DNA of 64,000 nucleotides, taken from the NCBI RefSeq assembly GCF_038024105.1, contig NZ_CP150661.1, positions 2,375,001 to 2,439,000 of the forward strand, given 5' to 3'. This document shows positions 1 through 64,000 of the stretch, one piece after another; position 1 is the stretch's first letter, and each line of letters opens with the position of its first letter. The translations under genes and the position numbers were made by a program. The stretch comes from Polaribacter butkevichii (GTDB lineage Bacteria > Bacteroidota > Bacteroidia > Flavobacteriales > Flavobacteriaceae). The notes under the pieces are model-generated. The model was not told the DNA's origin. It made no database searches and worked only from the letters and a program-made list of their open reading frames with translations.

Positions 1-1
1 A

Positions 2-745
2 GATGCCAATGGTTTAGATATAGATTATATTAGAAAACATTTTATAAAAGGCAGTATTAGATGTATATATATATGTGCGCATAGAGATTACCCAACCATG
101 GTTAAATTAAGTGTAGAGCGTCGTTTAGCTTTAATGCAATTAGCTGCAGCATACGGTTTTGCAATTATTGAAGATGATTACGATTACGATTTTCAGTTCG
201 AAGGTTCTGCAATGTTACCAATGGCAAGCGCCGATGTAAACGGAATGGTTATTTATTTAGGAAAATTAGGGCAATCATTATTCCCTAGTTTTCAAACAGG
301 ATTTGTAATAGCACCAGAAAACTTAATTTCAGAAGCAAAAAACTATTTACAATTATTAGATGCACAAGGCGATTTAATTCAGCAACAAATGTTATCCGAA
401 TTAATTAATGAAGGTGAAATTTATCGTTTGATGAAAAAAAACATCATCATCTACAAACAAAGACGCGATTGTTTGTGTAAACTCTTAACGCAATATTTTT
501 CTGAAATAGCACAATGGGAAATTCCTGCTGGCGGATTAGCAATTTGGTTACAATTTCAGCAGCATATATCTTTGGTCAAACTAGCTGAAGAAGCAGAAAA
601 GCACGATTTATTTCTACCCAAAACAGTTCTTTATCAGGATAAAAACACCTGCGCTATCCGTTTTGGTTTTGGTCATTTAGATTTAGAAGAGATAGAAACA
701 GTGATTAAAAAATTAAAAAGTGCTTATAATAAGGTAACTGAGTAA
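2..745 (+). CDS. MocR/PdxR-like protein, aminotransferase-fold C-terminal part (5' end outside window)
   Basis: The reading frame is open from the left window edge, so the N-terminus (in this family a winged-helix GntR DNA-binding domain) is missing. The visible 247 residues match the type I aminotransferase-like domain of MocR/PdxR regulators: a YPT motif near nt 90, LSxERRLALM, EDDYDYDFQFEG near nt 170-205 and a closing RFGFG segment. MocR proteins normally bind pyridoxal phosphate through a lysine in a YxGSFSK motif and sense B6 vitamers or amino acids. Here that motif reads YLGKLGQ (nt 254-274), so the lysine position is occupied by Gln, and the downstream Arg of the family (PxxRxGY) is also Gln. 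Membership of the family is well supported; PLP binding is doubtful. The first codons of an internal ATG at 98 are not the true start. Confidence 0.8.
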   Translation, partial: DANGLDIDYIRKHFIKGSIRCIYICAHRDYPTMVKLSVERRLALMQLAAAYGFAIIEDDYDYDFQFEGSAMLPMASADVNGMVIYLGKLGQSLFPSFQTGFVIAPENLISEAKNYLQLLDAQGDLIQQQMLSELINEGEIYRLMKKNIIIYKQRRDCLCKLLTQYFSEIAQWEIPAGGLAIWLQFQQHISLVKLAEEAEKHDLFLPKTVLYQDKNTCAIRFGFGHLDLEEIETVIKKLKSAYNKVTE

Positions 746-790
746 GTTCTTAAAAATTAGTTTTTTTCTAAGATTAAGATATTAACAACG

Positions 791-798
791 TAATTTTG
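791..798 (+). promoter_or_regulatory. Probable -7 promoter element of umuC
   Basis: TAATTTTG matches the Bacteroidetes -7 consensus TAnnTTTG exactly and lies 27 nt before the umuC ATG. No clear -33 TTG at the expected distance is visible. Confidence 0.45.
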
Positions 799-825
799 CC
801 TGCTATTTTTTGATACTTTTATAGC

Positions 826-2091
826 ATGTTTGCACTCGTAGATTGTAATAATTTTTATGCTTCTTGTGAGCGGGTTTTTAACCCTAATTTACAAGGGAAA
901 CCAGTTGCTATTTTAAGCAATAATGATGGTTGTGTTATTTCTATGAGCGATGAAGCTAAGAAATTACAATTGCCTTTTGGTGCCCCTATTTTTAAGTGGG
1001 ATGCATTTTGTAAAGCAAATAATATTACCGTTTTATCTTCTAACTATCCGTTATACGGAGATATGAGTGCTAGAGTGATGAATATTTTGGCAGATTTTTC
1101 GCCAGACGTAGAAGTTTATTCTATTGATGAATCTTTTTTAGAATTAAAAGGTTTTGAAAATTATGATTTGTCTGAATATGCTACAAAAATTAGAAGCAGA
1201 ATTTTAAAATGGACCGGAATACCAACTTGTGTGGGTGTTGCGCCCACCAAAGCACTGACTAAAGTTGCCAACAAAATTGCACGTTCTAACATTAAGCAAT
1301 CTAAAGGAATTTGCATTATAGATTCTGATGAAAAAAGAATTAAAGCCTTAAAATGGACAAAAATTGGCAACGTTTGGGGAATTGGAAGTCGTTTAAAAAA
1401 ACGCTTGCAAGATAAAGGTTGTATTACTGCCTATGATTTTACACAACTTTCTAGTGATTGGGTTTTAAAAGAATTTTCTATTGTAGAATGGCGTTTGCAA
1501 AAAGACTTACAAGGCATTTCTAAAATTCCTTTAGAAGATGCTGTTTCTTCTAAAAAGATGATTGCAACTACTAGAAGTTTCGAATACACGTATTCTGATA
1601 TCGACAATATTAAAGAGCGTATTTCTACCTTTGCAGCAAGTTGTGCAGAGAAATTAAGGAATCAGAAATCTAGTTGCCACATGCTAATTGTACAACTTTC
1701 TAGCGATCGACATAAAAAAGAAATGCAACAACATAGAGAAAACATAACGGTTGTATTTTCTTCGCCAACAGATTCTACGTTAACCATTGCCAACGCAGCA
1801 GTAGAGGCCGTAAAAACTATTTTTAAAACCGGTGTTAAATACAAAAGAGCTGGCGTTATTGTTACAGGTTTAGTACCCAATGATAATTTTCAATTAAATT
1901 TATTTTCAAGCGAAAACCCAAAACACAAACCTTTAATGTCTGCGATTGATAAGTTGAATAAAAAGTTTAAATCTGATAAAATTAAATTAGGAAACCAAGA
2001 TTTAAAACGCACTTGGAAAATGCGTCAAGAAAGATTATCTGCTAGATTTACTACAAATATTAATGATGTAATAATTGTAAAAGCCTCTTAA
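826..2091 (+). CDS. umuC: DNA polymerase V catalytic subunit UmuC (Y-family)
   Basis: Error-prone translesion polymerase that acts with cleaved UmuD at damaged DNA. At 421 residues it is full length for UmuC. The N-terminus carries the Y-family palm motif VDCNNFYASCERVF with the first catalytic Asp at residue 6; SIDESF near residue 99 supplies the second acidic pair. Helix-hairpin-helix and little-finger regions follow, and a QLNLF segment near residue 354 looks like a beta-clamp binding motif. The ATG at 826 follows a TAnnTTTG element. Unlike the usual umuD-umuC order, umuD lies downstream, at 2446, with a zinc-ribbon ORF and a dispersed repeat between them. Function is confident; SOS control is inferred because no LexA box was recognised. 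Confidence 0.95.
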   Translation: MFALVDCNNFYASCERVFNPNLQGKPVAILSNNDGCVISMSDEAKKLQLPFGAPIFKWDAFCKANNITVLSSNYPLYGDMSARVMNILADFSPDVEVYSIDESFLELKGFENYDLSEYATKIRSRILKWTGIPTCVGVAPTKALTKVANKIARSNIKQSKGICIIDSDEKRIKALKWTKIGNVWGIGSRLKKRLQDKGCITAYDFTQLSSDWVLKEFSIVEWRLQKDLQGISKIPLEDAVSSKKMIATTRSFEYTYSDIDNIKERISTFAASCAEKLRNQKSSCHMLIVQLSSDRHKKEMQQHRENITVVFSSPTDSTLTIANAAVEAVKTIFKTGVKYKRAGVIVTGLVPNDNFQLNLFSSENPKHKPLMSAIDKLNKKFKSDKIKLGNQDLKRTWKMRQERLSARFTTNINDVIIVKAS

Positions 2092-2143
2092 GGCATTAAG
2101 TATTACCTCAATCAGTTCTAAAAAAAATCTTTTTTAAGTCAAC

Positions 2144-2392
2144 TTGTCATTCCGAACGAGGAACGAGGAGGAATCTCATAATCATAAGATTTCTCGTTGT
2201 TCGTACCTCACGCTGTCGAAAATAACAAGAAACTATCAAAAAGATAAAAACGGAAATGATATTTCTTGCCCTACTTGTAATTCTACTAGAATTTTAGTTG
2301 CTCCTATTCAAAGAGAAAATGTATTTTATATGTTATTTCCTTTTTTTGAAAAAACAAGACATATATGTAATGATTGTAAGGCACTATTTTAA
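2144..2392 (+). CDS. Small zinc-ribbon protein, N-terminus replaced by repeat DNA (possibly broken)
   Basis: The frame ends in a compact zinc-ribbon pattern, CPTC followed after about 33 residues by CNDC, typical of small rubredoxin/zinc-ribbon proteins of unknown role. The first ~28 codons translate a dispersed intergenic repeat (2146-2227), and no ATG, GTG or TTG occurs between the end of the repeat and the first CxxC, so the only start is a TTG inside the repeat. Either repeat DNA has supplied a new N-terminus or the gene lost its 5' end when the repeat entered. It lies between umuC and umuD on the same strand. Function unknown. Confidence 0.45.
   Translation: MSFRTRNEEESHNHKISRCSYLTLSKITRNYQKDKNGNDISCPTCNSTRILVAPIQRENVFYMLFPFFEKTRHICNDCKALF
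2146..2227. repeat. Dispersed palindrome-like repeat, copy 1
   Basis: Begins GTCATTCCGAACGAG and contains GAATCTCATAA ... AGATTTCTC, ending CTGTCGAAAATAACA. Related copies occur at 3084-3190, 3278-3367 and 3461-3548. The ends are inverted (GTCATTcCGA / TCGaAATgAC), so each unit can fold into one long imperfect hairpin. Confidence 0.7.
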
Positions 2393-2445
2393 TTCTAAAA
2401 TAATATCTAAAAAGTTTAAAGAAAAGTTATAATTTGCAAACAATT

Positions 2446-2880
2446 ATGACTGAATCTAAAACACTTACTTTTTTTACTCCTAAAACTTCTTCTGGAAACG
2501 GAGCTATCTTTGTAGATACTGGTATTTCTGCTGGTTTTCCTTCTCCTGCAGATGATTTTAGAGAAACCAGAATTTCTTTAGACGATGAATTGATTCAGAA
2601 TAAAGATGCTACCTTTTTTGCAAAAGTAAAAGGACAATCTATGATTGGTGCTGGTTTAGACGATAACGATTTATTAGTAATAGACAGAAGTTTAGAACCT
2701 ACCAATAATAAAATTGCCGTTTGCTTTTTAGATGGCGAGTTTACGGTAAAACGCCTACGTGTAGAAAAAAACGAAGTTTGGTTACAACCAGAAAACCCTA
2801 ATTACCCAATTATAAACATCACCGAAGAAAATGATTTTATGATCTGGGGAATTGTAACAAGCGTTATCAAAAAGGTATAA
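2446..2880 (+). CDS. umuD: UmuD-like S24 peptidase, translesion polymerase accessory protein
   Basis: Self-cleaving LexA/UmuD-fold protein of 144 residues; RecA filaments trigger cleavage and the product activates UmuC. A likely cleavage site Ala29-Gly30 lies in SAGFPSP. The catalytic Ser65 is in GQSM and the general-base Lys102 in FTVKRL, in the normal S24 spacing. There is no N-terminal DNA-binding domain, which separates it from LexA. I choose the ATG at 2446 over an in-frame TTG at 2434 because it gives the usual short UmuD N-terminus. It is downstream of umuC rather than upstream; the 53-nt gap from the zinc-ribbon ORF suggests one transcript but this is not shown. Confidence 0.93.
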   Translation: MTESKTLTFFTPKTSSGNGAIFVDTGISAGFPSPADDFRETRISLDDELIQNKDATFFAKVKGQSMIGAGLDDNDLLVIDRSLEPTNNKIAVCFLDGEFTVKRLRVEKNEVWLQPENPNYPIINITEENDFMIWGIVTSVIKKV

Positions 2881-2918
2881 AAGCCCCCTTTTTTTTATCA
2901 AAAAAAAATTACTTATAA

Positions 2919-3056
2919 ACTTCACGTTGTATAACACAGAAGGTTACTGTTATATCTGCAGTTGGCAGTAATTTAAGGCTTGTTTCTACTTTAGAAGCCA
3001 TTTGCAAGGCATTAGATTGCCAACCTGCAGATATTTCAGAGTATCAAGAGGATTAA
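2919..3056 (+). pseudogene. Remnant of an XRE/Cro-type HTH regulator (C-terminal half only)
   Basis: An open stretch of 45 codons ends in STLEAICKALDCQPADI, the hallmark end of small Cro/C1-type (YozG-like) regulators. The upstream half, which would hold helices 1-3, is absent: the frame is closed by a stop at 2916 and there is no start codon. It lies just after umuD and before three dispersed repeats, so it is most likely debris of a deleted gene. Confidence 0.7.
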
Positions 3057-3083
3057 AAAACACAAAGTGAAGACGTACAGTTT

Positions 3084-3190
3084 TGTCATTTCGAAATGAG
3101 CTTTTTAGCCTTTCTACTTCGCTCAAGATAAACTAATGAGAAATCTCATAATGCTTCTAGATTCCACTTCGTACCTCATTCGGAATGACA
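3084..3190. repeat. Dispersed palindrome-like repeat, copy 2
   Basis: Starts GTCATTTCGAAATGAG, contains GAGAAATCTCATAATGC and ends GGAATGACA. Same family as 2146-2227, with a longer central part. Confidence 0.7.
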
Positions 3191-3277
3191 TTTTGAATAT
3201 CCAATTAATACTTAGAATAAAACTAATTAGTCAAATTTTAGTTTTTACAACTCATTTATCCTTTATTTTCTAAAGAT

Positions 3278-3367
3278 TGTCTTTTCGGACCTAAGGGAGA
3301 AATCTCATAAAGCTATATAGTTTCGCTTTTCTAAATTATGAGATTTCTCCTATCGTCGAAATGACAA
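3278..3367. repeat. Dispersed palindrome-like repeat, copy 3
   Basis: GAGAAATCTCATAAAGC facing ATTATGAGATTTCTC, ending CGTCGAAATGACA. The inner arms are nearly perfect inverted repeats. Confidence 0.7.
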
Positions 3368-3460
3368 GATTGTGTTTAGACAAGGTATTTGTTTGTTAAA
3401 TTGATTGTTGCTTTAAAAGAATATTTCCTTTTCATGAATAACAAAAATCCCTAACAGTTT

Positions 3461-3548
3461 GTCACTTCGAATGTAATGAGAAGTCTCATAACAATAATAG
3501 CCCAACACTGCGTAATTTGATGCGATTTCTCCCATTGTCGAAATGACA
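3461..3548. repeat. Dispersed palindrome-like repeat, copy 4
   Basis: GTCACTTCGAATG at the left end and GTCGAAATGACA at the right end, with AAGTCTCATAAC / GATGCGATTTCTC inner arms. It fills most of the remaining gene-free DNA between the HTH remnant and the S9 peptidase terminator. Confidence 0.7.
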
Positions 3549-3606
3549 ATTGGAATCCTTATTCACTTTTTAGAAAAAAAATTATTATTTAAAATTAAGC
3601 ATAAAA

Positions 3607-3634
3607 AAAACTCCAAATTTTCATTCGGAGTTTT
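3607..3634 (-). terminator. Intrinsic terminator of the S9 peptidase gene
   Basis: AAAACTCC / GGAGTTTT stem around a 12-nt loop. Read on the minus strand it is followed by a T-run, and it lies about 40 nt after the peptidase stop codon. Confidence 0.75.
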
Positions 3635-3672
3635 TACTATTTAGTTCTCAACTGCGCTCGAACAGACAACTA

Positions 3673-6174
3673 TTATTTATTCATTGGTTTGTCTAAATTC
3701 ATATACATAAAATCTACATCTGTAGCTTCTTTACCTAACAAATACTTACTAAAATGATCTGCTCTTAACCAGAAAGAATATTCTGTCATATTACCAAAAC
3801 CATGTCTTTGCCCTGGCATAATCATATATTTAAAACGTTTATGAGCTTTAATTAATTCGTTTGCCATTCTAATGGTTCCTGCAGGATTTACGTTATTATC
3901 CATATCTCCATGAATCAACATTAAATGTCCTTTTAAATTTTTTGCCAAAGATGGATTGGTGTCAATTTTATATTTATAAGAAATTTTTCCTTTCTCATCA
4001 ATTTCTTCTTTAACCCCATGATGCGTTTCACTCCACCAAGAATTGTACACATTATTATCGTGATTTCCTGCAGATGAAACTGCTGCTTTAAAGAAATCTG
4101 GATAGACTAACATAGCTGCTGTAGACATAAATCCACCACCAGAATGACCGTAAATCCCTACTTTTTCTATGTCGATAAATTTATGTTTGTTTGCCAATTG
4201 TTGCGCTACATATTTTTTATCTACCAAACCATAATCACGTAAGTTTCCGTAACCATAATTATGATACCATTTAGATCTATCTGGATGCCCTCCTCTATTT
4301 CCTAAAGTAATCACCACAAAACCAACTTGCGCCATTCTATCTAATCGGTCCATTCTGTAAGAAAAAGATTTATTTACCGCCTCTGTCTGTGGACCAGGAT
4401 AAACATACTCTAATAAAGGATAAACCATAGTAGAATCCATATCAAAAGGCTTATACATTACTCCGTAAATATCCGTAATTCCGTCATCTGCTTTCACTTT
4501 AAACGTTTCTGGAAATTGATATCCCGATGCAAATAATTGCGATAAATCTGCCGTTTCTAAATCCATTACTTTACGTCCGTTAGCATCTCTAACTTCCGAT
4601 TTTGGTACAGTATTTACTCTAGAAAAGTTGCTTACAAAATACTGATTAGAATCTGCCATACTTGTGCTTGCTGTAAAATCTCCCGGGTTTAATGTTTTCA
4701 ATCCCGTTCCGTTTAAATTAATTTTATAAGTATGTGCATAATACGGATCTTGCTTTTTATTTACTCCGTTAGCAGAAAAATACAAGGTTCTTGTACTTTC
4801 ATTTAAACCTTCAAAATTGGCCACATGATAATCACCTTCTGTAACTTGGTTCTTTAAGTTTCCTTCTGAATCATATAAATAAAAATGTGCCCAACCATCG
4901 CGTTCTGCCCAGTGCAACATTTCTTTTTCGTTGTTCAATAAAATTAAAGGACGAGCTTCTATATACGTATTAAAACGTTCTTCAATTAAGGTTTTGTAGG
5001 TTCCTGTATTTATATCAGCAACATTAATATCATACTTTTTACGATCTCTAGAAATAACACTGAAGTATACTTTTCCTTTTTTAGATAGTAATAATGATGG
5101 TCTAAAATCATCATCTCTACTAGATTGTTTTCTTGGGGCTCTAAAAACAGAAATACTTTGTTGCTTAATTGTATCTAAAGGTACTTTTACATGCGTTTTT
5201 GTAGGAATATCAAAAATTAATAATTCAGATTTATAATATTCTTGTTCTCCGGGCATATGATATTTATAGGTTTCTAAGGTTGGTCTTTTTTTACCTGTAG
5301 AATTAATTACCCACAAATCTTTAATATGTCTAGCATCTGATTTTTGAAAAACAAACTTCTTAGAATCGTGAGACCAAACACCACTAACTCCGTTTCTTTT
5401 ATCCTTATCTTTTTCTTTATCAACATTATCTTTTCCTCTAGAACCACCTCCGTAGCCATAGTTTTCTTCACCATCTTTAGTCCATTGGTTTTCTACAACT
5501 GTACTATCTTTTTCATTTTTAATAAACTTTTTAAAGTTTATTTTATCCATCCAATACAAATTATAATTCTTAGAATACAAAACAATAGAACTATCTGGTG
5601 CAATGTTTGCCCACTTTTTCCAGTCTTCTTTTTCTTTCTTTAGATTATCTATAATTGTTAAACCATTTCCACCTAATTTATATTCTAAATGGTAGACTTT
5701 TTTCTCCAATTTAGGTTTCTTGCTTTTTCCTTTTTTTGATGAAGTAGAATCTTTTTTCACTTCCTTTTTATCAGCAATAACTTCAACTTCTTCTGTAGAT
5801 GTTACTCTAAAACGAATAGCATTTTCTGCTTTATTAAATTTAAAGCTAAAACGTGGTAAGTGTTTTGCATCGTAAGGATCTTTAGTGATTTCTGTTAACC
5901 ACTTTGCCATCTTTACATTATCGAAAAGGGCTTTTTTAGATTTCTTATCTGCATCTACTAAATAATAATTAGAACCTTCGGATGTTTTATAAGCATACCA
6001 AAAGCGATTTCCTTTTTTTAACCAATGTGGACTTACCGTTGTAGAGTGTACCATTTTAGCCAAATTTTTTGGAGAATATTTAGCAGCTGCTCTGTAATTG
6101 GGGACTGGAGTATCTTGTGCTGTAACTACTGAAACAGCAAAAAAGGACAAGAATAAAAGTAAGAATTTTTTCAT
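3673..6174 (-). CDS. S9 family peptidase (prolyl oligopeptidase/DPP-IV type), secreted
   Basis: An 833-residue serine peptidase with a signal peptide (MKKFLLLFLSFFAVSV..AQ, residues 1-20), expected in the periplasm or on the outer membrane. Residues ~40-560 form the beta-propeller (DPP-IV N-terminal) region with a Lys/Glu-rich insertion near 140-160 and a GYGGGSRG stretch near 240. The C-terminal alpha/beta hydrolase domain holds the nucleophile Ser678 in GHSGGG, an Asp in HGDMDNN (~760) and a His in QRHGFG (~790). The family cleaves Xaa-Pro dipeptides or short proline peptides; exact specificity cannot be read. It is monocistronic, with its own terminator. Confidence 0.92.
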   Translation of the reverse strand: MKKFLLLFLSFFAVSVVTAQDTPVPNYRAAAKYSPKNLAKMVHSTTVSPHWLKKGNRFWYAYKTSEGSNYYLVDADKKSKKALFDNVKMAKWLTEITKDPYDAKHLPRFSFKFNKAENAIRFRVTSTEEVEVIADKKEVKKDSTSSKKGKSKKPKLEKKVYHLEYKLGGNGLTIIDNLKKEKEDWKKWANIAPDSSIVLYSKNYNLYWMDKINFKKFIKNEKDSTVVENQWTKDGEENYGYGGGSRGKDNVDKEKDKDKRNGVSGVWSHDSKKFVFQKSDARHIKDLWVINSTGKKRPTLETYKYHMPGEQEYYKSELLIFDIPTKTHVKVPLDTIKQQSISVFRAPRKQSSRDDDFRPSLLLSKKGKVYFSVISRDRKKYDINVADINTGTYKTLIEERFNTYIEARPLILLNNEKEMLHWAERDGWAHFYLYDSEGNLKNQVTEGDYHVANFEGLNESTRTLYFSANGVNKKQDPYYAHTYKINLNGTGLKTLNPGDFTASTSMADSNQYFVSNFSRVNTVPKSEVRDANGRKVMDLETADLSQLFASGYQFPETFKVKADDGITDIYGVMYKPFDMDSTMVYPLLEYVYPGPQTEAVNKSFSYRMDRLDRMAQVGFVVITLGNRGGHPDRSKWYHNYGYGNLRDYGLVDKKYVAQQLANKHKFIDIEKVGIYGHSGGGFMSTAAMLVYPDFFKAAVSSAGNHDNNVYNSWWSETHHGVKEEIDEKGKISYKYKIDTNPSLAKNLKGHLMLIHGDMDNNVNPAGTIRMANELIKAHKRFKYMIMPGQRHGFGNMTEYSFWLRADHFSKYLLGKEATDVDFMYMNLDKPMNK

Positions 6175-6274
6175 ATAGGAATAAAGTTTGAATTAATTCT
6201 CGTAAAGTTTCTTTAAAACAACTTATCCCACAAATTTTTAAGATTTTTTTATTAAATATTTAACAATATCAAAA

Positions 6275-6730
6275 TTAATTTAAGTTCCGTTTTTCAACAA
6301 AAAAACGTTTTAAGAGCTGAGCACATTCATTTTCTAAAATACCTGCTACCACTTTTGTTTTTGGATGCAACGTAGTATTTAAATTCTTAAATCCTCTTTC
6401 TGGTTCTGATGCTCCATAAACAATCTTACCAATCTGCGCCCAATAACTGGCACCAGCACACATTTGGCAAGGCTCTAACGTAACATATAACACACATTCT
6501 TTTAAATATTTTCCGCCTAAAAAATCTGCAGCAGCAGTAAATGCCTGCATTTCTGCATGCGCAGTTACATCATTTAAAGTTTCCGTTAAATTATGAGCTC
6601 TTGCAATAACCTGATCTTTAAAAACAATGATTGCACCTACAGGCACTTCACCTTTATCAAAGGCAATTTCAGCTTCTTGCAAAGCCTTTCTCATAAAATA
6701 AGTATCGTCAAAAGGTTGAATCATTGTCAT
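6275..6730 (-). CDS. tadA: Nucleoside deaminase, tRNA(adenine34) deaminase TadA-like
   Basis: Zinc-dependent cytidine/adenosine deaminase of 151 residues. The HAE motif (His58, Glu60) and PCxMC motif (Cys88, Cys91) give the zinc ligands and proton shuttle. The CAGA following the second Cys and overall length fit TadA, which converts the wobble adenosine of tRNA-Arg(ACG) to inosine; a guanine deaminase role is a less likely alternative. It is divergent from dxs with only 59 nt between start codons. Confidence 0.85.
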   Translation of the reverse strand: MTMIQPFDDTYFMRKALQEAEIAFDKGEVPVGAIIVFKDQVIARAHNLTETLNDVTAHAEMQAFTAAADFLGGKYLKECVLYVTLEPCQMCAGASYWAQIGKIVYGASEPERGFKNLNTTLHPKTKVVAGILENECAQLLKRFFVEKRNLN

Positions 6731-6776
6731 TAATTTAAGTTTTCAATATTACAAAAACTTTTTGACGCCAAAATCG

Positions 6777-6784
6777 TACTTTTG
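6777..6784 (+). promoter_or_regulatory. -7 promoter element of dxs, implying a leaderless or near-leaderless mRNA
   Basis: TACTTTTG fits TAnnTTTG exactly and ends only 5 nt before the dxs ATG at 6790. In Bacteroidetes transcription usually begins about 5-8 nt after this element, which would place the start at or next to the ATG. Confidence 0.55.
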
Positions 6785-6789
6785 CCTTT

Positions 6790-8556
6790 ATGACAAATAA
6801 TTTGTTGAAAAATATATCAAACCCAGAAGATTTACGAAAGTTAAATCCGGAACAATTACCTCAACTCGCTAAAGAATTGAGAGATTTTATTATTGATATC
6901 GTGTCTACAAAAGAAGGCCATTTGGGTGCTAGTTTGGGCGTTGTAGAACTAACCATTGCCTTGCATTATTTGTTTGATACGCCTAATGATTTATTGGTTT
7001 GGGATGTTGGGCACCAAGCATACGGACATAAAATTTTAACCGGAAGAAAAGACATTTTTCATACCAATAGACAACTTGGTGGCATTGCGGGTTTTCCTTC
7101 AAGAAAAGAAAGCGAATTTGATGCTTTTGGCGTTGGGCATTCCTCTACCTCTATTTCTGCAGCTTTAGGAATGGCAATTGCATCTAATATTAAAGGAGCA
7201 ACAGAAAAACACCATATTGCGGTGATTGGCGATGCCTCTATTGCCAGCGGAATGGCTTTTGAAGCGTTGAATCACGCAGGGGTTTCTAAAGCCAATTTAC
7301 TCATCATTTTAAATGATAATGCTATTGGAATCGACCCTTCTGTTGGGGCTTTAAAAGAATATTTAACAAAGGTTAAAACCGATAAAAGACTTGCTGTACA
7401 AAACAATATTATAAAAGCGTTAAATTTTGATTATTCAGGACCAATTGACGGACATGATTTACCTAAAATCTTATCAGAATTAGAACGATTAAAAGATGTA
7501 AAAGGACCAAAGTTTTTACATGTAATTACTACAAAAGGAAAAGGTTTACAGCAAGCTGAAGAAGACCAAGTAACGTATCACGCACCCGGAAAATTTGATA
7601 AAATTTCTGGTGAGCGATTAAAAATAGCCAAAAGTTTATATACAAAGTATCAAGATGTTTTTGGACAAACAGTTGTGGAGTTAGCTGCCAAAAACAAAAA
7701 TATTGTAGGGATTACACCTGCTATGTTAACAGGTGGTTCTCTAAAATTTATGCTAGAAAAATACCCTAAAAGAACTTTTGATGTGGGTATAGCAGAACAA
7801 CATGCGGTAACTTTAGCTGCAGGTATGGCAACACAAGGTTTGGTGCCTTTTTGCAATATTTATTCTACATTTTTACAACGTGCTTACGATCAAGTAATTC
7901 ATGATGTTGCTTTGCAAAACCTACCGGTTATTTTCTGTTTAGACAGAGCTGGTTTGGTTGGCGAAGATGGAGCAACACATCATGGAGTTTTCGATTTGGC
8001 GTACTTGCGTTTAATTCCTAATTTGATTGTTTTTGCTCCAAGAAATGAAATTGAATTGCGTAATATTTTATACACTGCTCAATTAGGTTTAAAAAACCCA
8101 ATTGCCATTCGATACCCAAGAGGAACAGGTACTATTATAGACTGGAAAAAACCTTTTGAAAAAATAGAAATAGGCAAAGGAGTTTGCTTACAAGAGGGAA
8201 ATAAAACAGCCATTTTATCTATAGGAACTATTGCTAAAAATGTTTCCGAAGCTTTAGAGTTGATGGATAATTCATCTAATTTTTCTCATTACGATATGCG
8301 TTTTGTAAAACCTTTGGATGAAAATTTATTACATCAAATATTAAAAAAATATACAACGATTTTTACGGTTGAAGATGGCACTATAAAAGGTGGTTTTGGT
8401 AGTGCTATTTTAGAGTTTGCATCCCAGAATAATTATCAACATAAAATAAAAATTTTAGGTATTCCTGATGCCTTTATAGAACATGGAAGTGTTTTAAAGC
8501 TTCAGCAAAAACTTGGTTTAGACGCTCATAGTTTATCCGAAGCATTTAAATTATAA
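6790..8556 (+). CDS. dxs: 1-deoxy-D-xylulose-5-phosphate synthase
   Basis: First enzyme of the MEP isoprenoid pathway: thiamine-diphosphate-dependent condensation of pyruvate and glyceraldehyde 3-phosphate; its product also feeds thiamine and B6 synthesis. At 588 residues it is slightly shorter than the usual ~620. Seen in order: the N-terminal transketolase domain with WDVGHQAYGHKILTGR and the diphosphate-binding GDASIASG (~150); the central pyrimidine-binding domain with DVGIAEQHAVTLAAGMA (~335-350) and DRAGLVGEDGATHHG (~390); and a C-terminal transketolase domain. The ATG at 6790 follows a promoter element directly. It has a bidirectional terminator shared with the convergent gene. Confidence 0.97.
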   Translation: MTNNLLKNISNPEDLRKLNPEQLPQLAKELRDFIIDIVSTKEGHLGASLGVVELTIALHYLFDTPNDLLVWDVGHQAYGHKILTGRKDIFHTNRQLGGIAGFPSRKESEFDAFGVGHSSTSISAALGMAIASNIKGATEKHHIAVIGDASIASGMAFEALNHAGVSKANLLIILNDNAIGIDPSVGALKEYLTKVKTDKRLAVQNNIIKALNFDYSGPIDGHDLPKILSELERLKDVKGPKFLHVITTKGKGLQQAEEDQVTYHAPGKFDKISGERLKIAKSLYTKYQDVFGQTVVELAAKNKNIVGITPAMLTGGSLKFMLEKYPKRTFDVGIAEQHAVTLAAGMATQGLVPFCNIYSTFLQRAYDQVIHDVALQNLPVIFCLDRAGLVGEDGATHHGVFDLAYLRLIPNLIVFAPRNEIELRNILYTAQLGLKNPIAIRYPRGTGTIIDWKKPFEKIEIGKGVCLQEGNKTAILSIGTIAKNVSEALELMDNSSNFSHYDMRFVKPLDENLLHQILKKYTTIFTVEDGTIKGGFGSAILEFASQNNYQHKIKILGIPDAFIEHGSVLKLQQKLGLDAHSLSEAFKL

Positions 8557-8562
8557 TCATAA

Positions 8563-8592
8563 AAAAAAGACGCTAAATAGCGTCTTTTTTTA
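8563..8592. terminator. Bidirectional terminator between dxs and the BNR protein gene
   Basis: AGACGCT / AGCGTCT stem with an AAAT loop, flanked by an A-run on the left and a T-run on the right, so it can end both converging transcripts. Confidence 0.9.
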
Positions 8593-8612
8593 CACCTAGA
8601 AAGTAGAGTAAA

Positions 8613-11600
8613 CTACTCAATTACTATTTTACTCGAAGCTTTTTTATTGTTTCCATCAATAAGGTTTACAATATAAACTCCCGCATTTAAACTCACAGAA
8701 ATTTCTTGTTTACCGTTTGATGTAAAATCGACCTCTTTAGCATATACTTTTTTACCGTTAATACTAAAAATATCCATTTTGGCTTTTCCTAAAGAATTTT
8801 TAGCTTGTACAGTAAAGTTTCCTTTAGAAACCGTAGGATAAATTGCAAATACCTGATTACCTGCTAAAACATCGGCTACAGAAGCGGTAGCTGTATTCTT
8901 ATTTATCGACTGAATAGCCCAACCATAAGAAGATGCTCCTGGATCTGAAACTAAACTAAACTTAAAAACAACCGTATCTCCAATTGCAAAGCCTTTATCT
9001 GTTAACACAATGTTTTGTTCTTTAAATAAAGCATCACTTCCCACCGCATCGGTTCCTTTATTAAATTCTGCTAACCATTCTGGAAATCTTCTTGCATCGT
9101 ATTTATCTAATGTTTTCCAAGTAATTAAATCAGTAGAAGCCTCAATTAAAACATAATCATAAAACTGAGTTAAGTCTGTTAGGTCATCTGTATATGGCTC
9201 TACAATAGCAAAATCTTCATACCTAAAATCTTTATTATCTTCTGAAATTGTTAATGGTTTTTTTAACGCTACAGTATACGTGGTTGCGTTATTATAAGGA
9301 TGCTTAGCGTTGTTTAACACTAAACTAGACACGTTATCATCTAAATTATTTATTGTAAAATCTGACTTATAAGAAAAAATATCTGAATCTTGAAACTCTG
9401 TAATTTCTATAGAAGTAGCTGCATCATCATAATCGATTACTAAAAACTCTTGATTATTAATTGGGGTTTCTAGATTATTCGCATCATCAAAAACCTGAAT
9501 ACCTAGTTGATGATACCCTTCTGCCAAATCTATTGTTTCATAAGAATACGTTACGCCTGCAGTAAAATCTTGTAATACTTCTGCTTGCTCTATACCATCT
9601 ATAAATATTTTAACTCTGTTTACATCATCTGTTGGTATTTTATAACTAACAACAGTTTGTAAGCTTTCAATCTCTTTTTGTTGTGTATCGGCTTGTGCAA
9701 ACTCTAAATATCCTGGTAATGTGTACGTATTTAAATCAGAAATAGTTGCAGACCACACCCCTCTACCATAAGTAGAAATTACAACCTGATCATTTACTAC
9801 CTTCATGTCATAAACCGCTACTGCTGGTAAATCTGTAATCATGCTCCAACTTGTCCCTCCGTTTTCTGTTTGAAAAAGACCAATATCTGTACCTGCCCAA
9901 ATAATATCTTTATTAAAAGGCATTTCTAAAACACTATGAACTGCTACATCCGGAAAACCAGTATTTGCTCCTGTTTCAAATCCTGTAATATCACTCCATG
10001 TTACTCCTAAATCTTCAGTTTTTAAAATTTTTGGTTCCCCTTGATTTGAAAAAAGTGCATAGGCTCTATTTTTTTCGGTATAAGAGGTTGCTATACCAGA
10101 AATAAATGCGTTAAGAGAACCATTAGGATTGTTATAACTACCTGCATTGGTAAACGATTGTCCGTTATCTTTAGAAACATGTAACACATAACTACCAGTC
10201 TCTGTCATTGCAGCTCCAGCCCAAACAATATTTGGGTCTGCTGTAGATACTTTTACATTTAAAGCACTTGAAGTACTTGGTGCGTAATTAGAAACTATAG
10301 GTATTAAACTCCAGGTTGCTGCAAAATCTGTTGAACGCCAAACCCCGTTACCCGAAACAGAAAAAACAACATTTGGGTTATTATTAGCATTTGCTAATTT
10401 TGTGTAAAATATTTCTTCTCCTTCTAAACTTTCTTGCCCTGCAAATGCTAAATTAACATATCTACCAATTCTATTGTTTTGAGAAGAAACAATAAAATCT
10501 CGAGGATTATCATAATGCCAAATAACTTCAAAACCATCTCCACCAAAAACACTTATGTATGTTTTATCTTCAGTAGCATCATCTCCTAAAGATATCCAAC
10601 AACCATTGTCTTGGGCACCTGCTAAATAATTATCAGCCCCATTTTGTTTGGCTGCACCATAAAATTGAGTACTATTTTTACCTCCTACAGCTTCAGACCA
10701 ATCTCCTTCTGTGGCTCCAGAGTCTTGCTTCATCGTTGAGCTATAAATACCACCATCATTTGCTAATAAAATTCTAAACGTTTCATTTTCTCCTAAAATA
10801 GCAGATAATCCATGTTGATCTACATGAATATCCGTGTTTATTTGGGTGCTATCATAACCAGAAGCTATAGAAGTAGCAGTAAATGTACTTCCAGAAACTG
10901 TTACTTTAAAGACGGCAACACCACCTACATAAAAAATATTTGCATCATAAGGATGTGCCATTATTACATTATCATACCAACCTTGGTCTGTTAGCAAGTT
11001 TTTATTAGTATCTATAGAAGTAAGGTTTGTAAAAGTGGCTCCTTGATCTCTAGAAACATAAAAATCTGTATTAACACCTACAGTTGCTCCAGAATAGCTA
11101 AAAACACTTAAAAAAATAGTATTTGAATCTACAGGCGATACAGCTGTTTCAAATCTTCTATGATTTTCGTTAAAATCTGCACGATCAAAAACAGTGGTCC
11201 ACGTAACACCTCCATCTGTACTTTTTACCAAACCTAAAGAGCTTACAGAACCATATTGAATATTAAAATTAGAAGGATCTGCATCTAAATCTTGTACTGT
11301 AAAAGAACCATCAATTGGAAAACTATATGTTTTTACCCAAGAAGTACCTCCGTCTGTAGTTCTATAAATCCCCTCAGTGGTACCGATTAAAACATTCATA
11401 TCATCCAAAGGATTTATAATGATTTTTCCTACATCACCAAAACCGGTGGTTGCCACTAAACTCTGCCAAGTAGCACCACCATCTATTGTTTTATATACGC
11501 CAGTACCTCCAATTGCACCTAAATTACCAAAAGGCTCTCCAGTACCCACGTATAATACATTAGGATTTGTTTGACTAATTACAATGGTAGAAGTTGCTAG

Positions 11601-12074
11601 ATTAGGTATTTTAAAATCGGTTAGTACAAACCAAGTTACTCCTGCATCTTCCGTTAACCAAACACCACCACCAACACTACCTACAAACCATCTATTAGCA
11701 TTATTAGGATCTACAGCAATACCTCTAGATCTTCCAGGAACATTGCTAGGACCTCTTTCTTTAAAAACAGAAGAAATAGCGCTAGCATTACCTTTTTTAA
11801 ATGCTTTTTGTTTTGCTTTATTATATTCTTCTATAAGGTATCCTTTTTTATAAGTAGAATTCTCTTCATCGATTCCTTTTCTTATCTGTTTTTGATAATC
11901 GGCAATCTTTTCGATTCCTTTTTTATGAACCCCTTTAGGCTTTTTTTCTTTCTTTAATTGCTTAAAATTATTTTTTATAACAATTTCCTTTTCTTTTTGT
12001 TGACATCCAACAAGAAGGATGGCAGATAAGAATACGAAACCAACAATTGATAAATACTTTTTTTTCATTTTCAT
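8613..12074 (-). CDS. Large BNR/sortilin-type beta-propeller protein with type IX sorting domain and lipobox
   Basis: An 1153-residue surface or secreted protein. Residues 1-24 are a lipoprotein signal (SAILLVGCQQ, Cys ~24). Many copies of the BNR-like S-x-D-x-G-x-T-W motif (for example TEDAGVTW, TTDGGTSW, STDGGVTW, TENGGTSW) run through residues ~100-790, the pattern of VPS10/sortilin-like and glycosidase-like propellers. Residues ~800-1070 resemble beta-sandwich modules. The last ~75 residues (VFAIYPTVSKGNF ... KIVIE) form a type A sorting domain of the type IX secretion system. Having both a lipobox and a sorting domain is unusual. It lies 11 nt after the small lipoprotein gene, so the two are probably co-transcribed. 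Substrate is unknown. Confidence 0.85.
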   Translation of the reverse strand: MKMKKKYLSIVGFVFLSAILLVGCQQKEKEIVIKNNFKQLKKEKKPKGVHKKGIEKIADYQKQIRKGIDEENSTYKKGYLIEEYNKAKQKAFKKGNASAISSVFKERGPSNVPGRSRGIAVDPNNANRWFVGSVGGGVWLTEDAGVTWFVLTDFKIPNLATSTIVISQTNPNVLYVGTGEPFGNLGAIGGTGVYKTIDGGATWQSLVATTGFGDVGKIIINPLDDMNVLIGTTEGIYRTTDGGTSWVKTYSFPIDGSFTVQDLDADPSNFNIQYGSVSSLGLVKSTDGGVTWTTVFDRADFNENHRRFETAVSPVDSNTIFLSVFSYSGATVGVNTDFYVSRDQGATFTNLTSIDTNKNLLTDQGWYDNVIMAHPYDANIFYVGGVAVFKVTVSGSTFTATSIASGYDSTQINTDIHVDQHGLSAILGENETFRILLANDGGIYSSTMKQDSGATEGDWSEAVGGKNSTQFYGAAKQNGADNYLAGAQDNGCWISLGDDATEDKTYISVFGGDGFEVIWHYDNPRDFIVSSQNNRIGRYVNLAFAGQESLEGEEIFYTKLANANNNPNVVFSVSGNGVWRSTDFAATWSLIPIVSNYAPSTSSALNVKVSTADPNIVWAGAAMTETGSYVLHVSKDNGQSFTNAGSYNNPNGSLNAFISGIATSYTEKNRAYALFSNQGEPKILKTEDLGVTWSDITGFETGANTGFPDVAVHSVLEMPFNKDIIWAGTDIGLFQTENGGTSWSMITDLPAVAVYDMKVVNDQVVISTYGRGVWSATISDLNTYTLPGYLEFAQADTQQKEIESLQTVVSYKIPTDDVNRVKIFIDGIEQAEVLQDFTAGVTYSYETIDLAEGYHQLGIQVFDDANNLETPINNQEFLVIDYDDAATSIEITEFQDSDIFSYKSDFTINNLDDNVSSLVLNNAKHPYNNATTYTVALKKPLTISEDNKDFRYEDFAIVEPYTDDLTDLTQFYDYVLIEASTDLITWKTLDKYDARRFPEWLAEFNKGTDAVGSDALFKEQNIVLTDKGFAIGDTVVFKFSLVSDPGASSYGWAIQSINKNTATASVADVLAGNQVFAIYPTVSKGNFTVQAKNSLGKAKMDIFSINGKKVYAKEVDFTSNGKQEISVSLNAGVYIVNLIDGNNKKASSKIVIE

Positions 12075-12085
12075 AGCTTTTTAGG

Positions 12086-12496
12086 TTAGTCAATTTTTAT
12101 AGTAATATATCTCTTTTTTGTCGGTGTGTTTTCTTCTATAATTACATCATTTTCTTTTTCTATTATACCAATATAAGGTGTACATTTTAAAGAACTTTCA
12201 TCTAACCATTCCATTTTTTCGCCCGTAAAAACACCTTTTTTTAATTCCCTTTTGGTTTTTACATCAATTACTTGATAATTGAAAGTAATTACAGGACTCT
12301 TTCCTTCTACATATTTTAAAATCAGTAATTTAGATTTATTTTGATTATAAATCTCTTTAACAATTTTATGGCTCTCAAAAGTTATAATCTCATCCTTTTT
12401 TTTACTGTTATTTTTATTCACTTGGTTTGATTTGCAGAAGAAAAATAAACTAGAAATCAACATTAAAAAAAATAATCGTATCGTTTTGTTTAACAT
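12086..12496 (-). CDS. Small hypothetical lipoprotein
   Basis: 136 residues starting MLNKTIRLFFLML with a hydrophobic stretch and a lipobox-like SSLFFFC (Cys near residue 21), so probably anchored in a membrane. The rest is Lys-rich at first and then beta-strand-like. I do not recognise a family. The ATG at 12496 is preferred to an upstream in-frame TTG because it places the signal peptide at the very N-terminus. It sits between dgt (51 nt upstream) and the BNR protein gene (11 nt downstream), all on the minus strand. Confidence 0.65.
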   Translation of the reverse strand: MLNKTIRLFFLMLISSLFFFCKSNQVNKNNSKKKDEIITFESHKIVKEIYNQNKSKLLILKYVEGKSPVITFNYQVIDVKTKRELKKGVFTGEKMEWLDESSLKCTPYIGIIEKENDVIIEENTPTKKRYITIKID

Positions 12497-12547
12497 AGCA
12501 TATGGTTTTTTTAAAAACAAGTTTAGTGGTTTTCTTCTATATGGAAT

Positions 12548-13885
12548 TTAAATTGTATTTCCTGTTATTTTTTTATGCATTCTAATAGCATAACTATCAG
12601 ACATTCTAGAAACATAACTACAAACATGCATAATTCTATGATACAAGTTATTGGTTTCTGTTTGATATTCTTTTGGTAAAAGGTTTAACACCAAACTATC
12701 AAAGTTAGATGGATTTCCTTCAAATTTATTATTTAATGCCGATACAAAAACATCTAACAAATCGGCAATAATTCTATAACCAGCCACCTCTTTTTCTATA
12801 ACTTCTGTACTTTTATAAATTTTATCAATACTTAATTTAATAATGTCGTTAATTTGTGCCTCGTACTTACATTTTTCTAATAAAGACTTCTCAAACGTTC
12901 CGTTTAAAATAGCTTCTTCATTTGCCAAGAAAATAGTTACAGCTTCATTAATTAAAACACCAATTGCCAAAGCTCTTAAGTAACTTATTCTGTCTGTTTT
13001 ATGTTGTAAAGAATGGTATTTTTTAATATCAATAGTATCTTTTACCAACTTAATCATGTACTCTAAAGCAAACTCTTCTTCTATTAAACCAAGATTAATT
13101 CCGTCTTCAAAATCTATAATTGTATAACAAATATCATCTGCCGCTTCTACTAAATATGCCAATGGATGTCTATAAAAAGAGACCGCAGAGGCAGATTTTT
13201 GCTTCATTCCTAAATCTTCTACCACTTCTAAAAACGCATTCTTTTCAGATTGAAAAAAACCATATTTTTTATCTACAATATGGTTGGTTGGCTTCTTTGG
13301 TAGACTTTCTTTAGGATATTTTAAGAAAGCACCTAACGTTGCATAACTTAAACGCAAACCACCAGAAATGCCTTCTCTAGATTCTGTTAAAATTTTAAAT
13401 CCGTTTGCATTTCCTTCAAAATCTATTAAATCTTGATATTCTATATCCGATAATTGATCTTTAAATTTTACTCCTTTTCCGGTTTTAAAATACTCTCCAA
13501 TGGCTTTTTCTCCAGAATGCCCAAAAGGCGGATTTCCAATATCGTGCATTAAAGAAGCAGTACCTACAATGGCACCAAAATCGTTAAAAGTGTATCCTAA
13601 ATTAGATAAATGAGGATGACGCTCTAACAACACCTTTCCTACTCGTCTTCCTAAGGTTCTTCCTACCACAGAGACCTCTAGACTGTGTGTTAAACGTGTG
13701 TGTACAAAATCGGTTTTAGATAACGGAATTACCTGTGTTTTGTCTTGTAAGCTTCTAAATGCGGAGGAGAATATAATTCTATCAAAATCTACATCAAAAC
13801 CCAAACGAGTTTCGTCTTGTGCTATTCTATCGCGTTTTTGCGTATCTCCAAAGCGTTTTAAAGAAAGGAGTTGTTCCCAGTTCAT
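12548..13885 (-). CDS. dgt: Deoxyguanosinetriphosphate triphosphohydrolase (dGTPase)
   Basis: HD-domain hydrolase of 445 residues that splits dGTP (or other dNTPs) into the nucleoside and triphosphate, adjusting dNTP pools. The early Arg-rich RDRIAQDETR and FRSLQDKTQV stretches and the HD motifs (TRLTHSLEV near 65; LMHDIGNPPFGHSGE near 115) are typical. Length and motif order fit type 1 dGTPases. It is transcribed from the minus strand ahead of the small lipoprotein gene. Confidence 0.94.
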   Translation of the reverse strand: MNWEQLLSLKRFGDTQKRDRIAQDETRLGFDVDFDRIIFSSAFRSLQDKTQVIPLSKTDFVHTRLTHSLEVSVVGRTLGRRVGKVLLERHPHLSNLGYTFNDFGAIVGTASLMHDIGNPPFGHSGEKAIGEYFKTGKGVKFKDQLSDIEYQDLIDFEGNANGFKILTESREGISGGLRLSYATLGAFLKYPKESLPKKPTNHIVDKKYGFFQSEKNAFLEVVEDLGMKQKSASAVSFYRHPLAYLVEAADDICYTIIDFEDGINLGLIEEEFALEYMIKLVKDTIDIKKYHSLQHKTDRISYLRALAIGVLINEAVTIFLANEEAILNGTFEKSLLEKCKYEAQINDIIKLSIDKIYKSTEVIEKEVAGYRIIADLLDVFVSALNNKFEGNPSNFDSLVLNLLPKEYQTETNNLYHRIMHVCSYVSRMSDSYAIRMHKKITGNTI

Positions 13886-14064
13886 TATGTATGAATTATA
13901 AAGTTTGATGTGTAAAAGTACAAACTATTATTTTGGATTGATAAAAGCAAAGAAAAAACAATACAAACCAATTTTAGTCTTTAAATTTTATGAAGATTTT
14001 AATAATTTTTAATTTACTATGTTGACAAGTAAAAGTATATTTATTTTTTAACAAAAAAATATTT

Positions 14065-14505
14065 ATGAAAGTTAAACTGATCGTAATCAATCTAATACTA
14101 ATAACCGTAATGAGTTGTAGTTCTGTACAGAAAAAAAGTAATGATTCTTTTGATACTGCTATCACAGGAAAATACTGGAAACTAAAATCCTTAGAAGGAA
14201 AAGAAGTTAAAATGAATAAAAACCAAGAACGTGAAATTTTTATCACATTAAAAACTCAAAATAATAGGGTAACTGGTTTTGCGGGTTGTAATTCCGTTTC
14301 TGGAGAATTTACCCTAGAAGAGGGTAACCGAATTAAATTTAGCAAATTAGTATCTACTAGAATGTTTTGCCCTAATACAGATGAACCTGCATTTTTAAAG
14401 GTTTTAAACTTAGCCGATAATTATACTGTAAAAGACGATGTATTGTCTTTAAATGTAGGACGAAGGGCGCCTTTAGCAATTTTTGAAGCTGTTTATTTTA
14501 ATTAA
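14065..14505 (+). CDS. META-domain (HslJ-like) lipoprotein
   Basis: 146 residues with a lipoprotein signal (LITVMSCSS, Cys near residue 18) followed by one META domain: GKYWKLKSLEGKEV, FAGCNSVSGEF, KLVSTRMFC and a closing LAIFEAVYF. META/HslJ proteins are envelope proteins linked to heat shock, motility or antibiotic tolerance in other bacteria; the molecular role is unknown. The nhaA gene begins 7 nt after its stop, so they are likely co-transcribed. Confidence 0.85.
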   Translation: MKVKLIVINLILITVMSCSSVQKKSNDSFDTAITGKYWKLKSLEGKEVKMNKNQEREIFITLKTQNNRVTGFAGCNSVSGEFTLEEGNRIKFSKLVSTRMFCPNTDEPAFLKVLNLADNYTVKDDVLSLNVGRRAPLAIFEAVYFN

Positions 14506-14511
14506 AATTCT

Positions 14512-15825
14512 ATGATAAAAAAAGTATTTGTTACACCGTTTCAAAAGTTTATAAAAATTGAAGGCTTTAGTGGTATTCTATTATTATTAAGCACTGTAAT
14601 TGCCTTAATTTGGGCAAATTCTAGCTTTGGCGATAGTTACACTTCTCTTTTAGAGTATAAAATTGGAGTTACCGGAGAAAATTTTGAGCTAAAAAAACCG
14701 CTTATATTATGGATTAACGATGGTTTAATGGCTATTTTCTTCTTTTTAATTGGTTTAGAAATTAAAAGAGAAGTGTTAATTGGCGAATTAAATTCAATTA
14801 AAAAAATAGCATTTCCATTATTTGGTGCCATTGGAGGTGTAATTGCGCCTGTTGCCCTATTTATGCTTTTAAATCAGAACCCAGACACCTTTAAAGGTTG
14901 GGGAATACCCATGGCCACAGATATTGCTTTTTCTTTAGCTGTATTAAACTCTCTAGGAAAAAGAGTCCCTTTAAGTTTAAAAATATTTTTAATAGCCTTT
15001 GCCATTGTAGATGATATTGAAGCTGTTTTGGTGATTGCCATTTTTTATAGTGGTGCCATTAAAACCACCTTATTATTTATAGGTTTGGGCTTACTAGCTG
15101 GTTTATACTTGTTGTCTTACAAAGGATATTACTCTAAATTTATTATGTTTTTTACCGGAATAATCGTTTGGGTATTGTTCTTAAAATCTGGAGTACACCC
15201 AACTGTAGCAGGTATTTTATTAGCTTTTTCTGTACCGATAAGACAAAAAATAGAAACTGCCACATTTTTATCTCAATTAGAAAATATTTACAATGATATT
15301 AAAAATGCAACGGTATTAAAAAAACCTATTTTATCTAATGCTCAAATAGAACATATGGATGAATTAGAAGATTGGAGCCACAAGTTTCAGTCTCCATTAC
15401 AGCATTTAGAACATAGTTTACATGGTTGGGTTGCCTATTTTATCATTCCTATTTTTGCATTGGCAAATGCGGGTGTTTTAATAGATAGTTCTGTAGGTAT
15501 AGAAGTGCCGTTGGTTATAAATATTATACTTTGTTTGGTTTTAGGTAAAGGATTAGGAATTCCGTTAGTTGTTTTACTTGCAGAGAAATTAAACCTAGTA
15601 CAGATTCCTGATGATGTTAGTGTGAAACAAATTTTTGGCGTTTCGTTTATTGCAGGTATTGGTTTTACAATGGCTATTTTTATTGCTAGTTTGGCCTTTA
15701 CCTCATCTCCAGAATACATTAGTTCTGCAAAAATAGGAATTCTTTTAGGTTCGCTTATTTCTGCCGTAATTGGGTACTTTATTTTAAGAGCAAGTGCTAA
15801 GGTTGAAATTATTAATGAGGGATAG
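14512..15825 (+). CDS. nhaA: Na+/H+ antiporter NhaA
   Basis: Inner-membrane antiporter of 437 residues that exchanges internal Na+ for external H+, fitting a marine habitat. It has about 12 hydrophobic segments; signature pieces are GLEIKREVLIGEL (~80), the unwound-helix region GIPMATDIAFSLAVL (~130-145) and FLIAFAIVDDIEAV (~165), which holds the paired Asp residues that bind the ion. The cytoplasmic stretch at ~245-300 is a little longer than in enteric NhaA. A terminator follows. Confidence 0.95.
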   Translation: MIKKVFVTPFQKFIKIEGFSGILLLLSTVIALIWANSSFGDSYTSLLEYKIGVTGENFELKKPLILWINDGLMAIFFFLIGLEIKREVLIGELNSIKKIAFPLFGAIGGVIAPVALFMLLNQNPDTFKGWGIPMATDIAFSLAVLNSLGKRVPLSLKIFLIAFAIVDDIEAVLVIAIFYSGAIKTTLLFIGLGLLAGLYLLSYKGYYSKFIMFFTGIIVWVLFLKSGVHPTVAGILLAFSVPIRQKIETATFLSQLENIYNDIKNATVLKKPILSNAQIEHMDELEDWSHKFQSPLQHLEHSLHGWVAYFIIPIFALANAGVLIDSSVGIEVPLVINIILCLVLGKGLGIPLVVLLAEKLNLVQIPDDVSVKQIFGVSFIAGIGFTMAIFIASLAFTSSPEYISSAKIGILLGSLISAVIGYFILRASAKVEIINEG

Positions 15826-15855
15826 AATCTCTTATTAAATAGTTTATAAATAGAA

Positions 15856-15884
15856 AAAGAGAAGCTTAAGGTTTCTCTTTTTTT
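15856..15884 (+). terminator. Intrinsic terminator of nhaA
   Basis: AAAGAGAA / TTCTCTTT stem with a 9-nt loop and a following T-run, about 30 nt after the nhaA stop. Confidence 0.8.
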
Positions 15885-15887
15885 GTT

Positions 15888-15972
15888 GTCAACCTGAATT
15901 TATTTCAAGTTCTTATAACGTTTTAATATTACTGAGTTGAGATACTGAAACAAGTTCAGCATGAAAGTTGAC
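15888..15972. repeat. Dispersed inverted repeat (GTCAACCTGAA type)
   Basis: GTCAACCTGAATTTATTTCA at the left and TGAAACAAGTTCAG ... AGTTGAC at the right are imperfect inverted arms. It resembles the intergenic repeat group seen elsewhere in the window but with a different core. Confidence 0.55.
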
Positions 15973-16001
15973 TGCATTCTCTAAAAGCATCTAAATAGGT
16001 T

Positions 16002-16087
16002 TAGCCCAGATTGAACGGTCTGTTTGAGCTCTTTTTTGCCATTTTTTTTTGGCAAAAAAAGCGAGTAGTGAAAGCTGGAAATAGCTA
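16002..16087. other. Structured palindromic element of unknown kind
   Basis: An outer stem TAGCCCAG pairs with CTGG and AGCTA at the right end, and an inner stem CTTTTTTGCC pairs with GGCAAAAAAAG around an all-T loop. The stretches GCGAGTAGTGAAAGC and TTGAACGG lie on facing internal loops. It sits between two minor repeats and the nrdA terminator and holds no ORF. It may be a structured RNA end or a mobile palindromic repeat. Confidence 0.5.
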
Positions 16088-16095
16088 CAAAAAAA

Positions 16096-16124
16096 AAGAG
16101 AAGCCTTTCGACTTCTCTTATCTT
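16096..16124 (-). terminator. Intrinsic terminator of nrdA
   Basis: AAGAGAAG / CTTCTCTT perfect stem with an 8-nt loop; on the minus strand a run of T follows. It lies about 20 nt beyond the nrdA stop codon. Confidence 0.85.
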
Positions 16125-16139
16125 TATTTCTGATACTAA

Positions 16140-17921
16140 TTAACCTTCGCAACTAGCACATTCTTTCTTTTGTTTAAACTTCTGTGCAGCATTCATACTG
16201 TGTTGGTAATACATAGATTTTACACCTAATTTCCAAGCATTAATATATACTGCATTTACATCTTTAATTGGCATATCTGGATGCACCATAATATTTATAG
16301 ATTGTCCTTGATCTATATGGTTTTGTCTGTTTGCCGCTTGATATACAATTACATTTTGATCTATTTCTGAGTACGTTTTAAAAACGTCTTTTTCTGCTTC
16401 TGTTAAAATATCTAAATGTTGTACAGAACCATCGTTATCTCTAATGCTTTTCCAAACATCTGATGTATTGTGCCCTTTTTCTTCTAAAAGTTTTTCTAAA
16501 ACAGGATTCTTAATTGTCGTTTTAATTTTTGCAATATCTTTTACATAAATATTAGACCAAATTGGCTCTATACCTTGTGATACTTGTCCTAAAATAAATG
16601 CTGATGATGTAGTTGGTGCAATTGCATTTAAGGTTGCATTACGTCTGCCATATCCTTTTAAAACTTCTGGTTCTCCATACATTTTTGCCATCTCTTCTGA
16701 TGCTTTGTATGATTTTTCTTTAATTACCTTAAAGATTTCACTGTTTAAAGAATATGCTTCTGCACTATCAAAGGCCAACATTTTAGATTGTAATAAAGAG
16801 TGCCATCCTAAAGCACCTAAACCTAATGCTCTATTTTCTCTTGCAAATTTATAGGCTTTTTCCATAAAACGAAACGTAAACTGATCGTCTCTATCTGCAG
16901 AATCTCTATATACTTCTAACTTATTGATAAATTCTTGCATTACTGCATCTAAGAAATATGCCAATGTTTCTACTGCATCTGTATCTTTCCACTCGTCATA
17001 ATGCACTAAATTAATAGATGATAAACAACATACAAAAGACCAATCTTCATTAGATGGTAACATGATTTCTGTACAAAGATTACTTGCATAAATTTCGTGG
17101 TTTTTGTCTTTGTAAACATCTACCGTTCCGTTATTTGCGTTGTCTCTAAAAAGTATATAAGGGTATCCTATTTCTCCTCTTCTTTGTAATATTTTAGCCC
17201 AAATACTTCTCTTTTCTACATCTCCATCAATCATTTCTTGCATCCATTGGTCACTTACTGTAACACCATGGGTTAATTCTTGAATTGGATTTCCTTCTGT
17301 ACCTATTTCTAAAAACTCTTTAATATCTTTATGATCTACTGGTAAATATGGAGAAAAACGACCTCTTCTTACCGAACCTTGACTTACAACATCAACCATT
17401 TTTTCGAACAATTGCATAATGTGTACAGACCCTGACGATGAACCATTATTTTTTACATCTGCTCCTCTTTCTCGTAACTTACCAAAATAACCAGACGTTC
17501 CGCCTCCTAATTTAGACATCATACCAACTTCTGATTGAGAGAATAAAATATCTCCCATATCATCTGCAACATGACTTCCAAAACAACTAATAGGCAAACC
17601 TCTTTTTTTACCAAAGTTAGACCAAACTGGCGATGCTAAAGAATAATATCCGGCAGCCATGTATTTGTAAAACTTATCAGAAAAACCTTTAATTTTTAAA
17701 ATCCCTTCTGCATTGTCTGCTATTTCTCGTATTCTTTCTTCTGGAGTTGTGTTTCCTGTTAAATACCCAGACTCTAAAAATTTACGACTATTTTCTGTTA
17801 GCCATGTAATTTCTGGTTCCTTAGTATCTTTAAGCATTTCTTTCCTAGCGGCGTTTCTTGCTTGAATTAATTTTTCGTGTTCTGTTAATTTTGATGTGGT
17901 GGTTGTCTCGTTCAGGTTCAT
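16140..17921 (-). CDS. nrdA: Class I ribonucleoside-diphosphate reductase, alpha subunit, without ATP-cone
   Basis: Catalytic subunit that reduces NDPs to dNDPs. At 593 residues it is short for NrdA because the N-terminal ATP-cone is missing. Visible parts: redox Cys113 in PISCFGS, the specificity-loop region RRGRFSPYLPVDH (~185), the thiyl cysteine in NLCTEIMLPS (~283) with the partner Cys in CCLSSINL, PTTSSAFILGQ (~435) and the C-terminal CASC pair that passes electrons from thioredoxin. It follows nrdB by 3 nt on the minus strand and ends at a clear terminator, so nrdB-nrdA form one operon. Confidence 0.95.
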   Translation of the reverse strand: MNLNETTTTSKLTEHEKLIQARNAARKEMLKDTKEPEITWLTENSRKFLESGYLTGNTTPEERIREIADNAEGILKIKGFSDKFYKYMAAGYYSLASPVWSNFGKKRGLPISCFGSHVADDMGDILFSQSEVGMMSKLGGGTSGYFGKLRERGADVKNNGSSSGSVHIMQLFEKMVDVVSQGSVRRGRFSPYLPVDHKDIKEFLEIGTEGNPIQELTHGVTVSDQWMQEMIDGDVEKRSIWAKILQRRGEIGYPYILFRDNANNGTVDVYKDKNHEIYASNLCTEIMLPSNEDWSFVCCLSSINLVHYDEWKDTDAVETLAYFLDAVMQEFINKLEVYRDSADRDDQFTFRFMEKAYKFARENRALGLGALGWHSLLQSKMLAFDSAEAYSLNSEIFKVIKEKSYKASEEMAKMYGEPEVLKGYGRRNATLNAIAPTTSSAFILGQVSQGIEPIWSNIYVKDIAKIKTTIKNPVLEKLLEEKGHNTSDVWKSIRDNDGSVQHLDILTEAEKDVFKTYSEIDQNVIVYQAANRQNHIDQGQSINIMVHPDMPIKDVNAVYINAWKLGVKSMYYQHSMNAAQKFKQKKECASCEG

Positions 17922-17924
17922 AAT

Positions 17925-19199
17925 TTAAAATAGGTCGTCGCTAGTTATACTTTTAGTTCTTTTACTGTAGTTAATAGATCTTTTTACAAAGAAATCACCA
18001 TGTTTGGTTCCAATAATTTCATCATCAAACCAATCAGTTTCTTTTAATAATACTTGGTCTACATCAAATACTTTTGATATACCAATACTCTCTAAAGAAT
18101 TATTAAATCTATTTTTAATAAACTCTTTAATAACGTTCTTAGGAAGAAAATCTAATTCTCCTTTTTCAAAAATCCAGTCTATAATTTTACTTTCAGAAAG
18201 AAAGGCTTCTTTACAAGTTTCTTGCACCAATAAATTATTACCTTCATCAAACCAATCTGGGTTTTCTTCTTTTATAATTTTAATAAGATCAATACCAAAA
18301 TCTCCATGAATTTGCTCTTCTTTAGAAGTAGCTTCTACCACATTAGAAATACCTTTTAAAACATTTTTATGCTTATTAAAGGCCATGATAATTAAAAACT
18401 GAGAAAATAAAGATACGTGCTCTATAAATAGAGAAAATAAAATGATAGATTCAGAAAACTCTTGGTTATCTTCACTATTTACATTTTTTAACGCGCCTTC
18501 TAAATAGTTAACACGTTTCATTATAATAGGATTTTTCTTTAAGTTTTTAAACTCATTATTTAATCCTAAAATTTCTAATAAATGAGAATACGCATCATGA
18601 TGACGTACTTCACTCTCTGCAAATGTTGCGCCAACAGAACCAATTTCTGGCTTCGGCATTTTTTTATAAATGTCTCCCCAAAAAGTTTTAACAGCTACTT
18701 CTATTTGAGAAATGGCTAACATGGTATTCTTTATAGCATTTTGCTCTACATCAGTAAGAATTGCTTTAAAATCTTGTATATCGCTTGTGTAATTAAATTC
18801 TGTATGTATCCAATAAGAGTGTCTAATAGCATCTACATATTCTCCTAAAGCAGGATAATCGTAAGGTTTTAAGTTTATCCTTTTCTCAAAAATATTAGGC
18901 TTTCTACTTCTTGTTTGTTCATCTCTATATAAAATGTACGCCTTTGCCACATCATGAAAAGGGCTGTCCATTAATTTATACTCTACAATATCCTGAACCT
19001 GTTCTACCGTGGGTGTATAATCGGGTTCATTTAACCTTCTTTCTAATAAAGTACCATGTACAATGTTAGAAATTGCAATAGCGTCGTTTCTAGAGCCATT
19101 ATTTACAGTAAGCATTGCTTTTTCAATAGCATTAATAATTTTCTCTAACTCAAAAGTGGTTCTTTCAGAGTCTCTTTTTATGATGTGCGTAATCTCCAC
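17925..19199 (-). CDS. nrdB: Ribonucleotide reductase beta subunit with N-terminal ATP-cone (class Id-like)
   Basis: 424 residues, about 80-90 longer than normal NrdB because residues ~3-95 form an ATP-cone (IIKRDSERTTFELEKI ... VEYKLMDS ... AKAYILYRDEQ), an allosteric dATP/ATP domain usually found on NrdA. The ferritin-like part keeps the metal ligands: Glu134, Glu197 and His200 (ESEVRHH), Glu260, and Glu295/His298 (EEQIH). Tyr204 occupies the radical-tyrosine position. ATP-cones on NrdB are known in Leeuwenhoekiella, and related Flavobacterium NrdB use a dimanganese (class Id) cofactor; that this protein does so is inferred. The start is a GTG; no ATG is available upstream or nearby. Confidence 0.93.
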   Translation of the reverse strand: MEITHIIKRDSERTTFELEKIINAIEKAMLTVNNGSRNDAIAISNIVHGTLLERRLNEPDYTPTVEQVQDIVEYKLMDSPFHDVAKAYILYRDEQTRSRKPNIFEKRINLKPYDYPALGEYVDAIRHSYWIHTEFNYTSDIQDFKAILTDVEQNAIKNTMLAISQIEVAVKTFWGDIYKKMPKPEIGSVGATFAESEVRHHDAYSHLLEILGLNNEFKNLKKNPIIMKRVNYLEGALKNVNSEDNQEFSESIILFSLFIEHVSLFSQFLIIMAFNKHKNVLKGISNVVEATSKEEQIHGDFGIDLIKIIKEENPDWFDEGNNLLVQETCKEAFLSESKIIDWIFEKGELDFLPKNVIKEFIKNRFNNSLESIGISKVFDVDQVLLKETDWFDDEIIGTKHGDFFVKRSINYSKRTKSITSDDLF

Positions 19200-19600
19200 G
19201 GTAAATTGGTGTTATTTGAAGGTTAATTTGTTGTTAAGAACAAGTCTTACAAAGATTGCTTTTTTTGTTCCAAAAAGAAAGTTATACTTATTCACAAATC
19301 CCTTGAAGTTTTTAACAATAGCCGTTTTTTTTTCAAGTTTAAAGAAAAATAACACTTTTTCAATTAAATGAAAACCAACATCTTAAAACATAAAAAACGG
19401 CTAAGTCATTGCTACTGTTGACATTCTTAAAACACTGCTAACAAAGAATTATTATGACCTTTTTGCACCCACAATTTTCATTTTTAAAACCTCATTTTTT
19501 TATAAAAAAAAGTAAAAAAATTATTTAAAACAGCAATTAGGTAAAACCAATTAATATAATCTTATATTTGCAGTATTATTAACATTTATATTATATTATT
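19200..19600. other. AT-rich intergenic region between nrdB and the cold-shock gene
   Basis: No gene seen in 400 bases. It must hold the divergent nrdB promoter (not clearly recognised) and, at its right end, the cold-shock promoter. Several A- and T-runs occur near 19320-19355 and 19495-19530. I saw no convincing NrdR-type box. Confidence 0.5.
19563..19570 (+). promoter_or_regulatory. -7 promoter element of the cold-shock gene
   Basis: TATATTTG matches TAnnTTTG exactly and stands 30 nt before the TTG start codon. Confidence 0.6.
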
Positions 19601-19792
19601 TTGAAAAAAGGAACAGTAAAATTCTTCAACGAATCTAAAGGATTTGGATTTGTAACAGAAGATGATTCAAACACAGAGTACTTTGTACATGTATCAGGAT
19701 TAATTGACGAAATTAGAGAAGGTGACGCAGTAGAGTTCGACCTTAAAGAAGGTAGAAAAGGTTTAAATGCAGTAGACGTTAGAGTTATCTAA
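19601..19792 (+). CDS. Cold-shock protein, CspA family, TTG start
   Basis: A 63-residue single cold-shock domain that binds single-stranded nucleic acid and acts as an RNA chaperone. RNP1 is KGFGFV (residues ~13-18) and RNP2 is YFVHVSGL (~28-35); the start KKGTVKFFNESKG is canonical. The only sensible start is TTG at 19601, directly before the conserved Lys-Lys-Gly, with no ATG upstream in frame. A TAnnTTTG element and a downstream terminator define a short single-gene transcript. Confidence 0.93.
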   Translation: MKKGTVKFFNESKGFGFVTEDDSNTEYFVHVSGLIDEIREGDAVEFDLKEGRKGLNAVDVRVI

Positions 19793-19821
19793 TTCTATTC
19801 TTTTAAATTTTTTAAAAAGAA

Positions 19822-19855
19822 CAAGTCGCTTATTTTTTAAGCGGCTTTTTTTTGT
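19822..19855 (+). terminator. Intrinsic terminator of the cold-shock gene
   Basis: AGTCGCTT / AAGCGGCT stem (one G-T pair) with a T/A loop and a T-run of eight. Confidence 0.8.
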
Positions 19856-19857
19856 CT

Positions 19858-19865
19858 TATTTTTG
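19858..19865 (+). promoter_or_regulatory. -7 promoter element of the heme A synthase gene
   Basis: TATTTTTG fits TAnnTTTG and ends 18 nt before the ATG at 19884. It overlaps the T-run of the preceding terminator. Confidence 0.5.
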
Positions 19866-19883
19866 CAGAAATAATATTCTTTT

Positions 19884-20944
<1,061 letters not shown>

Positions 20945-20989
20945 GTAAAAATACTTCCACAAGCACAGTCTTACAATCATTAAAAGTTA

Positions 20990-21114
20990 CCCGCTAGCGC
21001 GAGCTTCCCGCTCGTGCAAATACAAATAACATGCGGAGGAATTTCCACGAACTTATTCTACAATGTTTTAAGAAAAGATACGAGCGAAACACTCGCAACA
21101 GCATTGGCTAAAAA
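20990..21114. repeat. GC-rich long repeat, copy 1 of a tandem pair
   Basis: Begins CCGCTAGCGCGAGC and contains CCCGCTCGTGC, then ACATGCGG, TTTCCACGAACTTATT, ACGAGCG and CACTCGCAACAGC. Much richer in G+C than surrounding DNA. Arms GCGAGC..CCGCTCG and ACGAGCG..CACTCGC form hairpins like REP elements. Confidence 0.8.
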
Positions 21115-21128
21115 CACCTCCACAAGCC

Positions 21129-21254
21129 CCCGCTAGCGCGAGCGTCCCGCTCGTGCAAACACCAATAACATGCGGCGTAATTTCCACGAACTTATTCCTA
21201 CAATGTTTTAAGAAAAGGTACGAGCGAGACGCTCGCAACAGCATTGGCTAAAAT
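21129..21254. repeat. GC-rich long repeat, copy 2 of a tandem pair
   Basis: Second copy, offset 139 bases from the first and differing at about a dozen positions; here both hairpin arms (GCGAGCGTCCCGCTCG and CGAGCGAGACGCTCG) are more nearly perfect. CACAAGC sequences precede each copy. No transposase gene is present in the window. Confidence 0.8.
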
Positions 21255-21293
21255 TTTTGACTGCAAACTGAATACTGAGAACCGCCAACTAAA

Positions 21294-21716
21294 TTACGGA
21301 TGTGCATTTACCCAAACCTCACCATCTGCAAAGTATTCTTTTTTCCAGATTGGCACTGTTTCTTTTAGGGTATCAATAGCAAACTCACAAGCTTCAAAAG
21401 CGGCTTTTCTATGTTTAGAAGAAGTTGTTATAATTACAGGAATTTCACCAACCTGCAACATTCCTTCTGCATGATGAATGGCTATTTTTTTAATATCGAA
21501 TTTCTCTAAAGCCATATCTGCAATTTTTTGCATTTCTTTAATTGCCATTGGTTTGTAAGTAGAAAAATCTAATTGCAACACCTCTTTTCCTTGTGTATCA
21601 TTTCTAACTGTACCTACAAATGCAGAAATTCCGCCACAAGCATCATCTTCTACAAAATTGTAACATTCTTGTAAATCTAATTTTTCTGATGTAATTTTTA
21701 TTGAAGTTCTTTCCAT
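21294..21716 (-). CDS. moaE: Molybdopterin synthase catalytic subunit MoaE
   Basis: Large subunit of molybdopterin synthase (140 residues), which transfers two sulfurs from MoaD thiocarboxylates to precursor Z. Seen: GGISAFVGTVRNDTQGKEV near 30-50, IHHAEGMLQVGE (~100) and the catalytic-lysine stretch KHRKAAFEACEFAIDTLK near 115-133, followed by PIWKKE. moaD lies at 22198-22440 on the same strand, with a DUF3817 gene on the opposite strand between them, so the pair is split. Confidence 0.95.
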   Translation of the reverse strand: MERTSIKITSEKLDLQECYNFVEDDACGGISAFVGTVRNDTQGKEVLQLDFSTYKPMAIKEMQKIADMALEKFDIKKIAIHHAEGMLQVGEIPVIITTSSKHRKAAFEACEFAIDTLKETVPIWKKEYFADGEVWVNAHP

Positions 21717-21768
21717 TCATCAACAAAAATAGGAAAACAAAATTGTATTTTCGCAAAAATAAATGAAA

Positions 21769-21840
21769 CGTCATTACGAGGAGTTTTCCACGAAGTAATC
21801 TCTTAATTTAAACAGATTGCTTCACTTTATTCGCAATGAT
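21769..21840. repeat. Dispersed inverted repeat (CGTCATTACGAGGA type)
   Basis: CGTCATTACGAGGAG on the left and TATTCGCAATGATT on the right are imperfect inverted arms, with CGAAGTAATC facing GATTGCTTC inside. It lies between moaE and the DUF3817 gene and its end supplies an upstream ATG to that gene. Confidence 0.7.
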
Positions 21841-21853
21841 TAATACCTATAAA

Positions 21854-22129
21854 ATGAAAAACATCTTTAGACTTGTAAGCATCTTAGAAGGGATTTCTTA
21901 CTTATTATTGTTATTTATAGCAACACCAATTAAGTATATTCAGGGTGATGCAACTTATGTAAAAATGTTAGGAATGCCTCATGGTATTCTTTTTATGTTA
22001 TATGTTGTTTTAGCTATTGTAATTAAAAAAGAAATGAATTGGAGTAACAAAACTTTAGGAATTGTTTTAGTTGCCTCTGTAATTCCTTTTGGTACTTTTT
22101 ATATTGATAAAAAATATTGTCAAAAATAA
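21854..22129 (+). CDS. DUF3817 small membrane protein
   Basis: 91 residues with three hydrophobic segments (LEGISYLLLLFIATPIKY; GILFMLYVVLAIV; IVLVASVIPFGTFYI). The GISYLLLL.. start, the PHGILF motif and the closing PFGTFYID are typical of DUF3817 (YdzA-like) integral membrane proteins of unknown function. I prefer the ATG at 21854 because the ATG at 21836 lies inside the dispersed repeat. Confidence 0.8.
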   Translation: MKNIFRLVSILEGISYLLLLFIATPIKYIQGDATYVKMLGMPHGILFMLYVVLAIVIKKEMNWSNKTLGIVLVASVIPFGTFYIDKKYCQK

Positions 22130-22156
22130 GTATCTCTATTTTTTCAGAAAATCATA

Positions 22157-22202
22157 CAAGCTTGTTTCTTCCCTTCGGGGGATAAAAAACAGGCTTTTTA
22201 CC
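22157..22202 (+). terminator. Probable terminator of the DUF3817 gene
   Basis: AAGCTTGTTT faces AAACAGGCTT, with a CCCTTCGGGG inner hairpin and a following TTTTTA. Confidence 0.5.
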
Positions 22203-22440
22203 CTCCGCTAACTGGCGGAATTACAGCAATTACATCGCCTTCTTTTAAGGCTAACTCATCTGCCGCATAACTTTCATTTACGGCAATAGCATAAGAATTG
22301 ATATTTTTTAACTCCGGATATTCTTCCTTCAAAAAATTCTTAAAACCTACAACTGTTAAAGCATCAGTAATTTCTAAATCTAAATTTGAAGCACCTACTA
22401 AATCTGTTGTAATCCCGAAAAAAAGTATTTGAATTTTCAT
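22198..22440 (-). CDS. moaD: Molybdopterin synthase sulfur carrier subunit MoaD
   Basis: 80-residue ubiquitin-like protein (beta-grasp) ending VIPPVSGG; the C-terminal Gly-Gly is adenylated and thiocarboxylated, then donates sulfur in MoaE. AVNESYAADELALKEGDVIAVIPP is the family pattern. Its start lies 13 nt after the stop of the DUF5686 gene on the same strand, so co-transcription with that unrelated gene is possible. Confidence 0.92.
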   Translation of the reverse strand: MKIQILFFGITTDLVGASNLDLEITDALTVVGFKNFLKEEYPELKNINSYAIAVNESYAADELALKEGDVIAVIPPVSGG

Positions 22441-22453
22441 CTTTCAAAAATAA

Positions 22454-24922
22454 TTAAAACATAGTCAATCGAAACAACAAACCGTTACTTTTAATTCCTG
22501 CATGAAAAGATTTTACATAATCTATTCTTAACAAGCGCCATTTCCCTATACCAATATTATCTAATCCTACAGAATATTCTGTATACGGTTTTTTATCGGC
22601 CATAATTAACGTTTTTGCTCCACCCACTAAGTGAAAATTCAATTTATTTAGCAACGGAATTTTACCTAAAATTGCTCCTTTAAAGTTATGTTCTACATGC
22701 GCTTCTGCATACCTATCATTTGTATAAAACTTATAATACTCTAACAAACCAAAACTATTTAACTCTCCATCTAAAGGAAATAGCAAACGATTTCCATTAG
22801 CTTGCAACAAATCCATAAAAGGAATATTTTTCTTTTCTAAAAAAACACCTCCTTTTACATTATACACAAACTTTCCGTAATTTCCGGCATCAATATCTTG
22901 CCTCACATTAATACGAAACAAATCTGAATTCAACTCAGAGTTAGTCGCTTCAAACTTTTTAGTATAGGTAACACTAACAGTCGGAAATTTAGGATTACCT
23001 ACATTAAATTTACTATCTGGATAAGACAAATACTTCTGCCCAAAAACAAAAGTCCCTTTTACATTTAGAGTCGCCATTTTGTGCGCTGTAAATGCTGCAT
23101 TATCAAAATCATTTCTATCTAAAGGATTATTAGATTTATAGCCTCCATTATTATCTTTCGAAGCAAACGAATAATCTGTAGTATTAAATAAAGGCTTTCT
23201 ATTTGCGTATTCTAAAGATGATGACAGATAAAAACCATTTTTAATTTCTTCTGAATAACTTATTTTAGCAAACTCTTTTTCATAAATCTTTAAATAATTT
23301 AACCTCCTTACTAAAGAACTAATAGTATTATTTAACTTCATGATAGGGTTTCTATCATTAAACTGAGCAGTAGTAACTCCCCCAGAAATAGTCATTCTTG
23401 GTCTCGAAATATCATTCCATTTTTTAGTAAAAAAGAAGGTTGGTCTTAAGCGTTTTTCTGACAAACCATAATTAGCCTTTACACCTGCATTCCACCATTT
23501 TCCTTTATCATTTTGTTCTTTAAAAAAACTCACCCCTAAAGAGGTGTTAAAACCTTGCACGGTATTAAAGCTAAAATCATCTATTAATCCATCATAAGAA
23601 ACAGACCATTTTTTATAAGAATTTCTATGAGTATACCCCATTATTGGTGACAATAAATTAAACTTATTTTGCTTTTTATCTACAGAATCTAAATGCTTTT
23701 TAGATTTTCTAACAAGTTTTAAACTGTCTTTAAATTTATAATCTAATGTTTCTTCTAACGTTAACGGAACCGGTCTTAAGGCATTCCAATACACCGTATC
23801 TTTTTCTGTTGCTTCTTTTTCAAAGGATAAAACCTCATTAGTAAAAGTGTCTTTATGATACGTAGGATTAAAATTATAATCGGAATATCCAGAAGAAAAA
23901 CGACCATCTAACTTAAAACCAAAACCATCTACTTTAAAATCGATACTTTGGCTAATTAAAACCCAAGCATCATTTTCTGAGGAATGATTATAATTTTGCT
24001 TTAAATATAAAACATCTACAATAGGGATATTTACTTGCGCACCCGTTACCGAAACATCGGCACCATACAAAGCCCAATCATCCTCTACAATATATAAATA
24101 ACCATTAAAAACTCGGTCATTCTTTCTTTTAGGAATAATTTTTATTTTGTTGATTAGTTTTCCGCTTTTTTCATAAAAAGTACCTTCTAATTGAAATTTG
24201 TAATAACTAAAAGCATTGGTAGAAATGGGTGAAATTAAATCGTTACCAAACGTTACACTGTTATTATAAAAATTGATATTGGCATCTTCTGCCCTGTTAA
24301 AACTAATTCCGTTATCTTCTCCACTAACTTTAGAAGCAATAATTTTTTCTTTAAACTTTTTAGGTTTTTTCTGAAAATGGATTTCAGAAACAGTTTCCGA
24401 AAGATAAATAATTCCGCTTCTAGTAGAATCTAATCCACCACCAAAATCACCCAAATTCTGACCTAAAAATTTTTCTGGTGCATCCTTTATTTTATACAAA
24501 CCACGAGAATAAAATTTAGCCGTATACTTTGCATACTTATCTGTATTCTTCTCTTTATTAGCTATTACATTTTTAATAATTCTATTTGCAGGATTGTCTT
24601 TTGTAGAAATAGAAAACTCCGCTAATTGTACATCTTCTTCTTCTAATTGAATATTTAATTCAAAAGGAAAAGCAGTAATATTCACTTTCTTTTTTACGGT
24701 TTTATACCCCAAAATTTGAAAAACAATTGTTTGCTTTCCTTTTTTAGTAACATTTAAAACATACTCTCCACTATCATTAGAAGTTGTGCCTGTTACCGTT
24801 TTATTTAAATAAATACTTACAAATGATAAAGGGTTGTTTTTGGTATCGGTAATCCTTCCTTTTACTTGTGATAAAGCCGATAAAGAGGTAAAAAAAATGA
24901 GTAAAAAAGCAAAATATTTCAT
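22454..24922 (-). CDS. DUF5686 outer-membrane protein with carboxypeptidase-regulatory-like domain
   Basis: 822 residues with a signal peptide (MKYFAFLLIFFTSLSALSQ). Residues ~20-100 are a carboxypeptidase D regulatory-like beta-sandwich (VKGRITDTKNNPLSFVSIYLN.. as in TonB-dependent transporters), followed by the long DUF5686 region with many aromatic beta-strands and a C-terminal strand ending LLFRLTMF, as in outer-membrane barrels. The family is typical of Bacteroidetes and has no defined substrate. The ATG at 24922 is chosen because the one at 24952 overlaps the -7 element at 24946-24953. Confidence 0.88.
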   Translation of the reverse strand: MKYFAFLLIFFTSLSALSQVKGRITDTKNNPLSFVSIYLNKTVTGTTSNDSGEYVLNVTKKGKQTIVFQILGYKTVKKKVNITAFPFELNIQLEEEDVQLAEFSISTKDNPANRIIKNVIANKEKNTDKYAKYTAKFYSRGLYKIKDAPEKFLGQNLGDFGGGLDSTRSGIIYLSETVSEIHFQKKPKKFKEKIIASKVSGEDNGISFNRAEDANINFYNNSVTFGNDLISPISTNAFSYYKFQLEGTFYEKSGKLINKIKIIPKRKNDRVFNGYLYIVEDDWALYGADVSVTGAQVNIPIVDVLYLKQNYNHSSENDAWVLISQSIDFKVDGFGFKLDGRFSSGYSDYNFNPTYHKDTFTNEVLSFEKEATEKDTVYWNALRPVPLTLEETLDYKFKDSLKLVRKSKKHLDSVDKKQNKFNLLSPIMGYTHRNSYKKWSVSYDGLIDDFSFNTVQGFNTSLGVSFFKEQNDKGKWWNAGVKANYGLSEKRLRPTFFFTKKWNDISRPRMTISGGVTTAQFNDRNPIMKLNNTISSLVRRLNYLKIYEKEFAKISYSEEIKNGFYLSSSLEYANRKPLFNTTDYSFASKDNNGGYKSNNPLDRNDFDNAAFTAHKMATLNVKGTFVFGQKYLSYPDSKFNVGNPKFPTVSVTYTKKFEATNSELNSDLFRINVRQDIDAGNYGKFVYNVKGGVFLEKKNIPFMDLLQANGNRLLFPLDGELNSFGLLEYYKFYTNDRYAEAHVEHNFKGAILGKIPLLNKLNFHLVGGAKTLIMADKKPYTEYSVGLDNIGIGKWRLLRIDYVKSFHAGIKSNGLLFRLTMF

Positions 24923-24945
24923 AACGTAATTTTGGTTGATAAATA

Positions 24946-24953
24946 CAAACATA
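24946..24953 (-). promoter_or_regulatory. -7 promoter element of the DUF5686 gene
   Basis: On the minus strand TATGTTTG, an exact TAnnTTTG, 23 nt before the chosen ATG; it decides the start codon. Confidence 0.6.
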
Positions 24954-25104
24954 AACTATAAGTTCTATTTATCCTTTTAAAGATTTGTTAAACAAGGAGT
25001 AAAAATTATTTTTTAAGGCACCACATTAGGATAAAAGCTTTTTTTAATAAAAAAATAACCACTTAAAAGAATAGAAAATAAATTTTCTCTTCCGCTGAAA
25101 ATCA

Positions 25105-25112
25105 TATATTTG
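25105..25112 (+). promoter_or_regulatory. -7 promoter element of maeB
   Basis: TATATTTG, exact match to TAnnTTTG, 29 nt before the maeB ATG. It probably drives maeB-ruvA-sprA-gcvH-vanZ. Confidence 0.6.
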
Positions 25113-25141
25113 TAAGCTTAAACAAGCAAAGACTTAATATC

Positions 25142-27424
25142 ATGAGCGATTCTAGAAAAAGACACGAAGCTTTATTATATCACGCAAAGCCAAAACCAGG
25201 AAAAATAGAAGTAGTTCCTACTAAAAAATACGCTACTCAACACGATTTAGGACTGGCATATTCACCAGGTGTTGCAGAGCCTTGTTTAGAAATAGAAAAG
25301 GATAAAAACAACGCATATAAATATACAGCAAAAGGAAACTTAGTAGCTGTAATTTCTAACGGAACTGCCGTTTTAGGCTTAGGTGATATTGGTCCAGATG
25401 CCTCTAAACCTGTTATGGAAGGAAAAGGACTACTCTTTAAAATATTTGCAGATATTGATGTTTTTGATATTGAAGTTGACGCAACTGATGTAGAACTTTT
25501 TATACAAACAGTAAAAGCAATTGCCCCTACTTTTGGAGGCATCAACTTAGAGGATATTAAAGCCCCAGAAGCTTTTGAAATTGAAAGAAGATTAAAGGAA
25601 GAATTAGACATTCCTGTAATGCACGATGACCAACACGGTACGGCAATTATTTCTGCTGCAGCATTAAAAAATGCCATAGACATTACAAACAAAGATATTA
25701 GCAAAGTAAAAATTGTTGTAAATGGCGCTGGAGCAGCGGCAATTTCTTGTACCCTATTGTATTTAAAACTAGGTGTAAAAAAAGAAAATGTTGTCATGTG
25801 CGACAGTAAAGGAGTTATTAGAAAAGATAGAGGTAATCTTACTCCACAAAAAGCAGAATTTGCAACAGACAAAGACCTAAATACTTTAGAAGAAGCCATG
25901 CATAATGCAGATGTTTTTATTGGGCTATCTAAAGGAAACGTTGTTTCTCCAGAAATGCTTTTGTCTATGGCAAAAGACCCAATAGTGTTTGCAATGGCAA
26001 ACCCTGTTGCAGAAATAGAATACGATTTAGCGGTTGCTACAAGAAAAGATATTATTATGGCAACAGGTAGATCTGACTACCCAAACCAGGTGAATAATGT
26101 ACTTGGATTTCCATTTATTTTTAGAGGTGCTTTAGATGTTAGAGCTACTAAAATTAATGAAGAAATGAAAATGGCTGCAGTACATGCCTTAGCAGACTTA
26201 GCTAAAAAATCTGTTCCAGAGCAAGTAAATATTGTGTATGATGAAGTAAGTTTAGCTTATGGTAGAGAATATATTATTCCAAAACCTTTTGACCCAAGAT
26301 TAATTTATGAAATTCCACCAGCCATTGCAAAAGCAGCGATGGATTCTGGTGTTGCTTTACAACCAATACAAGATTGGCATAAATACCGAGAAGAATTAAT
26401 GGAACGCTCTGGTTCTGGAAGTAAAGAAGTAAGACTTTTACACAACAGAGCAAAAAGTAATAAAAAACGCATTGTTTTTGCAGAAGCAGACCATTTAGAT
26501 GTTTTAAAAGCAGCACAAAGGGTGCACGATGAAAAAATTGGTAAACCGATATTATTAGGACGCAAAGAAGTAATTTTAGCATTAAAAGAAGAAATTGGTT
26601 TTACAGCAAATGTGCCAATTATAGACCCAAAAACCGATGAAGAAACAGAACGAAGAGAGCGTTTTGGAAATATTTATTGGAAAAACAGAAGACGTAAAGG
26701 ACGTACTCTATCCGAGGCTACAAAATTAATGAGAGAGCGTAACTACTTTGCTGCAATGATGGTAAATGAAGGAGAAGCAGATGCATTAATTACAGGGTAT
26801 TCTAGACCTTATCCAACAGTTCTAAAACCAATTTTAGAATTGATTGAAAAAGACAAAGGAATTACCAAAATTGCTGCAACCAACTTAATGTTAACGAAAC
26901 AAGGTCCGTTATTTTTAGCAGATACCACCATCAATGTAAACCCTTCTGCGAAAGAATTGGTTAAGATATCACAAATGACAGGTAACTTTGTAAAGATGTT
27001 TGGTATGTCTCCAAATATGGCAATGGTTTCTTTTTCTAACTTTGGATCTTCTAGTTCTGAAACTTCAAAGAAAATTAGTGAGGCGGTTTCTTATTTACAT
27101 CGTCATTTTCCAGATACAGTTATAGATGGTGAATTACAAGCAGATTTTGCTTTAAACCCAGAAATGCTAGCAAAAGAATTTCCATTTTCTAAACTAAATG
27201 GTAAAAAAGTAAATGTTTTAATTTTCCCTAACTTAGAATCGGCAAACATTACCTATAAATTATTAAAACAATTAAACCACGCAGAATCTATTGGCCCTAT
27301 CATTTTAGGATTAAGTAAACCTGTACATATTTTGCAATTGGGTTCTAGTGTAGATGAAATGGTAAATATGGCTGCTTTGGCTGCTGTAGACGCCCAGGAA
27401 AAAGAAAAAAGAAACAACAAATAA
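25142..27424 (+). CDS. maeB: NADP-dependent malic enzyme, MaeB type with phosphotransacetylase-like domain
   Basis: Oxidatively decarboxylates malate to pyruvate, giving NADPH. 760 residues: N-terminal malic domain (LAYSPGVAEPCLEIE ~35-50; DDQHGTAI ~160), NAD(P)-binding domain with VVNGAGAAAISC (~195), FAMANPVAEIEYD (~280) and SDYPNQVNNVLGFPFIFRGALD (~305-325), then from ~430 a phosphate acetyltransferase-like domain (VFAEADHLDVLKAA; NLMLTKQGPLFLADTTINVNP) that is regulatory in MaeB. ruvA starts 36 nt after its stop on the same strand. Confidence 0.95.
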   Translation: MSDSRKRHEALLYHAKPKPGKIEVVPTKKYATQHDLGLAYSPGVAEPCLEIEKDKNNAYKYTAKGNLVAVISNGTAVLGLGDIGPDASKPVMEGKGLLFKIFADIDVFDIEVDATDVELFIQTVKAIAPTFGGINLEDIKAPEAFEIERRLKEELDIPVMHDDQHGTAIISAAALKNAIDITNKDISKVKIVVNGAGAAAISCTLLYLKLGVKKENVVMCDSKGVIRKDRGNLTPQKAEFATDKDLNTLEEAMHNADVFIGLSKGNVVSPEMLLSMAKDPIVFAMANPVAEIEYDLAVATRKDIIMATGRSDYPNQVNNVLGFPFIFRGALDVRATKINEEMKMAAVHALADLAKKSVPEQVNIVYDEVSLAYGREYIIPKPFDPRLIYEIPPAIAKAAMDSGVALQPIQDWHKYREELMERSGSGSKEVRLLHNRAKSNKKRIVFAEADHLDVLKAAQRVHDEKIGKPILLGRKEVILALKEEIGFTANVPIIDPKTDEETERRERFGNIYWKNRRRKGRTLSEATKLMRERNYFAAMMVNEGEADALITGYSRPYPTVLKPILELIEKDKGITKIAATNLMLTKQGPLFLADTTINVNPSAKELVKISQMTGNFVKMFGMSPNMAMVSFSNFGSSSSETSKKISEAVSYLHRHFPDTVIDGELQADFALNPEMLAKEFPFSKLNGKKVNVLIFPNLESANITYKLLKQLNHAESIGPIILGLSKPVHILQLGSSVDEMVNMAALAAVDAQEKEKRNNK

Positions 27425-27459
27425 TATTTACTACTTTAGTCGCAAAGAAAAAAAGAGCT

Positions 27460-28041
27460 ATGATTACACAAATTAGAGGGAGGTTGGTAGAAAAAAATCC
27501 AACAGAAGTTGTAGTAGATTGCAACGGAGTTGGTTATTTATTACATATTTCTCTAAACACTTTCTCTAGTTTACCAGATGATGAAGCGGTTGTTTTATAC
27601 ACACATTTATCTATAAGAGAAGATGCACACACCCTTTTTGGATTTATTTCTAAAACAGAAAGAGAAGTTTTTAAACTATTAATTTCTGTTTCTGGCGTTG
27701 GGCCAAGTATTGCAAGAACCATGTTATCTTCTATGACATCAGAAGAAATACAACATGCAATTGCATCAGAAAACGTACCATTAATACAATCGGTAAAAGG
27801 AATTGGTATAAAAACAGCACAAAGAGTAATTGTTGATTTAAAAGATAAAATTTTAAAAACTTTTAATATTGATGAAGTTTCTACATTTACAAGCAATACC
27901 AGTAAAGATGAAGCGTTATCTGCTTTAGAGGTTTTAGGTTTTAATAAAAAACAGTCTGAGAAAGTAATCTCTAACATTTTAAAAGAAAACCCCGAGGCCA
28001 CCGTAGAAAATTTAATAAAACTAGCCTTAAAAAATTTATAA
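27460..28041 (+). CDS. ruvA: Holliday junction branch migration protein RuvA
   Basis: 193-residue DNA-binding subunit of the RuvAB branch-migration complex. Domain I is an OB fold (MITQIRGRLVEKNPTEVVVDCNGVGY), domain II holds two helix-hairpin-helix motifs (LISVSGVGPSIA ~75; SVKGIGIKTAQR ~112), and domain III (~150-193, EALSALEVLGFNKKQ) would bind RuvB. Six bases separate its stop from the sprA start, an arrangement that recurs near sprA in Flavobacteriia. Confidence 0.96.
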   Translation: MITQIRGRLVEKNPTEVVVDCNGVGYLLHISLNTFSSLPDDEAVVLYTHLSIREDAHTLFGFISKTEREVFKLLISVSGVGPSIARTMLSSMTSEEIQHAIASENVPLIQSVKGIGIKTAQRVIVDLKDKILKTFNIDEVSTFTSNTSKDEALSALEVLGFNKKQSEKVISNILKENPEATVENLIKLALKNL

Positions 28042-28046
28042 TAATT

Positions 28047-31000
28047 TTGAGAAATTTTTTAAAAAAAATAATCTTATTTCTTGCTTTTGCTTTTATAGCA
28101 AACATTTCCCTACATGCGCAAACAAATAAAAATACAGATTCTATTACCGTAAAAAATGATACTTTAAAGTTAAGATATAACTTTAAAAAAGATCAAACCG
28201 GAGGTTTGTTTTTAGACTATTTAGCAGAGAAAGAAATTATCTTTGATAAAGATTTAAACAAATATGTAATTATAGAAAAAATAGGCGATTATTACACTAA
28301 AACTCCTATTTATCTAACTCAAAGAGAATACGCAGATTATCGCTTAAAAAAAGATATGACGCAATATTATAAAGACAAAGTAAGCGCTACAAATTCTAAG
28401 AAAAAGGGTTCTAAAGACGCTCAAAAAGATTTACTGCCTACTTATTATGTAAATTCAGATTTTTTTAAAACTATTTTTGGTGGAAGTGAAATTAAAGTAA
28501 CTCCTACAGGAAGTTTAAATTTAAAGCTAGGTTTTATTTATCAGAATACAGAAAACCCACAATTATCAGAAGAAAATAGAAGTAGTTTTACGTTCGATTT
28601 TGATCAACAAATTAATGCAAGTATTCGTGCCCAAGTTGGTACACGTTTAGATTTCACTGCAAATTACGACACACAATCTACTTTCGATTTTCAGAACTTA
28701 GTAAAAATTGGTTACGAACCTACCGAAGATGATATTTTACAAGGAATAGAAGCAGGTAACGTTTCTATGCCCATTAAAAACTCTTTAATTAACGGTGCGC
28801 AAAGTTTATTTGGTGTAAAAACACAATTAAAATTTGGTAACACAAACATAACTGCGGTCTTTTCTCAGCAAAACTCAGAAAGTAAAACTGTTGTTGCAGA
28901 AGGTGGAGCATCTATACAAGAATTTCAATTACAGGCAACAGATTATGATAATGATCGTCACTTTTTCTTATCACAGTATTTTATAGACAACTACGCAAAT
29001 TCTCTTAAAAATTATCCGTTAATCAACAGTCAAATTAACATTACAAGAGTAGAAGTTTGGATAACCAACAGAAATGCTAGTACAGAAGATTATAGAAGTA
29101 TTGTGGCTTTAGCAGATATTGGAGAATCTGATACAGATGTTTTGGTAAATCAAACAGGAGAAGTACAACCCACAAGTCCGCCAACAACTACGGGTGGAAA
29201 TATTCCTGCAAATGAGTCTAATAATTTATCTAACTTACTAACTACAACTAGCGGAATTAGAAGTATTTCTACCGTAAATAGCACGTTACAGCCTTACAAC
29301 ATGAGTGAAGGTACAGATTATTCTGTGTTAGAAAATGCCCGAAAATTAAACACAAGTGAATACACCTTAAATGCTCAATTGGGTTTTATTTCTTTAAATA
29401 GAAGATTAAATGATGGTGAAGTTTTAGCCGTTGCTTATGAGTATACCATTGCTGGAGGTGTTACAGGAAGCACAAAAAACTCTTTTAAAGTTGGTGAATT
29501 TTCTAATGACGGAATATTAGCACCTCAGGCTTTAGCTGTAAAATTATTACGTAGTGAGATTTTAAAAACAAAAAGAGATAGAGTTGTTGGTGGAGTTACT
29601 ATTGAAGAATCTTTTCCTACATGGCGTTTGATGATGAAAAACGTATACGCTTTAGGTGCTTTTCCGCTAACGCAGGATGGTTTTCGTTTCGAAATTCAAT
29701 ATAGAGATGATCAAACAGGAATTCCTTCTAACGTTTTACAAAATGCTAAAACTGCAGGAATCGCTAATTTACCTTTACTACAAATTTTAAAATTAGACCA
29801 GTTAGACCAAAGTCAGTTTAGAGAACCAGACGGATTTTTCGATTATGTAGAAGGCATCACTGTTAATTCTCAAAACGGATTTATCTTTTTCCCAGAGCCA
29901 GAACCTTTTGGTAATGATTTAGCAGATGAACTAATAAATACAGAAGATGCTACTTACTTATTTAAAGAACTTTATTTAAATACCAAGGTAAATGCACAAA
30001 ACAACTATCAAAATAAAGATAAATATTTCTTAAAAGGATATTTTAAATCAGAAACTTCTGGAGGGATACCAATTGGCGCATTTAATGTACCAAGAGGATC
30101 TGTAAAAGTAACCGCTGGTGGTAGACAATTGGTAGAAGGTGTAGATTATGTGGTAGATTATCAACTTGGTCGTGTACAAATTATAGATACAGGCTTGCAA
30201 GCATCTGGAACACCAATTAGTGTGTCTACAGAAAACAATGCCGTATTTAATCAACAACGAAAAACATTTATGGGTGTTGATGTTGAACATAAATTTTCTG
30301 ATAAATTTATTGTTGGTGCAACTGTTTTAAATGTAAATGAAAGACCTATTACTCCTAAAGTAAACTTTGGTTCAGACCCAATAAACAACACCATGTTTGG
30401 GGTAAATGTAGATTATTCTACAGAAGTGCCTTATTTTACAAAATTGGCAAATAAATTACCTTTTGTAGATACAGATGTGCCTTCTAACTTATCAGTTAGA
30501 GCAGATATGGCCTACTTACTTCCTGGTACACCAAGCGGAATAGACGTAACAGGTGCAGCAACTTCTTATATAGATGATTTCGAAGCTTCTCAAATACCAA
30601 TTAGCATCTTATCTCCGTTAGATTGGCACCAAGCAAGTACTCCTAAATATTTCCCTGGCTTTAATGGTGAACAAGAAGATTTATCTTACAATTACCAAAG
30701 AGGAAGATTGGCTTGGTATAATGTAGATCAAATTTTTTACGGAGCAGGAGATACTCCATCAAACATAAGTGCAGCAGAACTTTCTAGAGCAGAAACAAGA
30801 CAAATTAATTATAGAGAGTTGTTTCCTAATATTCAATTAGACATTACGCAGAATTCATTAATAAGAACCTTAGATTTGGCTTATTTCCCATCAGAAAGAG
30901 GTTCTTATAATTTTGATACAGGAATCAATGTAAATACAGATGGTACTTTCTCTGATCCTGAAAATAGATGGGGAGGCGTTATGAGACCTTTAACAACCAA

Positions 31001-34000
31001 TAATTTTGATCAAGCAAATATAGAGTATGTACAATTTTGGGTGATGGACCCTTATGAAAATTATTCAATTAGACCAGAAGAAGGTTTACCTGCAGGAATG
31101 AATCCTGACGATGTTTCAAACCAAGTAGGAGATTTATACATTAACTTAGGTAATGTATCCGAAGACATCTTAAAAGATAGTCGTAAAATGTATGAAAATG
31201 GTTTACCAGAAACGGGTGGCGATCTAAATACAGCTCCGACAACTTGGGGTAAAGTACCTACAAACCCATCTATTATTTATGCTTTTAATGAAGATGATGA
31301 GGCAAGAGCTAACCAAGATGTTGGTTTTGATGGTTTAAATGATACTGATGAATTTGCTAAATACAGTACTACTCTTTCTAACTTTAGTAAATTAAACCCA
31401 AATGACCCTGCATCAGATAACTTTCAATACTTTAGAGGATCGCAATTAGATGCTAATAATGCATCAATTATTACTAGATATAAAAACTACAACAACACAC
31501 AAGGCAACTCACCAACCTTAAATCAATCTCCAGAAACGTATCCAACATCATCAACATCGTATCCAGATGTAGAAGATATTAATAAAGATCAAACCATGAA
31601 TACCGTAGAAAGTTACTACGAGTATAAAATTTCTATGAATAGAAATGATTTGGTAGTAGGAAAGAATTTTATTGTTGATGAAAAAACAACAGACGTTACT
31701 TTAGAAAACGGTGTAAATCAAAAAACAACGTGGTATCAATTTAGAGTTCCTATAAGAAGCGGAACACCAGTTAATGGTATATCAGATTTTAATAGTATCC
31801 GTTTTATGAGAATGTTTTTAACCAATTTTAAAATACCTGTTGTAATTCGTTTTGGAGAATTAGACTTGGTACGTGGAGATTGGAGACGTTACACAAAAAC
31901 ACTAGACGAAGACCTAACAACTCCTATAGATTTAGATGATAATCAATTAAAAGATTTTGAAGTTGGTGTTGTAAGTATCGAGCAAAACGAAGGAAGCTAC
32001 ATACAACCTCCAGGAATAGAAAGAGAGCGTTTGCAAGGTAGTACTAGTGTACAACTGCAAAACGAACAATCTGTTACCTTAAAAGTAAACAACCTGCCTG
32101 CAAATGAAGCAAGGGCTATTTACAAAAATATTAGTATGGATTTAAGGCGATTCAAAAATTTAAAGATGTTTATGCATCTTCAAAAGAATGAAGGCGCTCT
32201 TGCCATAAGTGACAACGACTTTTCTGCCATTATAAGATTAGGTACAGATTTAGATGACAACTATTATCAAATAGAAGTTCCATTAAAAGTTTCTACAAAC
32301 GGTACTTCTGCCTTAGATCTTTGGCCAGAAGCAAATAATTTAAACGCTTTTTTAGAAACTTTCGGATTAGTAAAATTAGAAAGAGATAGAGCTGGAAGTG
32401 CAATTACAGATTTATACACCTCTATAGAACAAGATCCAGAAATTCCGTATACAATAGCTGTAAAAGGAAACCCAACATTAGCACAATTAAAAACAATTGT
32501 TTTAGGGCTAAAAAACAATACAACATCGCCAATAAGTGGAGAGGTTTGGTTTAATGAATTACGTTCTTCTGGATTTGACAACCAAGGTGGTTGGGCTGCA
32601 GTATTAAATGCCGATGCCAATTTTGCGGATGTAGCAAATGTATCTTTATCTGGTAGTATGTCTACCGTAGGTTTTGGTAATGTAGAAGAAAGGGTAAACC
32701 AACGTAGTTTAGACGAAACAAAACAATATGATGTTGCTACAACCATTAATTTAGGAAAAGTCTTAACTCCAAAAGATTGGGGAATTCAGTTACCTATGAG
32801 TTATAGTGTTGGTGAGGTTTATATAGACCCTAAATACGATCCTCAATTTCAAGATGTAGAACTAGCAGATGCTTTAGGAGAAAATGAAAACAGTGAGTTT
32901 TCTAGAGATTATACTAAAAGAACTAGCATTAGTTTTACAAACGTAAAAAAGAATAGAAACCCTAATTCTACAAAAAAACCTAAGTTTTACGATGTAGAAA
33001 ATTTAGCAGTTTCTTATGCACATAATAAAGAATTTCAGAGAAATTACAACATCAAAAAACGTATTAACGAAAGTGTAAGAGCTTCTGCATCTTATAACTT
33101 TAGTTTCGATTCTAAACCAATAGAACCTTTTAAAAACTCATCACTCTTTAAAAGTGAATATTTAAAGTTGATAAAAGATTTTAACTTTAACCCAATACCT
33201 AAAACATTTGCCGTTAATTCTAGCATCAATAGAAATTATAACGAACAACAATCTAGAAATTTAGTAGAAGGATTATCTCCACAACCAGAATTAAAACAAC
33301 GTAGGTTCTTATTTGATTGGGATTACACAATTGGTTTTGATTTAACAAAATCGTTGCAATTAAATTTTAATGCAACCAATAGTTATGTGTATGATACTTT
33401 TAATAGTAATGATGAGATTCAAGTATTTGATGATTTCTTTAACACAGGAAGAGCAAACCAATATCATCAAACATTAAACGGAACCTATAATTTACCAATT
33501 GATAAAATTCCGTTTTTAAAATTTATTAAAGCAGATTATGCATACACGGCAGATTTTGATTGGCAAGCGGCACCACAAAACACTATAGATGTTGATGGCG
33601 CTGATGTATCTTCTGTAGATTTGATTGGAAACGTAATTCAGAATGCTAATACCCACAATTTAAATACCACTTTAAATTTTGATAGCTTTTACAAAGGCCT
33701 TGGTTTCGAAAAATTATTACTAACCAAGAGTCAACGTAGAAGCCTTAGAGAAGCAAAAAAATCGAAAGGATTAAAAGGTGCTAGTTTACCTAGAACTCCT
33801 GGAAGAAGCACAGCTGGAATAAATAAAAAGAAAAAACTATCTATTGGTAAAACAATTCTAAAAGGTACTTATGATATTTTAACATCTATAAAACAAGGTA
33901 AAATTAGCTACTCGGAAAACAACGGACAATTATTACCAGGTTACACAGAAGATGTTGGCTTTTTAGGAGGCGCACCTACTTCTTTTGCCTTTGGTAGTCA

Positions 34001-35189
34001 AGTAGACATTAGAAACAAGGCCTTAGAAAATGGATGGTTAGTAACACCAAGAGATGCTGATGGAGATTATTACAATAAAACCTACAGTAAAACACATTAC
34101 AACAAATTAGATTATACATTTACCTTAAAACCAATTAAGGATTTAAATATAGATGTTAGGGGTAATAAAATTAAAACAAGAGATTTATCTCAACAATTAG
34201 ATGTTATAAATAACGGAACTGAGTTTGGCGAGTTAGATCAAAATATTGCTGCTTTTGAAACAGGAAACTTTAGTACTAGTTATTCTATGGTTTCTACGGC
34301 ATTTTCAGACGGCGATGAATTGTTTCAAAAATTAAGAGACTATAGAAGTATCATTTCTAACAGACTTGCAAACGAAAATGGAGTTCCGGTAAGTGGTTTT
34401 GGTGCAAATAGTCAACAAGTATTATTACCTGCTTTTATGGCTGCATATTCTGGGCAGAGCCCTGATAAAGTAAACACAGGTTTATTTAGAAATATTCCAA
34501 TTCCTAACTGGACACTTAGATACAATGGGTTAATGAAATTAAAATTCTTTAAGAAAAACTTTAGCAACTTTGTAGTATCACATGGTTATAGATCTTCTTA
34601 TACCCTATCTAGTTTTACAAACAACTTGCAGTATGATGGTAATAATCCGTATGCAAATATAAATGTAGCTAACAATTATGAACCAGAATTATTAGTAGCT
34701 GCTGCCACTTTAGTTGATGAATTTTCTCCACTAATTAAATTAGATATGAAAATGAGAAACTCTTTCTCACTTAGAGGAGAAGTAAAAAGAGATAGAACCC
34801 TTACCATGAATTTTAATAACAGTACTTTAACTGATATTAAAGGAACAGAATATGTTTTTGGAATGGGTTATGTATTTAAAGACGTAAAGTTTAATACCCG
34901 ATTTACAGGAAAAAAACAAACTCTAAAAGGAGATATAAACTTAAGAGCAGATGTATCTTTAAGAGATAATTTAACACAAATTAGATCTGTAGATGAAGAT
35001 AATAATCAAATAAGTGGTGGACAGAAACTTTTTTCTATTAAATTTACCGCAGATTATAGATTAAGCAATAGCCTAACAGCATCATTTTACTATAATCATC
35101 AAACATCTAAATATGCAATCTCAACCACTTTTCCGAGACAGTCGATTAATGGAGGATTTAATATTATTTATAACCTAGGAGGAAATTAA
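28047..35189 (+). CDS. sprA: Gliding motility and type IX secretion translocon protein SprA
   Basis: The giant outer-membrane barrel that forms the type IX secretion channel and is needed for gliding-adhesin export. 2380 residues is normal for SprA. It begins with a signal peptide (RNFLKKIILFLAFAFIANISLHAQ) that can only start at a TTG codon at 28047, since no ATG is in range. SprA signature stretches include GGSEIKVTPTGSLNLKLG (~145), LFGVKTQLKFG (~250), YRELFPNIQLD and the repeated amphipathic strands of the C-terminal half, ending GGFNIIYNLGGN. It sits between ruvA and gcvH in one operon-like run. Confidence 0.96.
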   Translation: MRNFLKKIILFLAFAFIANISLHAQTNKNTDSITVKNDTLKLRYNFKKDQTGGLFLDYLAEKEIIFDKDLNKYVIIEKIGDYYTKTPIYLTQREYADYRLKKDMTQYYKDKVSATNSKKKGSKDAQKDLLPTYYVNSDFFKTIFGGSEIKVTPTGSLNLKLGFIYQNTENPQLSEENRSSFTFDFDQQINASIRAQVGTRLDFTANYDTQSTFDFQNLVKIGYEPTEDDILQGIEAGNVSMPIKNSLINGAQSLFGVKTQLKFGNTNITAVFSQQNSESKTVVAEGGASIQEFQLQATDYDNDRHFFLSQYFIDNYANSLKNYPLINSQINITRVEVWITNRNASTEDYRSIVALADIGESDTDVLVNQTGEVQPTSPPTTTGGNIPANESNNLSNLLTTTSGIRSISTVNSTLQPYNMSEGTDYSVLENARKLNTSEYTLNAQLGFISLNRRLNDGEVLAVAYEYTIAGGVTGSTKNSFKVGEFSNDGILAPQALAVKLLRSEILKTKRDRVVGGVTIEESFPTWRLMMKNVYALGAFPLTQDGFRFEIQYRDDQTGIPSNVLQNAKTAGIANLPLLQILKLDQLDQSQFREPDGFFDYVEGITVNSQNGFIFFPEPEPFGNDLADELINTEDATYLFKELYLNTKVNAQNNYQNKDKYFLKGYFKSETSGGIPIGAFNVPRGSVKVTAGGRQLVEGVDYVVDYQLGRVQIIDTGLQASGTPISVSTENNAVFNQQRKTFMGVDVEHKFSDKFIVGATVLNVNERPITPKVNFGSDPINNTMFGVNVDYSTEVPYFTKLANKLPFVDTDVPSNLSVRADMAYLLPGTPSGIDVTGAATSYIDDFEASQIPISILSPLDWHQASTPKYFPGFNGEQEDLSYNYQRGRLAWYNVDQIFYGAGDTPSNISAAELSRAETRQINYRELFPNIQLDITQNSLIRTLDLAYFPSERGSYNFDTGINVNTDGTFSDPENRWGGVMRPLTTNNFDQANIEYVQFWVMDPYENYSIRPEEGLPAGMNPDDVSNQVGDLYINLGNVSEDILKDSRKMYENGLPETGGDLNTAPTTWGKVPTNPSIIYAFNEDDEARANQDVGFDGLNDTDEFAKYSTTLSNFSKLNPNDPASDNFQYFRGSQLDANNASIITRYKNYNNTQGNSPTLNQSPETYPTSSTSYPDVEDINKDQTMNTVESYYEYKISMNRNDLVVGKNFIVDEKTTDVTLENGVNQKTTWYQFRVPIRSGTPVNGISDFNSIRFMRMFLTNFKIPVVIRFGELDLVRGDWRRYTKTLDEDLTTPIDLDDNQLKDFEVGVVSIEQNEGSYIQPPGIERERLQGSTSVQLQNEQSVTLKVNNLPANEARAIYKNISMDLRRFKNLKMFMHLQKNEGALAISDNDFSAIIRLGTDLDDNYYQIEVPLKVSTNGTSALDLWPEANNLNAFLETFGLVKLERDRAGSAITDLYTSIEQDPEIPYTIAVKGNPTLAQLKTIVLGLKNNTTSPISGEVWFNELRSSGFDNQGGWAAVLNADANFADVANVSLSGSMSTVGFGNVEERVNQRSLDETKQYDVATTINLGKVLTPKDWGIQLPMSYSVGEVYIDPKYDPQFQDVELADALGENENSEFSRDYTKRTSISFTNVKKNRNPNSTKKPKFYDVENLAVSYAHNKEFQRNYNIKKRINESVRASASYNFSFDSKPIEPFKNSSLFKSEYLKLIKDFNFNPIPKTFAVNSSINRNYNEQQSRNLVEGLSPQPELKQRRFLFDWDYTIGFDLTKSLQLNFNATNSYVYDTFNSNDEIQVFDDFFNTGRANQYHQTLNGTYNLPIDKIPFLKFIKADYAYTADFDWQAAPQNTIDVDGADVSSVDLIGNVIQNANTHNLNTTLNFDSFYKGLGFEKLLLTKSQRRSLREAKKSKGLKGASLPRTPGRSTAGINKKKKLSIGKTILKGTYDILTSIKQGKISYSENNGQLLPGYTEDVGFLGGAPTSFAFGSQVDIRNKALENGWLVTPRDADGDYYNKTYSKTHYNKLDYTFTLKPIKDLNIDVRGNKIKTRDLSQQLDVINNGTEFGELDQNIAAFETGNFSTSYSMVSTAFSDGDELFQKLRDYRSIISNRLANENGVPVSGFGANSQQVLLPAFMAAYSGQSPDKVNTGLFRNIPIPNWTLRYNGLMKLKFFKKNFSNFVVSHGYRSSYTLSSFTNNLQYDGNNPYANINVANNYEPELLVAAATLVDEFSPLIKLDMKMRNSFSLRGEVKRDRTLTMNFNNSTLTDIKGTEYVFGMGYVFKDVKFNTRFTGKKQTLKGDINLRADVSLRDNLTQIRSVDEDNNQISGGQKLFSIKFTADYRLSNSLTASFYYNHQTSKYAISTTFPRQSINGGFNIIYNLGGN

Positions 35190-35216
35190 CAATAACACTA
35201 TAAAATTAATTAAAGA

Positions 35217-35597
35217 ATGAAATTACCATTAGAGTTAAAATACACAAAAGATCACGAGTGGATTAAAATTGAAGGAAATACTGCAACAGTTGGTATTACA
35301 GAATTTGCACAAGGAGAGCTAGGAGATATCGTTTATGTAGATGTAGACACCTTAGACGATACTGTAGAAGAAGGAGATGTTTTTGGTTCTGTAGAGGCGG
35401 TTAAAACTGTTTCAGATTTATTTATGCCTTTAACAGGTGAAGTAATTGAATTTAATGAAGCTTTAGAAGACGAACCAGAACTTGTAAATTCTGATCCGTA
35501 TGGTAAAGGTTGGATGATTAAAATTGAATTATCAGACACTTCTCAAATAGAAAATTTATTAGATGCAGAAGCGTATAAAGAACTTATTCAAGGATAA
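35217..35597 (+). CDS. gcvH: Glycine cleavage system H protein
   Basis: 126-residue lipoyl carrier that shuttles the aminomethyl group between the P, T and L proteins. The lipoylated lysine is Lys63 in [19 protein letters not shown] at the N-terminus and [12 protein letters not shown] are conserved. It follows sprA by 27 nt, and its last 35 bases overlap the vanZ-like gene. The glycine cleavage P, T and L genes are not in this window. Confidence 0.96.
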
Positions 35598-35946
35598 TTT
35601 TTATATCATTGCAATACTAATAACAATTACAATTGCATATTTAAGTTTAATGAGAATGCCTAAGCTTAAAGAAAGTTTTAATAACATAGACAAAGTATAT
35701 CACCTGTCTGCATACTTTGCACTTTCTATTTGCTGGTTGTTCTCATTTTATAAAAAAAAATCACTAAAATATGTTATCGTAATTAGTTGCATAATTTTTG
35801 GCATAATTATTGAAGTTTTGCAAGCAACATTAACCGTATACAGAACAGGCGATTACAAAGATGTACTTGCAAATACCCTAGGTATTTTATTAGGATTGTT
35901 CGTTTTTAATCAAATATTAAAAAAAATTACAGTTAATTCATACTAA
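35563..35946 (+). CDS. VanZ-family membrane protein
   Basis: 127 residues with four hydrophobic segments. [16 protein letters not shown] (~40) and [11 protein letters not shown]...[18 protein letters not shown] (~85-115) are VanZ-like signatures; the conserved DxxANxxG pattern is present. The role is unknown (VanZ gives low-level teicoplanin resistance in Gram-positives). The ATG at 35563 overlaps gcvH by 35 nt, pointing to translational coupling. A VanZ-like gene after gcvH is a recurring flavobacterial arrangement. Confidence 0.85.
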
Positions 35947-36004
35947 GACTTGTATATAAACCAATAATTTAATTAAATTAGCGAACTATTAAAAACTCTT
36001 TACA

Positions 36005-36724
36005 ATGGAAATTAAAAAACACCCAAAATCAAATTTAGAAAATTACAGTAAAATTTTTATGCAAATAGGTTTGGTTTTAGCATTATTTGTAACCTATGCT
36101 GCAATAGAAAAGAAAACATACGATAGAAATATTGGTGATTTAGGTACTGTAACGATGAATGCCGAAATGGAAGAAGAAACTGTAATTACTGAAAGAGTAG
36201 AGCCAGTGAAACCAAAAACGCCACCACCACCAGCACCAGAAAAAATTGAAATTGTTGAAGATGAAAAGGAAGTTGAAGAAACTGTAATTGAATCTACTGA
36301 AACAGATGAAACTGAAGCAATAGAAGTAGAAGAAATTGTAGAGGTAGAAGAAGTAGAAGAAGTTGTAGAAGATGTAAGTTTTATGATTATTGAAGATGTA
36401 CCTGTATTTCCTGGATGTAAAGGAAGTAAAAATGAGTTAAAAGCTTGTTTTAGTAAAATGGTACAAAAGCACTTCTCAAGAAAATTTGATGCAAATTTAC
36501 CTAACGAACTAGGTTTATCTCCAGGTAGAAAAAGAGTATTTATTGGTTTTAAAATTGATAAAAACGGAAATATTGTTAACGTAAACGCTAGAGCACCACA
36601 CCCAAAAATTAAAAGTGAGGTTATTAAAGTGATGAAACAATTACCTAAAATGAAACCTGGTAAACAAAGAGGAAAACCAGTAGGTGTAAAATATAGTATT
36701 CCATTTACATTAATTGTAGAGTAA
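36005..36724 (+). CDS. Energy transducer TonB, paralog 1
   Basis: 239 residues: a short cytoplasmic stretch, one membrane helix (IGLVLALFVTYAAI, ~21-35), a Pro stretch (PKTPPPPAPEK) and an unusually acidic spacer with EVEEVEEVVED, then a TonB C-terminal domain (~125-239) with VFPGCKG, FKIDKNGNIVNV and PKMKPGKQRGKPVGVKYSIPF. TonB couples the proton-motive force through ExbBD to outer-membrane transporters. Exb genes are absent here. It is very similar to 52606-53340 and less so to 49774-50511. A strong terminator follows. Confidence 0.92.
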   Translation: MEIKKHPKSNLENYSKIFMQIGLVLALFVTYAAIEKKTYDRNIGDLGTVTMNAEMEEETVITERVEPVKPKTPPPPAPEKIEIVEDEKEVEETVIESTETDETEAIEVEEIVEVEEVEEVVEDVSFMIIEDVPVFPGCKGSKNELKACFSKMVQKHFSRKFDANLPNELGLSPGRKRVFIGFKIDKNGNIVNVNARAPHPKIKSEVIKVMKQLPKMKPGKQRGKPVGVKYSIPFTLIVE

Positions 36725-36744
36725 TAGAGTTTACAACACAAATA

Positions 36745-36784
36745 AAAAAACCGTTTAGAGCATGCTCTAAACGGTTTTTTTATG
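36745..36784. terminator. Strong perfect-palindrome terminator after tonB paralog 1
   Basis: AACCGTTTAGAGC / GCTCTAAACGGTT is a perfect palindrome flanked by A-run and T-run, so it can act in both directions. Confidence 0.92.
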
Positions 36785-37013
36785 AGCTTAAATAAAGCCT
36801 TCTTAGATTACTTTAAACCTACAAAGTATATTTTCACTACTAAATAGTAAAGTACAATAAGACCTATATAAACATCAATCCTTTTAAATATATACTCTAT
36901 AAATTAAGTAAAACAACTTTTAGTTATACAAACTAAACAAATTCTATAAACATAACAAGTAACAGAAAGACATTTAATAATGCCATTTATTAAGGAAACA
37001 TTACTCCATAAAA
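36785..37013. other. Gene-poor region between tonB 1 and the YwqK-like gene
   Basis: No credible gene. A minus-strand open stretch (36807-36908, about 33 codons) encodes a membrane-helix-like tail, IDVYIGLIVLYYLVV, ending in a stop, but it has no good start codon; it may be the end of a lost membrane protein. Confidence 0.35.
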
Positions 37014-37042
37014 AAACTCCAAAATATATTATTTTGGAGTTT
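37014..37042 (-). terminator. Intrinsic terminator of the YwqK-like gene
   Basis: AAACTCCAAAAT / ATTTTGGAGTTT stem; on the minus strand it is followed by a T-run. It lies about 33 nt after the stop codon. Confidence 0.85.
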
Positions 37043-37074
37043 AATATAGCCTTAAAAACTACATAAAGTATTTT

Positions 37075-37425
37075 TTATTTATTAGAAGCTAACTTTGCTT
37101 CATGCTTCCATAAATTTACATCAACAATTGCATTGTTATCATAATTAATTTCTCTTAAAGAATCATCGTTCCAAACAAACCATTTGCCAACTTTTTTACC
37201 GTCTTTATAATTGGCTATTTGAACTTTATTACCTTCTTTATCAAAACGAGTCCATTCTCCGGTTAATTTTTTATCATTAAAGTAACCTTGAGTACTTATT
37301 GATCCATCTTCATAGTAATAAGTAGCTTTTACCAAATTACCTTCTGCTGTATAAGTTACTTCTTTATCTTGAGAATATCCTATTGCTGCTACACAAAGAA
37401 CTATAAGTGTTAGTATTTTTTTCAT
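37075..37425 (-). CDS. Secreted YwqK/MORN-repeat-like protein
   Basis: 116 residues with a signal peptide (MKKILTLIVLCVAAIGYSQ). The rest consists of MORN-like repeats: YYEDGSISTQGYFNDKKLTGEWTRFDKEGNKVQIANYKDGKKVGKW is split here as YEDGSISTQGYF, KLTGEWTRFDKEG and YKDGKKVGKW. Such proteins are common in Flavobacteriia, often labelled toxin-antitoxin YwqK-like, but a toxin partner is not seen nearby. Function unknown; probably periplasmic. Confidence 0.82.
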   Translation of the reverse strand: MKKILTLIVLCVAAIGYSQDKEVTYTAEGNLVKATYYYEDGSISTQGYFNDKKLTGEWTRFDKEGNKVQIANYKDGKKVGKWFVWNDDSLREINYDNNAIVDVNLWKHEAKLASNK

Positions 37426-37570
37426 GATTTTATTTTTTAGGGTTCATAATATATATACAAATATACATAATAAGTTACAATTAAAAAACATTTTGGTAAC
37501 ATTAAATTAACATTGAGTAAATAAATATTAATTTAATACCTTTACTAGATATTAACTAAAAAATAAGATT

Positions 37571-37771
37571 ATGGCAGTTATGAAAGTTATTGAGGTATTA
37601 GCAAACTCAGAAAAAAGTTGGGAAGAAGCAACAAGAAAGGCAGTAAAACAAGCCTCTAAATCGGTAAAAAATATTAAATCTGTATTTGTACAATCGCAAA
37701 GTGCTGTTGTTAATGGAGATGAAGTTACCGAGTTTAGAGTTAACTTAAAAATTACTTTTGAAGTAAATTAA
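37571..37771 (+). CDS. Dodecin family flavin-binding protein
   Basis: 66-residue protein of the dodecin fold, which assembles as a dodecamer that stores or buffers flavins. VMKVIEVLANSEKSWEEATRKAVKQASKSVKNI in parts (KVIEVLANS, SWEEATRKAVKQA) and the C-terminal FRVNLKITFEV are characteristic. Monocistronic, with a good terminator. Confidence 0.94.
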   Translation: MAVMKVIEVLANSEKSWEEATRKAVKQASKSVKNIKSVFVQSQSAVVNGDEVTEFRVNLKITFEVN

Positions 37772-37790
37772 AACATAAAAAGAATTATTT

Positions 37791-37828
37791 AAAGGCGATT
37801 TAATGTAAAATTAAATCGCTTTTTTATT
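37791..37828 (+). terminator. Intrinsic terminator of the dodecin gene
   Basis: GCGATTTAAT / ATTAAATCGC stem with a GTAAA-type loop followed by a T-run. Confidence 0.88.
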
Positions 37829-37908
37829 ATATAAAAACAACTACAACATTAAACTCTATGTCTAATTATTATAGTTGTTAATCTTTTCGTTCTTCAATAA
37901 GAAACCAT

Positions 37909-37916
37909 TATTTTTG
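37909..37916 (+). promoter_or_regulatory. -7 promoter element of the MscS channel gene
   Basis: TATTTTTG, exact TAnnTTTG match, 27 nt before the ATG at 37944. Confidence 0.5.
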
Positions 37917-37943
37917 CAGTTAATTTATAACAAAAAATAAAAA

Positions 37944-38744
37944 ATGGATAAATATCTTGAATATTTAAAAGGATTAATAATTGAGTTTACACCAAAAATA
38001 TTAGTTGCATTAGCAATTCTAATTATTGGGTTATTAGTTATCAAACTAATTGTTAAAACATCTAGAAAAGTAATGAACAAAGGTGGAATAGACCTTACGC
38101 TTCAAAAATTTTTAGGGAACTTAATTGGTTGGGGACTAAAAATATTATTAATCATAGCTGTTATCTCTAAACTTGGGGTAGAAACTACTTCTTTTGCGGC
38201 TATTTTAGCAGCAGCAGGTTTAGCTGTTGGTTTAGCATTACAAGGGTCTTTAGCAAACTTTGCTGGAGGAGTTTTAATTATGATTTTTAAACCTTTTAAA
38301 CTTGGTGACTTAATAGAAGCACAAGGTGAAATTGGTGTTGTAAAAGAAATTGAAATTTTTACAACAAAGCTTACTGGTTTATCTAACAAAGAAATTATAA
38401 TACCAAATGGTACATTATCAAACGGAAATATTGTTAACTATACTACAGAAGGTACAAGACGTGTAGATTTAACTATAGGCGTTTCTTATGATGCAGATAT
38501 TAAGCAAACAAAAGAAGTTTTAATGAATGTGTTAACTTCTCATCCAAAAGTATTAAAAGACCCTGCCCCAGGAGTTACTGTATCTGAATTAGCAGATAGT
38601 TCTGTTAATTTTGCTGTAAGACCTTGGTGTAAAACAGAAGATTACTGGAATGTATACTTTGATGTAACAGAAAATGTAAAATTAGCACTTGATAAAGCAG
38701 GAATTGAAATTCCTTATCCACATCAAGTTAATGTTAAAAAGTAG
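37944..38744 (+). CDS. mscS: Small-conductance mechanosensitive channel, MscS family
   Basis: 266-residue inner-membrane channel that opens on hypo-osmotic shock. Three hydrophobic helices in residues ~15-115; the pore helix TM3 is the Gly/Ala-rich AAAGLAVGLALQGSLANFAGGVLIM (~85-110, given here as AAAGLAVGLALQG followed by SLANFAGG). The beta domain carries IIIPNGTLSNGNIVNYT. Length is close to E. coli MscS (286). Its last 11 bases overlap the convergent tsaB gene. Confidence 0.95.
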   Translation: MDKYLEYLKGLIIEFTPKILVALAILIIGLLVIKLIVKTSRKVMNKGGIDLTLQKFLGNLIGWGLKILLIIAVISKLGVETTSFAAILAAAGLAVGLALQGSLANFAGGVLIMIFKPFKLGDLIEAQGEIGVVKEIEIFTTKLTGLSNKEIIIPNGTLSNGNIVNYTTEGTRRVDLTIGVSYDADIKQTKEVLMNVLTSHPKVLKDPAPGVTVSELADSSVNFAVRPWCKTEDYWNVYFDVTENVKLALDKAGIEIPYPHQVNVKK

Positions 38745-39420
38745 GTTTCTTTTTCTTTTCTGGAATCACTACAAAATCTTTTAAATAAAAAGGTTCAAAA
38801 TAAGCGACATCTTCGATGTCGTTTTTTTTGTACTTATCATAAGATAATTGCGCCATTTCTTTAGCAGAAGGAAACTTATCATCAACAAAAACAGCATTTT
38901 TATGAGTAATTACATCTTTGCACTTGTGAGCACCATCACCTAAAAAGGTAACCTTACCAGCTTCTAAGTATTCCGCAAAAGAGTTTTCATCAATAATCTC
39001 TGCTTTAATATCTCTTACCTGGTCATGATTTTTGTTAAAAACAGCAGCATACACTTCCATTCTTCTTGCATCTAACATCGATATTATTACGCCTTCATCA
39101 ACAGAAATAGCATACGCTAAAGATTCTAAGGTTTTAATAGATATCAACGGCTTATCAAAAGCAAAACAAAGCCCTTTTGCAGCCGAAACACCAATTCTTA
39201 AGCCCGTATAAGATCCTGGTCCTTTACTTACCGCTACAGCGTCTATTTGATTAGAAGTAAGATTTGCTTCATTTAAAACATCTAAAATAAAAGGATGCAG
39301 TACTTCTGCATGGGAATACTTACCATTATTTAATTCTTTAAGCGCAATAACTTCACCATTTTTTGCAATACTAACAGAGCAATTTTTGGTTGCGGTTTCT
39401 ATGTTAAGGATAATTACCAA
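38734..39420 (-). CDS. tsaB: tRNA threonylcarbamoyladenosine biosynthesis protein TsaB
   Basis: 228-residue ASKHA-fold protein, partner of TsaD in making t6A at position 37 of ANN-decoding tRNAs. Family marks: ILNIETATKNCSV at the N-terminus, SKGPGSYTGLRIGVSAAKGLCFA (GPGSYTGLRIG, ~68-78) and MLDARRMEVYA (~115). It starts at TTG (39420), immediately before VIILNIETAT; no ATG is in frame upstream, and a -7 element sits 18-25 nt away. Convergent with, and overlapping, mscS by 11 nt. Confidence 0.93.
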   Translation of the reverse strand: MVIILNIETATKNCSVSIAKNGEVIALKELNNGKYSHAEVLHPFILDVLNEANLTSNQIDAVAVSKGPGSYTGLRIGVSAAKGLCFAFDKPLISIKTLESLAYAISVDEGVIISMLDARRMEVYAAVFNKNHDQVRDIKAEIIDENSFAEYLEAGKVTFLGDGAHKCKDVITHKNAVFVDDKFPSAKEMAQLSYDKYKKNDIEDVAYFEPFYLKDFVVIPEKKKKPTF

Positions 39421-39437
39421 GTTCTATATTTTTTATG

Positions 39438-39445
39438 CAAATATA
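39438..39445 (-). promoter_or_regulatory. -7 promoter element of tsaB
   Basis: Minus-strand TATATTTG, exact match, 17 nt before the TTG start; supports that TTG as the start codon. Confidence 0.55.
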
Positions 39446-39455
39446 AGTCATCCAA

Positions 39456-39487
39456 AAAAGAAAACCTCGCAAATTTGCGAGGCTTCT
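39456..39487 (-). terminator. Intrinsic terminator of the TolC-like gene
   Basis: GCCTCGCAAATTTGCGAGG is a perfect palindrome; on the minus strand it is followed by TTTTCTTTTTT. It separates the TolC-like gene from tsaB. Confidence 0.88.
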
Positions 39488-39507
39488 AAAGTTCATCTAT
39501 ATTATAT

Positions 39508-40839
39508 TTATTCTAAAATAAGTTCTCCAGAATAAAATTGTAACACTTTTGTTTTAAAAACATAATCATATTTAGAACGTATCATGGCTCCTTCTGCATT
39601 AACCAAACGGGTTCTAACTAAATCGAAATCGAACAACGTCATTACCCCATAATTATATCTTTCTTGTGCATTTTTAAATGCTTCTTTTTGTGCTTCTAAA
39701 GAAATTTTAGCAGCTTCATATGCTTTTAAAGATGATTTTACATCTAAAAACGCCTGCTCTATAGTTTGTTTTAAATTTAATTTTTCACTTTCTAATCTAG
39801 TTTCAAAAATTTCTTTATTTATTTTAGATCTTTTTACACTAGCATCAGTTTTAAAACCATTAAAAATAGGAACGCTAACATTAAAACCAACTCCATAACC
39901 TAAATTACCATCTAATTGATCGAAGAAGTTTCCTGTAGAAATACCTGTTGGTTTTATAATATATCTATAATTTGAATTAGCAAAAACAGAACTGGTAATT
40001 GTTGGTAAATAGCTTCCTTTGCTAATTGCAATAGCTAAATCTGCATTTTCTATTGCCAATTTAGCTCGTTTAATTTCTGGCATTTTTGTTAAAGATTTAT
40101 CATAAACTGCAGATGAATTTTTATACAACAAATCAGATGAAGGTGATTGAACATCTAAGGAGGCAACATCAAAATTATTTACCGGAACCTGTAATAATTG
40201 TGCTAAATTTAAGAGCGCAAGGTCTAATGCATTTTCTTGAGTTATTACACTTTGTAAATCATTAGCAGCGGTAGATTTAAAGTTTAATAATTCTCCTTTT
40301 GCAATAGTACCGGCCTCAAACCTATCATTAGCAGCACTTATCTGTTTTTTGCTTATTTCTGCCTGAACTTTAGCTACTTCTAAATTTTCTTTGGCAAAAA
40401 GAACGTTTAAATATCCATTTACAACAAACAGAGAAACATCATTCTCAATTTTTGCTAAATCTAATTTACTTGTTTCGATACCTAATTCTGCTTGCTTGTA
40501 TAAGTTTAAATTTCTAAACCCATTAAAAACAGTTATACCTGCACTTACCCCAACATTACCACCAAAAAAAGTTGTGCTTGCAGATCTGTTGTTTGTAACA
40601 GGATCAAAGTTAGAACCTGCAGAAAGATTACCACCAGAATTGGCACTAACAGTAGGTAAAAAATTTCCTTTAGAACTCTTTAAATCCGTTTTTGCAATTT
40701 CTAAGTTTAATTTATTCTGTTGAATAGAAATATTTTTATCTAAAGCTTGATTAACACACTCTTTAAGAGTCCATTTCTTTTGTGAAAAAGTAGCAATTGC
40801 AGTAAAAAAAGCTACAAATAGGATAAGTTTAGTCTTCAA
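39508..40839 (-). CDS. TolC-family outer-membrane channel protein
   Basis: 443 residues with a signal peptide (MKTKLILFVAFFTAIATFSQ). The OEP repeat structure is clear: WTLKECVNQALDKNISIQQNKLNLEIAK is the typical first helix (WTLKECVNQALDKN), and a second OEP unit begins near residue 245. The channel is expected to serve an efflux pump or type I secretion, but no RND or membrane-fusion gene adjoins it, so the partner is unknown. It starts at TTG (40839), the only start before the signal peptide. Confidence 0.92.
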   Translation of the reverse strand: MKTKLILFVAFFTAIATFSQKKWTLKECVNQALDKNISIQQNKLNLEIAKTDLKSSKGNFLPTVSANSGGNLSAGSNFDPVTNNRSASTTFFGGNVGVSAGITVFNGFRNLNLYKQAELGIETSKLDLAKIENDVSLFVVNGYLNVLFAKENLEVAKVQAEISKKQISAANDRFEAGTIAKGELLNFKSTAANDLQSVITQENALDLALLNLAQLLQVPVNNFDVASLDVQSPSSDLLYKNSSAVYDKSLTKMPEIKRAKLAIENADLAIAISKGSYLPTITSSVFANSNYRYIIKPTGISTGNFFDQLDGNLGYGVGFNVSVPIFNGFKTDASVKRSKINKEIFETRLESEKLNLKQTIEQAFLDVKSSLKAYEAAKISLEAQKEAFKNAQERYNYGVMTLFDFDLVRTRLVNAEGAMIRSKYDYVFKTKVLQFYSGELILE

Positions 40840-40960
40840 AACGTATTTTTTTTGGGTTGATATAAAATAATGTAATCATCAAAAAGAAAAAATTCTTATA
40901 ATGTTTCAATAAGACGACTAAAAGTAAAATTTGTTACAAGATATCAATCTTATATAAATG

Positions 40961-41182
40961 TTAATTTTTAGCATTTTTTTTATACCTGTAAATTACAAAA
41001 AATAAAACACCTACCAAGAGATACGGAAAAACCATTAAATAGGTTATTCCATTATTAACACCTTGCGCCATAGAAACATCGCCATTTTCTACTACAGCTT
41101 TACACATTGCACATTGAGAAAATGAAACCTGTGATGTAAAAACCATCAACAACAACCATATAATTACTCTTTTTTTATACAT
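40961..41182 (-). CDS. Small membrane protein with CAMC motif in the oxidase assembly cluster
   Basis: 73 residues: signal-like N-terminus (VIIWLLLMVFTSQVSFSQ), then CAMCKAVVENG with a Cys-x-x-Cys pair, a second membrane helix (YLMVFPYLLVGVLFFVIY) and a basic tail. I do not know a named family. It overlaps the DUF420 gene by 8 nt and is the last gene of an Sco-DUF420 run, so a part in cytochrome oxidase assembly (perhaps thiol or metal handling) is inferred from position only. Confidence 0.75.
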   Translation of the reverse strand: MYKKRVIIWLLLMVFTSQVSFSQCAMCKAVVENGDVSMAQGVNNGITYLMVFPYLLVGVLFFVIYRYKKNAKN

Positions 41183-41714
41183 AATAAGGAGATATCATTA
41201 AATAAACAACAACACCCGTAATGGCTACATACAACCATAAAGGAAATGTAAGTTTTGCTATTTTTTTATGTTGCGGAAAATTACCCAACTTTGCTCTCAT
41301 AAAAGTGGTAAGTACAAGTGGAATTATAATAATTGATAAAATTATATGCGTAAATAAAATAAAATAATAAATATATTTTATAGCACCTTCACCACCAAAT
41401 TTAGTAGAATCAGATGTCATGTGATACCCAATATACAGTAATAAAAAAACTAAAGAACAGGCAATTGCAAATGTATTTAACTGCTCATGTAACTTTCTAT
41501 TTCCTTTTTTAATTGCAATAACTGCTGCTATTAAAACAACTGCAGTTATACCATTTATAGATGCATAAATAGGAGGTAAAAAAGTTAAAGGCGCTACATT
41601 AAAACCTAATTTTCTTAAATTAATACCAAATAAAGCTGCCACTGCCAAAGGAATAACAATGGATAAGCCTGTAATAATTTTCTTATATTTTTTTTCTTGT
41701 GCTAAATTACTCAT
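41175..41714 (-). CDS. DUF420 membrane protein (cytochrome oxidase assembly, CtaM-like)
   Basis: 179 residues with five predicted membrane helices and conserved His residues (LHEQLN, IGYHMTSD, FTHIILSI), features of DUF420 proteins that in Bacillus and Staphylococcus (CtaM) help make active heme-copper oxidase. Overlaps the Sco gene by 8 nt and the next gene by 8 nt, indicating tight coupling. Confidence 0.88.
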   Translation of the reverse strand: MSNLAQEKKYKKIITGLSIVIPLAVAALFGINLRKLGFNVAPLTFLPPIYASINGITAVVLIAAVIAIKKGNRKLHEQLNTFAIACSLVFLLLYIGYHMTSDSTKFGGEGAIKYIYYFILFTHIILSIIIIPLVLTTFMRAKLGNFPQHKKIAKLTFPLWLYVAITGVVVYLMISPYYV

Positions 41715-42408
41715 TCAACAAAATTTTAATATCTTTTTTTAATTCTTCTACTTGGTCAGGAAAACCTTGTTCACTTAAAGCTCTGTAATACATAATTGGA
41801 TTACCAAACTCGTCTGTTCTAGATCTAATATTTCCTTCTTTATCTACTAAAGCAAACAAACCAGAATGCTCAAAACCTCCATGATCTTCATCTCCTTTAC
41901 CTGCATATAATTTAAATCCTTTATTAGCTAAATCATAAACAATTTCTTGATTTTGACCTGTTAACAAATGCCAATTTTTATGCGTTATTTGATTTTGTAA
42001 GGCATATTCTTTTAAAACTTCTGGTGTATCTATTTCTGGCGTAATAGAAATAGAAACAATACCAAAGTTAGTATTAGAAGAGAATTCATCTTGAATAGTA
42101 ACCATCTTTTTATTCATTAAAGGACAAATAGTTGGACACGTAGAAAAGAAAAATTCTACAACATAAACTTTTCCTTTGTAATCATTATTGGTAATTATTT
42201 TTCCGTTTTGATCTACAAACTCAAAATCTGGAACTTTATTAAATGTATATAAACCACTTTTTTTACCAGATTTTTTGTCAATTCTATCCAATCGATCATG
42301 TTGCACAAGATCATTATCATTTATTCTTCTATCTAAATTTCTAACAACATAAATTCCGAATAAAAGGATAACAAATGATACACCTATGTAAGAATACTTT
42401 TTGTTCAT
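41707..42408 (-). CDS. SCO1/SenC family copper chaperone
   Basis: 233-residue membrane-anchored thioredoxin-fold protein for copper delivery to the CuA site of cytochrome oxidase. One N-terminal helix (SFVILLFGIYVV), then the copper motif Cys91-x-x-x-Cys95 (STCPTICPLM) and the third ligand His181 (FEHSGLF). It overlaps an upstream Sco-like gene by 4 nt and DUF420 by 8 nt. Confidence 0.94.
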   Translation of the reverse strand: MNKKYSYIGVSFVILLFGIYVVRNLDRRINDNDLVQHDRLDRIDKKSGKKSGLYTFNKVPDFEFVDQNGKIITNNDYKGKVYVVEFFFSTCPTICPLMNKKMVTIQDEFSSNTNFGIVSISITPEIDTPEVLKEYALQNQITHKNWHLLTGQNQEIVYDLANKGFKLYAGKGDEDHGGFEHSGLFALVDKEGNIRSRTDEFGNPIMYYRALSEQGFPDQVEELKKDIKILLNE

Positions 42409-43070
42409 AACCCAACTTCTTTTCTATCTGCTTTATTTTCGTTTTTTTCTTTAAATGCAGCATAATACTCGTAAAAGAGTACTAAAACATCATCTTTTAA
42501 TTTAGCATTTAACTCAGAAACAGAATTCATATTGTAACCAATAAGTTTTCCATCTTTACTATCTGCGTCGGTAAGTCTACCTCTAAGATTACCGTTTTTA
42601 TCAATCAAAAAAACGTTAGATGTGTATAAATTAGATAATGCATTACCAGAATTAAAACTACCATGTAAAGTTACTATTTCTTCTTTAGAACCGGCAACAA
42701 AATTCCATTTTACCATATCTGTAAAAGCACTAATTTCTTTTTTAAGCTGTTTAACTTCTTCTTCTTTTCCTTTGGGATAGATAGCAATTACCTGAAATTT
42801 CTTATATTCTATAAATTTCTTGTAAATTTTCTCGTTAAGATTAAAGAAACCGCCTTTTTGTGTATCTATATCGTTACCTAAAAAGCAAACAATAGAAATT
42901 CTATCTTTAAATGTTTGTAAGGTATCTAAGGTAGAAACATCAACAACACCTTTAGTAACAACAGGTAATTTAGTAAAGTTATTTTTTCCGGTTGATAAAA
43001 TTAAAAAACAGATTAATGGAAAAATAAATAGTAAAAATAATACAACTCTTTTTTTAGTAAGTTTCATCAT
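42405..43070 (-). CDS. Membrane-anchored thioredoxin-fold protein related to Sco but lacking its cysteines
   Basis: 221 residues: N-terminal helix (VVLFLLFIFPLICFLIL), then a segment that lines up with Sco/redoxin proteins (ISIVCFLGNDI; NVFLIDKNGNLRGR) but with no CxxxC, since that region reads FLGNDIDTQKGG. The C-terminal helix-rich tail is different from Sco. It overlaps the true Sco gene by 4 nt. It may be a non-copper assembly partner; a recognised name is not available to me. Confidence 0.7.
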   Translation of the reverse strand: MMKLTKKRVVLFLLFIFPLICFLILSTGKNNFTKLPVVTKGVVDVSTLDTLQTFKDRISIVCFLGNDIDTQKGGFFNLNEKIYKKFIEYKKFQVIAIYPKGKEEEVKQLKKEISAFTDMVKWNFVAGSKEEIVTLHGSFNSGNALSNLYTSNVFLIDKNGNLRGRLTDADSKDGKLIGYNMNSVSELNAKLKDDVLVLFYEYYAAFKEKNENKADRKEVGL

Positions 43071-43109
43071 CTATTCTTTTTAAGGTACTAAAATTAATTT
43101 CAGTATATA

Positions 43110-43141
43110 AAAAAAGGTGGTTAAAACCACCTTTTAAATTT
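43110..43141 (-). terminator. Terminator between subunit IV and the Sco-like gene
   Basis: AAAAGGTGGTT / AACCACCTTTT perfect stem with T-run on the minus strand. It splits the oxidase genes into two transcription units. Confidence 0.88.
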
Positions 43142-43147
43142 TTTATT

Positions 43148-43489
43148 TTACCATTTTACAAGTGGTCCTAAAGTGTCATATAAATAACCACCTTCTATTA
43201 AGAGTAATGTTACTAGGTAACAAATTAGAAAAACTGCGGTCCAAACTATAGATCGTCTAAACCATTTTTTTTCTCCCTCTAAATGCATAAAAGCCCAAGC
43301 AATGTAATATGCTTTAACCAATGTTAAAATGATAAATAACCAGTTTAAAGGACTTGTACCTAAAAAGCTTGTAAGATGTAAAGAAGCTGGTTTAACAATA
43401 CCAAATGCAACTTCTACAGTTGTTATAACGGTTAGTAGTATTAAAACTACCCAAATTCTCTTTGTGTTTGATTCGTGTGCGTGTGCCAT
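43148..43489 (-). CDS. Cytochrome c oxidase subunit IV family protein
   Basis: 113 residues with three membrane helices (VLILLTVITTVEVAFGI; WLFIILTLVKAYYIAWAFM; IVWTAVFLICYLVTLLLI). The pattern VKAYYIAWAFMHL is typical of prokaryotic COX IV (CtaF/CoxD). It lies 85 nt after subunit III, separated by a small dispersed repeat, and ends at a strong terminator. Confidence 0.92.
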   Translation of the reverse strand: MAHAHESNTKRIWVVLILLTVITTVEVAFGIVKPASLHLTSFLGTSPLNWLFIILTLVKAYYIAWAFMHLEGEKKWFRRSIVWTAVFLICYLVTLLLIEGGYLYDTLGPLVKW

Positions 43490-43502
43490 TTTAATATTTT
43501 TT

Positions 43503-43530
43503 AGATTCCCGCTTTCGCTGGAATGATAAT
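43503..43530. repeat. Small dispersed repeat fragment
   Basis: GATTCCCGCTTTCGCTGGAATGA: inverted ATTCC / GGAAT arms, a common short intergenic repeat of this lineage. It lies between subunit III and subunit IV genes. Confidence 0.5.
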
Positions 43531-43574
43531 TTTAACAGAAACCTTTAGAATTTACCTAGAGGTACTCTTTTTAA

Positions 43575-44558
43575 TTATACTAAGTAGAAGAATGTGAATA
43601 CAAATACCCAAACTAAATCTACAAAGTGCCAATATAAACCTACTTTTTCTACCATTTCATAATGTCCTCTACGCTCGTAAGTACCTAGAACAACATTAAA
43701 GAAAATAATGATGTTAATTATAATTCCTGACAATACGTGAAAACCGTGAAAACCAGTTATAAAGAAAAAGAAATCGGCAAAAATAGTATTTCCATACTCA
43801 TTTACATGCAAGTTAGCTCCTTCTACAACCAATTTTGTTTTAGCCAATTGAGCTAATCCTTCTTCTCTAGAAAGAATTATTTTTTGTTTTGTTGCCGGAT
43901 CAATCAATTCAGAACGAATTTGTATATCTGGATTTGCTTTAAAAGAACTTTGAATTTGAGCTATCGAATAGTTAGCAATTGTTTCTTCTTTCTCGAACCA
44001 CAATCCATTTTCTCTAGTTTGTTGTACTCTACCGTCTGCTCTTTCACCTACTACAAAATCTGACAATGCAATTTGGTGTCCGTCTTTTACAAATTGTAAA
44101 ATTCTTCCATCAGTAGTTTTTACAGCACCATAAGAACCAGAAATAAAGTTTTTCCATTCCCATGCTTGAGAGCCAATAAAAATCATTCCAAAAATAATAG
44201 TAGCAAACATATACCATGCTACTCTTTTTTGTTTCATTTGATGACCTGCATCTACAGCTAATACCATTGTTACAGAAGAAACAATAAGTATAAAAGTCAT
44301 TAATGCAACGTAATACATAGGTGCATGTACACCATGTAAACCAGGAAAGTGAGTAAATACCTCATCGGCAATTGGCCAAGAGTCTATAAATTTAAATCGT
44401 GTTAAACCGTAAGCTGCTAAAAATCCCGAAAAGGTTAATGCATCCGAAACGATAAAAAACCACATCATCATTTTACCATAACTTGCTCCAAATGGTTTTA
44501 CACCACCACCGCTCCAAGTTTCTTTACCATCTGTAGGTATAGCAATATTTGCTTCCAT
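43575..44558 (-). CDS. Cytochrome c oxidase subunit III with a large soluble insertion
   Basis: 327 residues. Helices 1-4 (~30-140) and 5-7 (~258-327) follow the COX III pattern (FWF..SDALTFSGFLAAY; SQAWEWKNF; FFFITGFHGFHVLSGI; LYWHFVDLVWVFVFTFFYL). Between them, residues ~141-258 form an extra hydrophilic domain (DGRILQFVKDG, RADGRVQQTRENG, PATKQKIILSREEG) not present in ordinary subunit III. It is followed by a second, standard-length subunit III-like gene upstream in the operon, so the two may play different roles. Confidence 0.93.
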   Translation of the reverse strand: MEANIAIPTDGKETWSGGGVKPFGASYGKMMMWFFIVSDALTFSGFLAAYGLTRFKFIDSWPIADEVFTHFPGLHGVHAPMYYVALMTFILIVSSVTMVLAVDAGHQMKQKRVAWYMFATIIFGMIFIGSQAWEWKNFISGSYGAVKTTDGRILQFVKDGHQIALSDFVVGERADGRVQQTRENGLWFEKEETIANYSIAQIQSSFKANPDIQIRSELIDPATKQKIILSREEGLAQLAKTKLVVEGANLHVNEYGNTIFADFFFFITGFHGFHVLSGIIINIIIFFNVVLGTYERRGHYEMVEKVGLYWHFVDLVWVFVFTFFYLV

Positions 44559-44616
44559 ATAATAATTTCTATTAATTAGTGTTCTTAGTTAGTGCGCCAA
44601 AAATAGCTATTTTTCA

Positions 44617-45204
44617 TCACCTAATAAAATAGAAAAAGAAAAATAGATAAATCCATAGTATATCTACAAAATGCCAGAAGATTGTACCGAGTTCAAACCC
44701 AAGCATATTGTCTGATTTGTATTTGTATTTAAAATGATTATAAATAACAACTAATAGCACTATAATCCCTGCTAACAGGTGTAAAACGTGCATAAAAGTG
44801 ATTCCTATAATAAAAGATGTTGATACCGTACTTTCTGGACCTGTAAAAAATAGGCCTACACTTTTTAGTTGATTAAAACCAACATATTGCTGCCAAACAA
44901 ATCCTATTCCTAATAATAAGGTAACAACTACAAGTATTAAAGATAGTTGTCTTTTATCTTCTTTTAAGAATTTTTGCGACAAAAAAAGTGTTATACTACT
45001 TGCTACGATTAATACTGTACTTACATAAAATGCCTGAGGTAAATCAAAAGAAACCCAATCATCTCTTTCCATACTTATTACGTATGCACTTGTTAATCCT
45101 GCAAAAAACATCACCATACTAATCATGGAAATCCACAACATAGGTTTTGCAGATTTTCTCTTAGCAACCTTTAATTCTTGTTCTAATGTTTGTTCTACTA
45201 TCAT
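44617..45204 (-). CDS. Cytochrome c oxidase subunit III-like protein (short form)
   Basis: 195 residues with five membrane helices; MLWISMISMVMFFAGLTSAYV, GITFMHVLHLLAGIIVLLV and FELGTIFWHFVDILWIYLFFFFY are subunit III signatures. It lacks the first two helices of mitochondrial-type subunit III, as many bacterial forms do. It starts 2 nt after the cyoE stop, so the two are translationally coupled. Confidence 0.93.
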   Translation of the reverse strand: MIVEQTLEQELKVAKRKSAKPMLWISMISMVMFFAGLTSAYVISMERDDWVSFDLPQAFYVSTVLIVASSITLFLSQKFLKEDKRQLSLILVVVTLLLGIGFVWQQYVGFNQLKSVGLFFTGPESTVSTSFIIGITFMHVLHLLAGIIVLLVVIYNHFKYKYKSDNMLGFELGTIFWHFVDILWIYLFFFFYFIR

Positions 45205-45206
45205 TA

Positions 45207-46109
45207 TTAATGTAAAAATTTATCTACTACGTAGATTATTTGCACTAGTGTAATATACAAAACACTTGATAGCATTAGTTTTCTTGCATCAATGTTTTCT
45301 TCACTTTTATGTAATTTAATTCCAAAATACAACATATATATACCTAATAAGGCAACAATTACTGCTGTTGCAGGATATATATAAAATGCCCCAGATAGTT
45401 TTAAAACAGGCGAAGTAGATACTAATATCATAATTACCGTGTAAAAAATAATCTGTTTTACAGCTCCTTTATCTTTTAATCCCATAGGAAGCATATTAAA
45501 ACCGGCTTTCTGATATTCTTCATGTTGTAACCAACCAATTGCCCAAAAGTGTGGGAATTGCCAGAAAAACTGAATCATAAATAAAAACCCTGCTTCCATA
45601 CCAAACTGATTGGTAGCAGCAACCCAACCTAACATAAATGGGATAGCTCCTGGAATAGCACCTACAAAAACAGATAAAGGTGTTACAGATTTTAATGGTG
45701 TGTAAACACTTGTATATAAAAATATAGAAATAGCACCAAATAAGGCTGTTTTAGCGTTAATACTATATAAAATTGAAAGTCCAAAAATAGTAAACAAAAT
45801 AGCAACAGTAAGTGCTACATTTACAGACATTCTACCAGTTGGTAAAGGTCTGTTCTGAGTACGTTTCATAATAGCATCGGTATCTTTTTCTATAATTTGA
45901 TTAAATGCATTAGAAGCACCAACCATAAAAAAACCTCCTATTGCCAACAAAATAAGGGTAAAATAATCAATAATTTCTACACCCAACAAATAACCCGCAA
46001 CAGAAGAAAACACAACACTTAGAGACAAACCAACTTTTGTGAGTTGCTTAAAATCTGAAATTATCGCCTGCATAGATATTTTATTGTCTGTAATTACTTT
46101 TGTTTCCAT
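45207..46109 (-). CDS. cyoE: Protoheme IX farnesyltransferase (heme O synthase)
   Basis: UbiA-type prenyltransferase (300 residues) that adds a farnesyl group to protoheme to give heme O. The polyprenyl-diphosphate site NQIIEKDTDAIMKRTQNRPLP carries the NxxxDxxxD pattern near residue 67-76; a second polar loop is WLQHEEYQKAGFNMLP (~190-205). About nine membrane helices. First gene of the oxidase cluster; heme A synthase at 19884 takes the next step. Confidence 0.95.
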   Translation of the reverse strand: METKVITDNKISMQAIISDFKQLTKVGLSLSVVFSSVAGYLLGVEIIDYFTLILLAIGGFFMVGASNAFNQIIEKDTDAIMKRTQNRPLPTGRMSVNVALTVAILFTIFGLSILYSINAKTALFGAISIFLYTSVYTPLKSVTPLSVFVGAIPGAIPFMLGWVAATNQFGMEAGFLFMIQFFWQFPHFWAIGWLQHEEYQKAGFNMLPMGLKDKGAVKQIIFYTVIMILVSTSPVLKLSGAFYIYPATAVIVALLGIYMLYFGIKLHKSEENIDARKLMLSSVLYITLVQIIYVVDKFLH

Positions 46110-46125
46110 TTCTCAAAATAGTTTG

Positions 46126-46133
46126 CAAAGATA
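46126..46133 (-). promoter_or_regulatory. -7 promoter element of the cyoE-coxIII-coxIII-coxIV operon
   Basis: Minus-strand TATCTTTG, exact TAnnTTTG, 16 nt before the cyoE ATG. Confidence 0.6.
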
Positions 46134-46183
46134 TTTGATAATTATGACTTTACCACCATTTAATTAAGCTTTTAACTTTAAAT

Positions 46184-46214
46184 AAAAAACCCACTCAATA
46201 AATTGAGTGGGAAA
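46184..46214 (-). terminator. Intrinsic terminator of the RemB-like gene
   Basis: CCCACTCAAT / ATTGAGTGGG stem; on the minus strand it is followed by TTTTTTATT. It lies about 95 nt after the RemB-like stop. Confidence 0.85.
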
Positions 46215-46308
46215 ATTGCTATGAAAAAGAAAAAGTGTGACTTAATTAAAAATCACACTACAAAGATATATATAATATCGTTTATTTTTCACAAAAAAAT
46301 ATTAAAAT

Positions 46309-48384
46309 TTAAAAATCGAAGTACCAATTAAATAAATCTGCTCTTACTCCTATAGAAAACCAAACATTTCCTCCTGATGGAAAACTCGTTAAAGGCGTAT
46401 CTGAAGAGAAGTTTCTATAAGACAAACTAGCAAAAAGACTTGTATTGTTAGAAGGATTAATTAAATAATTACTTTGTACATCTGCAATAAAAATATTTGC
46501 AGTATTACCTTGCGCTATTTCTACACCTGTATCTCCTACACGATCATCATAAGATTGATAAATATCACCACCGTAACTTATTACTTGGTCTTCTAAATCA
46601 AATCCTTTTTTACCTACAATAATTTTAGCACTACCACTCCATCTGTCTTTTTTATATCTTGCAATTGCAATTGCTTCCCAAAAGTTAGCTCCCCACAAAT
46701 GCCCAAGAGGTTGACTGTAGTTTCCGTAATTTAAAATGGGTGATTTATGTGCAAATGTGTACGGACGAGCACGATTGTACTCTAACTGTAAAAATAAGTT
46801 TTCAACCTTAAAGGCATCAAAATATTTTACACCTAATTGATAGGCATATTTATGTCTCCAATCACTTAAATCGCTAATATTTCCTACAGAAAATTCATCT
46901 ACCACTAATTGAGAGTATAAAGAAACATTATCATTTAATTTATACTTACCTGTTAAACCAACAATGGCATTACCGGCATCTTCTCCTCTATTAAACTCTA
47001 AAGATCTATAAAATAAAACAGGGTTTAAAAAACCTGCATCTATTCCGTTTTCTCCTGCAGATATTGCAGTTTCAAAAAGACCTATATTTAACTTATCTGT
47101 TAGGTTGATACTTAAATAATGAGCTGCCACATATTTTCTTGCGTGTTCATTTGGGTCTGAAACTGCACTTAAAGAGGGCTCTGTATTCCACATCCAAATA
47201 TTAGTGTATTGTATTTTCCAAAAATCAACCTTCATTTTTAAATACGTAGATGGCGAAGAAACATCTGATAAAATAAAAGATCTATATCCGTCTCCAATAA
47301 AGTTTTTACCATTACCAAACTGAAACTGCATGTACTTATTTGGTGTGTATGCTAAATATGCTTCTGCAACAGGATAATCGTGAGCATCTGTTTTAAAACC
47401 TTTTGTTTTACCTCTACCAGGAACCAATCCTTCAGAATTTTTAGGTCGTACATTGGCTGCTGTATTGGTTATAAAACTATTTACATATTCTGCAAACCTA
47501 CCTTGACTTTCTGAATACGTGGTAGAAAATGAAAAATTCTTTCCAATCTCTCCGTTTACATTTACAATTCTAGAATTATTAAAAGTGTACGCTACATCAG
47601 AATTATCTTTTCCCATTTGAACATCAAACAATAAATCTACTGTTAACCAATAATCTTTCTTTTTTACTTGTAATAAATGTTCATTCCAAACTTTTTTACC
47701 CAACCAAGTTTCTTTATTTGGTTTTAAAAATTTTTTCTTCTCTTTGGTTAAGTCATAATACGGCATTATTTCATTGTACGTATAAGGTTTAGAGGCCGTA
47801 TGTGTACCTTTTGCTTTGTGCAACGCATATTCATAATCTACATAACTTCTATGTGTAAATGGAATGTTTAGTTTACTATTATGTTCTAAAAAGGTAGAAT
47901 CTGCAATTCTCTTTTTTTCTACAACATCTATTAAACTTTCTTTTTTAATTTCTAAGCGATAACTAGAGCTATCTACAATAGAATCATTAGATACTTTATT
48001 GACAGGAAATTTAATAGGCAATTCGAACTTCATTTCTATTGGATGATTATTATACCAACCAGGAGTAATTTTTGGTAAAACCATAAAAGCTCTTTTTACT
48101 TCTTCTCTTACTTCATTAAACGGCGTATTTACGTAGATTAACTTAAATTCTCCTTCTGCTGTAACTGCAAAAATAGTATTGGCAGTTCCTTTAAAACTTT
48201 CGTTTTTTGCAATTTCTGGAGTTTTAAATTCTGCAAAAAACAATTTTCTTGTTTGCGTATAGAAACAATCTTTTAACGATTGAATTTCTACACCTTTACA
48301 GGCCTCGAAAATTGGATATTTTTCTTCTTGAGCAAATAATATTGAGGGAAATAATAAAACTAGAAATACGTATTTTTTTATCAT
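46309..48384 (-). CDS. RemB-like gliding motility outer-membrane protein with N-terminal TonB-C-like domain
   Basis: 691 residues with a signal peptide (MIKKYVFLVLLFPSILFAQ). Residues ~20-130 resemble the TonB C-terminal domain of the three TonB paralogs in this window (YPIFEACKG, SLKDCFYTQ, NTIFAVTAEGEF, LPKITPGW). From ~200 the sequence alternates aromatic beta-strands to the end (WYFDF), as in an outer-membrane barrel; FGNGKNFIGDGYRSFILSD is a stretch I associate with RemB, a surface gliding protein of Flavobacterium. The name is by resemblance. The acetyltransferase gene precedes it with 1 nt between them. Confidence 0.7.
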   Translation of the reverse strand: MIKKYVFLVLLFPSILFAQEEKYPIFEACKGVEIQSLKDCFYTQTRKLFFAEFKTPEIAKNESFKGTANTIFAVTAEGEFKLIYVNTPFNEVREEVKRAFMVLPKITPGWYNNHPIEMKFELPIKFPVNKVSNDSIVDSSSYRLEIKKESLIDVVEKKRIADSTFLEHNSKLNIPFTHRSYVDYEYALHKAKGTHTASKPYTYNEIMPYYDLTKEKKKFLKPNKETWLGKKVWNEHLLQVKKKDYWLTVDLLFDVQMGKDNSDVAYTFNNSRIVNVNGEIGKNFSFSTTYSESQGRFAEYVNSFITNTAANVRPKNSEGLVPGRGKTKGFKTDAHDYPVAEAYLAYTPNKYMQFQFGNGKNFIGDGYRSFILSDVSSPSTYLKMKVDFWKIQYTNIWMWNTEPSLSAVSDPNEHARKYVAAHYLSINLTDKLNIGLFETAISAGENGIDAGFLNPVLFYRSLEFNRGEDAGNAIVGLTGKYKLNDNVSLYSQLVVDEFSVGNISDLSDWRHKYAYQLGVKYFDAFKVENLFLQLEYNRARPYTFAHKSPILNYGNYSQPLGHLWGANFWEAIAIARYKKDRWSGSAKIIVGKKGFDLEDQVISYGGDIYQSYDDRVGDTGVEIAQGNTANIFIADVQSNYLINPSNNTSLFASLSYRNFSSDTPLTSFPSGGNVWFSIGVRADLFNWYFDF

Positions 48385-48385
48385 T

Positions 48386-48958
48386 CTATAACTTTATAAT
48401 GGTGTTGTTTTTTAATTGATATTTTTGATTACTTTCTTTACAGATAGCAATTCCGTTTTTATTAAATTCTAACCGATGGCCGTACTCACTTACCCAACCT
48501 ATTTGTTTAGAGGGGTTGCCAACTACAAGTGCAAATGGTAAAATTTCTTTAGTTACTACAGCTCCAGCACCAATAAAAGCATACTCGCCAATAGTATTAC
48601 CGCAAACAATGGTGGCATTTGCACCAATACTTGCGCCTTTTTTTACTAAAGTTTTTTGATATTCATTTTTTCTTTTGATAGCGCTTCGTGGATTAATTAC
48701 GTTTGTAAAAACCATAGAAGGACCTAAAAAAACATCGTCTTCGCAAATTACGCCTGTATAAATAGAAACATTGTTTTGCACTTTAACATTTTTACCTAAA
48801 ATAACTTCTGGAGAGACTACTACATTCTGACCAATATTACAGTGATCACCTATAACACAATTAGACATAATATGACTAAAATGCCAGATTTTGGTATCTT
48901 TACCAATACTGCAATCGTTATCTATTACAGCCGTTTCATGTGCAAAATATTCTATCAA
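48386..48958 (-). CDS. Left-handed beta-helix sugar N-acetyltransferase (WbpD/WlbB-like)
   Basis: 190 residues built of hexapeptide repeats (IGKDTKIWHFSHI, VIGDHCNIGQNVVV, ILGKNVKVQNNVSI, VFLGPSMVFTNVINP, ASIGANATIVCGNTIGEYAFIGAGAVVT). The NxINPR stretch and VVGNPSKQIGWVSEYG end are typical of UDP-2-acetamido-3-amino-hexuronate N-acetyltransferases used for surface polysaccharides. No other polysaccharide gene is near. It starts at TTG (48958), 2 nt after deoC, and is followed at once by the RemB-like gene. Confidence 0.85.
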   Translation of the reverse strand: MIEYFAHETAVIDNDCSIGKDTKIWHFSHIMSNCVIGDHCNIGQNVVVSPEVILGKNVKVQNNVSIYTGVICEDDVFLGPSMVFTNVINPRSAIKRKNEYQKTLVKKGASIGANATIVCGNTIGEYAFIGAGAVVTKEILPFALVVGNPSKQIGWVSEYGHRLEFNKNGIAICKESNQKYQLKNNTIIKL

Positions 48959-48960
48959 AA

Positions 48961-49707
48961 TTAGTATCCTGAATTGCTGTTTTGTTCTTTATTAACTATT
49001 TCTTTAGAAGATGATGTACCTATTCTATCTACTCCTAAATCTATCATTTTTACAGCGGTTTCATAATCTCTTACACCACCTGCTGCTTTTACTTTTAAGG
49101 GTTTTGCATTTTCTATAATTAATTTCATAGTTTCAAATGTGGCCCCATTTGGTAAATTGTTTTCGGTTTTAAAAAACCCTGTTGATGATTTTACAAAAAC
49201 ATTTTCTGCATTTTCTTCACCAAAAACAGTAAAAACAATACTTTTAATTAACGACGAAATTACAACTATTTCTTTATTGGTTAAAGCAGCAACTTCAATT
49301 ATCCACTTTACAACTTTATTGTTATCTAAAGCAAGAGCTATTCCCTTTGTAATTTCATTGGTAACTAAATCTATTTCGCCTCTTTTAAAAGCTTCATAAT
49401 TTACAACAAAGTCTAACTCATCTGCACCTAAACTAATAGCTTCTTTAGCTTCTTTAATTTTTTCGTCTAATGAATAAGTTCCTTCGTGAAAGCCAATTAC
49501 AGTACCTATTAAAGTTTTAGAAGAAGCTTTACCTAACATTTCTTTGGCTAAAGGAATGTATTTAGCACGAATCATGATTAATTTATAATCGAACAAAATA
49601 GCTTCTTTAATTAAATCGATCACTTTTTGTTGATTTTCTTCTTCCGTAAGATTCGCCTGACTTGCTGTTTTTAAGTAAGTAGCGTCTAAATATTGATTCA
49701 TTTTCAT
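48961..49707 (-). CDS. deoC: Deoxyribose-phosphate aldolase
   Basis: 248-residue class I aldolase that splits 2-deoxyribose 5-phosphate into glyceraldehyde 3-phosphate and acetaldehyde. The TIM-barrel motifs are ADELDFVVNY (~95-104), the Schiff-base Lys173 in VFVKSSTGF, and KAAGGVRD (Lys207, ~207-214). MKMNQYLDATYLK is the normal start. First gene of a deoC-acetyltransferase-remB-like run. Confidence 0.95.
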   Translation of the reverse strand: MKMNQYLDATYLKTASQANLTEEENQQKVIDLIKEAILFDYKLIMIRAKYIPLAKEMLGKASSKTLIGTVIGFHEGTYSLDEKIKEAKEAISLGADELDFVVNYEAFKRGEIDLVTNEITKGIALALDNNKVVKWIIEVAALTNKEIVVISSLIKSIVFTVFGEENAENVFVKSSTGFFKTENNLPNGATFETMKLIIENAKPLKVKAAGGVRDYETAVKMIDLGVDRIGTSSSKEIVNKEQNSNSGY

Positions 49708-49740
49708 TTTACAAAAATAATAAATAATAAAACGGATTCC

Positions 49741-49773
49741 ATAAAAAACCCAACCTTTTGGTTGGGTTTTATT
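49741..49773 (-). terminator. Intrinsic terminator of tonB paralog 2
   Basis: AAAACCCAACC / GGTTGGGTTTT perfect stem with a four-base loop, placed at the tonB stop codon on the minus strand. Confidence 0.9.
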
Positions 49774-50511
49774 TTACTCTAAACGAAAAGCTATTGGTAA
49801 ATTATATCTAACCTTAACCGTTCTACTATTTTGTTTACCAGGTTTAAATTTGGGTAACTTTTTAATAACTCTTAAAGCTTCTTTTTCTAAACCTTTATAC
49901 GCTGTTCTAATCTTCACATCAACTATATCTCCTTTATCATCTATTACAAACTGCGTCTGTATTTTATGTTTGCCAGAACGTAAACCTATTTCAGTTGCCA
50001 ACCCTACATCAAAATTACGTTGTACAAACTGTTTCATTTTTTTATCAAAACAAATCTTATTTTCTTTTTTTGATAAATTTTCACATCCTTTAAAAACAGG
50101 TGCATCTTCTATACTTACAAAATCTACATCTTCAATAAAGTCATCAATAACATAAACCTCAACAACTTTATCTATATTAATTAAAACAGGATCTTCTATT
50201 GGAGTATTATCAATAATTGTTTCAATAATAGTATTATCTCCTTTTATAACCTCATCTACAATAAATGGTGCTGCTTTTATAACCTTTACTTGAGGCACAA
50301 CTTTAGGTTGTTTTGTAAAAAAAACATCTACATCTGGTTCTACATAAACAATTTTGTTTTTATCTGGTTTAAGAACAACTATTGTTTTCTGTTCGGTTTG
50401 GTATTCTAAAGTCACAAAGACTATAAAGAGTACTAATACAAGCCCTAACTGCATAAAAAGGTTAGAGAATTTTTCTAATTGTTTGGTTGGTAGTTTCTTG
50501 GTGTTTTTCAT
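49774..50511 (-). CDS. Energy transducer TonB, paralog 2
   Basis: 245 residues: MKNTKKLPTKQLEKFSNLF cytoplasmic start, membrane helix QLGLVLVLFIVFVTLEY (~20-36), a periplasmic spacer with little proline, and a TonB C-terminal domain (~135-245) with VFKGCENLSKKENK, VIDDKGDIVDV and LPKFKPGKQNSRTVKV. More diverged than paralogs 1 and 3; it lacks their acidic EVEEVEE tract. The ATG at 50511 is chosen over an in-frame TTG at 50565. Its stop is immediately followed by a terminator. Confidence 0.9.
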   Translation of the reverse strand: MKNTKKLPTKQLEKFSNLFMQLGLVLVLFIVFVTLEYQTEQKTIVVLKPDKNKIVYVEPDVDVFFTKQPKVVPQVKVIKAAPFIVDEVIKGDNTIIETIIDNTPIEDPVLINIDKVVEVYVIDDFIEDVDFVSIEDAPVFKGCENLSKKENKICFDKKMKQFVQRNFDVGLATEIGLRSGKHKIQTQFVIDDKGDIVDVKIRTAYKGLEKEALRVIKKLPKFKPGKQNSRTVKVRYNLPIAFRLE

Positions 50512-50566
50512 AATTAGAAAGTTTTTAAATGTTAAAACTTTGTTAAAACAATTAGCGTGCCACAAA

Positions 50567-50597
50567 AAAAAGCATCAAATTTCTTTGATGCTTTTAG
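50567..50597 (-). terminator. Intrinsic terminator of the DUF3109 gene
   Basis: AAAGCATCAAA / TTTGATGCTTT stem; T-run on the minus strand. It lies about 25 nt after the DUF3109 stop. Confidence 0.88.
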
Positions 50598-50621
50598 GGT
50601 AAAATACTCTTTGTTGAGTAA

Positions 50622-51197
50622 CTACATATTTTTTAAATGCTTTTCGGCAACTATTTCTAATTCATTATACCAATCTTGTCCAAATTTTCTTATCAAAGCT
50701 TGTTTTACAAACTTGTAAACAGGCACTTGTAATTCTTTACCCAACGTACAAGCATCGTCGCAAATTTCCCATTTATCATAATTTACAGCAGAAAACTCAC
50801 TGTAGTCTTTTATTCTAATCGGGTATAAATGACAAGAAACTGGTTTTTTCCAATCGATTTCTCCTTGGTTATATGCTTCTTCTATAGCGCAAAGGGCTGT
50901 TTTCTTTTCATCAAAAATAACATAAGCACAATCTGCACCATTAATTAAAGGAGTTTCTAACTCTCCCCACTCACTGGTAACCCAAGTACCTTCTTTTTCA
51001 ATAACATCAATACCTTCTTTTCTTAAAAAAGGTTTTACTTTAGGATAAATATCTTCTAAAATTTTTGTCTCTTCTTTTTCTAAGGGAGCACCGGCGTCGC
51101 CATCTATACAACAAGCACCTTTACAAGCAGATAAATTGCAAACAAAATCTTTTTCGATAATATCTTCTGAAACTATAGTTTTTCCAAGTTGAAACAT
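50622..51197 (-). CDS. DUF3109 family cysteine-rich protein
   Basis: 191 residues with a Cys cluster near the N-terminus (CNLSACKGACCIDGDAGAP) and further Cys residues (ADCAYV, TALCAIEEAY, VSCHLYPIRI, EICDDAC). The family is related to zinc/iron-chelating YkgJ-type domains; function is unknown but metal binding is likely. It is divergent from marC with 83 nt between start codons. Confidence 0.9.
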   Translation of the reverse strand: MFQLGKTIVSEDIIEKDFVCNLSACKGACCIDGDAGAPLEKEETKILEDIYPKVKPFLRKEGIDVIEKEGTWVTSEWGELETPLINGADCAYVIFDEKKTALCAIEEAYNQGEIDWKKPVSCHLYPIRIKDYSEFSAVNYDKWEICDDACTLGKELQVPVYKFVKQALIRKFGQDWYNELEIVAEKHLKNM

Positions 51198-51255
51198 ATC
51201 GCAAAAATAGTGTTATTTTTTTCTATAACTTTACGTTTTCCTAAACTAAGTTGCC

Positions 51256-51263
51256 TAATTTTG
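51256..51263 (+). promoter_or_regulatory. -7 promoter element of marC
   Basis: TAATTTTG, exact TAnnTTTG, 17 nt before the ATG at 51281; it overlaps an alternative upstream TTG start and so argues against it. Confidence 0.6.
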
Positions 51264-51280
51264 CAAAAATTATAAAAATT

Positions 51281-51868
51281 ATGAATTTTATTTTTAAAGA
51301 AGCCTTTACTGCATTTATGGTTTTGTTTGCTGTGATAGATGTTATTGGTAATATTCCTATTATTATAGACTTACGAAAAAAAGCAGGTCATATTCAGTCT
51401 GAAAAAGCAGCTATAATTGCAGGGATTATTATGATTATTTTTTTGTTTTTAGGACAAAGTTTATTAAAATTAATAGGAATTGACGTACATTCATTTGCTG
51501 TAGCAGGTGCCTTTATACTTTTCTTTATTGCTTTAGAAATGATTTTAGGAATTACGCTTTATAAAGACAATGAAGACGACGTAAATGCTATTACGGCCTC
51601 TGTTTTTCCTTTAGCTTTCCCTTTAATTGCTGGCCCAGGTAGTTTAACAACCTTACTTTCTTTAAGAGCTGAGTTTCATTTAGAAAACATTATAGTTGCT
51701 GTTTTAGCAAACGTTCTTTTAATTTATTTTGTATTAAAAACATCTTCTAAAATAGAACGTATAATAGGTCCTAACGGAATTCAAATAATTAGAAAGATTT
51801 TTGGTGTAATTTTATTAGCTATTTCTGTAAAATTATTTGCAGCAAATATTAAAGTCCTTTTTATTTAA
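51281..51868 (+). CDS. MarC family membrane protein
   Basis: 195 residues with six membrane helices. FAVIDVIGNIPIIIDLRKKAG and FPLAFPLIAGPGSLTTLL are MarC/UPF0056 signatures; the family is not a proven drug pump despite its name. The start at 51281 follows the -7 element. The downstream FAD protein begins at the next base after its stop, so they are co-transcribed. Confidence 0.92.
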   Translation: MNFIFKEAFTAFMVLFAVIDVIGNIPIIIDLRKKAGHIQSEKAAIIAGIIMIIFLFLGQSLLKLIGIDVHSFAVAGAFILFFIALEMILGITLYKDNEDDVNAITASVFPLAFPLIAGPGSLTTLLSLRAEFHLENIIVAVLANVLLIYFVLKTSSKIERIIGPNGIQIIRKIFGVILLAISVKLFAANIKVLFI

Positions 51869-52474
51869 ATGATTTTTGATGTTTTAATTATAGGAGGAGG
51901 CGTTTCTGCAATGCAATGTGCGTTGGTATTAGGTTCTGCAAAAAACAAAGCTTTTGCAGCCGATAAAAATATTGGAATTATTATGCACCAAAGAGCGTCT
52001 CATTTACAAGACGCATTATTTAATAACGTACTAGGTTTGCCTCCTAAAACTTTAGGAAAAGATATTCTAATTAAAGGTAAAGAACAACTTGCTACCTTAT
52101 ACCCAGATGTACAACAAATAGAAAACGAAAAAGTTTTATCTGTCTTAAATATTAAAAATGGCTACCAAATAACAACCAACAATGCTACTTATTCTAGTAA
52201 AATTGTAATTGTTGCTTTAAATTATTCTAAACCATTTACAATAGAAGGTTTAGCTACTTTTATAGAACCTCATGGTAGTGCAAACACTTCTAAAGATAGA
52301 ATTCAACTTAAAAATAAAAACCATCTTATAAAAGATGGCTTATACTGTTGCGGTACAATAGCTGGTTGCAGAAGCCAGTTTGCAATTGCTGCCGGTAGTG
52401 GTGCAAGTGTAGCTACAGAAATACTTACTATTTGGAACAATAACATCCCTACAAAAATACACGACAAAGTATGA
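51869..52474 (+). CDS. Short FAD-dependent oxidoreductase (thioredoxin-reductase-like, one domain)
   Basis: 201 residues. FDVLIIGGGVSAMQCALVLG is the FAD-binding Rossmann motif, and GLYCCGTIAGCRSQFAIAAGSGASVA is the second FAD contact segment of the TrxB family. The middle NAD(P)H domain with a CxxC is absent, so it is about 100 residues shorter than thioredoxin reductase. It could be a flavin-binding partner or a degraded enzyme; reductant unknown. Directly downstream of marC with no spacer. Confidence 0.78.
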   Translation: MIFDVLIIGGGVSAMQCALVLGSAKNKAFAADKNIGIIMHQRASHLQDALFNNVLGLPPKTLGKDILIKGKEQLATLYPDVQQIENEKVLSVLNIKNGYQITTNNATYSSKIVIVALNYSKPFTIEGLATFIEPHGSANTSKDRIQLKNKNHLIKDGLYCCGTIAGCRSQFAIAAGSGASVATEILTIWNNNIPTKIHDKV

Positions 52475-52605
52475 TGAAAATCATATTTTAAAGTCCTTTT
52501 AATTTTTAATTTTACAATAGAAAATCAAATTCCTGAGAATTTGATAATTCTAAAGCTATTTTTAAACAACAAAGTAAAAATTACACAATTTAAAAGGATT
52601 TCAAA

Positions 52606-53340
52606 ATGGACGTTAAAAAAAACCCAAAACAACAGTTAGAAAATTATAGCAAGATTTTCTTACAAATAGGGTTAGTGCTAACCTTATTTATTACCTACAC
52701 TTTAATTGAATATAAAACATATGAAAGGAATGATTTAAAAAGCTTAGGACAAGCCAATATGATCGATGATATGAAAGAAGACATTCCTATCATAGAAATG
52801 CAAGAAGTAAAACCACCACCAAAAAACACACCTCCACCAGTTGTAGAACAAATTACAGTTGTAGAAGATGAAAAAGAAATAGAAGAAACCGTTATAGAAT
52901 CTACAGAAACAGATGAAACAGAAGGTGTAATTGTAAATACAGACGATATTGTAGAGGTAGAAGAAGTAGAAGAGGTAGTAGAAGATATCCCTTTTATCTT
53001 AATTGAAAACGTACCTGTTTACCCTGGATGTAAAGGAGATAACAAAGCCTTAAAAGACTGTTTTACAAAAAAAGTAACTGAGTTTTTTGGTAGAAAGTTT
53101 GATGTTAATTTAGCTAACGAATTAGGCTTACAACCTGGTAAAAAGAAATTATTTGTAATTTTTACAATTAACAAAAAAGGTAAAATAGCAAATGTTAGAG
53201 CTAGAGGACCACACCCTAGATTAGAAAAAGAAGTAGTAGAAATTATTAGTGCCTTACCTACCATGACTCCTGGAAAACAAAGAGGAACTCCTGTTGGTGT
53301 TAGTTACAGTATCCCTATTACTTTTGAAGTTAGAATTTAA
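52606..53340 (+). CDS. Energy transducer TonB, paralog 3
   Basis: 244 residues: membrane helix IGLVLTLFITYTLIEYKTYE (~20-38), PPPKNTPPPVVEQ, the acidic EVEEVEEVVED tract, and a TonB C-terminal domain with VYPGCKG, FTINKKGKIANV and LPTMTPGKQRGTPVGVSYSIPI. It is closely similar throughout to paralog 1 at 36005, pointing to a recent duplication of the gene without neighbours. A terminator follows. Confidence 0.92.
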   Translation: MDVKKNPKQQLENYSKIFLQIGLVLTLFITYTLIEYKTYERNDLKSLGQANMIDDMKEDIPIIEMQEVKPPPKNTPPPVVEQITVVEDEKEIEETVIESTETDETEGVIVNTDDIVEVEEVEEVVEDIPFILIENVPVYPGCKGDNKALKDCFTKKVTEFFGRKFDVNLANELGLQPGKKKLFVIFTINKKGKIANVRARGPHPRLEKEVVEIISALPTMTPGKQRGTPVGVSYSIPITFEVRI

Positions 53341-53349
53341 AAAATAAGG

Positions 53350-53382
53350 CCCAGTTTATAACTGGGTTTTATTTTTTTTCTT
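53350..53382 (+). terminator. Intrinsic terminator of tonB paralog 3
   Basis: CCCAGTT / AACTGGG stem with a TAT loop and a T-rich tail. Confidence 0.85.
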
Positions 53383-53412
53383 TAAAGAATTAAAAACTAA
53401 GAAATTCACCTA

Positions 53413-53443
53413 TTGAAGAGCCTTACAATGTTATCTATATTTG
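53413..53443 (+). promoter_or_regulatory. Promoter of sRNA candidate A
   Basis: -33 TTG at 53413-53415 and -7 TATATTTG at 53436-53443, separated by exactly 20 nt as in copies B, C and D. AAATTCACC stands upstream in the place where the other copies have AAATTACC. Confidence 0.75.
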
Positions 53444-53449
53444 TAGTGT

Positions 53450-53570
53450 AATCTTTAACAAATATTATATCTTGATTTTAGATTATTTTAAAAATAAATT
53501 AGTGTATTTAGTCCCCCATAATTATATTAATAAAAAGCTAAACTACCCCCTTGTCGTTTAGCTTTTTTTT
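53450..53570 (+). ncRNA. Candidate small RNA A (C-loop sRNA family)
   Basis: About 121 nt from the predicted start, about 7 nt after the -7 element, to the end of the terminator T-run. No ORF of note. Hairpin 1 (53498-53531) pairs ATTAGTGTATTTA with TAATTATATTAAT around GTCCCCCA; hairpin 2 is the terminator, AAGCTAAAC / GTTTAGCTT, with five C in its loop. It differs from copies B-D at many positions but keeps the promoter spacing, both stems and both C-runs. It is convergent with the first receiver gene, 40 nt from its stop. Called an RNA from sequence organisation only. Confidence 0.65.
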
Positions 53571-53571
53571 A
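53533..53571. terminator. Terminator of sRNA A, probably bidirectional
   Basis: AAGCTAAAC / GTTTAGCTT with a 12-nt C-rich loop; T-run of eight on the plus side and TTTTTA on the minus side, so it could also end the receiver gene transcript. Confidence 0.85.
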
Positions 53572-53609
53572 TGCATTATTTTTTATAATAAATAAAACAC
53601 TTCTTATTC

Positions 53610-53972
53610 TTAAGCATTTGTAATTGCTTCAATTAACTGATCGAAATCTTTTGTTTTATCAAAAAAAGTACAGACTCCGTATTTTAAACAATAACTTTTA
53701 AGCTCTATACTTACAGAAAAAACAAACACTTTTGTTTCTATTTGTTTTTCTTTAAGCATTTTTAACAACTCAATACCGTTTCCATCAGGTAATTTTAAAT
53801 CGAGTATAACTAAATCGTAATTAGTAGTAGAAAAAAGAGCAATTGCTTCTTGTAAAAATTCTGTTAAATGAATGTGTTTAATACCTTTATTTTTCTTAGC
53901 CGCATTAACAATACTCTTTCCTATAAAAGAGTTGTCTTCTACTATTAATAAATTACTTAAAGTTGATTTCAA
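53610..53972 (-). CDS. Receiver-only response regulator 1
   Basis: 120 residues, a single CheY-like receiver domain with no output domain. Phospho-acceptor Asp58 (LVILDLKLPDG), acidic pocket Glu12-Asp13, Ser86 (VFSVS) and Lys106 (FFDKTKDF) are all present, so it can be phosphorylated. The start is TTG at 53972, matching its paralog at 54750-55112. Such proteins act as phosphate sinks or by protein contact. The giant kinase at 55887 is the obvious candidate partner. A dyad TAAGCAAAATGCTTA lies 59-73 nt upstream. Confidence 0.9.
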   Translation of the reverse strand: MKSTLSNLLIVEDNSFIGKSIVNAAKKNKGIKHIHLTEFLQEAIALFSTTNYDLVILDLKLPDGNGIELLKMLKEKQIETKVFVFSVSIELKSYCLKYGVCTFFDKTKDFDQLIEAITNA

Positions 53973-54030
53973 GATAGGGGTATGATAGATGAATTAAAGG
54001 CAAGATAACTGCTTTCAACAGATATAAACG

Positions 54031-54045
54031 TAAGCAAAATGCTTA
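54031..54045. promoter_or_regulatory. Dyad operator candidate upstream of receiver gene 1
   Basis: TAAGCAAAATGCTTA, followed by TCATTTAATTATT. The same dyad plus the same 13-nt flank occurs upstream of receiver gene 2, although the DNA around them has otherwise diverged. Confidence 0.6.
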
Positions 54046-54130
54046 TCATTTAATTATTTAAACCATCATTAGACTATAACAATTATCAAAAAATATACTT
54101 TTAATCATTAAAAAATAAGAAAATTACCTA

Positions 54131-54161
54131 TTGAAAAAACTTACACTCTTATATATCTTTG
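54131..54161 (+). promoter_or_regulatory. Promoter of sRNA candidate B
   Basis: -33 TTG at 54131-54133, 20 nt, -7 TATCTTTG at 54154-54161. AAGAAAATTACCTA precedes it as in C and D. Confidence 0.78.
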
Positions 54162-54166
54162 AAGTG

Positions 54167-54304
54167 TAGTTATTTAAAATTTGTAAATCGTAAGATTACA
54201 TAAATTAATAAAACTATTTTTGATAAAAATATTAATGTATTAAGCCCCCCCATAATGTATTAATAAAAAAGCTAAACTCCCCCCTTTGACGTTTAGCTTT
54301 TTTT
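54167..54304 (+). ncRNA. Candidate small RNA B (C-loop sRNA family)
   Basis: About 138 nt. Nearly identical to copy C. Hairpin 1 (54231-54264) pairs ATTAATGTATTA with TAATGTATTAAT around AGCCCCCCCA (seven C); hairpin 2 (54269-54299) is the terminator with six C in its loop. The wobble G-T pairs created by sequence differences from C keep hairpin 1 intact. Divergent from receiver gene 1. Confidence 0.68.
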
Positions 54305-54305
54305 A
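54267..54305 (+). terminator. Terminator of sRNA B
   Basis: AAGCTAAAC / GTTTAGCTT, loop TCCCCCCTTTGAC, T-run of seven. Confidence 0.88.
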
Positions 54306-54339
54306 TGCCTAATTTTTAAAAAAATAAGAAAATTACCTA

Positions 54340-54370
54340 TTGAAAAAACTTATAATCTACTGTATCTTTG
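54340..54370 (+). promoter_or_regulatory. Promoter of sRNA candidate C
   Basis: -33 TTG at 54340-54342, 20 nt, -7 TATCTTTG at 54363-54370. Confidence 0.78.
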
Positions 54371-54375
54371 AAGTG

Positions 54376-54514
54376 TAGTTTATTTAAAATTTGTAAATTA
54401 TAAGATTACAGGAATTAATAAAACTATTTTTGATAAAAATATTAATGTATTAAGCCCCCCCATAATATATTAATAAAAAAGCTAAACTCCCCCCTTTGAC
54501 GTTTAGCTTTTTTT
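54376..54514 (+). ncRNA. Candidate small RNA C (C-loop sRNA family)
   Basis: About 139 nt, the closest relative of copy B, starting 209 bases after it. Hairpin 1 (54441-54474) pairs ATTAATGTATTA with TAATATATTAAT around seven C; hairpin 2 (54479-54509) is the terminator with six C. No ORF. Differences from B lie mostly in the 5' third and in one hairpin arm, where they keep pairing. Confidence 0.68.
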
Positions 54515-54515
54515 A
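54477..54515 (+). terminator. Terminator of sRNA C
   Basis: AAGCTAAAC / GTTTAGCTT, loop TCCCCCCTTTGAC, T-run of seven. Confidence 0.88.
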
Positions 54516-54548
54516 TGCCTAATTTTTAAAAAATAAGAAAATTACCTA

Positions 54549-54579
54549 TTGAAAAAACTTATAACCTACTGTATCTTTG
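54549..54579 (+). promoter_or_regulatory. Promoter of sRNA candidate D
   Basis: -33 TTG at 54549-54551, 20 nt, -7 TATCTTTG at 54572-54579. Confidence 0.78.
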
Positions 54580-54584
54580 AAGTG

Positions 54585-54707
54585 TAGTTTATTTGAAATT
54601 TTAAAATAAACAAAAACTATTTTTGATAAAGAATATTAATGTAGTTACTCCCCCATAATTATATTAATAATAGAGCTAAACCACCCCCTTGTCGTTTAGC
54701 TTTTTTT
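54585..54707 (+). ncRNA. Candidate small RNA D (C-loop sRNA family)
   Basis: About 123 nt. The promoter and first bases match B and C, but the 3' half resembles copy A: hairpin 1 (54635-54668) pairs ATTAATGTAGTTA with TAATTATATTAAT around five C, and the terminator loop reads CACCCCCTTGTC as in A. It is convergent with receiver gene 2 (43 nt away), just as A is with receiver gene 1. This suggests A and D descend from the copy that sat next to the ancestral receiver gene. Confidence 0.68.
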
Positions 54708-54708
54708 A
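54672..54708 (+). terminator. Terminator of sRNA D
   Basis: AGCTAAAC / GTTTAGCT, C-rich loop, T-run of seven. Confidence 0.86.
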
Positions 54709-54749
54709 TGCTTTGTAAAAAATAAAATACTTTTTTTTGGGGGGTTGGG

Positions 54750-55112
54750 TTACACGTTTGTAATAGCTTCTATTAATTTGTCAAAATCTTTTGCTTTATC
54801 AAAGAAAGCCAATGCACCATATTTTAAACAAAAAGTTTTAAGCTCTGTACTTACAGAAAAAACAAAAACTTTAGTTTCAATTTGTTTTTCTTTAAGAATT
54901 TTCAAAAGCTCTATTCCATGTCCATCTGGTAATTTTAAATCGAGTATTACCAAGTCAAAAATTGTATCCTCAAATAAAGAAATTGCCCCTTGCAGAGATT
55001 CTATTACATGAATATCTCCAATACTACTAATTTCATTAGCAGCATCAGTAATACACTTTCCTACAAAAGAATTGTCTTCTACTATTAATAAGTTATTTTT
55101 TATTGATTTCAA
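54750..55112 (-). CDS. Receiver-only response regulator 2
   Basis: 120 residues, paralog of 53610-53972 with the same length, the same LKSxxxNLLIVEDNSF start, Asp58 in LVILDLKLPDG, Lys106 in FFDKAKDF and the same IEAITN end. The start is TTG at 55112; a longer reading to 55154 would pass through the -7 element and is rejected. A G-run on the plus strand just after the stop gives its mRNA trailer a C-run. Likely partner of the kinase encoded upstream. Confidence 0.9.
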   Translation of the reverse strand: MKSIKNNLLIVEDNSFVGKCITDAANEISSIGDIHVIESLQGAISLFEDTIFDLVILDLKLPDGHGIELLKILKEKQIETKVFVFSVSTELKTFCLKYGALAFFDKAKDFDKLIEAITNV

Positions 55113-55151
55113 TATAGGGCAAATATTTACAAAAATTACCTGGAGGGAATT

Positions 55152-55159
55152 CAAATGTA
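55152..55159 (-). promoter_or_regulatory. -7 promoter element of receiver gene 2
   Basis: Minus-strand TACATTTG, exact TAnnTTTG, 39 nt before the TTG start. The dyad at 55183-55197 lies at about -37 to -51 from the predicted transcription start. Confidence 0.55.
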
Positions 55160-55182
55160 GGCCTTTTTTATAAGTATTTATG

Positions 55183-55197
55183 TAAGCAATATGCTTA
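55183..55197. promoter_or_regulatory. Dyad operator candidate upstream of receiver gene 2
   Basis: TAAGCAATATGCTTA, a perfect 7-bp inverted repeat around one base, followed by TCATTTAATTATT exactly as upstream of receiver gene 1. Its position fits an activator site; the LuxR-type regulator encoded next door is a candidate binder. Confidence 0.6.
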
Positions 55198-55236
55198 TCA
55201 TTTAATTATTAATAAACAAACTAATGTTCTAATCAG

Positions 55237-55890
55237 TTAAAGATCTAATGAGGTTAAGCCTTGTTGAATGGCATATTTTGTTAACTCTGGAATTGTATGT
55301 AAATCTATCTTTTTCATAATATTATTTCTATGAACATCAACCGTTTTAGGGCTTAAAAATAATATTTCTCCTGTTTCTTTAGACGATTTACCTTCTGCAA
55401 TTAACTGTAAAACTTCTTTTTCTCTAGAACTTAACTGTGTTTTTTCTAAAGCTTTCTTTTCTTTAAGCACTGTAAGAAACTCTTGATTAATGTCTCTTGA
55501 AAGGTATTTTTTATTTTGCATTACTGTAGAAATTGCGGTAATTAACTCATCTGCATCTCCATCTTTTAATAAATAACCAAAAGCCCCTGCTTTAAACATA
55601 CTCTGAATAAATTGCTTACTAGAATGCATAGAAAGGCCTATTATTTTTATATCAGAATTTTCTTTATGAATTTGTTTTGTAGCCTCTATACCATTTAAAC
55701 CTGGCATTGCCACATCCATAACAATAACATTTGGAGCTAGCTTTAAACATGTTTTTATAGCCTCTCTACCATCAGAAGCCTCGCCTATTATATGCATATT
55801 AGACCTTTGTTCTATAATGTTTCTTAAACCATCTCTTAGCAATTTATGGTCATCAACTAATACTATTTTAATTTCTTTTAGATAAGTCAT
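55237..55890 (-). CDS. LuxR/NarL-type response regulator
   Basis: 217 residues: receiver domain with Asp59 (VIVMDVAMPGLNG), acidic pair Asp13-Asp14 (VDDHKLLRDGL) and Lys near 108 (GYLLKDGD), then a C-terminal LuxR helix-turn-helix (~150-212) with LSSREKEVLQLIAEGKSSKE and LSPKTVDVHRNNIMKKI. Its start overlaps the kinase stop by 4 nt (ATGA), so the two are translationally coupled and form a cognate pair. Likely targets are nearby genes with the TAAGCA dyad, which is inference. Confidence 0.95.
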   Translation of the reverse strand: MTYLKEIKIVLVDDHKLLRDGLRNIIEQRSNMHIIGEASDGREAIKTCLKLAPNVIVMDVAMPGLNGIEATKQIHKENSDIKIIGLSMHSSKQFIQSMFKAGAFGYLLKDGDADELITAISTVMQNKKYLSRDINQEFLTVLKEKKALEKTQLSSREKEVLQLIAEGKSSKETGEILFLSPKTVDVHRNNIMKKIDLHTIPELTKYAIQQGLTSLDL

Positions 55891-58800
55891 TTAGATAAAG
55901 GTATAAAAATTTTAACACTTGTTCCTTCATTTATTTTCGATTTTATGGTAAATTTTCCTTGGATGTTTCTAATACGTTCTTGAACCGTAAATAAACCGAA
56001 GCCAGAACCAGAATGATTATGGTGGTCATTTAAGATAGAAGTATCAAACCCAACACCATTATCTGTAATAAAAATATCTAGCCCAAGCTTATTTCTATCT
56101 AAATCTAAAGTAATTAAAGTAGCATTAGCATATTTTATGGCATTCATTAACACTTCTTGTATACTTCTATACAATAAAATAGATTTTACTTCATTAAGTC
56201 TTATACTATCTATATTACTATTAATTACACACTGAATTTTATGGGTTGTTTCTACATTATCAAATAACCAATTTAATGCTTCAATAATACCTAATTGATA
56301 TAATACTGGTGGCGATAATTCATAGGTAATTTTTCGGCTGTTTTCTAATGCTTCAGAAATATGTGTTTCAATAAACTTTAAATCATCATCAATCTCTTTT
56401 AATTGTGGTCTTTTCTTTAACTCATTAATTTTCATTTTAGAAATAACCAAAGACTGACTTAAATGATCATGAATATTGGTCGCAATTTCTTTTTTCTGTT
56501 TTTCTTCTATCACAGTCATTTCTGTGGTTAATTTTTGAAGCGATGTTTGATATTCTTGAATTTCTTGTTTTGCTAAAATCCATTGTGTAATATCCCTTGC
56601 TGTTGATATAAAGGAGTCAATCTCTTGGTTTTTGTAGACAGGAGATGATAAAAACTCTAACCAAATATAATATCCTTCTTTATGGAGCACCCTACAAACA
56701 AAAGCATCAATAACCATGCTACTAAACATTCTTTGATCCATTACCTTTTTTAAAGATTCTATGTCTTCTTCATGAACAACACCAAATACTTTTTTACCTA
56801 AAAGATCTGATTGTTCATAACCCAAAATACTTTTTATAGAAGGGCTAATGTATTTAAAGGTACTGTCTTTATCGTGCAAACAAATTAAGTCATTAGAGTT
56901 ATCTGTTAATATACGATACATCTCTTCTGCTTTTTCTATTTCAGTTCTTATTCGCTTCTGTTCTGTTATATCTTGGTTGGTCCCTTTTAAAATAACAACT
57001 TCTCCGGTATCACCTAGTACTGGTTGGCAAAGACCTCGTAATGTTTTTTGGGTTCCATTAGGAAGAAGAATTCGAAATTCAATATCAAATGGTGTTCCTA
57101 ACCGAATAGCTTTATCAACAGAACTATTATGCAACTCTAAATCGTCTGGATGAATCTGATTTAAAATTGTATCAAACTTAGGGTTGCCTAATTTTGGGTT
57201 TATACCCCAAATGTGAAACGTTTCTTCTGACCATTCTGACTCTTGGTTTAAAGGATTAAATATCCAGCTTCCTACTTTTGCTAATTTCTGAGCTTCTTTT
57301 AATTTGTTAATAGACTCTCTTTTTGCCGATTCTGCATCTTTTATACTCTGAATACTTTGAATACTAACAGGAACTGTTTTTTGTTCTATTTCTGTTTGAG
57401 GAATAGGAATTGAAATGATAGCTGCAAACTCATCGCCCTTTAGGGTTTTGTAATTTACTTCTGATGTAAATGTTTTTTCATTATTCCACATAGACACAAT
57501 AAACTCTCTAAATACTTTGTGAGCGCCTTTACCAAATGTTTCTTGCATTTTTCCTGCTAAAAAGTCTTTATCACTTTCTCCTTTAAATAATTTTACGGTT
57601 GCCTTGTTAACTTTATTTATTTTTATTTTTTGAAGTATTGAAAACAATACATCAGGATGCTCTTCTAAGTATGCTCTAATATTAGATATCTTTAGCTTTC
57701 TAAGTTCTGCTAATTGTTGTGCTACTAAAGTTAAATCTCCGTTCCAAATAGATATTGTTGCACTATCAAATAGCTCTCTATACCTGTTTGTAATTATTAA
57801 GTTTTTTTCTTCAATTAATTTTCTCTCTGTAATGTTTTGCGTAATACCTCTTCTTCCAATAATTTCGTTTTGTTGGTTGTATACCGGTTGCGCTACATTA
57901 CGTACCCAAACTTCTTCGTTTCTTTGATTAAGTAGCTTTAGTTCTAAATCATAAGGAATCCCTTTTGTATCAAGTTCTTTAGTTGCTTGTATTATTATTT
58001 TCTGTGAATCTTCATTAAAAAACTTTAAAATTTCATTTCTTGATGGAACTCGGTATCTAGGATCTAATCCAAAAATATAATAGAGATACTCAGACCACAT
58101 AAAAGTATCTGTTTCAATATCATATTCATGATAACCAATTTTAGCAACTTTACTTGCCTCATCCATAGAATACTTTCTTTTTTCTAAAAGATTTAAAGAA
58201 GTTTGAATTTTTTGTTTAGAAAGTTCTAATTCGAAGTGTGCTTTTTTAGAAGCTGTAATATTCTGTGAAACACCTCTTCTACCAATAACTTCATTATTTT
58301 GATTATAAATAAGCTGGGTTATATTACGCACCCAAACCTCTTCTTTGTTATTATTTACTAATTTTACCTCAATATCAAAAGAGCCTCCATATAAACTAAG
58401 TTCTTCGTTAGCTTTCATTAATTTTTCTTTAGACTCTTCATCTAAAAAATTAAGAATTTCTTTTTGAACTGGTGCTTTACCTTTAGGGTCTAATCCAAAT
58501 ATTTGATAAATATACTCAGACCAAATATATGAATCTTCTAAAATATTATACTCCCAATACCCTATTTTAGCCATCTTACTAGCCTCATACATAGATCGTT
58601 CCCTTATAGCTAAAAGCTTAAGAGAATCTTCAATTTTCTGTTTAGAAACTTCTAATTCTAATAATGCTTTTTTAGATTCTGTAACATTATGCAAAACACC
58701 TTTTCTTCCTACAATTTCATTTTGTTTATTGTAAACAGGATGGGCAATATATCGCAACCAAACCTCTTCTTTTTTGGTATTAATAAATTTCAACTCAATA

Positions 58801-61487
58801 TCAGTTGCAACTCCTTTTAAATCTACCTGTAAAGCAGCTTGTGTTATTTTCTTTTGAGATTCTTCATCAAATATTGATAAAATTGTACTTAAAGGAGGTA
58901 CCCCTTCTTTTTTATCAAATTCTAAAACCTGATACATATAATCTGACCATATATATGTATTGGTTTCAATATCATAATCCTGATATCCTATTTTAGCTAC
59001 TTTACTCATTTCATTTTTAGAGTATTCACTTCTTTTTAACAACTCTAAAGAAGTTTGTATCTTTTCTTTAGAAAGTTCTAATGCAAATTGTGCTTTTTTA
59101 GATGCGGTAATATCTTGCATAATACTTCTTCTACCCACAATTTTATTCTGTTCATCATACACAGGCTGAGATACATTTCGTATCCAAATCTCCTCATTTT
59201 TTAAAGTAGTACACTTTAACTCAATATCACAAGGTATTCCCTTTAAATCAATATCTAAAGAAGATTGTTGTATCTTTTTTTGTGATTCTTCATCAAAAAT
59301 TGATAATATTTCTTCTCGTGTTGGTATTGGTTTCTTTATATCAAACCCTAAAACATCATAAATATAATCAGACCAAATATAAGTGTCTGTAGCAATATCA
59401 TATTCTTGATATCCTATTTTAGCTATTTTACTTACTTCTTTTAAAGAGTATTGACTTTTCTCTAAAAGGTCTAAAGAAGTTTGAATCTCTTGTTTAGAAA
59501 ACTCTAACTCTAATTGCACATTTTTAGAAGCTGTAATATTTTTTAACACACCTCTTTTACCTACAATTTCATTTTGTTTGTTATAAACAGGTTGGGCAAC
59601 ATTTCTTATCCAAATCTCTTCATTTTTTAGGTTAACACACTTCAATTCAATATCATAAGGAATCCCTTTTAAGGTAAGGTCTAATGTAGCTTTGGCTAAC
59701 TTTTTTTGAGATTCTTTAGTGAAATTTTTTACAACCTCCTCTTGCAATGGAATTCCGTTTTTAGGATTTAATCCAAATATTTGATAAACATATTCAGACC
59801 ACACAACAGTATCTGTAAGAATGTCGTGTTCCCAATACCCAATTTTAGCTACTTTACTAGCCTCGTCCATAGAGTATTTTCTCTTTTCTAATAGCTCTAA
59901 AGAATCTTGAATTTTTTGTTTAGAAAGTTCTAATTCTAGTTGTGCCTTTTTAGAAGCTGTAATATTATGCACAACACCTGTTCTTGCAATAATTTTATTT
60001 TGTTGATTATAAACAGCCTTAGCCACATAACGCACCCAAACTTCTTCTCCTTTTAAGTTAATGCATCTTAACTCCACATCACAGGGAGTACCTTTAGTAG
60101 TAAGTAATTCTGATACTTTTTTTATTTTTTCTTGCGATTCTTCATCAAAAATTGATACAATTTCCTTTATTGATGGAAGCTCATCTCTAGAATCTAATCC
60201 GTAAATATCATAAACATAATCAGACCATTTATAAGTATCTGTAGTTACATCATATTCTTGATACCCTATTTTAGCTACTTTACTAGCTTCTCTTAAAGAA
60301 CTCTCACTCTTTTCTAATAGTTCTAAAGATGTCTGAATCTTTTTATTTGCAACAACCTTATGTGTAATATCTCTTGCTGATGTTACAAAATAACTAATCT
60401 CTTTTTCTTTATACACAGGAGATGATAAAAACTCTAACCAAACATAATGCCCTTTTTTATGACGAACCCTAAGAGGAATAGCTTCAGAAATTAAATCACT
60501 ACTAAACAGTTTTTGCTCTAACACATCTTTTAAGGTTTTAATATCTTCTTTATGAATAATAGTAAAAACTTGTTTGCCTATAAATTCTGATTTTTCATAA
60601 CCTAATAACTTTTTTATAGAAGGACTAATGTATTTAAAGGTAGTATCTGGCTTTTGTAAAAAAATTAAGTCGTTAGAATGCTCTGTTAATATGCGATGCA
60701 TTTCTGCAGTTTCTTTTATTTCTTTTTCTGCAAACTCAAACTTTTGTTTATACGTTAAAGGCTGAAATACGTCTTTTATATTAAGAATATGTGTTAAAGG
60801 CTCGCTAGCATCTAAAAATTGCAAATACAAATATAGAAGAACACTATAAAACAATGTAAATACTCCTTTTGATATTAATCCTGATATTAAAATTGTAGTT
60901 AAGTTATCTGAACTCCAAAAAACCAAGGTTGCAAAAAATAGTGTATCAAAAGCCACAACAATTAACATTGTTAACAAAATTTGCAAGAATAAGAATGGTA
61001 TTTTTTTAGATATATATTCAAACAAGATTATTATTAAGAAAGCATCTAAAAATAATGTTATTGTACCAATAAATAATTCCCATGAGTTAACCTTAAAAAG
61101 GGTAGTTGATAAATTAAAAGGATTGTGTGCAGACGATTCTGTAAAATGCCAACCAAATGTTTGCACTAGAATAGCCATTACTACGTTTACAAGAAACAAC
61201 GCATAAATTGTTTTTTTTGTTTCACTTGCATCTTCCTTTATATACACCATAAGTAAAACAAAGAGTGTTGCTGTAAAAAAAACTGCAGATCCTGGAGAAA
61301 CTTTAAAATCGTTTGTAACCGACACATAAACAGTACTATACAGAAACACCTGTACAAACTGAAACAAACCTAGGCAAGCATACATAACACCAATACCTAA
61401 CTGTCTTCTAAGACGAAATAATAAGAGTATTACCGTGGCAACTATAGTACCTTGTAAAAACAAGATGGCTATTTGATTATAATTCAT
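55887..61487 (-). CDS. Giant membrane PAS-array sensor histidine kinase (1866 residues)
   Basis: N-terminal ~225 residues hold about seven membrane helices. Then: a PAS domain (~260-375, SNDLIFLQKPDTTFKYISPS); six tandem PAS units of ~140-147 residues starting near 396, 533, 673, 816, 963 and 1103, each opening S-x-x-(A/V/I)KIGY-x-(E/D) and ending with a coiled-coil linker (LELSKQKIQ); a helical, degenerate PAS-like segment (~1233-1363); a seventh PAS of the same type (~1396-1510); and a last PAS (~1520-1640) closely like the first. The HisKA_3 helix has the phospho-acceptor His1673 (NIHDHLSQ); the ATPase domain ends the protein (ITDNGVGFD, GSGFGLFTVQERI). No receiver domain is fused. Ligand unknown. 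Confidence 0.95.
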   Translation of the reverse strand: MNYNQIAILFLQGTIVATVILLLFRLRRQLGIGVMYACLGLFQFVQVFLYSTVYVSVTNDFKVSPGSAVFFTATLFVLLMVYIKEDASETKKTIYALFLVNVVMAILVQTFGWHFTESSAHNPFNLSTTLFKVNSWELFIGTITLFLDAFLIIILFEYISKKIPFLFLQILLTMLIVVAFDTLFFATLVFWSSDNLTTILISGLISKGVFTLFYSVLLYLYLQFLDASEPLTHILNIKDVFQPLTYKQKFEFAEKEIKETAEMHRILTEHSNDLIFLQKPDTTFKYISPSIKKLLGYEKSEFIGKQVFTIIHKEDIKTLKDVLEQKLFSSDLISEAIPLRVRHKKGHYVWLEFLSSPVYKEKEISYFVTSARDITHKVVANKKIQTSLELLEKSESSLREASKVAKIGYQEYDVTTDTYKWSDYVYDIYGLDSRDELPSIKEIVSIFDEESQEKIKKVSELLTTKGTPCDVELRCINLKGEEVWVRYVAKAVYNQQNKIIARTGVVHNITASKKAQLELELSKQKIQDSLELLEKRKYSMDEASKVAKIGYWEHDILTDTVVWSEYVYQIFGLNPKNGIPLQEEVVKNFTKESQKKLAKATLDLTLKGIPYDIELKCVNLKNEEIWIRNVAQPVYNKQNEIVGKRGVLKNITASKNVQLELEFSKQEIQTSLDLLEKSQYSLKEVSKIAKIGYQEYDIATDTYIWSDYIYDVLGFDIKKPIPTREEILSIFDEESQKKIQQSSLDIDLKGIPCDIELKCTTLKNEEIWIRNVSQPVYDEQNKIVGRRSIMQDITASKKAQFALELSKEKIQTSLELLKRSEYSKNEMSKVAKIGYQDYDIETNTYIWSDYMYQVLEFDKKEGVPPLSTILSIFDEESQKKITQAALQVDLKGVATDIELKFINTKKEEVWLRYIAHPVYNKQNEIVGRKGVLHNVTESKKALLELEVSKQKIEDSLKLLAIRERSMYEASKMAKIGYWEYNILEDSYIWSEYIYQIFGLDPKGKAPVQKEILNFLDEESKEKLMKANEELSLYGGSFDIEVKLVNNNKEEVWVRNITQLIYNQNNEVIGRRGVSQNITASKKAHFELELSKQKIQTSLNLLEKRKYSMDEASKVAKIGYHEYDIETDTFMWSEYLYYIFGLDPRYRVPSRNEILKFFNEDSQKIIIQATKELDTKGIPYDLELKLLNQRNEEVWVRNVAQPVYNQQNEIIGRRGITQNITERKLIEEKNLIITNRYRELFDSATISIWNGDLTLVAQQLAELRKLKISNIRAYLEEHPDVLFSILQKIKINKVNKATVKLFKGESDKDFLAGKMQETFGKGAHKVFREFIVSMWNNEKTFTSEVNYKTLKGDEFAAIISIPIPQTEIEQKTVPVSIQSIQSIKDAESAKRESINKLKEAQKLAKVGSWIFNPLNQESEWSEETFHIWGINPKLGNPKFDTILNQIHPDDLELHNSSVDKAIRLGTPFDIEFRILLPNGTQKTLRGLCQPVLGDTGEVVILKGTNQDITEQKRIRTEIEKAEEMYRILTDNSNDLICLHDKDSTFKYISPSIKSILGYEQSDLLGKKVFGVVHEEDIESLKKVMDQRMFSSMVIDAFVCRVLHKEGYYIWLEFLSSPVYKNQEIDSFISTARDITQWILAKQEIQEYQTSLQKLTTEMTVIEEKQKKEIATNIHDHLSQSLVISKMKINELKKRPQLKEIDDDLKFIETHISEALENSRKITYELSPPVLYQLGIIEALNWLFDNVETTHKIQCVINSNIDSIRLNEVKSILLYRSIQEVLMNAIKYANATLITLDLDRNKLGLDIFITDNGVGFDTSILNDHHNHSGSGFGLFTVQERIRNIQGKFTIKSKINEGTSVKIFIPLSK

Positions 61488-61686
61488 AACTTTAGATTAC
61501 CTAAATATAGACATTAAATTTTATATCTGCTGATAATTTATTTTCTATATTGAGTATATTAAAGTCTAATATAAGCATAATTTTATTTTATCATTTATAG
61601 ATATTTTATCAATGAATAAATAAAGATTCTTTTTTTTAACAAGTACTTGTTATAATAGTAGTTTACTTTTTTTTCTAAAAACAAAA
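61488..61686. other. Intergenic region upstream of the giant kinase
   Basis: No gene. A TAAGCATAAT half-site at 61572-61581 resembles one arm of the dyad found upstream of the receiver genes. Several T-runs and ACAAGTACTTGT palindrome at 61640-61651 are also present. Confidence 0.4.
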
Positions 61687-61716
61687 AAACCCAGCTTATC
61701 GCTGGGTTTTTTATAT
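61684..61716. terminator. Intrinsic terminator of glmS (can act both ways)
   Basis: AAACCCAGC / GCTGGGTTT stem with a TTATC loop, flanked by A-run and T-run. Confidence 0.9.
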
Positions 61717-61732
61717 TGTAAATTATCAAAAA

Positions 61733-63589
61733 TTATTCTACCGTAACCGATTTTGCTAAATTTCGAGGTTGATCTACATTTTTTCCTAACATCACTGCAA
61801 TATGATATGATAGTAACTGAAAAGGAATTGTTGTTAACAAAGGAGATAACGCTTCTTCTGTTTCAGGAATTTCAATAACATGATCTGCTATTTCTCTAAC
61901 CTGTACATCGCCTTCTGTAACAATTGCAATAATTTTACCAGCTCTAGATTTTATTTCCTGAATATTACTAACTACTTTTTCGTAATGACCTTTATTGGTT
62001 GCAATTACAAAAATTGGCATATTTTCATCAATTAAAGCAATAGGTCCGTGTTTCATTTCTGCTGCCGGATACCCTTCTGCATGAATGTAAGAAATTTCTT
62101 TTAATTTTAATGCTCCTTCTAATGCTACCGGAAAATTAAAACCTCTACCCAGGTATAAACAATTTTTTGCATCTTTATAAACAGCAGCTATTTCTTTAAC
62201 TTTTTCATCAATTTTTAAAAGAGCTTCTACTTTTGCAGGAATTAATTGCATTCTTTGTAGAAACGTTCTAAGTTCTGTTTTAGAAATTGTTCCTTTTTTA
62301 GAAGCTAACTTTAAAGCAATTAAAGTTAAAACAGTAATTTGTGTTGTAAATGCCTTTGTAGAGGCTACACCTATTTCTGGTCCTGCATGTGTATAAGCAC
62401 CAGCATCGGTTTCTCTTGCAATAGAAGAACCTACAACATTACAAATTCCAAAAACAAATGCGCCTTTAGATTTTGCTAGTTTTATTGCAGCAAGTGTATC
62501 TGCGGTTTCACCAGATTGTGAAATAGCAATTACAACATCTTTTGAAGTAATAATTGGGTTTCTATATCTAAATTCCGAAGCATACTCAACCTCTACAGGG
62601 ATACGAGCTTTGTCTTCAATAAGGTATTCTCCAACCAAACCAGCATGCCAAGAGGTACCACAAGCAACAATGATAATTCTTTCTGCATTTAAGAATTTAT
62701 TCATGTGGTTGTCTACACCTGCCATTCTTATAATTCCTTCATCAGCAAGCATTCTCCCTCTATAGGTATCTATAATAGCTTTGGGTTGTTCATGAATTTC
62801 TTTTAACATGAAATGATCATAACCCCCTTTTTCTATTTGATCTAAGCTCATTTTTAGTTGCTGAATATTGGCATCAACCATCGTATCGTCCTTAATCTTA
62901 CGAACTTTAATCCCTTTACCAATTTTAATGATCGCTAATTCTTCATCTTCTAAATAAATAGCATCCTTAGTATATTCTATAAAAGGTGAAGCATCTGAAG
63001 CTACAAAAAATTCTTTATTTTCTTTTCCTACTCCAATTGCAATTGGGCTTCCTAAACGAGCAATTACTAACTCGTTTGGCTTTGTTTTATCAAAAACAGC
63101 TATAGCATAAGCACCAATAACATTATTTAACGCTAATTGTACTGCCTTACCAAGTTTACAGTTTTCTTGTTTTTTTACTTCTTCAATTAAATTAACAAGT
63201 ACTTCTGTATCCGTGTCACTTTTAAAAGTGTATCCTCTAGATATTAGTTCTTTTCTAAGAGAATCATAATTTTCTATAATTCCGTTATGAACAATTACTA
63301 ATTCTCCAGATTGAGAAATATGTGGATGAGAATTAACATCATTAGGAACACCATGTGTAGCCCAACGTGTATGACCAATTCCTAAATTTCCTTTTCTTCT
63401 TTTTTCTTCTTTACTTGTTATTTCTTCTAAATCAGAAACTTTTCCTTTAGTTTTAGAAAGATGTATTTCTTTACCATCGTACAGCATCACTCCTGCACTA
63501 TCGTAACCACGATATTCTAGCCTTTTTAAGCCACTTATCACTATTGGGTAAGCTTCTCTAAAACCGATATAGCCAGTTATTCCACACAT
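61733..63589 (-). CDS. glmS: Glutamine-fructose-6-phosphate aminotransferase (isomerizing)
   Basis: 618 residues; makes glucosamine 6-phosphate for peptidoglycan and lipopolysaccharide. The N-terminal glutaminase domain starts MCGITGYIGF with catalytic Cys2 (first residue after Met removal), and has GHTRWATHG and HNGIIENY. Two SIS domains follow (CGTSWHAGLVGEY ~300; GRGFNFPVALEGALKLKEISYIHAEG ~475-500), ending PRNLAKSVTVE. It starts 21 nt after the DUF4270 gene and probably shares its transcript. Confidence 0.97.
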   Translation of the reverse strand: MCGITGYIGFREAYPIVISGLKRLEYRGYDSAGVMLYDGKEIHLSKTKGKVSDLEEITSKEEKRRKGNLGIGHTRWATHGVPNDVNSHPHISQSGELVIVHNGIIENYDSLRKELISRGYTFKSDTDTEVLVNLIEEVKKQENCKLGKAVQLALNNVIGAYAIAVFDKTKPNELVIARLGSPIAIGVGKENKEFFVASDASPFIEYTKDAIYLEDEELAIIKIGKGIKVRKIKDDTMVDANIQQLKMSLDQIEKGGYDHFMLKEIHEQPKAIIDTYRGRMLADEGIIRMAGVDNHMNKFLNAERIIIVACGTSWHAGLVGEYLIEDKARIPVEVEYASEFRYRNPIITSKDVVIAISQSGETADTLAAIKLAKSKGAFVFGICNVVGSSIARETDAGAYTHAGPEIGVASTKAFTTQITVLTLIALKLASKKGTISKTELRTFLQRMQLIPAKVEALLKIDEKVKEIAAVYKDAKNCLYLGRGFNFPVALEGALKLKEISYIHAEGYPAAEMKHGPIALIDENMPIFVIATNKGHYEKVVSNIQEIKSRAGKIIAIVTEGDVQVREIADHVIEIPETEEALSPLLTTIPFQLLSYHIAVMLGKNVDQPRNLAKSVTVE

Positions 63590-63610
63590 AACAATTATTT
63601 TTTTATTTAG

Positions 63611-64000
63611 TTAGTTCTTCTTTTCTGAATATGAAATCTTAAACTCTGCTCTTTTAGCTCCGTTTATAGCAGATTGATTTAAAAGCGTAACCGCTTTTGG
63701 ATTCCAATTATAGTTCTTAAAAACAGTATCTGTAACCGTTTGTAAATCTGTTGAGTTAATTACTTTTAATCTTAATTTTGGCGAATAATCCGTTTCATCA
63801 CTTAAGATATCTGAAATATAATCTGTAATTTTAAAAGTATATTTCTGTACCGTTTCTTCATTAATAATCTCTTTTTCCAACACACCTCCAAAAGAAGTTA
63901 TTCCTTCTGTGTAAACATCTTTTATTTGGCTATAAACAGGGTTCGCTACATCTTCATTACTTTTATAAAGATACAAACGATAAGGAAGTGCAGTTACGTC
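63611..64000 (-). CDS. DUF4270 family protein, C-terminal part (5' end outside window)
   Basis: The frame is open to the right edge of the window (DVTALPYRLYLYKSNED upstream of the visible part), so only the last ~129 residues are seen. YSQIKDVYTEGITSFGG, SPKLRLKVIN and LNQSAINGAKRAEFKISYS fit the end of DUF4270 proteins, Bacteroidetes lipoproteins of unknown function that commonly precede glmS. A start codon within the window (TTG at 63976) is not the real one. Confidence 0.75.
   Translation of the reverse strand, partial: DVTALPYRLYLYKSNEDVANPVYSQIKDVYTEGITSFGGVLEKEIINEETVQKYTFKITDYISDILSDETDYSPKLRLKVINSTDLQTVTDTVFKNYNWNPKAVTLLNQSAINGAKRAEFKISYSEKKN

Follow-up and report, generated by a model that had tools for sequence, protein, structure and literature searches.

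The window, a 64,000-nt stretch of the Polaribacter butkevichii genome (contig NZ_CP150661.1), contained four related noncoding units (A to D) on the forward strand. These units were accompanied on the reverse strand by two stand-alone receiver genes (REC1 and REC2), a NarL/LuxR-type response regulator gene and a histidine kinase gene (Table 1). REC2 was 72% identical to REC1 by alignment. From their adjacency, the kinase and the NarL-type regulator probably form a pair.

Each unit consisted of a TTG-N20-TATmTTTG promoter, a noncoding body of 82-100 nt ahead of the terminator hairpin, and a GCTAAAC/GTTTAGC terminator hairpin with a T-run. The TTG, which opens each promoter interval in Table 1, was separated by exactly 20 nt from a -7 element that was TATATTTG or TATCTTTG. 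The starts of units B, C, and D were 209 bases apart. Re-reading of the sequence thus bore out the initial annotation, a model's reading of the letters alone, in its placement of the four units, their promoter spacing, their terminators and the tandem period of B, C, and D. Three features were additional to that annotation: a 15-bp box upstream of the TTG, two C-runs in each RNA (each of 5-7 C), and protein genes in relatives that share the promoter and the C-run.

Table 1. Positions of the four units and the neighbouring two-component genes in the window.
Feature	Position	Strand	Evidence or remark
Unit A box (TAAGAAATTCACCTA)	53398..53412	+	61-nt promoter matrix 72.6 bits; box kept in relatives
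Unit A promoter, TTG-N20-TATATTTG	53413..53443	+	
Unit A sRNA, ~122 nt (predicted)	53448..53569	+	Start from promoter position, end from terminator
Unit A C-runs	53513-53517 (body hairpin loop), 53546-53550 (terminator loop)	+	Predicted folds
REC1, stand-alone receiver protein	53610..53972	-	PF00072; convergent with unit A
Unit B box (TAAGAAAATTACCTA)	54116..54130	+	Promoter matrix 73.1 bits
Unit B promoter, TTG-N20-TATCTTTG	54131..54161	+	
Unit B sRNA, ~138 nt (predicted)	54166..54303	+	C-runs 54245-54251, 54279-54284
Unit C box (TAAGAAAATTACCTA)	54325..54339	+	Promoter matrix 64.6 bits
Unit C promoter, TTG-N20-TATCTTTG	54340..54370	+	
Unit C sRNA, ~139 nt (predicted)	54375..54513	+	C-runs 54455-54461, 54489-54494
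Unit D box (TAAGAAAATTACCTA)	54534..54548	+	Promoter matrix 64.7 bits
Unit D promoter, TTG-N20-TATCTTTG	54549..54579	+	
Unit D sRNA, ~123 nt (predicted)	54584..54706	+	C-runs 54650-54654, 54684-54688
REC2, stand-alone receiver protein	54750..55112	-	PF00072; convergent with unit D
NarL/LuxR-type response regulator, putative box-binding activator	55237..55890	-	PF00072 + PF00196
Histidine kinase, 1866 aa (VUPS sensor, several PAS, HisKA_3, HATPase)	55887..61487	-	Domain matches

In Flavobacterium psychrophilum promoters, TAnnTTTG is reported to sit at -12 to -5 (PMC9723704), and the RNA starts in Table 1 were placed on that basis. The four units would accordingly be transcribed as RNAs of 122-139 nt. 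The longest complete ATG/GTG/TTG frames in transcripts A to D were 29, 7, 7, and 11 codons, none of them common to all four, which agreed with the annotated lack of an open reading frame; a translated peptide as the product of the units was rejected for want of a shared frame. The Rfam search that the annotation had proposed was run as well: at the gathering score, Rfam 15 had no covariance-model match in the window, and a known RNA family was rejected on this ground. A lax search returned 18 weak matches below gathering, the top one scoring 26.9 bits where 49 were required. Plasmid copies of the locus were also rejected, as a 3.3-kb query had no match in the plasmid collection.

Specificity and spread of the box and promoter

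The 15-bp box TAAGAAAATTACCTA abutted the -33 element (TTG) in the units and in relatives. It formed an imperfect dyad centred near -43, with five of seven positions matching (by eye from base counts), and had the consensus TAAG-N7-CCTA. The box is a candidate binding site of the NarL-type regulator.

Within the 4.08-Mb P. butkevichii genome, CCTATTG-N18-22-TANNTTTG matched the four units and a single further place, where the spacing was odd (reversed-pattern control, 0), and the strict box-plus-promoter pattern matched the four units only. Searched by itself with at most three mismatches, the 19-nt box gave 13 matches, four of them the units, versus 15 in the control. Because the box alone was as frequent as its control, specificity lies in the box and promoter combined.

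Across the genus, the strict pattern, which was derived from the same sites that it counts and was controlled by reversed sequence or pattern, occurred at 59 sites in 30 of 166 genomes (reversed-pattern control, 0). A family-wide search with this pattern matched 4 of 397 genomes, two in the genus and two among 394 others, with one match in the control. A looser pattern was rejected because its controls were non-zero; five loci from its list (L176-L180) had no box by regular expression or by matrix, all scoring below -5 bits.

Next, 56 loci (0.79 Mb) were scanned with a 61-nt matrix for which 44 of their own sites had been the training set; it gave 106 matches above 5 bits, compared with none when the sequence was reversed. 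These comprised 59 sRNA matches, 45 protein-gene matches (among them two low, probably spurious matches at receiver-gene starts, L245 at 6402 and L286 at 7433) and two that were neither. Altogether, 99 matches scored at least 12 bits: 55 sRNA, 43 protein and one neither. One site of the sRNA class, L165, had its called terminator 290 nt downstream and no C-run; it was dropped later, leaving 58 sRNAs. The promoter, noncoding body and terminator hairpin recurred in many relatives, which supports the annotation's view of a multicopy sRNA family.

The regulator was found at E ≤ 1e-75 in 41 of the 166 genus genomes. Of the 30 box genomes, 29 had it; the remaining one was only 76% complete. The box was accordingly found in one of 125 regulator-less genomes. 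Twelve of the 41 regulator genomes had no strict box. The 56 loci were divided as follows: 38 with the regulator and a site of at least 12 bits, eight with the regulator only, nine with the site only and one with neither. In the 38 loci with both, the nearest box was 475-2807 bp from the regulator midpoint. The annotation had described the units as lying beside receiver genes. Receivers do adjoin the units, but the regulator, in 29 of 30 box genomes, was the tighter partner: under a rule allowing up to 350 bp, 22 of 47 receiver genes had an sRNA facing their 3' end. Named relatives of the receiver (among its best eight) and of the co-regulated proteins came from Polaribacter or unclassified Flavobacteriaceae.

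Two strict-pattern matches fell outside the genus. One of these (L211, from another genus) scored 20.8 bits on the full matrix. A kinase piece and a regulator homolog with 61% identity over 211 residues lie immediately upstream of it, and after its promoter comes a short segment that has its own G+C-rich terminator and no run of four or more C. From this arrangement, the regulator, box and sRNA seem to be linked beyond the genus, and the C-run, on this one case, is not universal. The full matrix gave the other match (L208) -33 bits, and it appears to be a chance match.

C-runs in sRNA loops and at start codons

In the first survey, CCCCC or longer was found within 150 nt after the promoter at 53 of 63 sites, before the promoter at 10 of 63 sites, and in 206 of 20,000 random windows. 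Among the 58 sRNAs, 54 contained CCCCC or longer, compared with a mean of 0.45 in composition shuffles. Runs of at least four C were located in the terminator hairpin of 42 units, in the body of 50 and in both in 36, and were predicted to be unpaired (mean 0.94-0.95). Body C-runs had 7.8 enclosing pairs on average versus 3.1 with shuffled flanks. At least six enclosing pairs were found for 45 of 61 body C-runs and no such hairpin for the other 16; 13 of the 61 were individually below p 0.05.

The 50 distinct terminator hairpins, which had been picked by complementarity so that pairing and compensation are partly built in and give support, not proof, paired in 98.4% of cells, and seven of nine pairs had changed on both sides. 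Both-side changes were counted in 20 cells versus 1.9 in shuffles. At two loci (L250 and L252) the terminator stem was unrelated and the C-run loop was still there. Each of the RNAs from units A to D is predicted to form an A/U-paired body hairpin and a terminator hairpin, with a C-run in both loops. C-runs far above chance, together with stems that changed and stayed paired in hairpins picked by complementarity, point to selection on the RNA; the annotation's sRNA family gains support from these compensating differences among relatives.

In relatives, the box promoter also preceded five recurrent protein families (F1-F5), making the sRNAs one branch of a regulon. The annotation, which had seen an sRNA family alone, was supported as to the family and incomplete as to the whole. 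F1, F2, and F5 had only sub-threshold Pfam matches, and F3 and F4 had none. Some source records labelled F1 as PepSY-like and F2 as a beta-barrel, and the matches that bore an organism name were Polaribacter. BLASTP revealed no convincing similarity among the five families (best cross-family E 0.009 in the five-protein set). The box-driven genes in relatives probably encode small envelope or secreted proteins. By genome (n = 36, with L039-L046 placed through contig names, lengths and positions), 14 had sRNAs only, nine had protein genes only and 13 had both. A decoy and a box-driven target thus need not coexist. In the P. butkevichii genome itself, promoter, box and strict-pattern searches found no box-driven protein gene.

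A run of at least four C within 30 nt of the ATG was found in 11 of 16 F2 genes, four of four F3, four of four F4, two of two F5 and seven of 19 F1. Where present in F2-F5, the run was 0-7 nt from the ATG. Half (four of eight) of the F2 genes that were not directly behind a box kept a run of this length near the ATG. For comparison, CCCCC was within 40 nt of the ATG in eight of 291 ORFs of at least 150 residues in the first loci, a set that includes box genes. By the matrix survey's own choice of starts, which leaves out the C-runs of L163, L160 at 8665 and L286 at 9240, 29 of 45 protein-class leaders contained at least four C. The 32 runs of five or more C in protein-gene leaders had 7.5 enclosing pairs versus 4.3 with shuffled flanks. 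Some 3' regions of box-driven genes repeated CCCC several times; that of L289 did so with the same terminator stem.

A genome-wide set of C-run leaders was also sought in P. butkevichii. Two counts gave 22 versus 16 and 13 versus 6 in the control, and a genome-wide regulon was rejected: there was no clear excess, and most examined sites were inside long frames or in a repeated tRNA flank. Two large proteins of this genome carried CCCCC just before the ATG. Their relatives were matched in 33 of 166 genomes, and of the 30 loci listed, 27 had a leader that could be read. This large secreted-protein family was rejected as a target: a close C-run was found in one other regulator genome and was absent from several more, and leader C-runs also occurred in regulator-less genomes, so that they did not track the regulator.

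Candidate mechanism and alternatives

Our preferred reading, which we put at somewhat short of an even chance, is that the units are sRNA genes under the neighbouring two-component system and serve as decoys for a putative C-run-binding translational regulator. The multi-PAS kinase would phosphorylate the NarL-type response regulator, which would then bind the TAAGAAAATTACCTA box and activate the abutting promoter. In relatives, the same promoter would drive the small protein genes, several families of which have a C-run at the start codon. A single trans-acting factor, probably a protein that binds RNA, would recognise the C-runs and curb translation at start regions; the induced sRNAs would be two-site decoys drawing this factor off, following Gac/Rsm logic with the C-run in place of GGA. 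The C-run occurs in sRNA loops and, under the one regulator, where translation of different mRNAs starts, which suggests a single trans-acting reader with the sRNAs as its decoys. Bound 0-7 nt from the ATG, such a reader would get in the way of initiation, and titrating it should increase translation. The sequences themselves show the anatomy of the units, their recurrence, the coordinated changes in the stems, the C-run being kept in the genus and the regulator occurring together with the box; transcription, contact between regulator and box, the factor and the sign of its effect are inferred from them.

Several observations count against the decoy reading. The P. butkevichii genome had no box-driven protein gene, nor were C-run leaders clearly in excess there; L211, the sRNA outside the genus, had no C-run; sRNAs and box-driven protein genes did not always share a genome; C-run leaders of the large secreted-protein family did not track the regulator; 12 of 19 F1 genes had no run of four C near the ATG; and the strict box and the body hairpin of at least six pairs were missing from 12 of 41 regulator genomes and 16 of 61 body C-runs, respectively. 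In a fuller version, which we rate as less likely than not, Polaribacter would possess a complete parallel of Csr/Rsm, of separate origin: an undescribed protein reading CCCCC loops would repress translation at start codons, and a two-component system would relieve this through sRNA decoys with two C-loops each and, in some species, through the C-rich 3' UTRs of target mRNAs.

The main rival is base pairing, which we consider unlikely. The looped C-runs would be seeds for G-runs in target mRNAs, and the leader C-runs would be separate or would have the same G-rich RNA as their partner. A looped C-run is a classic form of seed, and in Staphylococcus and Listeria C-rich sRNAs pair with G-runs of the mRNAs they target. 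The C-runs of the sRNAs were predicted to be unpaired, and AATTATGGGGG with at most one mismatch was found 81 times in the P. butkevichii genome versus 45 in the control, a count that includes the antisense of the sRNA loci and pools all gene positions. In three genomes, some box-driven genes also had a G-rich hairpin in their 3' regions. A conserved G-run target, however, was not found. None of the 63 promoters had G5 on the sense strand in the 150 nt to either side. Nor does base pairing give a reason for the C-run itself before the ATG in several protein families.

We find it less credible still, and quite unlikely, that the C-run serves to recruit an RNA chaperone or stabilising factor needed by transcripts of the regulon, with the sRNAs acting through other parts. 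Such a role would fit a C-run that is common to sRNAs, leaders and some 3' regions and persists whether a genome has sRNAs alone or protein genes alone. Outside the C-runs, though, the sRNA body looked poorly conserved between distant species (by eye) and so offered no evident seed, and the closeness of the C-run to the start codon points to translation.

Two further explanations appear very improbable. That the sRNA acts mainly on the mRNA of the convergent receiver, whose 3' end may be antisense to it with a shared terminator, is in keeping with the 22 receiver genes faced by an sRNA at the 3' end under the 350-bp rule, but the arrangement was absent for the remaining 25 of 47, directly 3' of units B and C there is another unit or no receiver gene, and the leader C-run is left unexplained. 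That no regulatory RNA is made, the units being decayed box-driven protein genes or a box array titrating the regulator, would suit the tandem genes for 40-aa proteins behind the same promoter in L044 and L244, and is opposed by the stems (picked by complementarity) that changed and stayed paired and by the loop C-runs retained across species.

Comparison with known systems

The decoy reading most closely recalls Gac/Rsm of the gammaproteobacteria, in which GacS/GacA acts with RsmX/Y/Z and CsrA/RsmA, the sRNA loops bear several GGA motifs, and the GacA-type upstream box is TGTAAG-N6-CTTACA. Both systems combine a multi-sensor kinase with a LuxR/NarL-type regulator and a few sRNA genes with a dyad promoter box, and in both the sRNA hairpin loops display a short motif that is also found at mRNA start regions. 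The Polaribacter regulator gene was indeed next to that of a multi-domain kinase (VUPS/PAS/HisKA_3/HATPase). The motif here, in contrast, is a C-run and not GGA: 55 of 58 units had no GGA and none had two or more. The box, TAAG-N7-CCTA, likewise did not match the GacA type. By these sequence features, the locus follows the same plan but is not a member of Gac/Rsm.

LhrC sRNAs have C-rich motifs and pair with mRNAs. They come from Listeria, which belongs to another phylum. They resemble the present units as multicopy sRNAs under a two-component system, LisRK (PMC4132741). FopS and GibS of Bacteroides, which act with RbpB, form a multicopy Bacteroidota sRNA family with canonical sigma-ABfr promoters and a terminator hairpin, as here, and FopS has a single-stranded 5' seed (PMC11697453). 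By sequence, units A to D are not FopS: they resembled its conserved R1' seed no more than shuffles did, with local scores reached by 160-446 of 500 shuffles. In contrast to the units, FopS is described in the available part of that paper with neither a two-component partner nor C-run loops (PMC11697453). Rfp18 of F. psychrophilum, an sRNA from the same bacterial family as Polaribacter, is a structured RNA whose third stem-loop is predicted to pair with protease mRNAs; unlike the present units, it is described in the accessible portion of the source without tandem copies or a link to a two-component system (PMC9723704).

The units are paralogous, each with its own promoter and terminator, as expected of a multicopy sRNA family, and no account of such a system was found in the open-access papers searched. 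The most fitting description of the four-unit locus is a new sRNA family in a regulon marked by C-runs, of a type that we did not find described, and this marine Polaribacter locus points to an RNA-based control circuit not described so far. To our knowledge, there are few worked examples of RNA-level control in Bacteroidota. Here the RNA element, the promoter box, the likely activator and the co-regulated genes can all be named. As the element is present in sRNA loops and at the start codons of several families, a search for its binding partner is a direct experiment, and finding that partner would test whether the decoy logic of Csr/Rsm arose more than once.

Regulator and short RNA in another genus

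At locus L211 the box, promoter and short RNA are placed just downstream of a homolog of the response regulator. This short RNA is without a C-run. The arrangement suggests that the link between regulator and sRNA predates the C-run.

Coordinates of features in the window, in the P. butkevichii genome (G000) and in genome G270 of another genus
Feature	Source	Position	Strand	Remark
L211 unit	G270	about 1400-1560	minus	box, promoter, short RNA, G+C-rich terminator
L211 regulator homolog	G270	1647-2276		61% identical to regulator
L352	G000, C1	about 2917443	minus	large protein with CCCCC ahead of ATG
L353	G000	3887769 and 3888054	plus	large protein with CCCCC ahead of ATG; duplicated leader upstream
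TonB-like paralogs (three)	window	36005-36712, 49780-50505, 52606-53337
REC2 3' end	window	54729-54752	minus	C-run
Kinase	window	55887-61487

Neighbors of the sRNA units

The adjoining histidine kinase contained several PAS domains, parts of which were near-repeats of one another by eye; six stretches matched PAS_3 alone. The TonB-like paralog directly upstream of unit A had a counterpart on the same side in 11 of the surveyed relatives' loci. The predicted mRNA of the stand-alone receiver REC2 would carry TAACCCAACCCCCCAAAAAAAAG right behind the stop codon, adding another C-run, in a 3' UTR, to the locus of units A-D.

C-runs ahead of ATG and a G-rich element

CCCCC was found 3 and 6 nt ahead of the ATG of two large, probably secreted proteins (L352, 1624 aa; L353, 1856 aa) with C-terminal parts alike by eye. 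The duplicated leader upstream of the second contained a 36-codon frame. Association of this family with the regulator was sought among relatives and none was found. At L044 and L244, tandem genes encoded 40-residue, MKKAQE-like peptides; every gene had a separate box promoter, and its ATG was preceded by a C-run at a distance of 0-2 nt.

A G-rich hairpin-like element (GGAGA...GGGG or GGGA...TCTCC) recurred 3' of box-driven genes of protein families F1 and F2 (L160 in genome G029, L040 in G033, and L295), and is a possible G-run partner of the C-runs.
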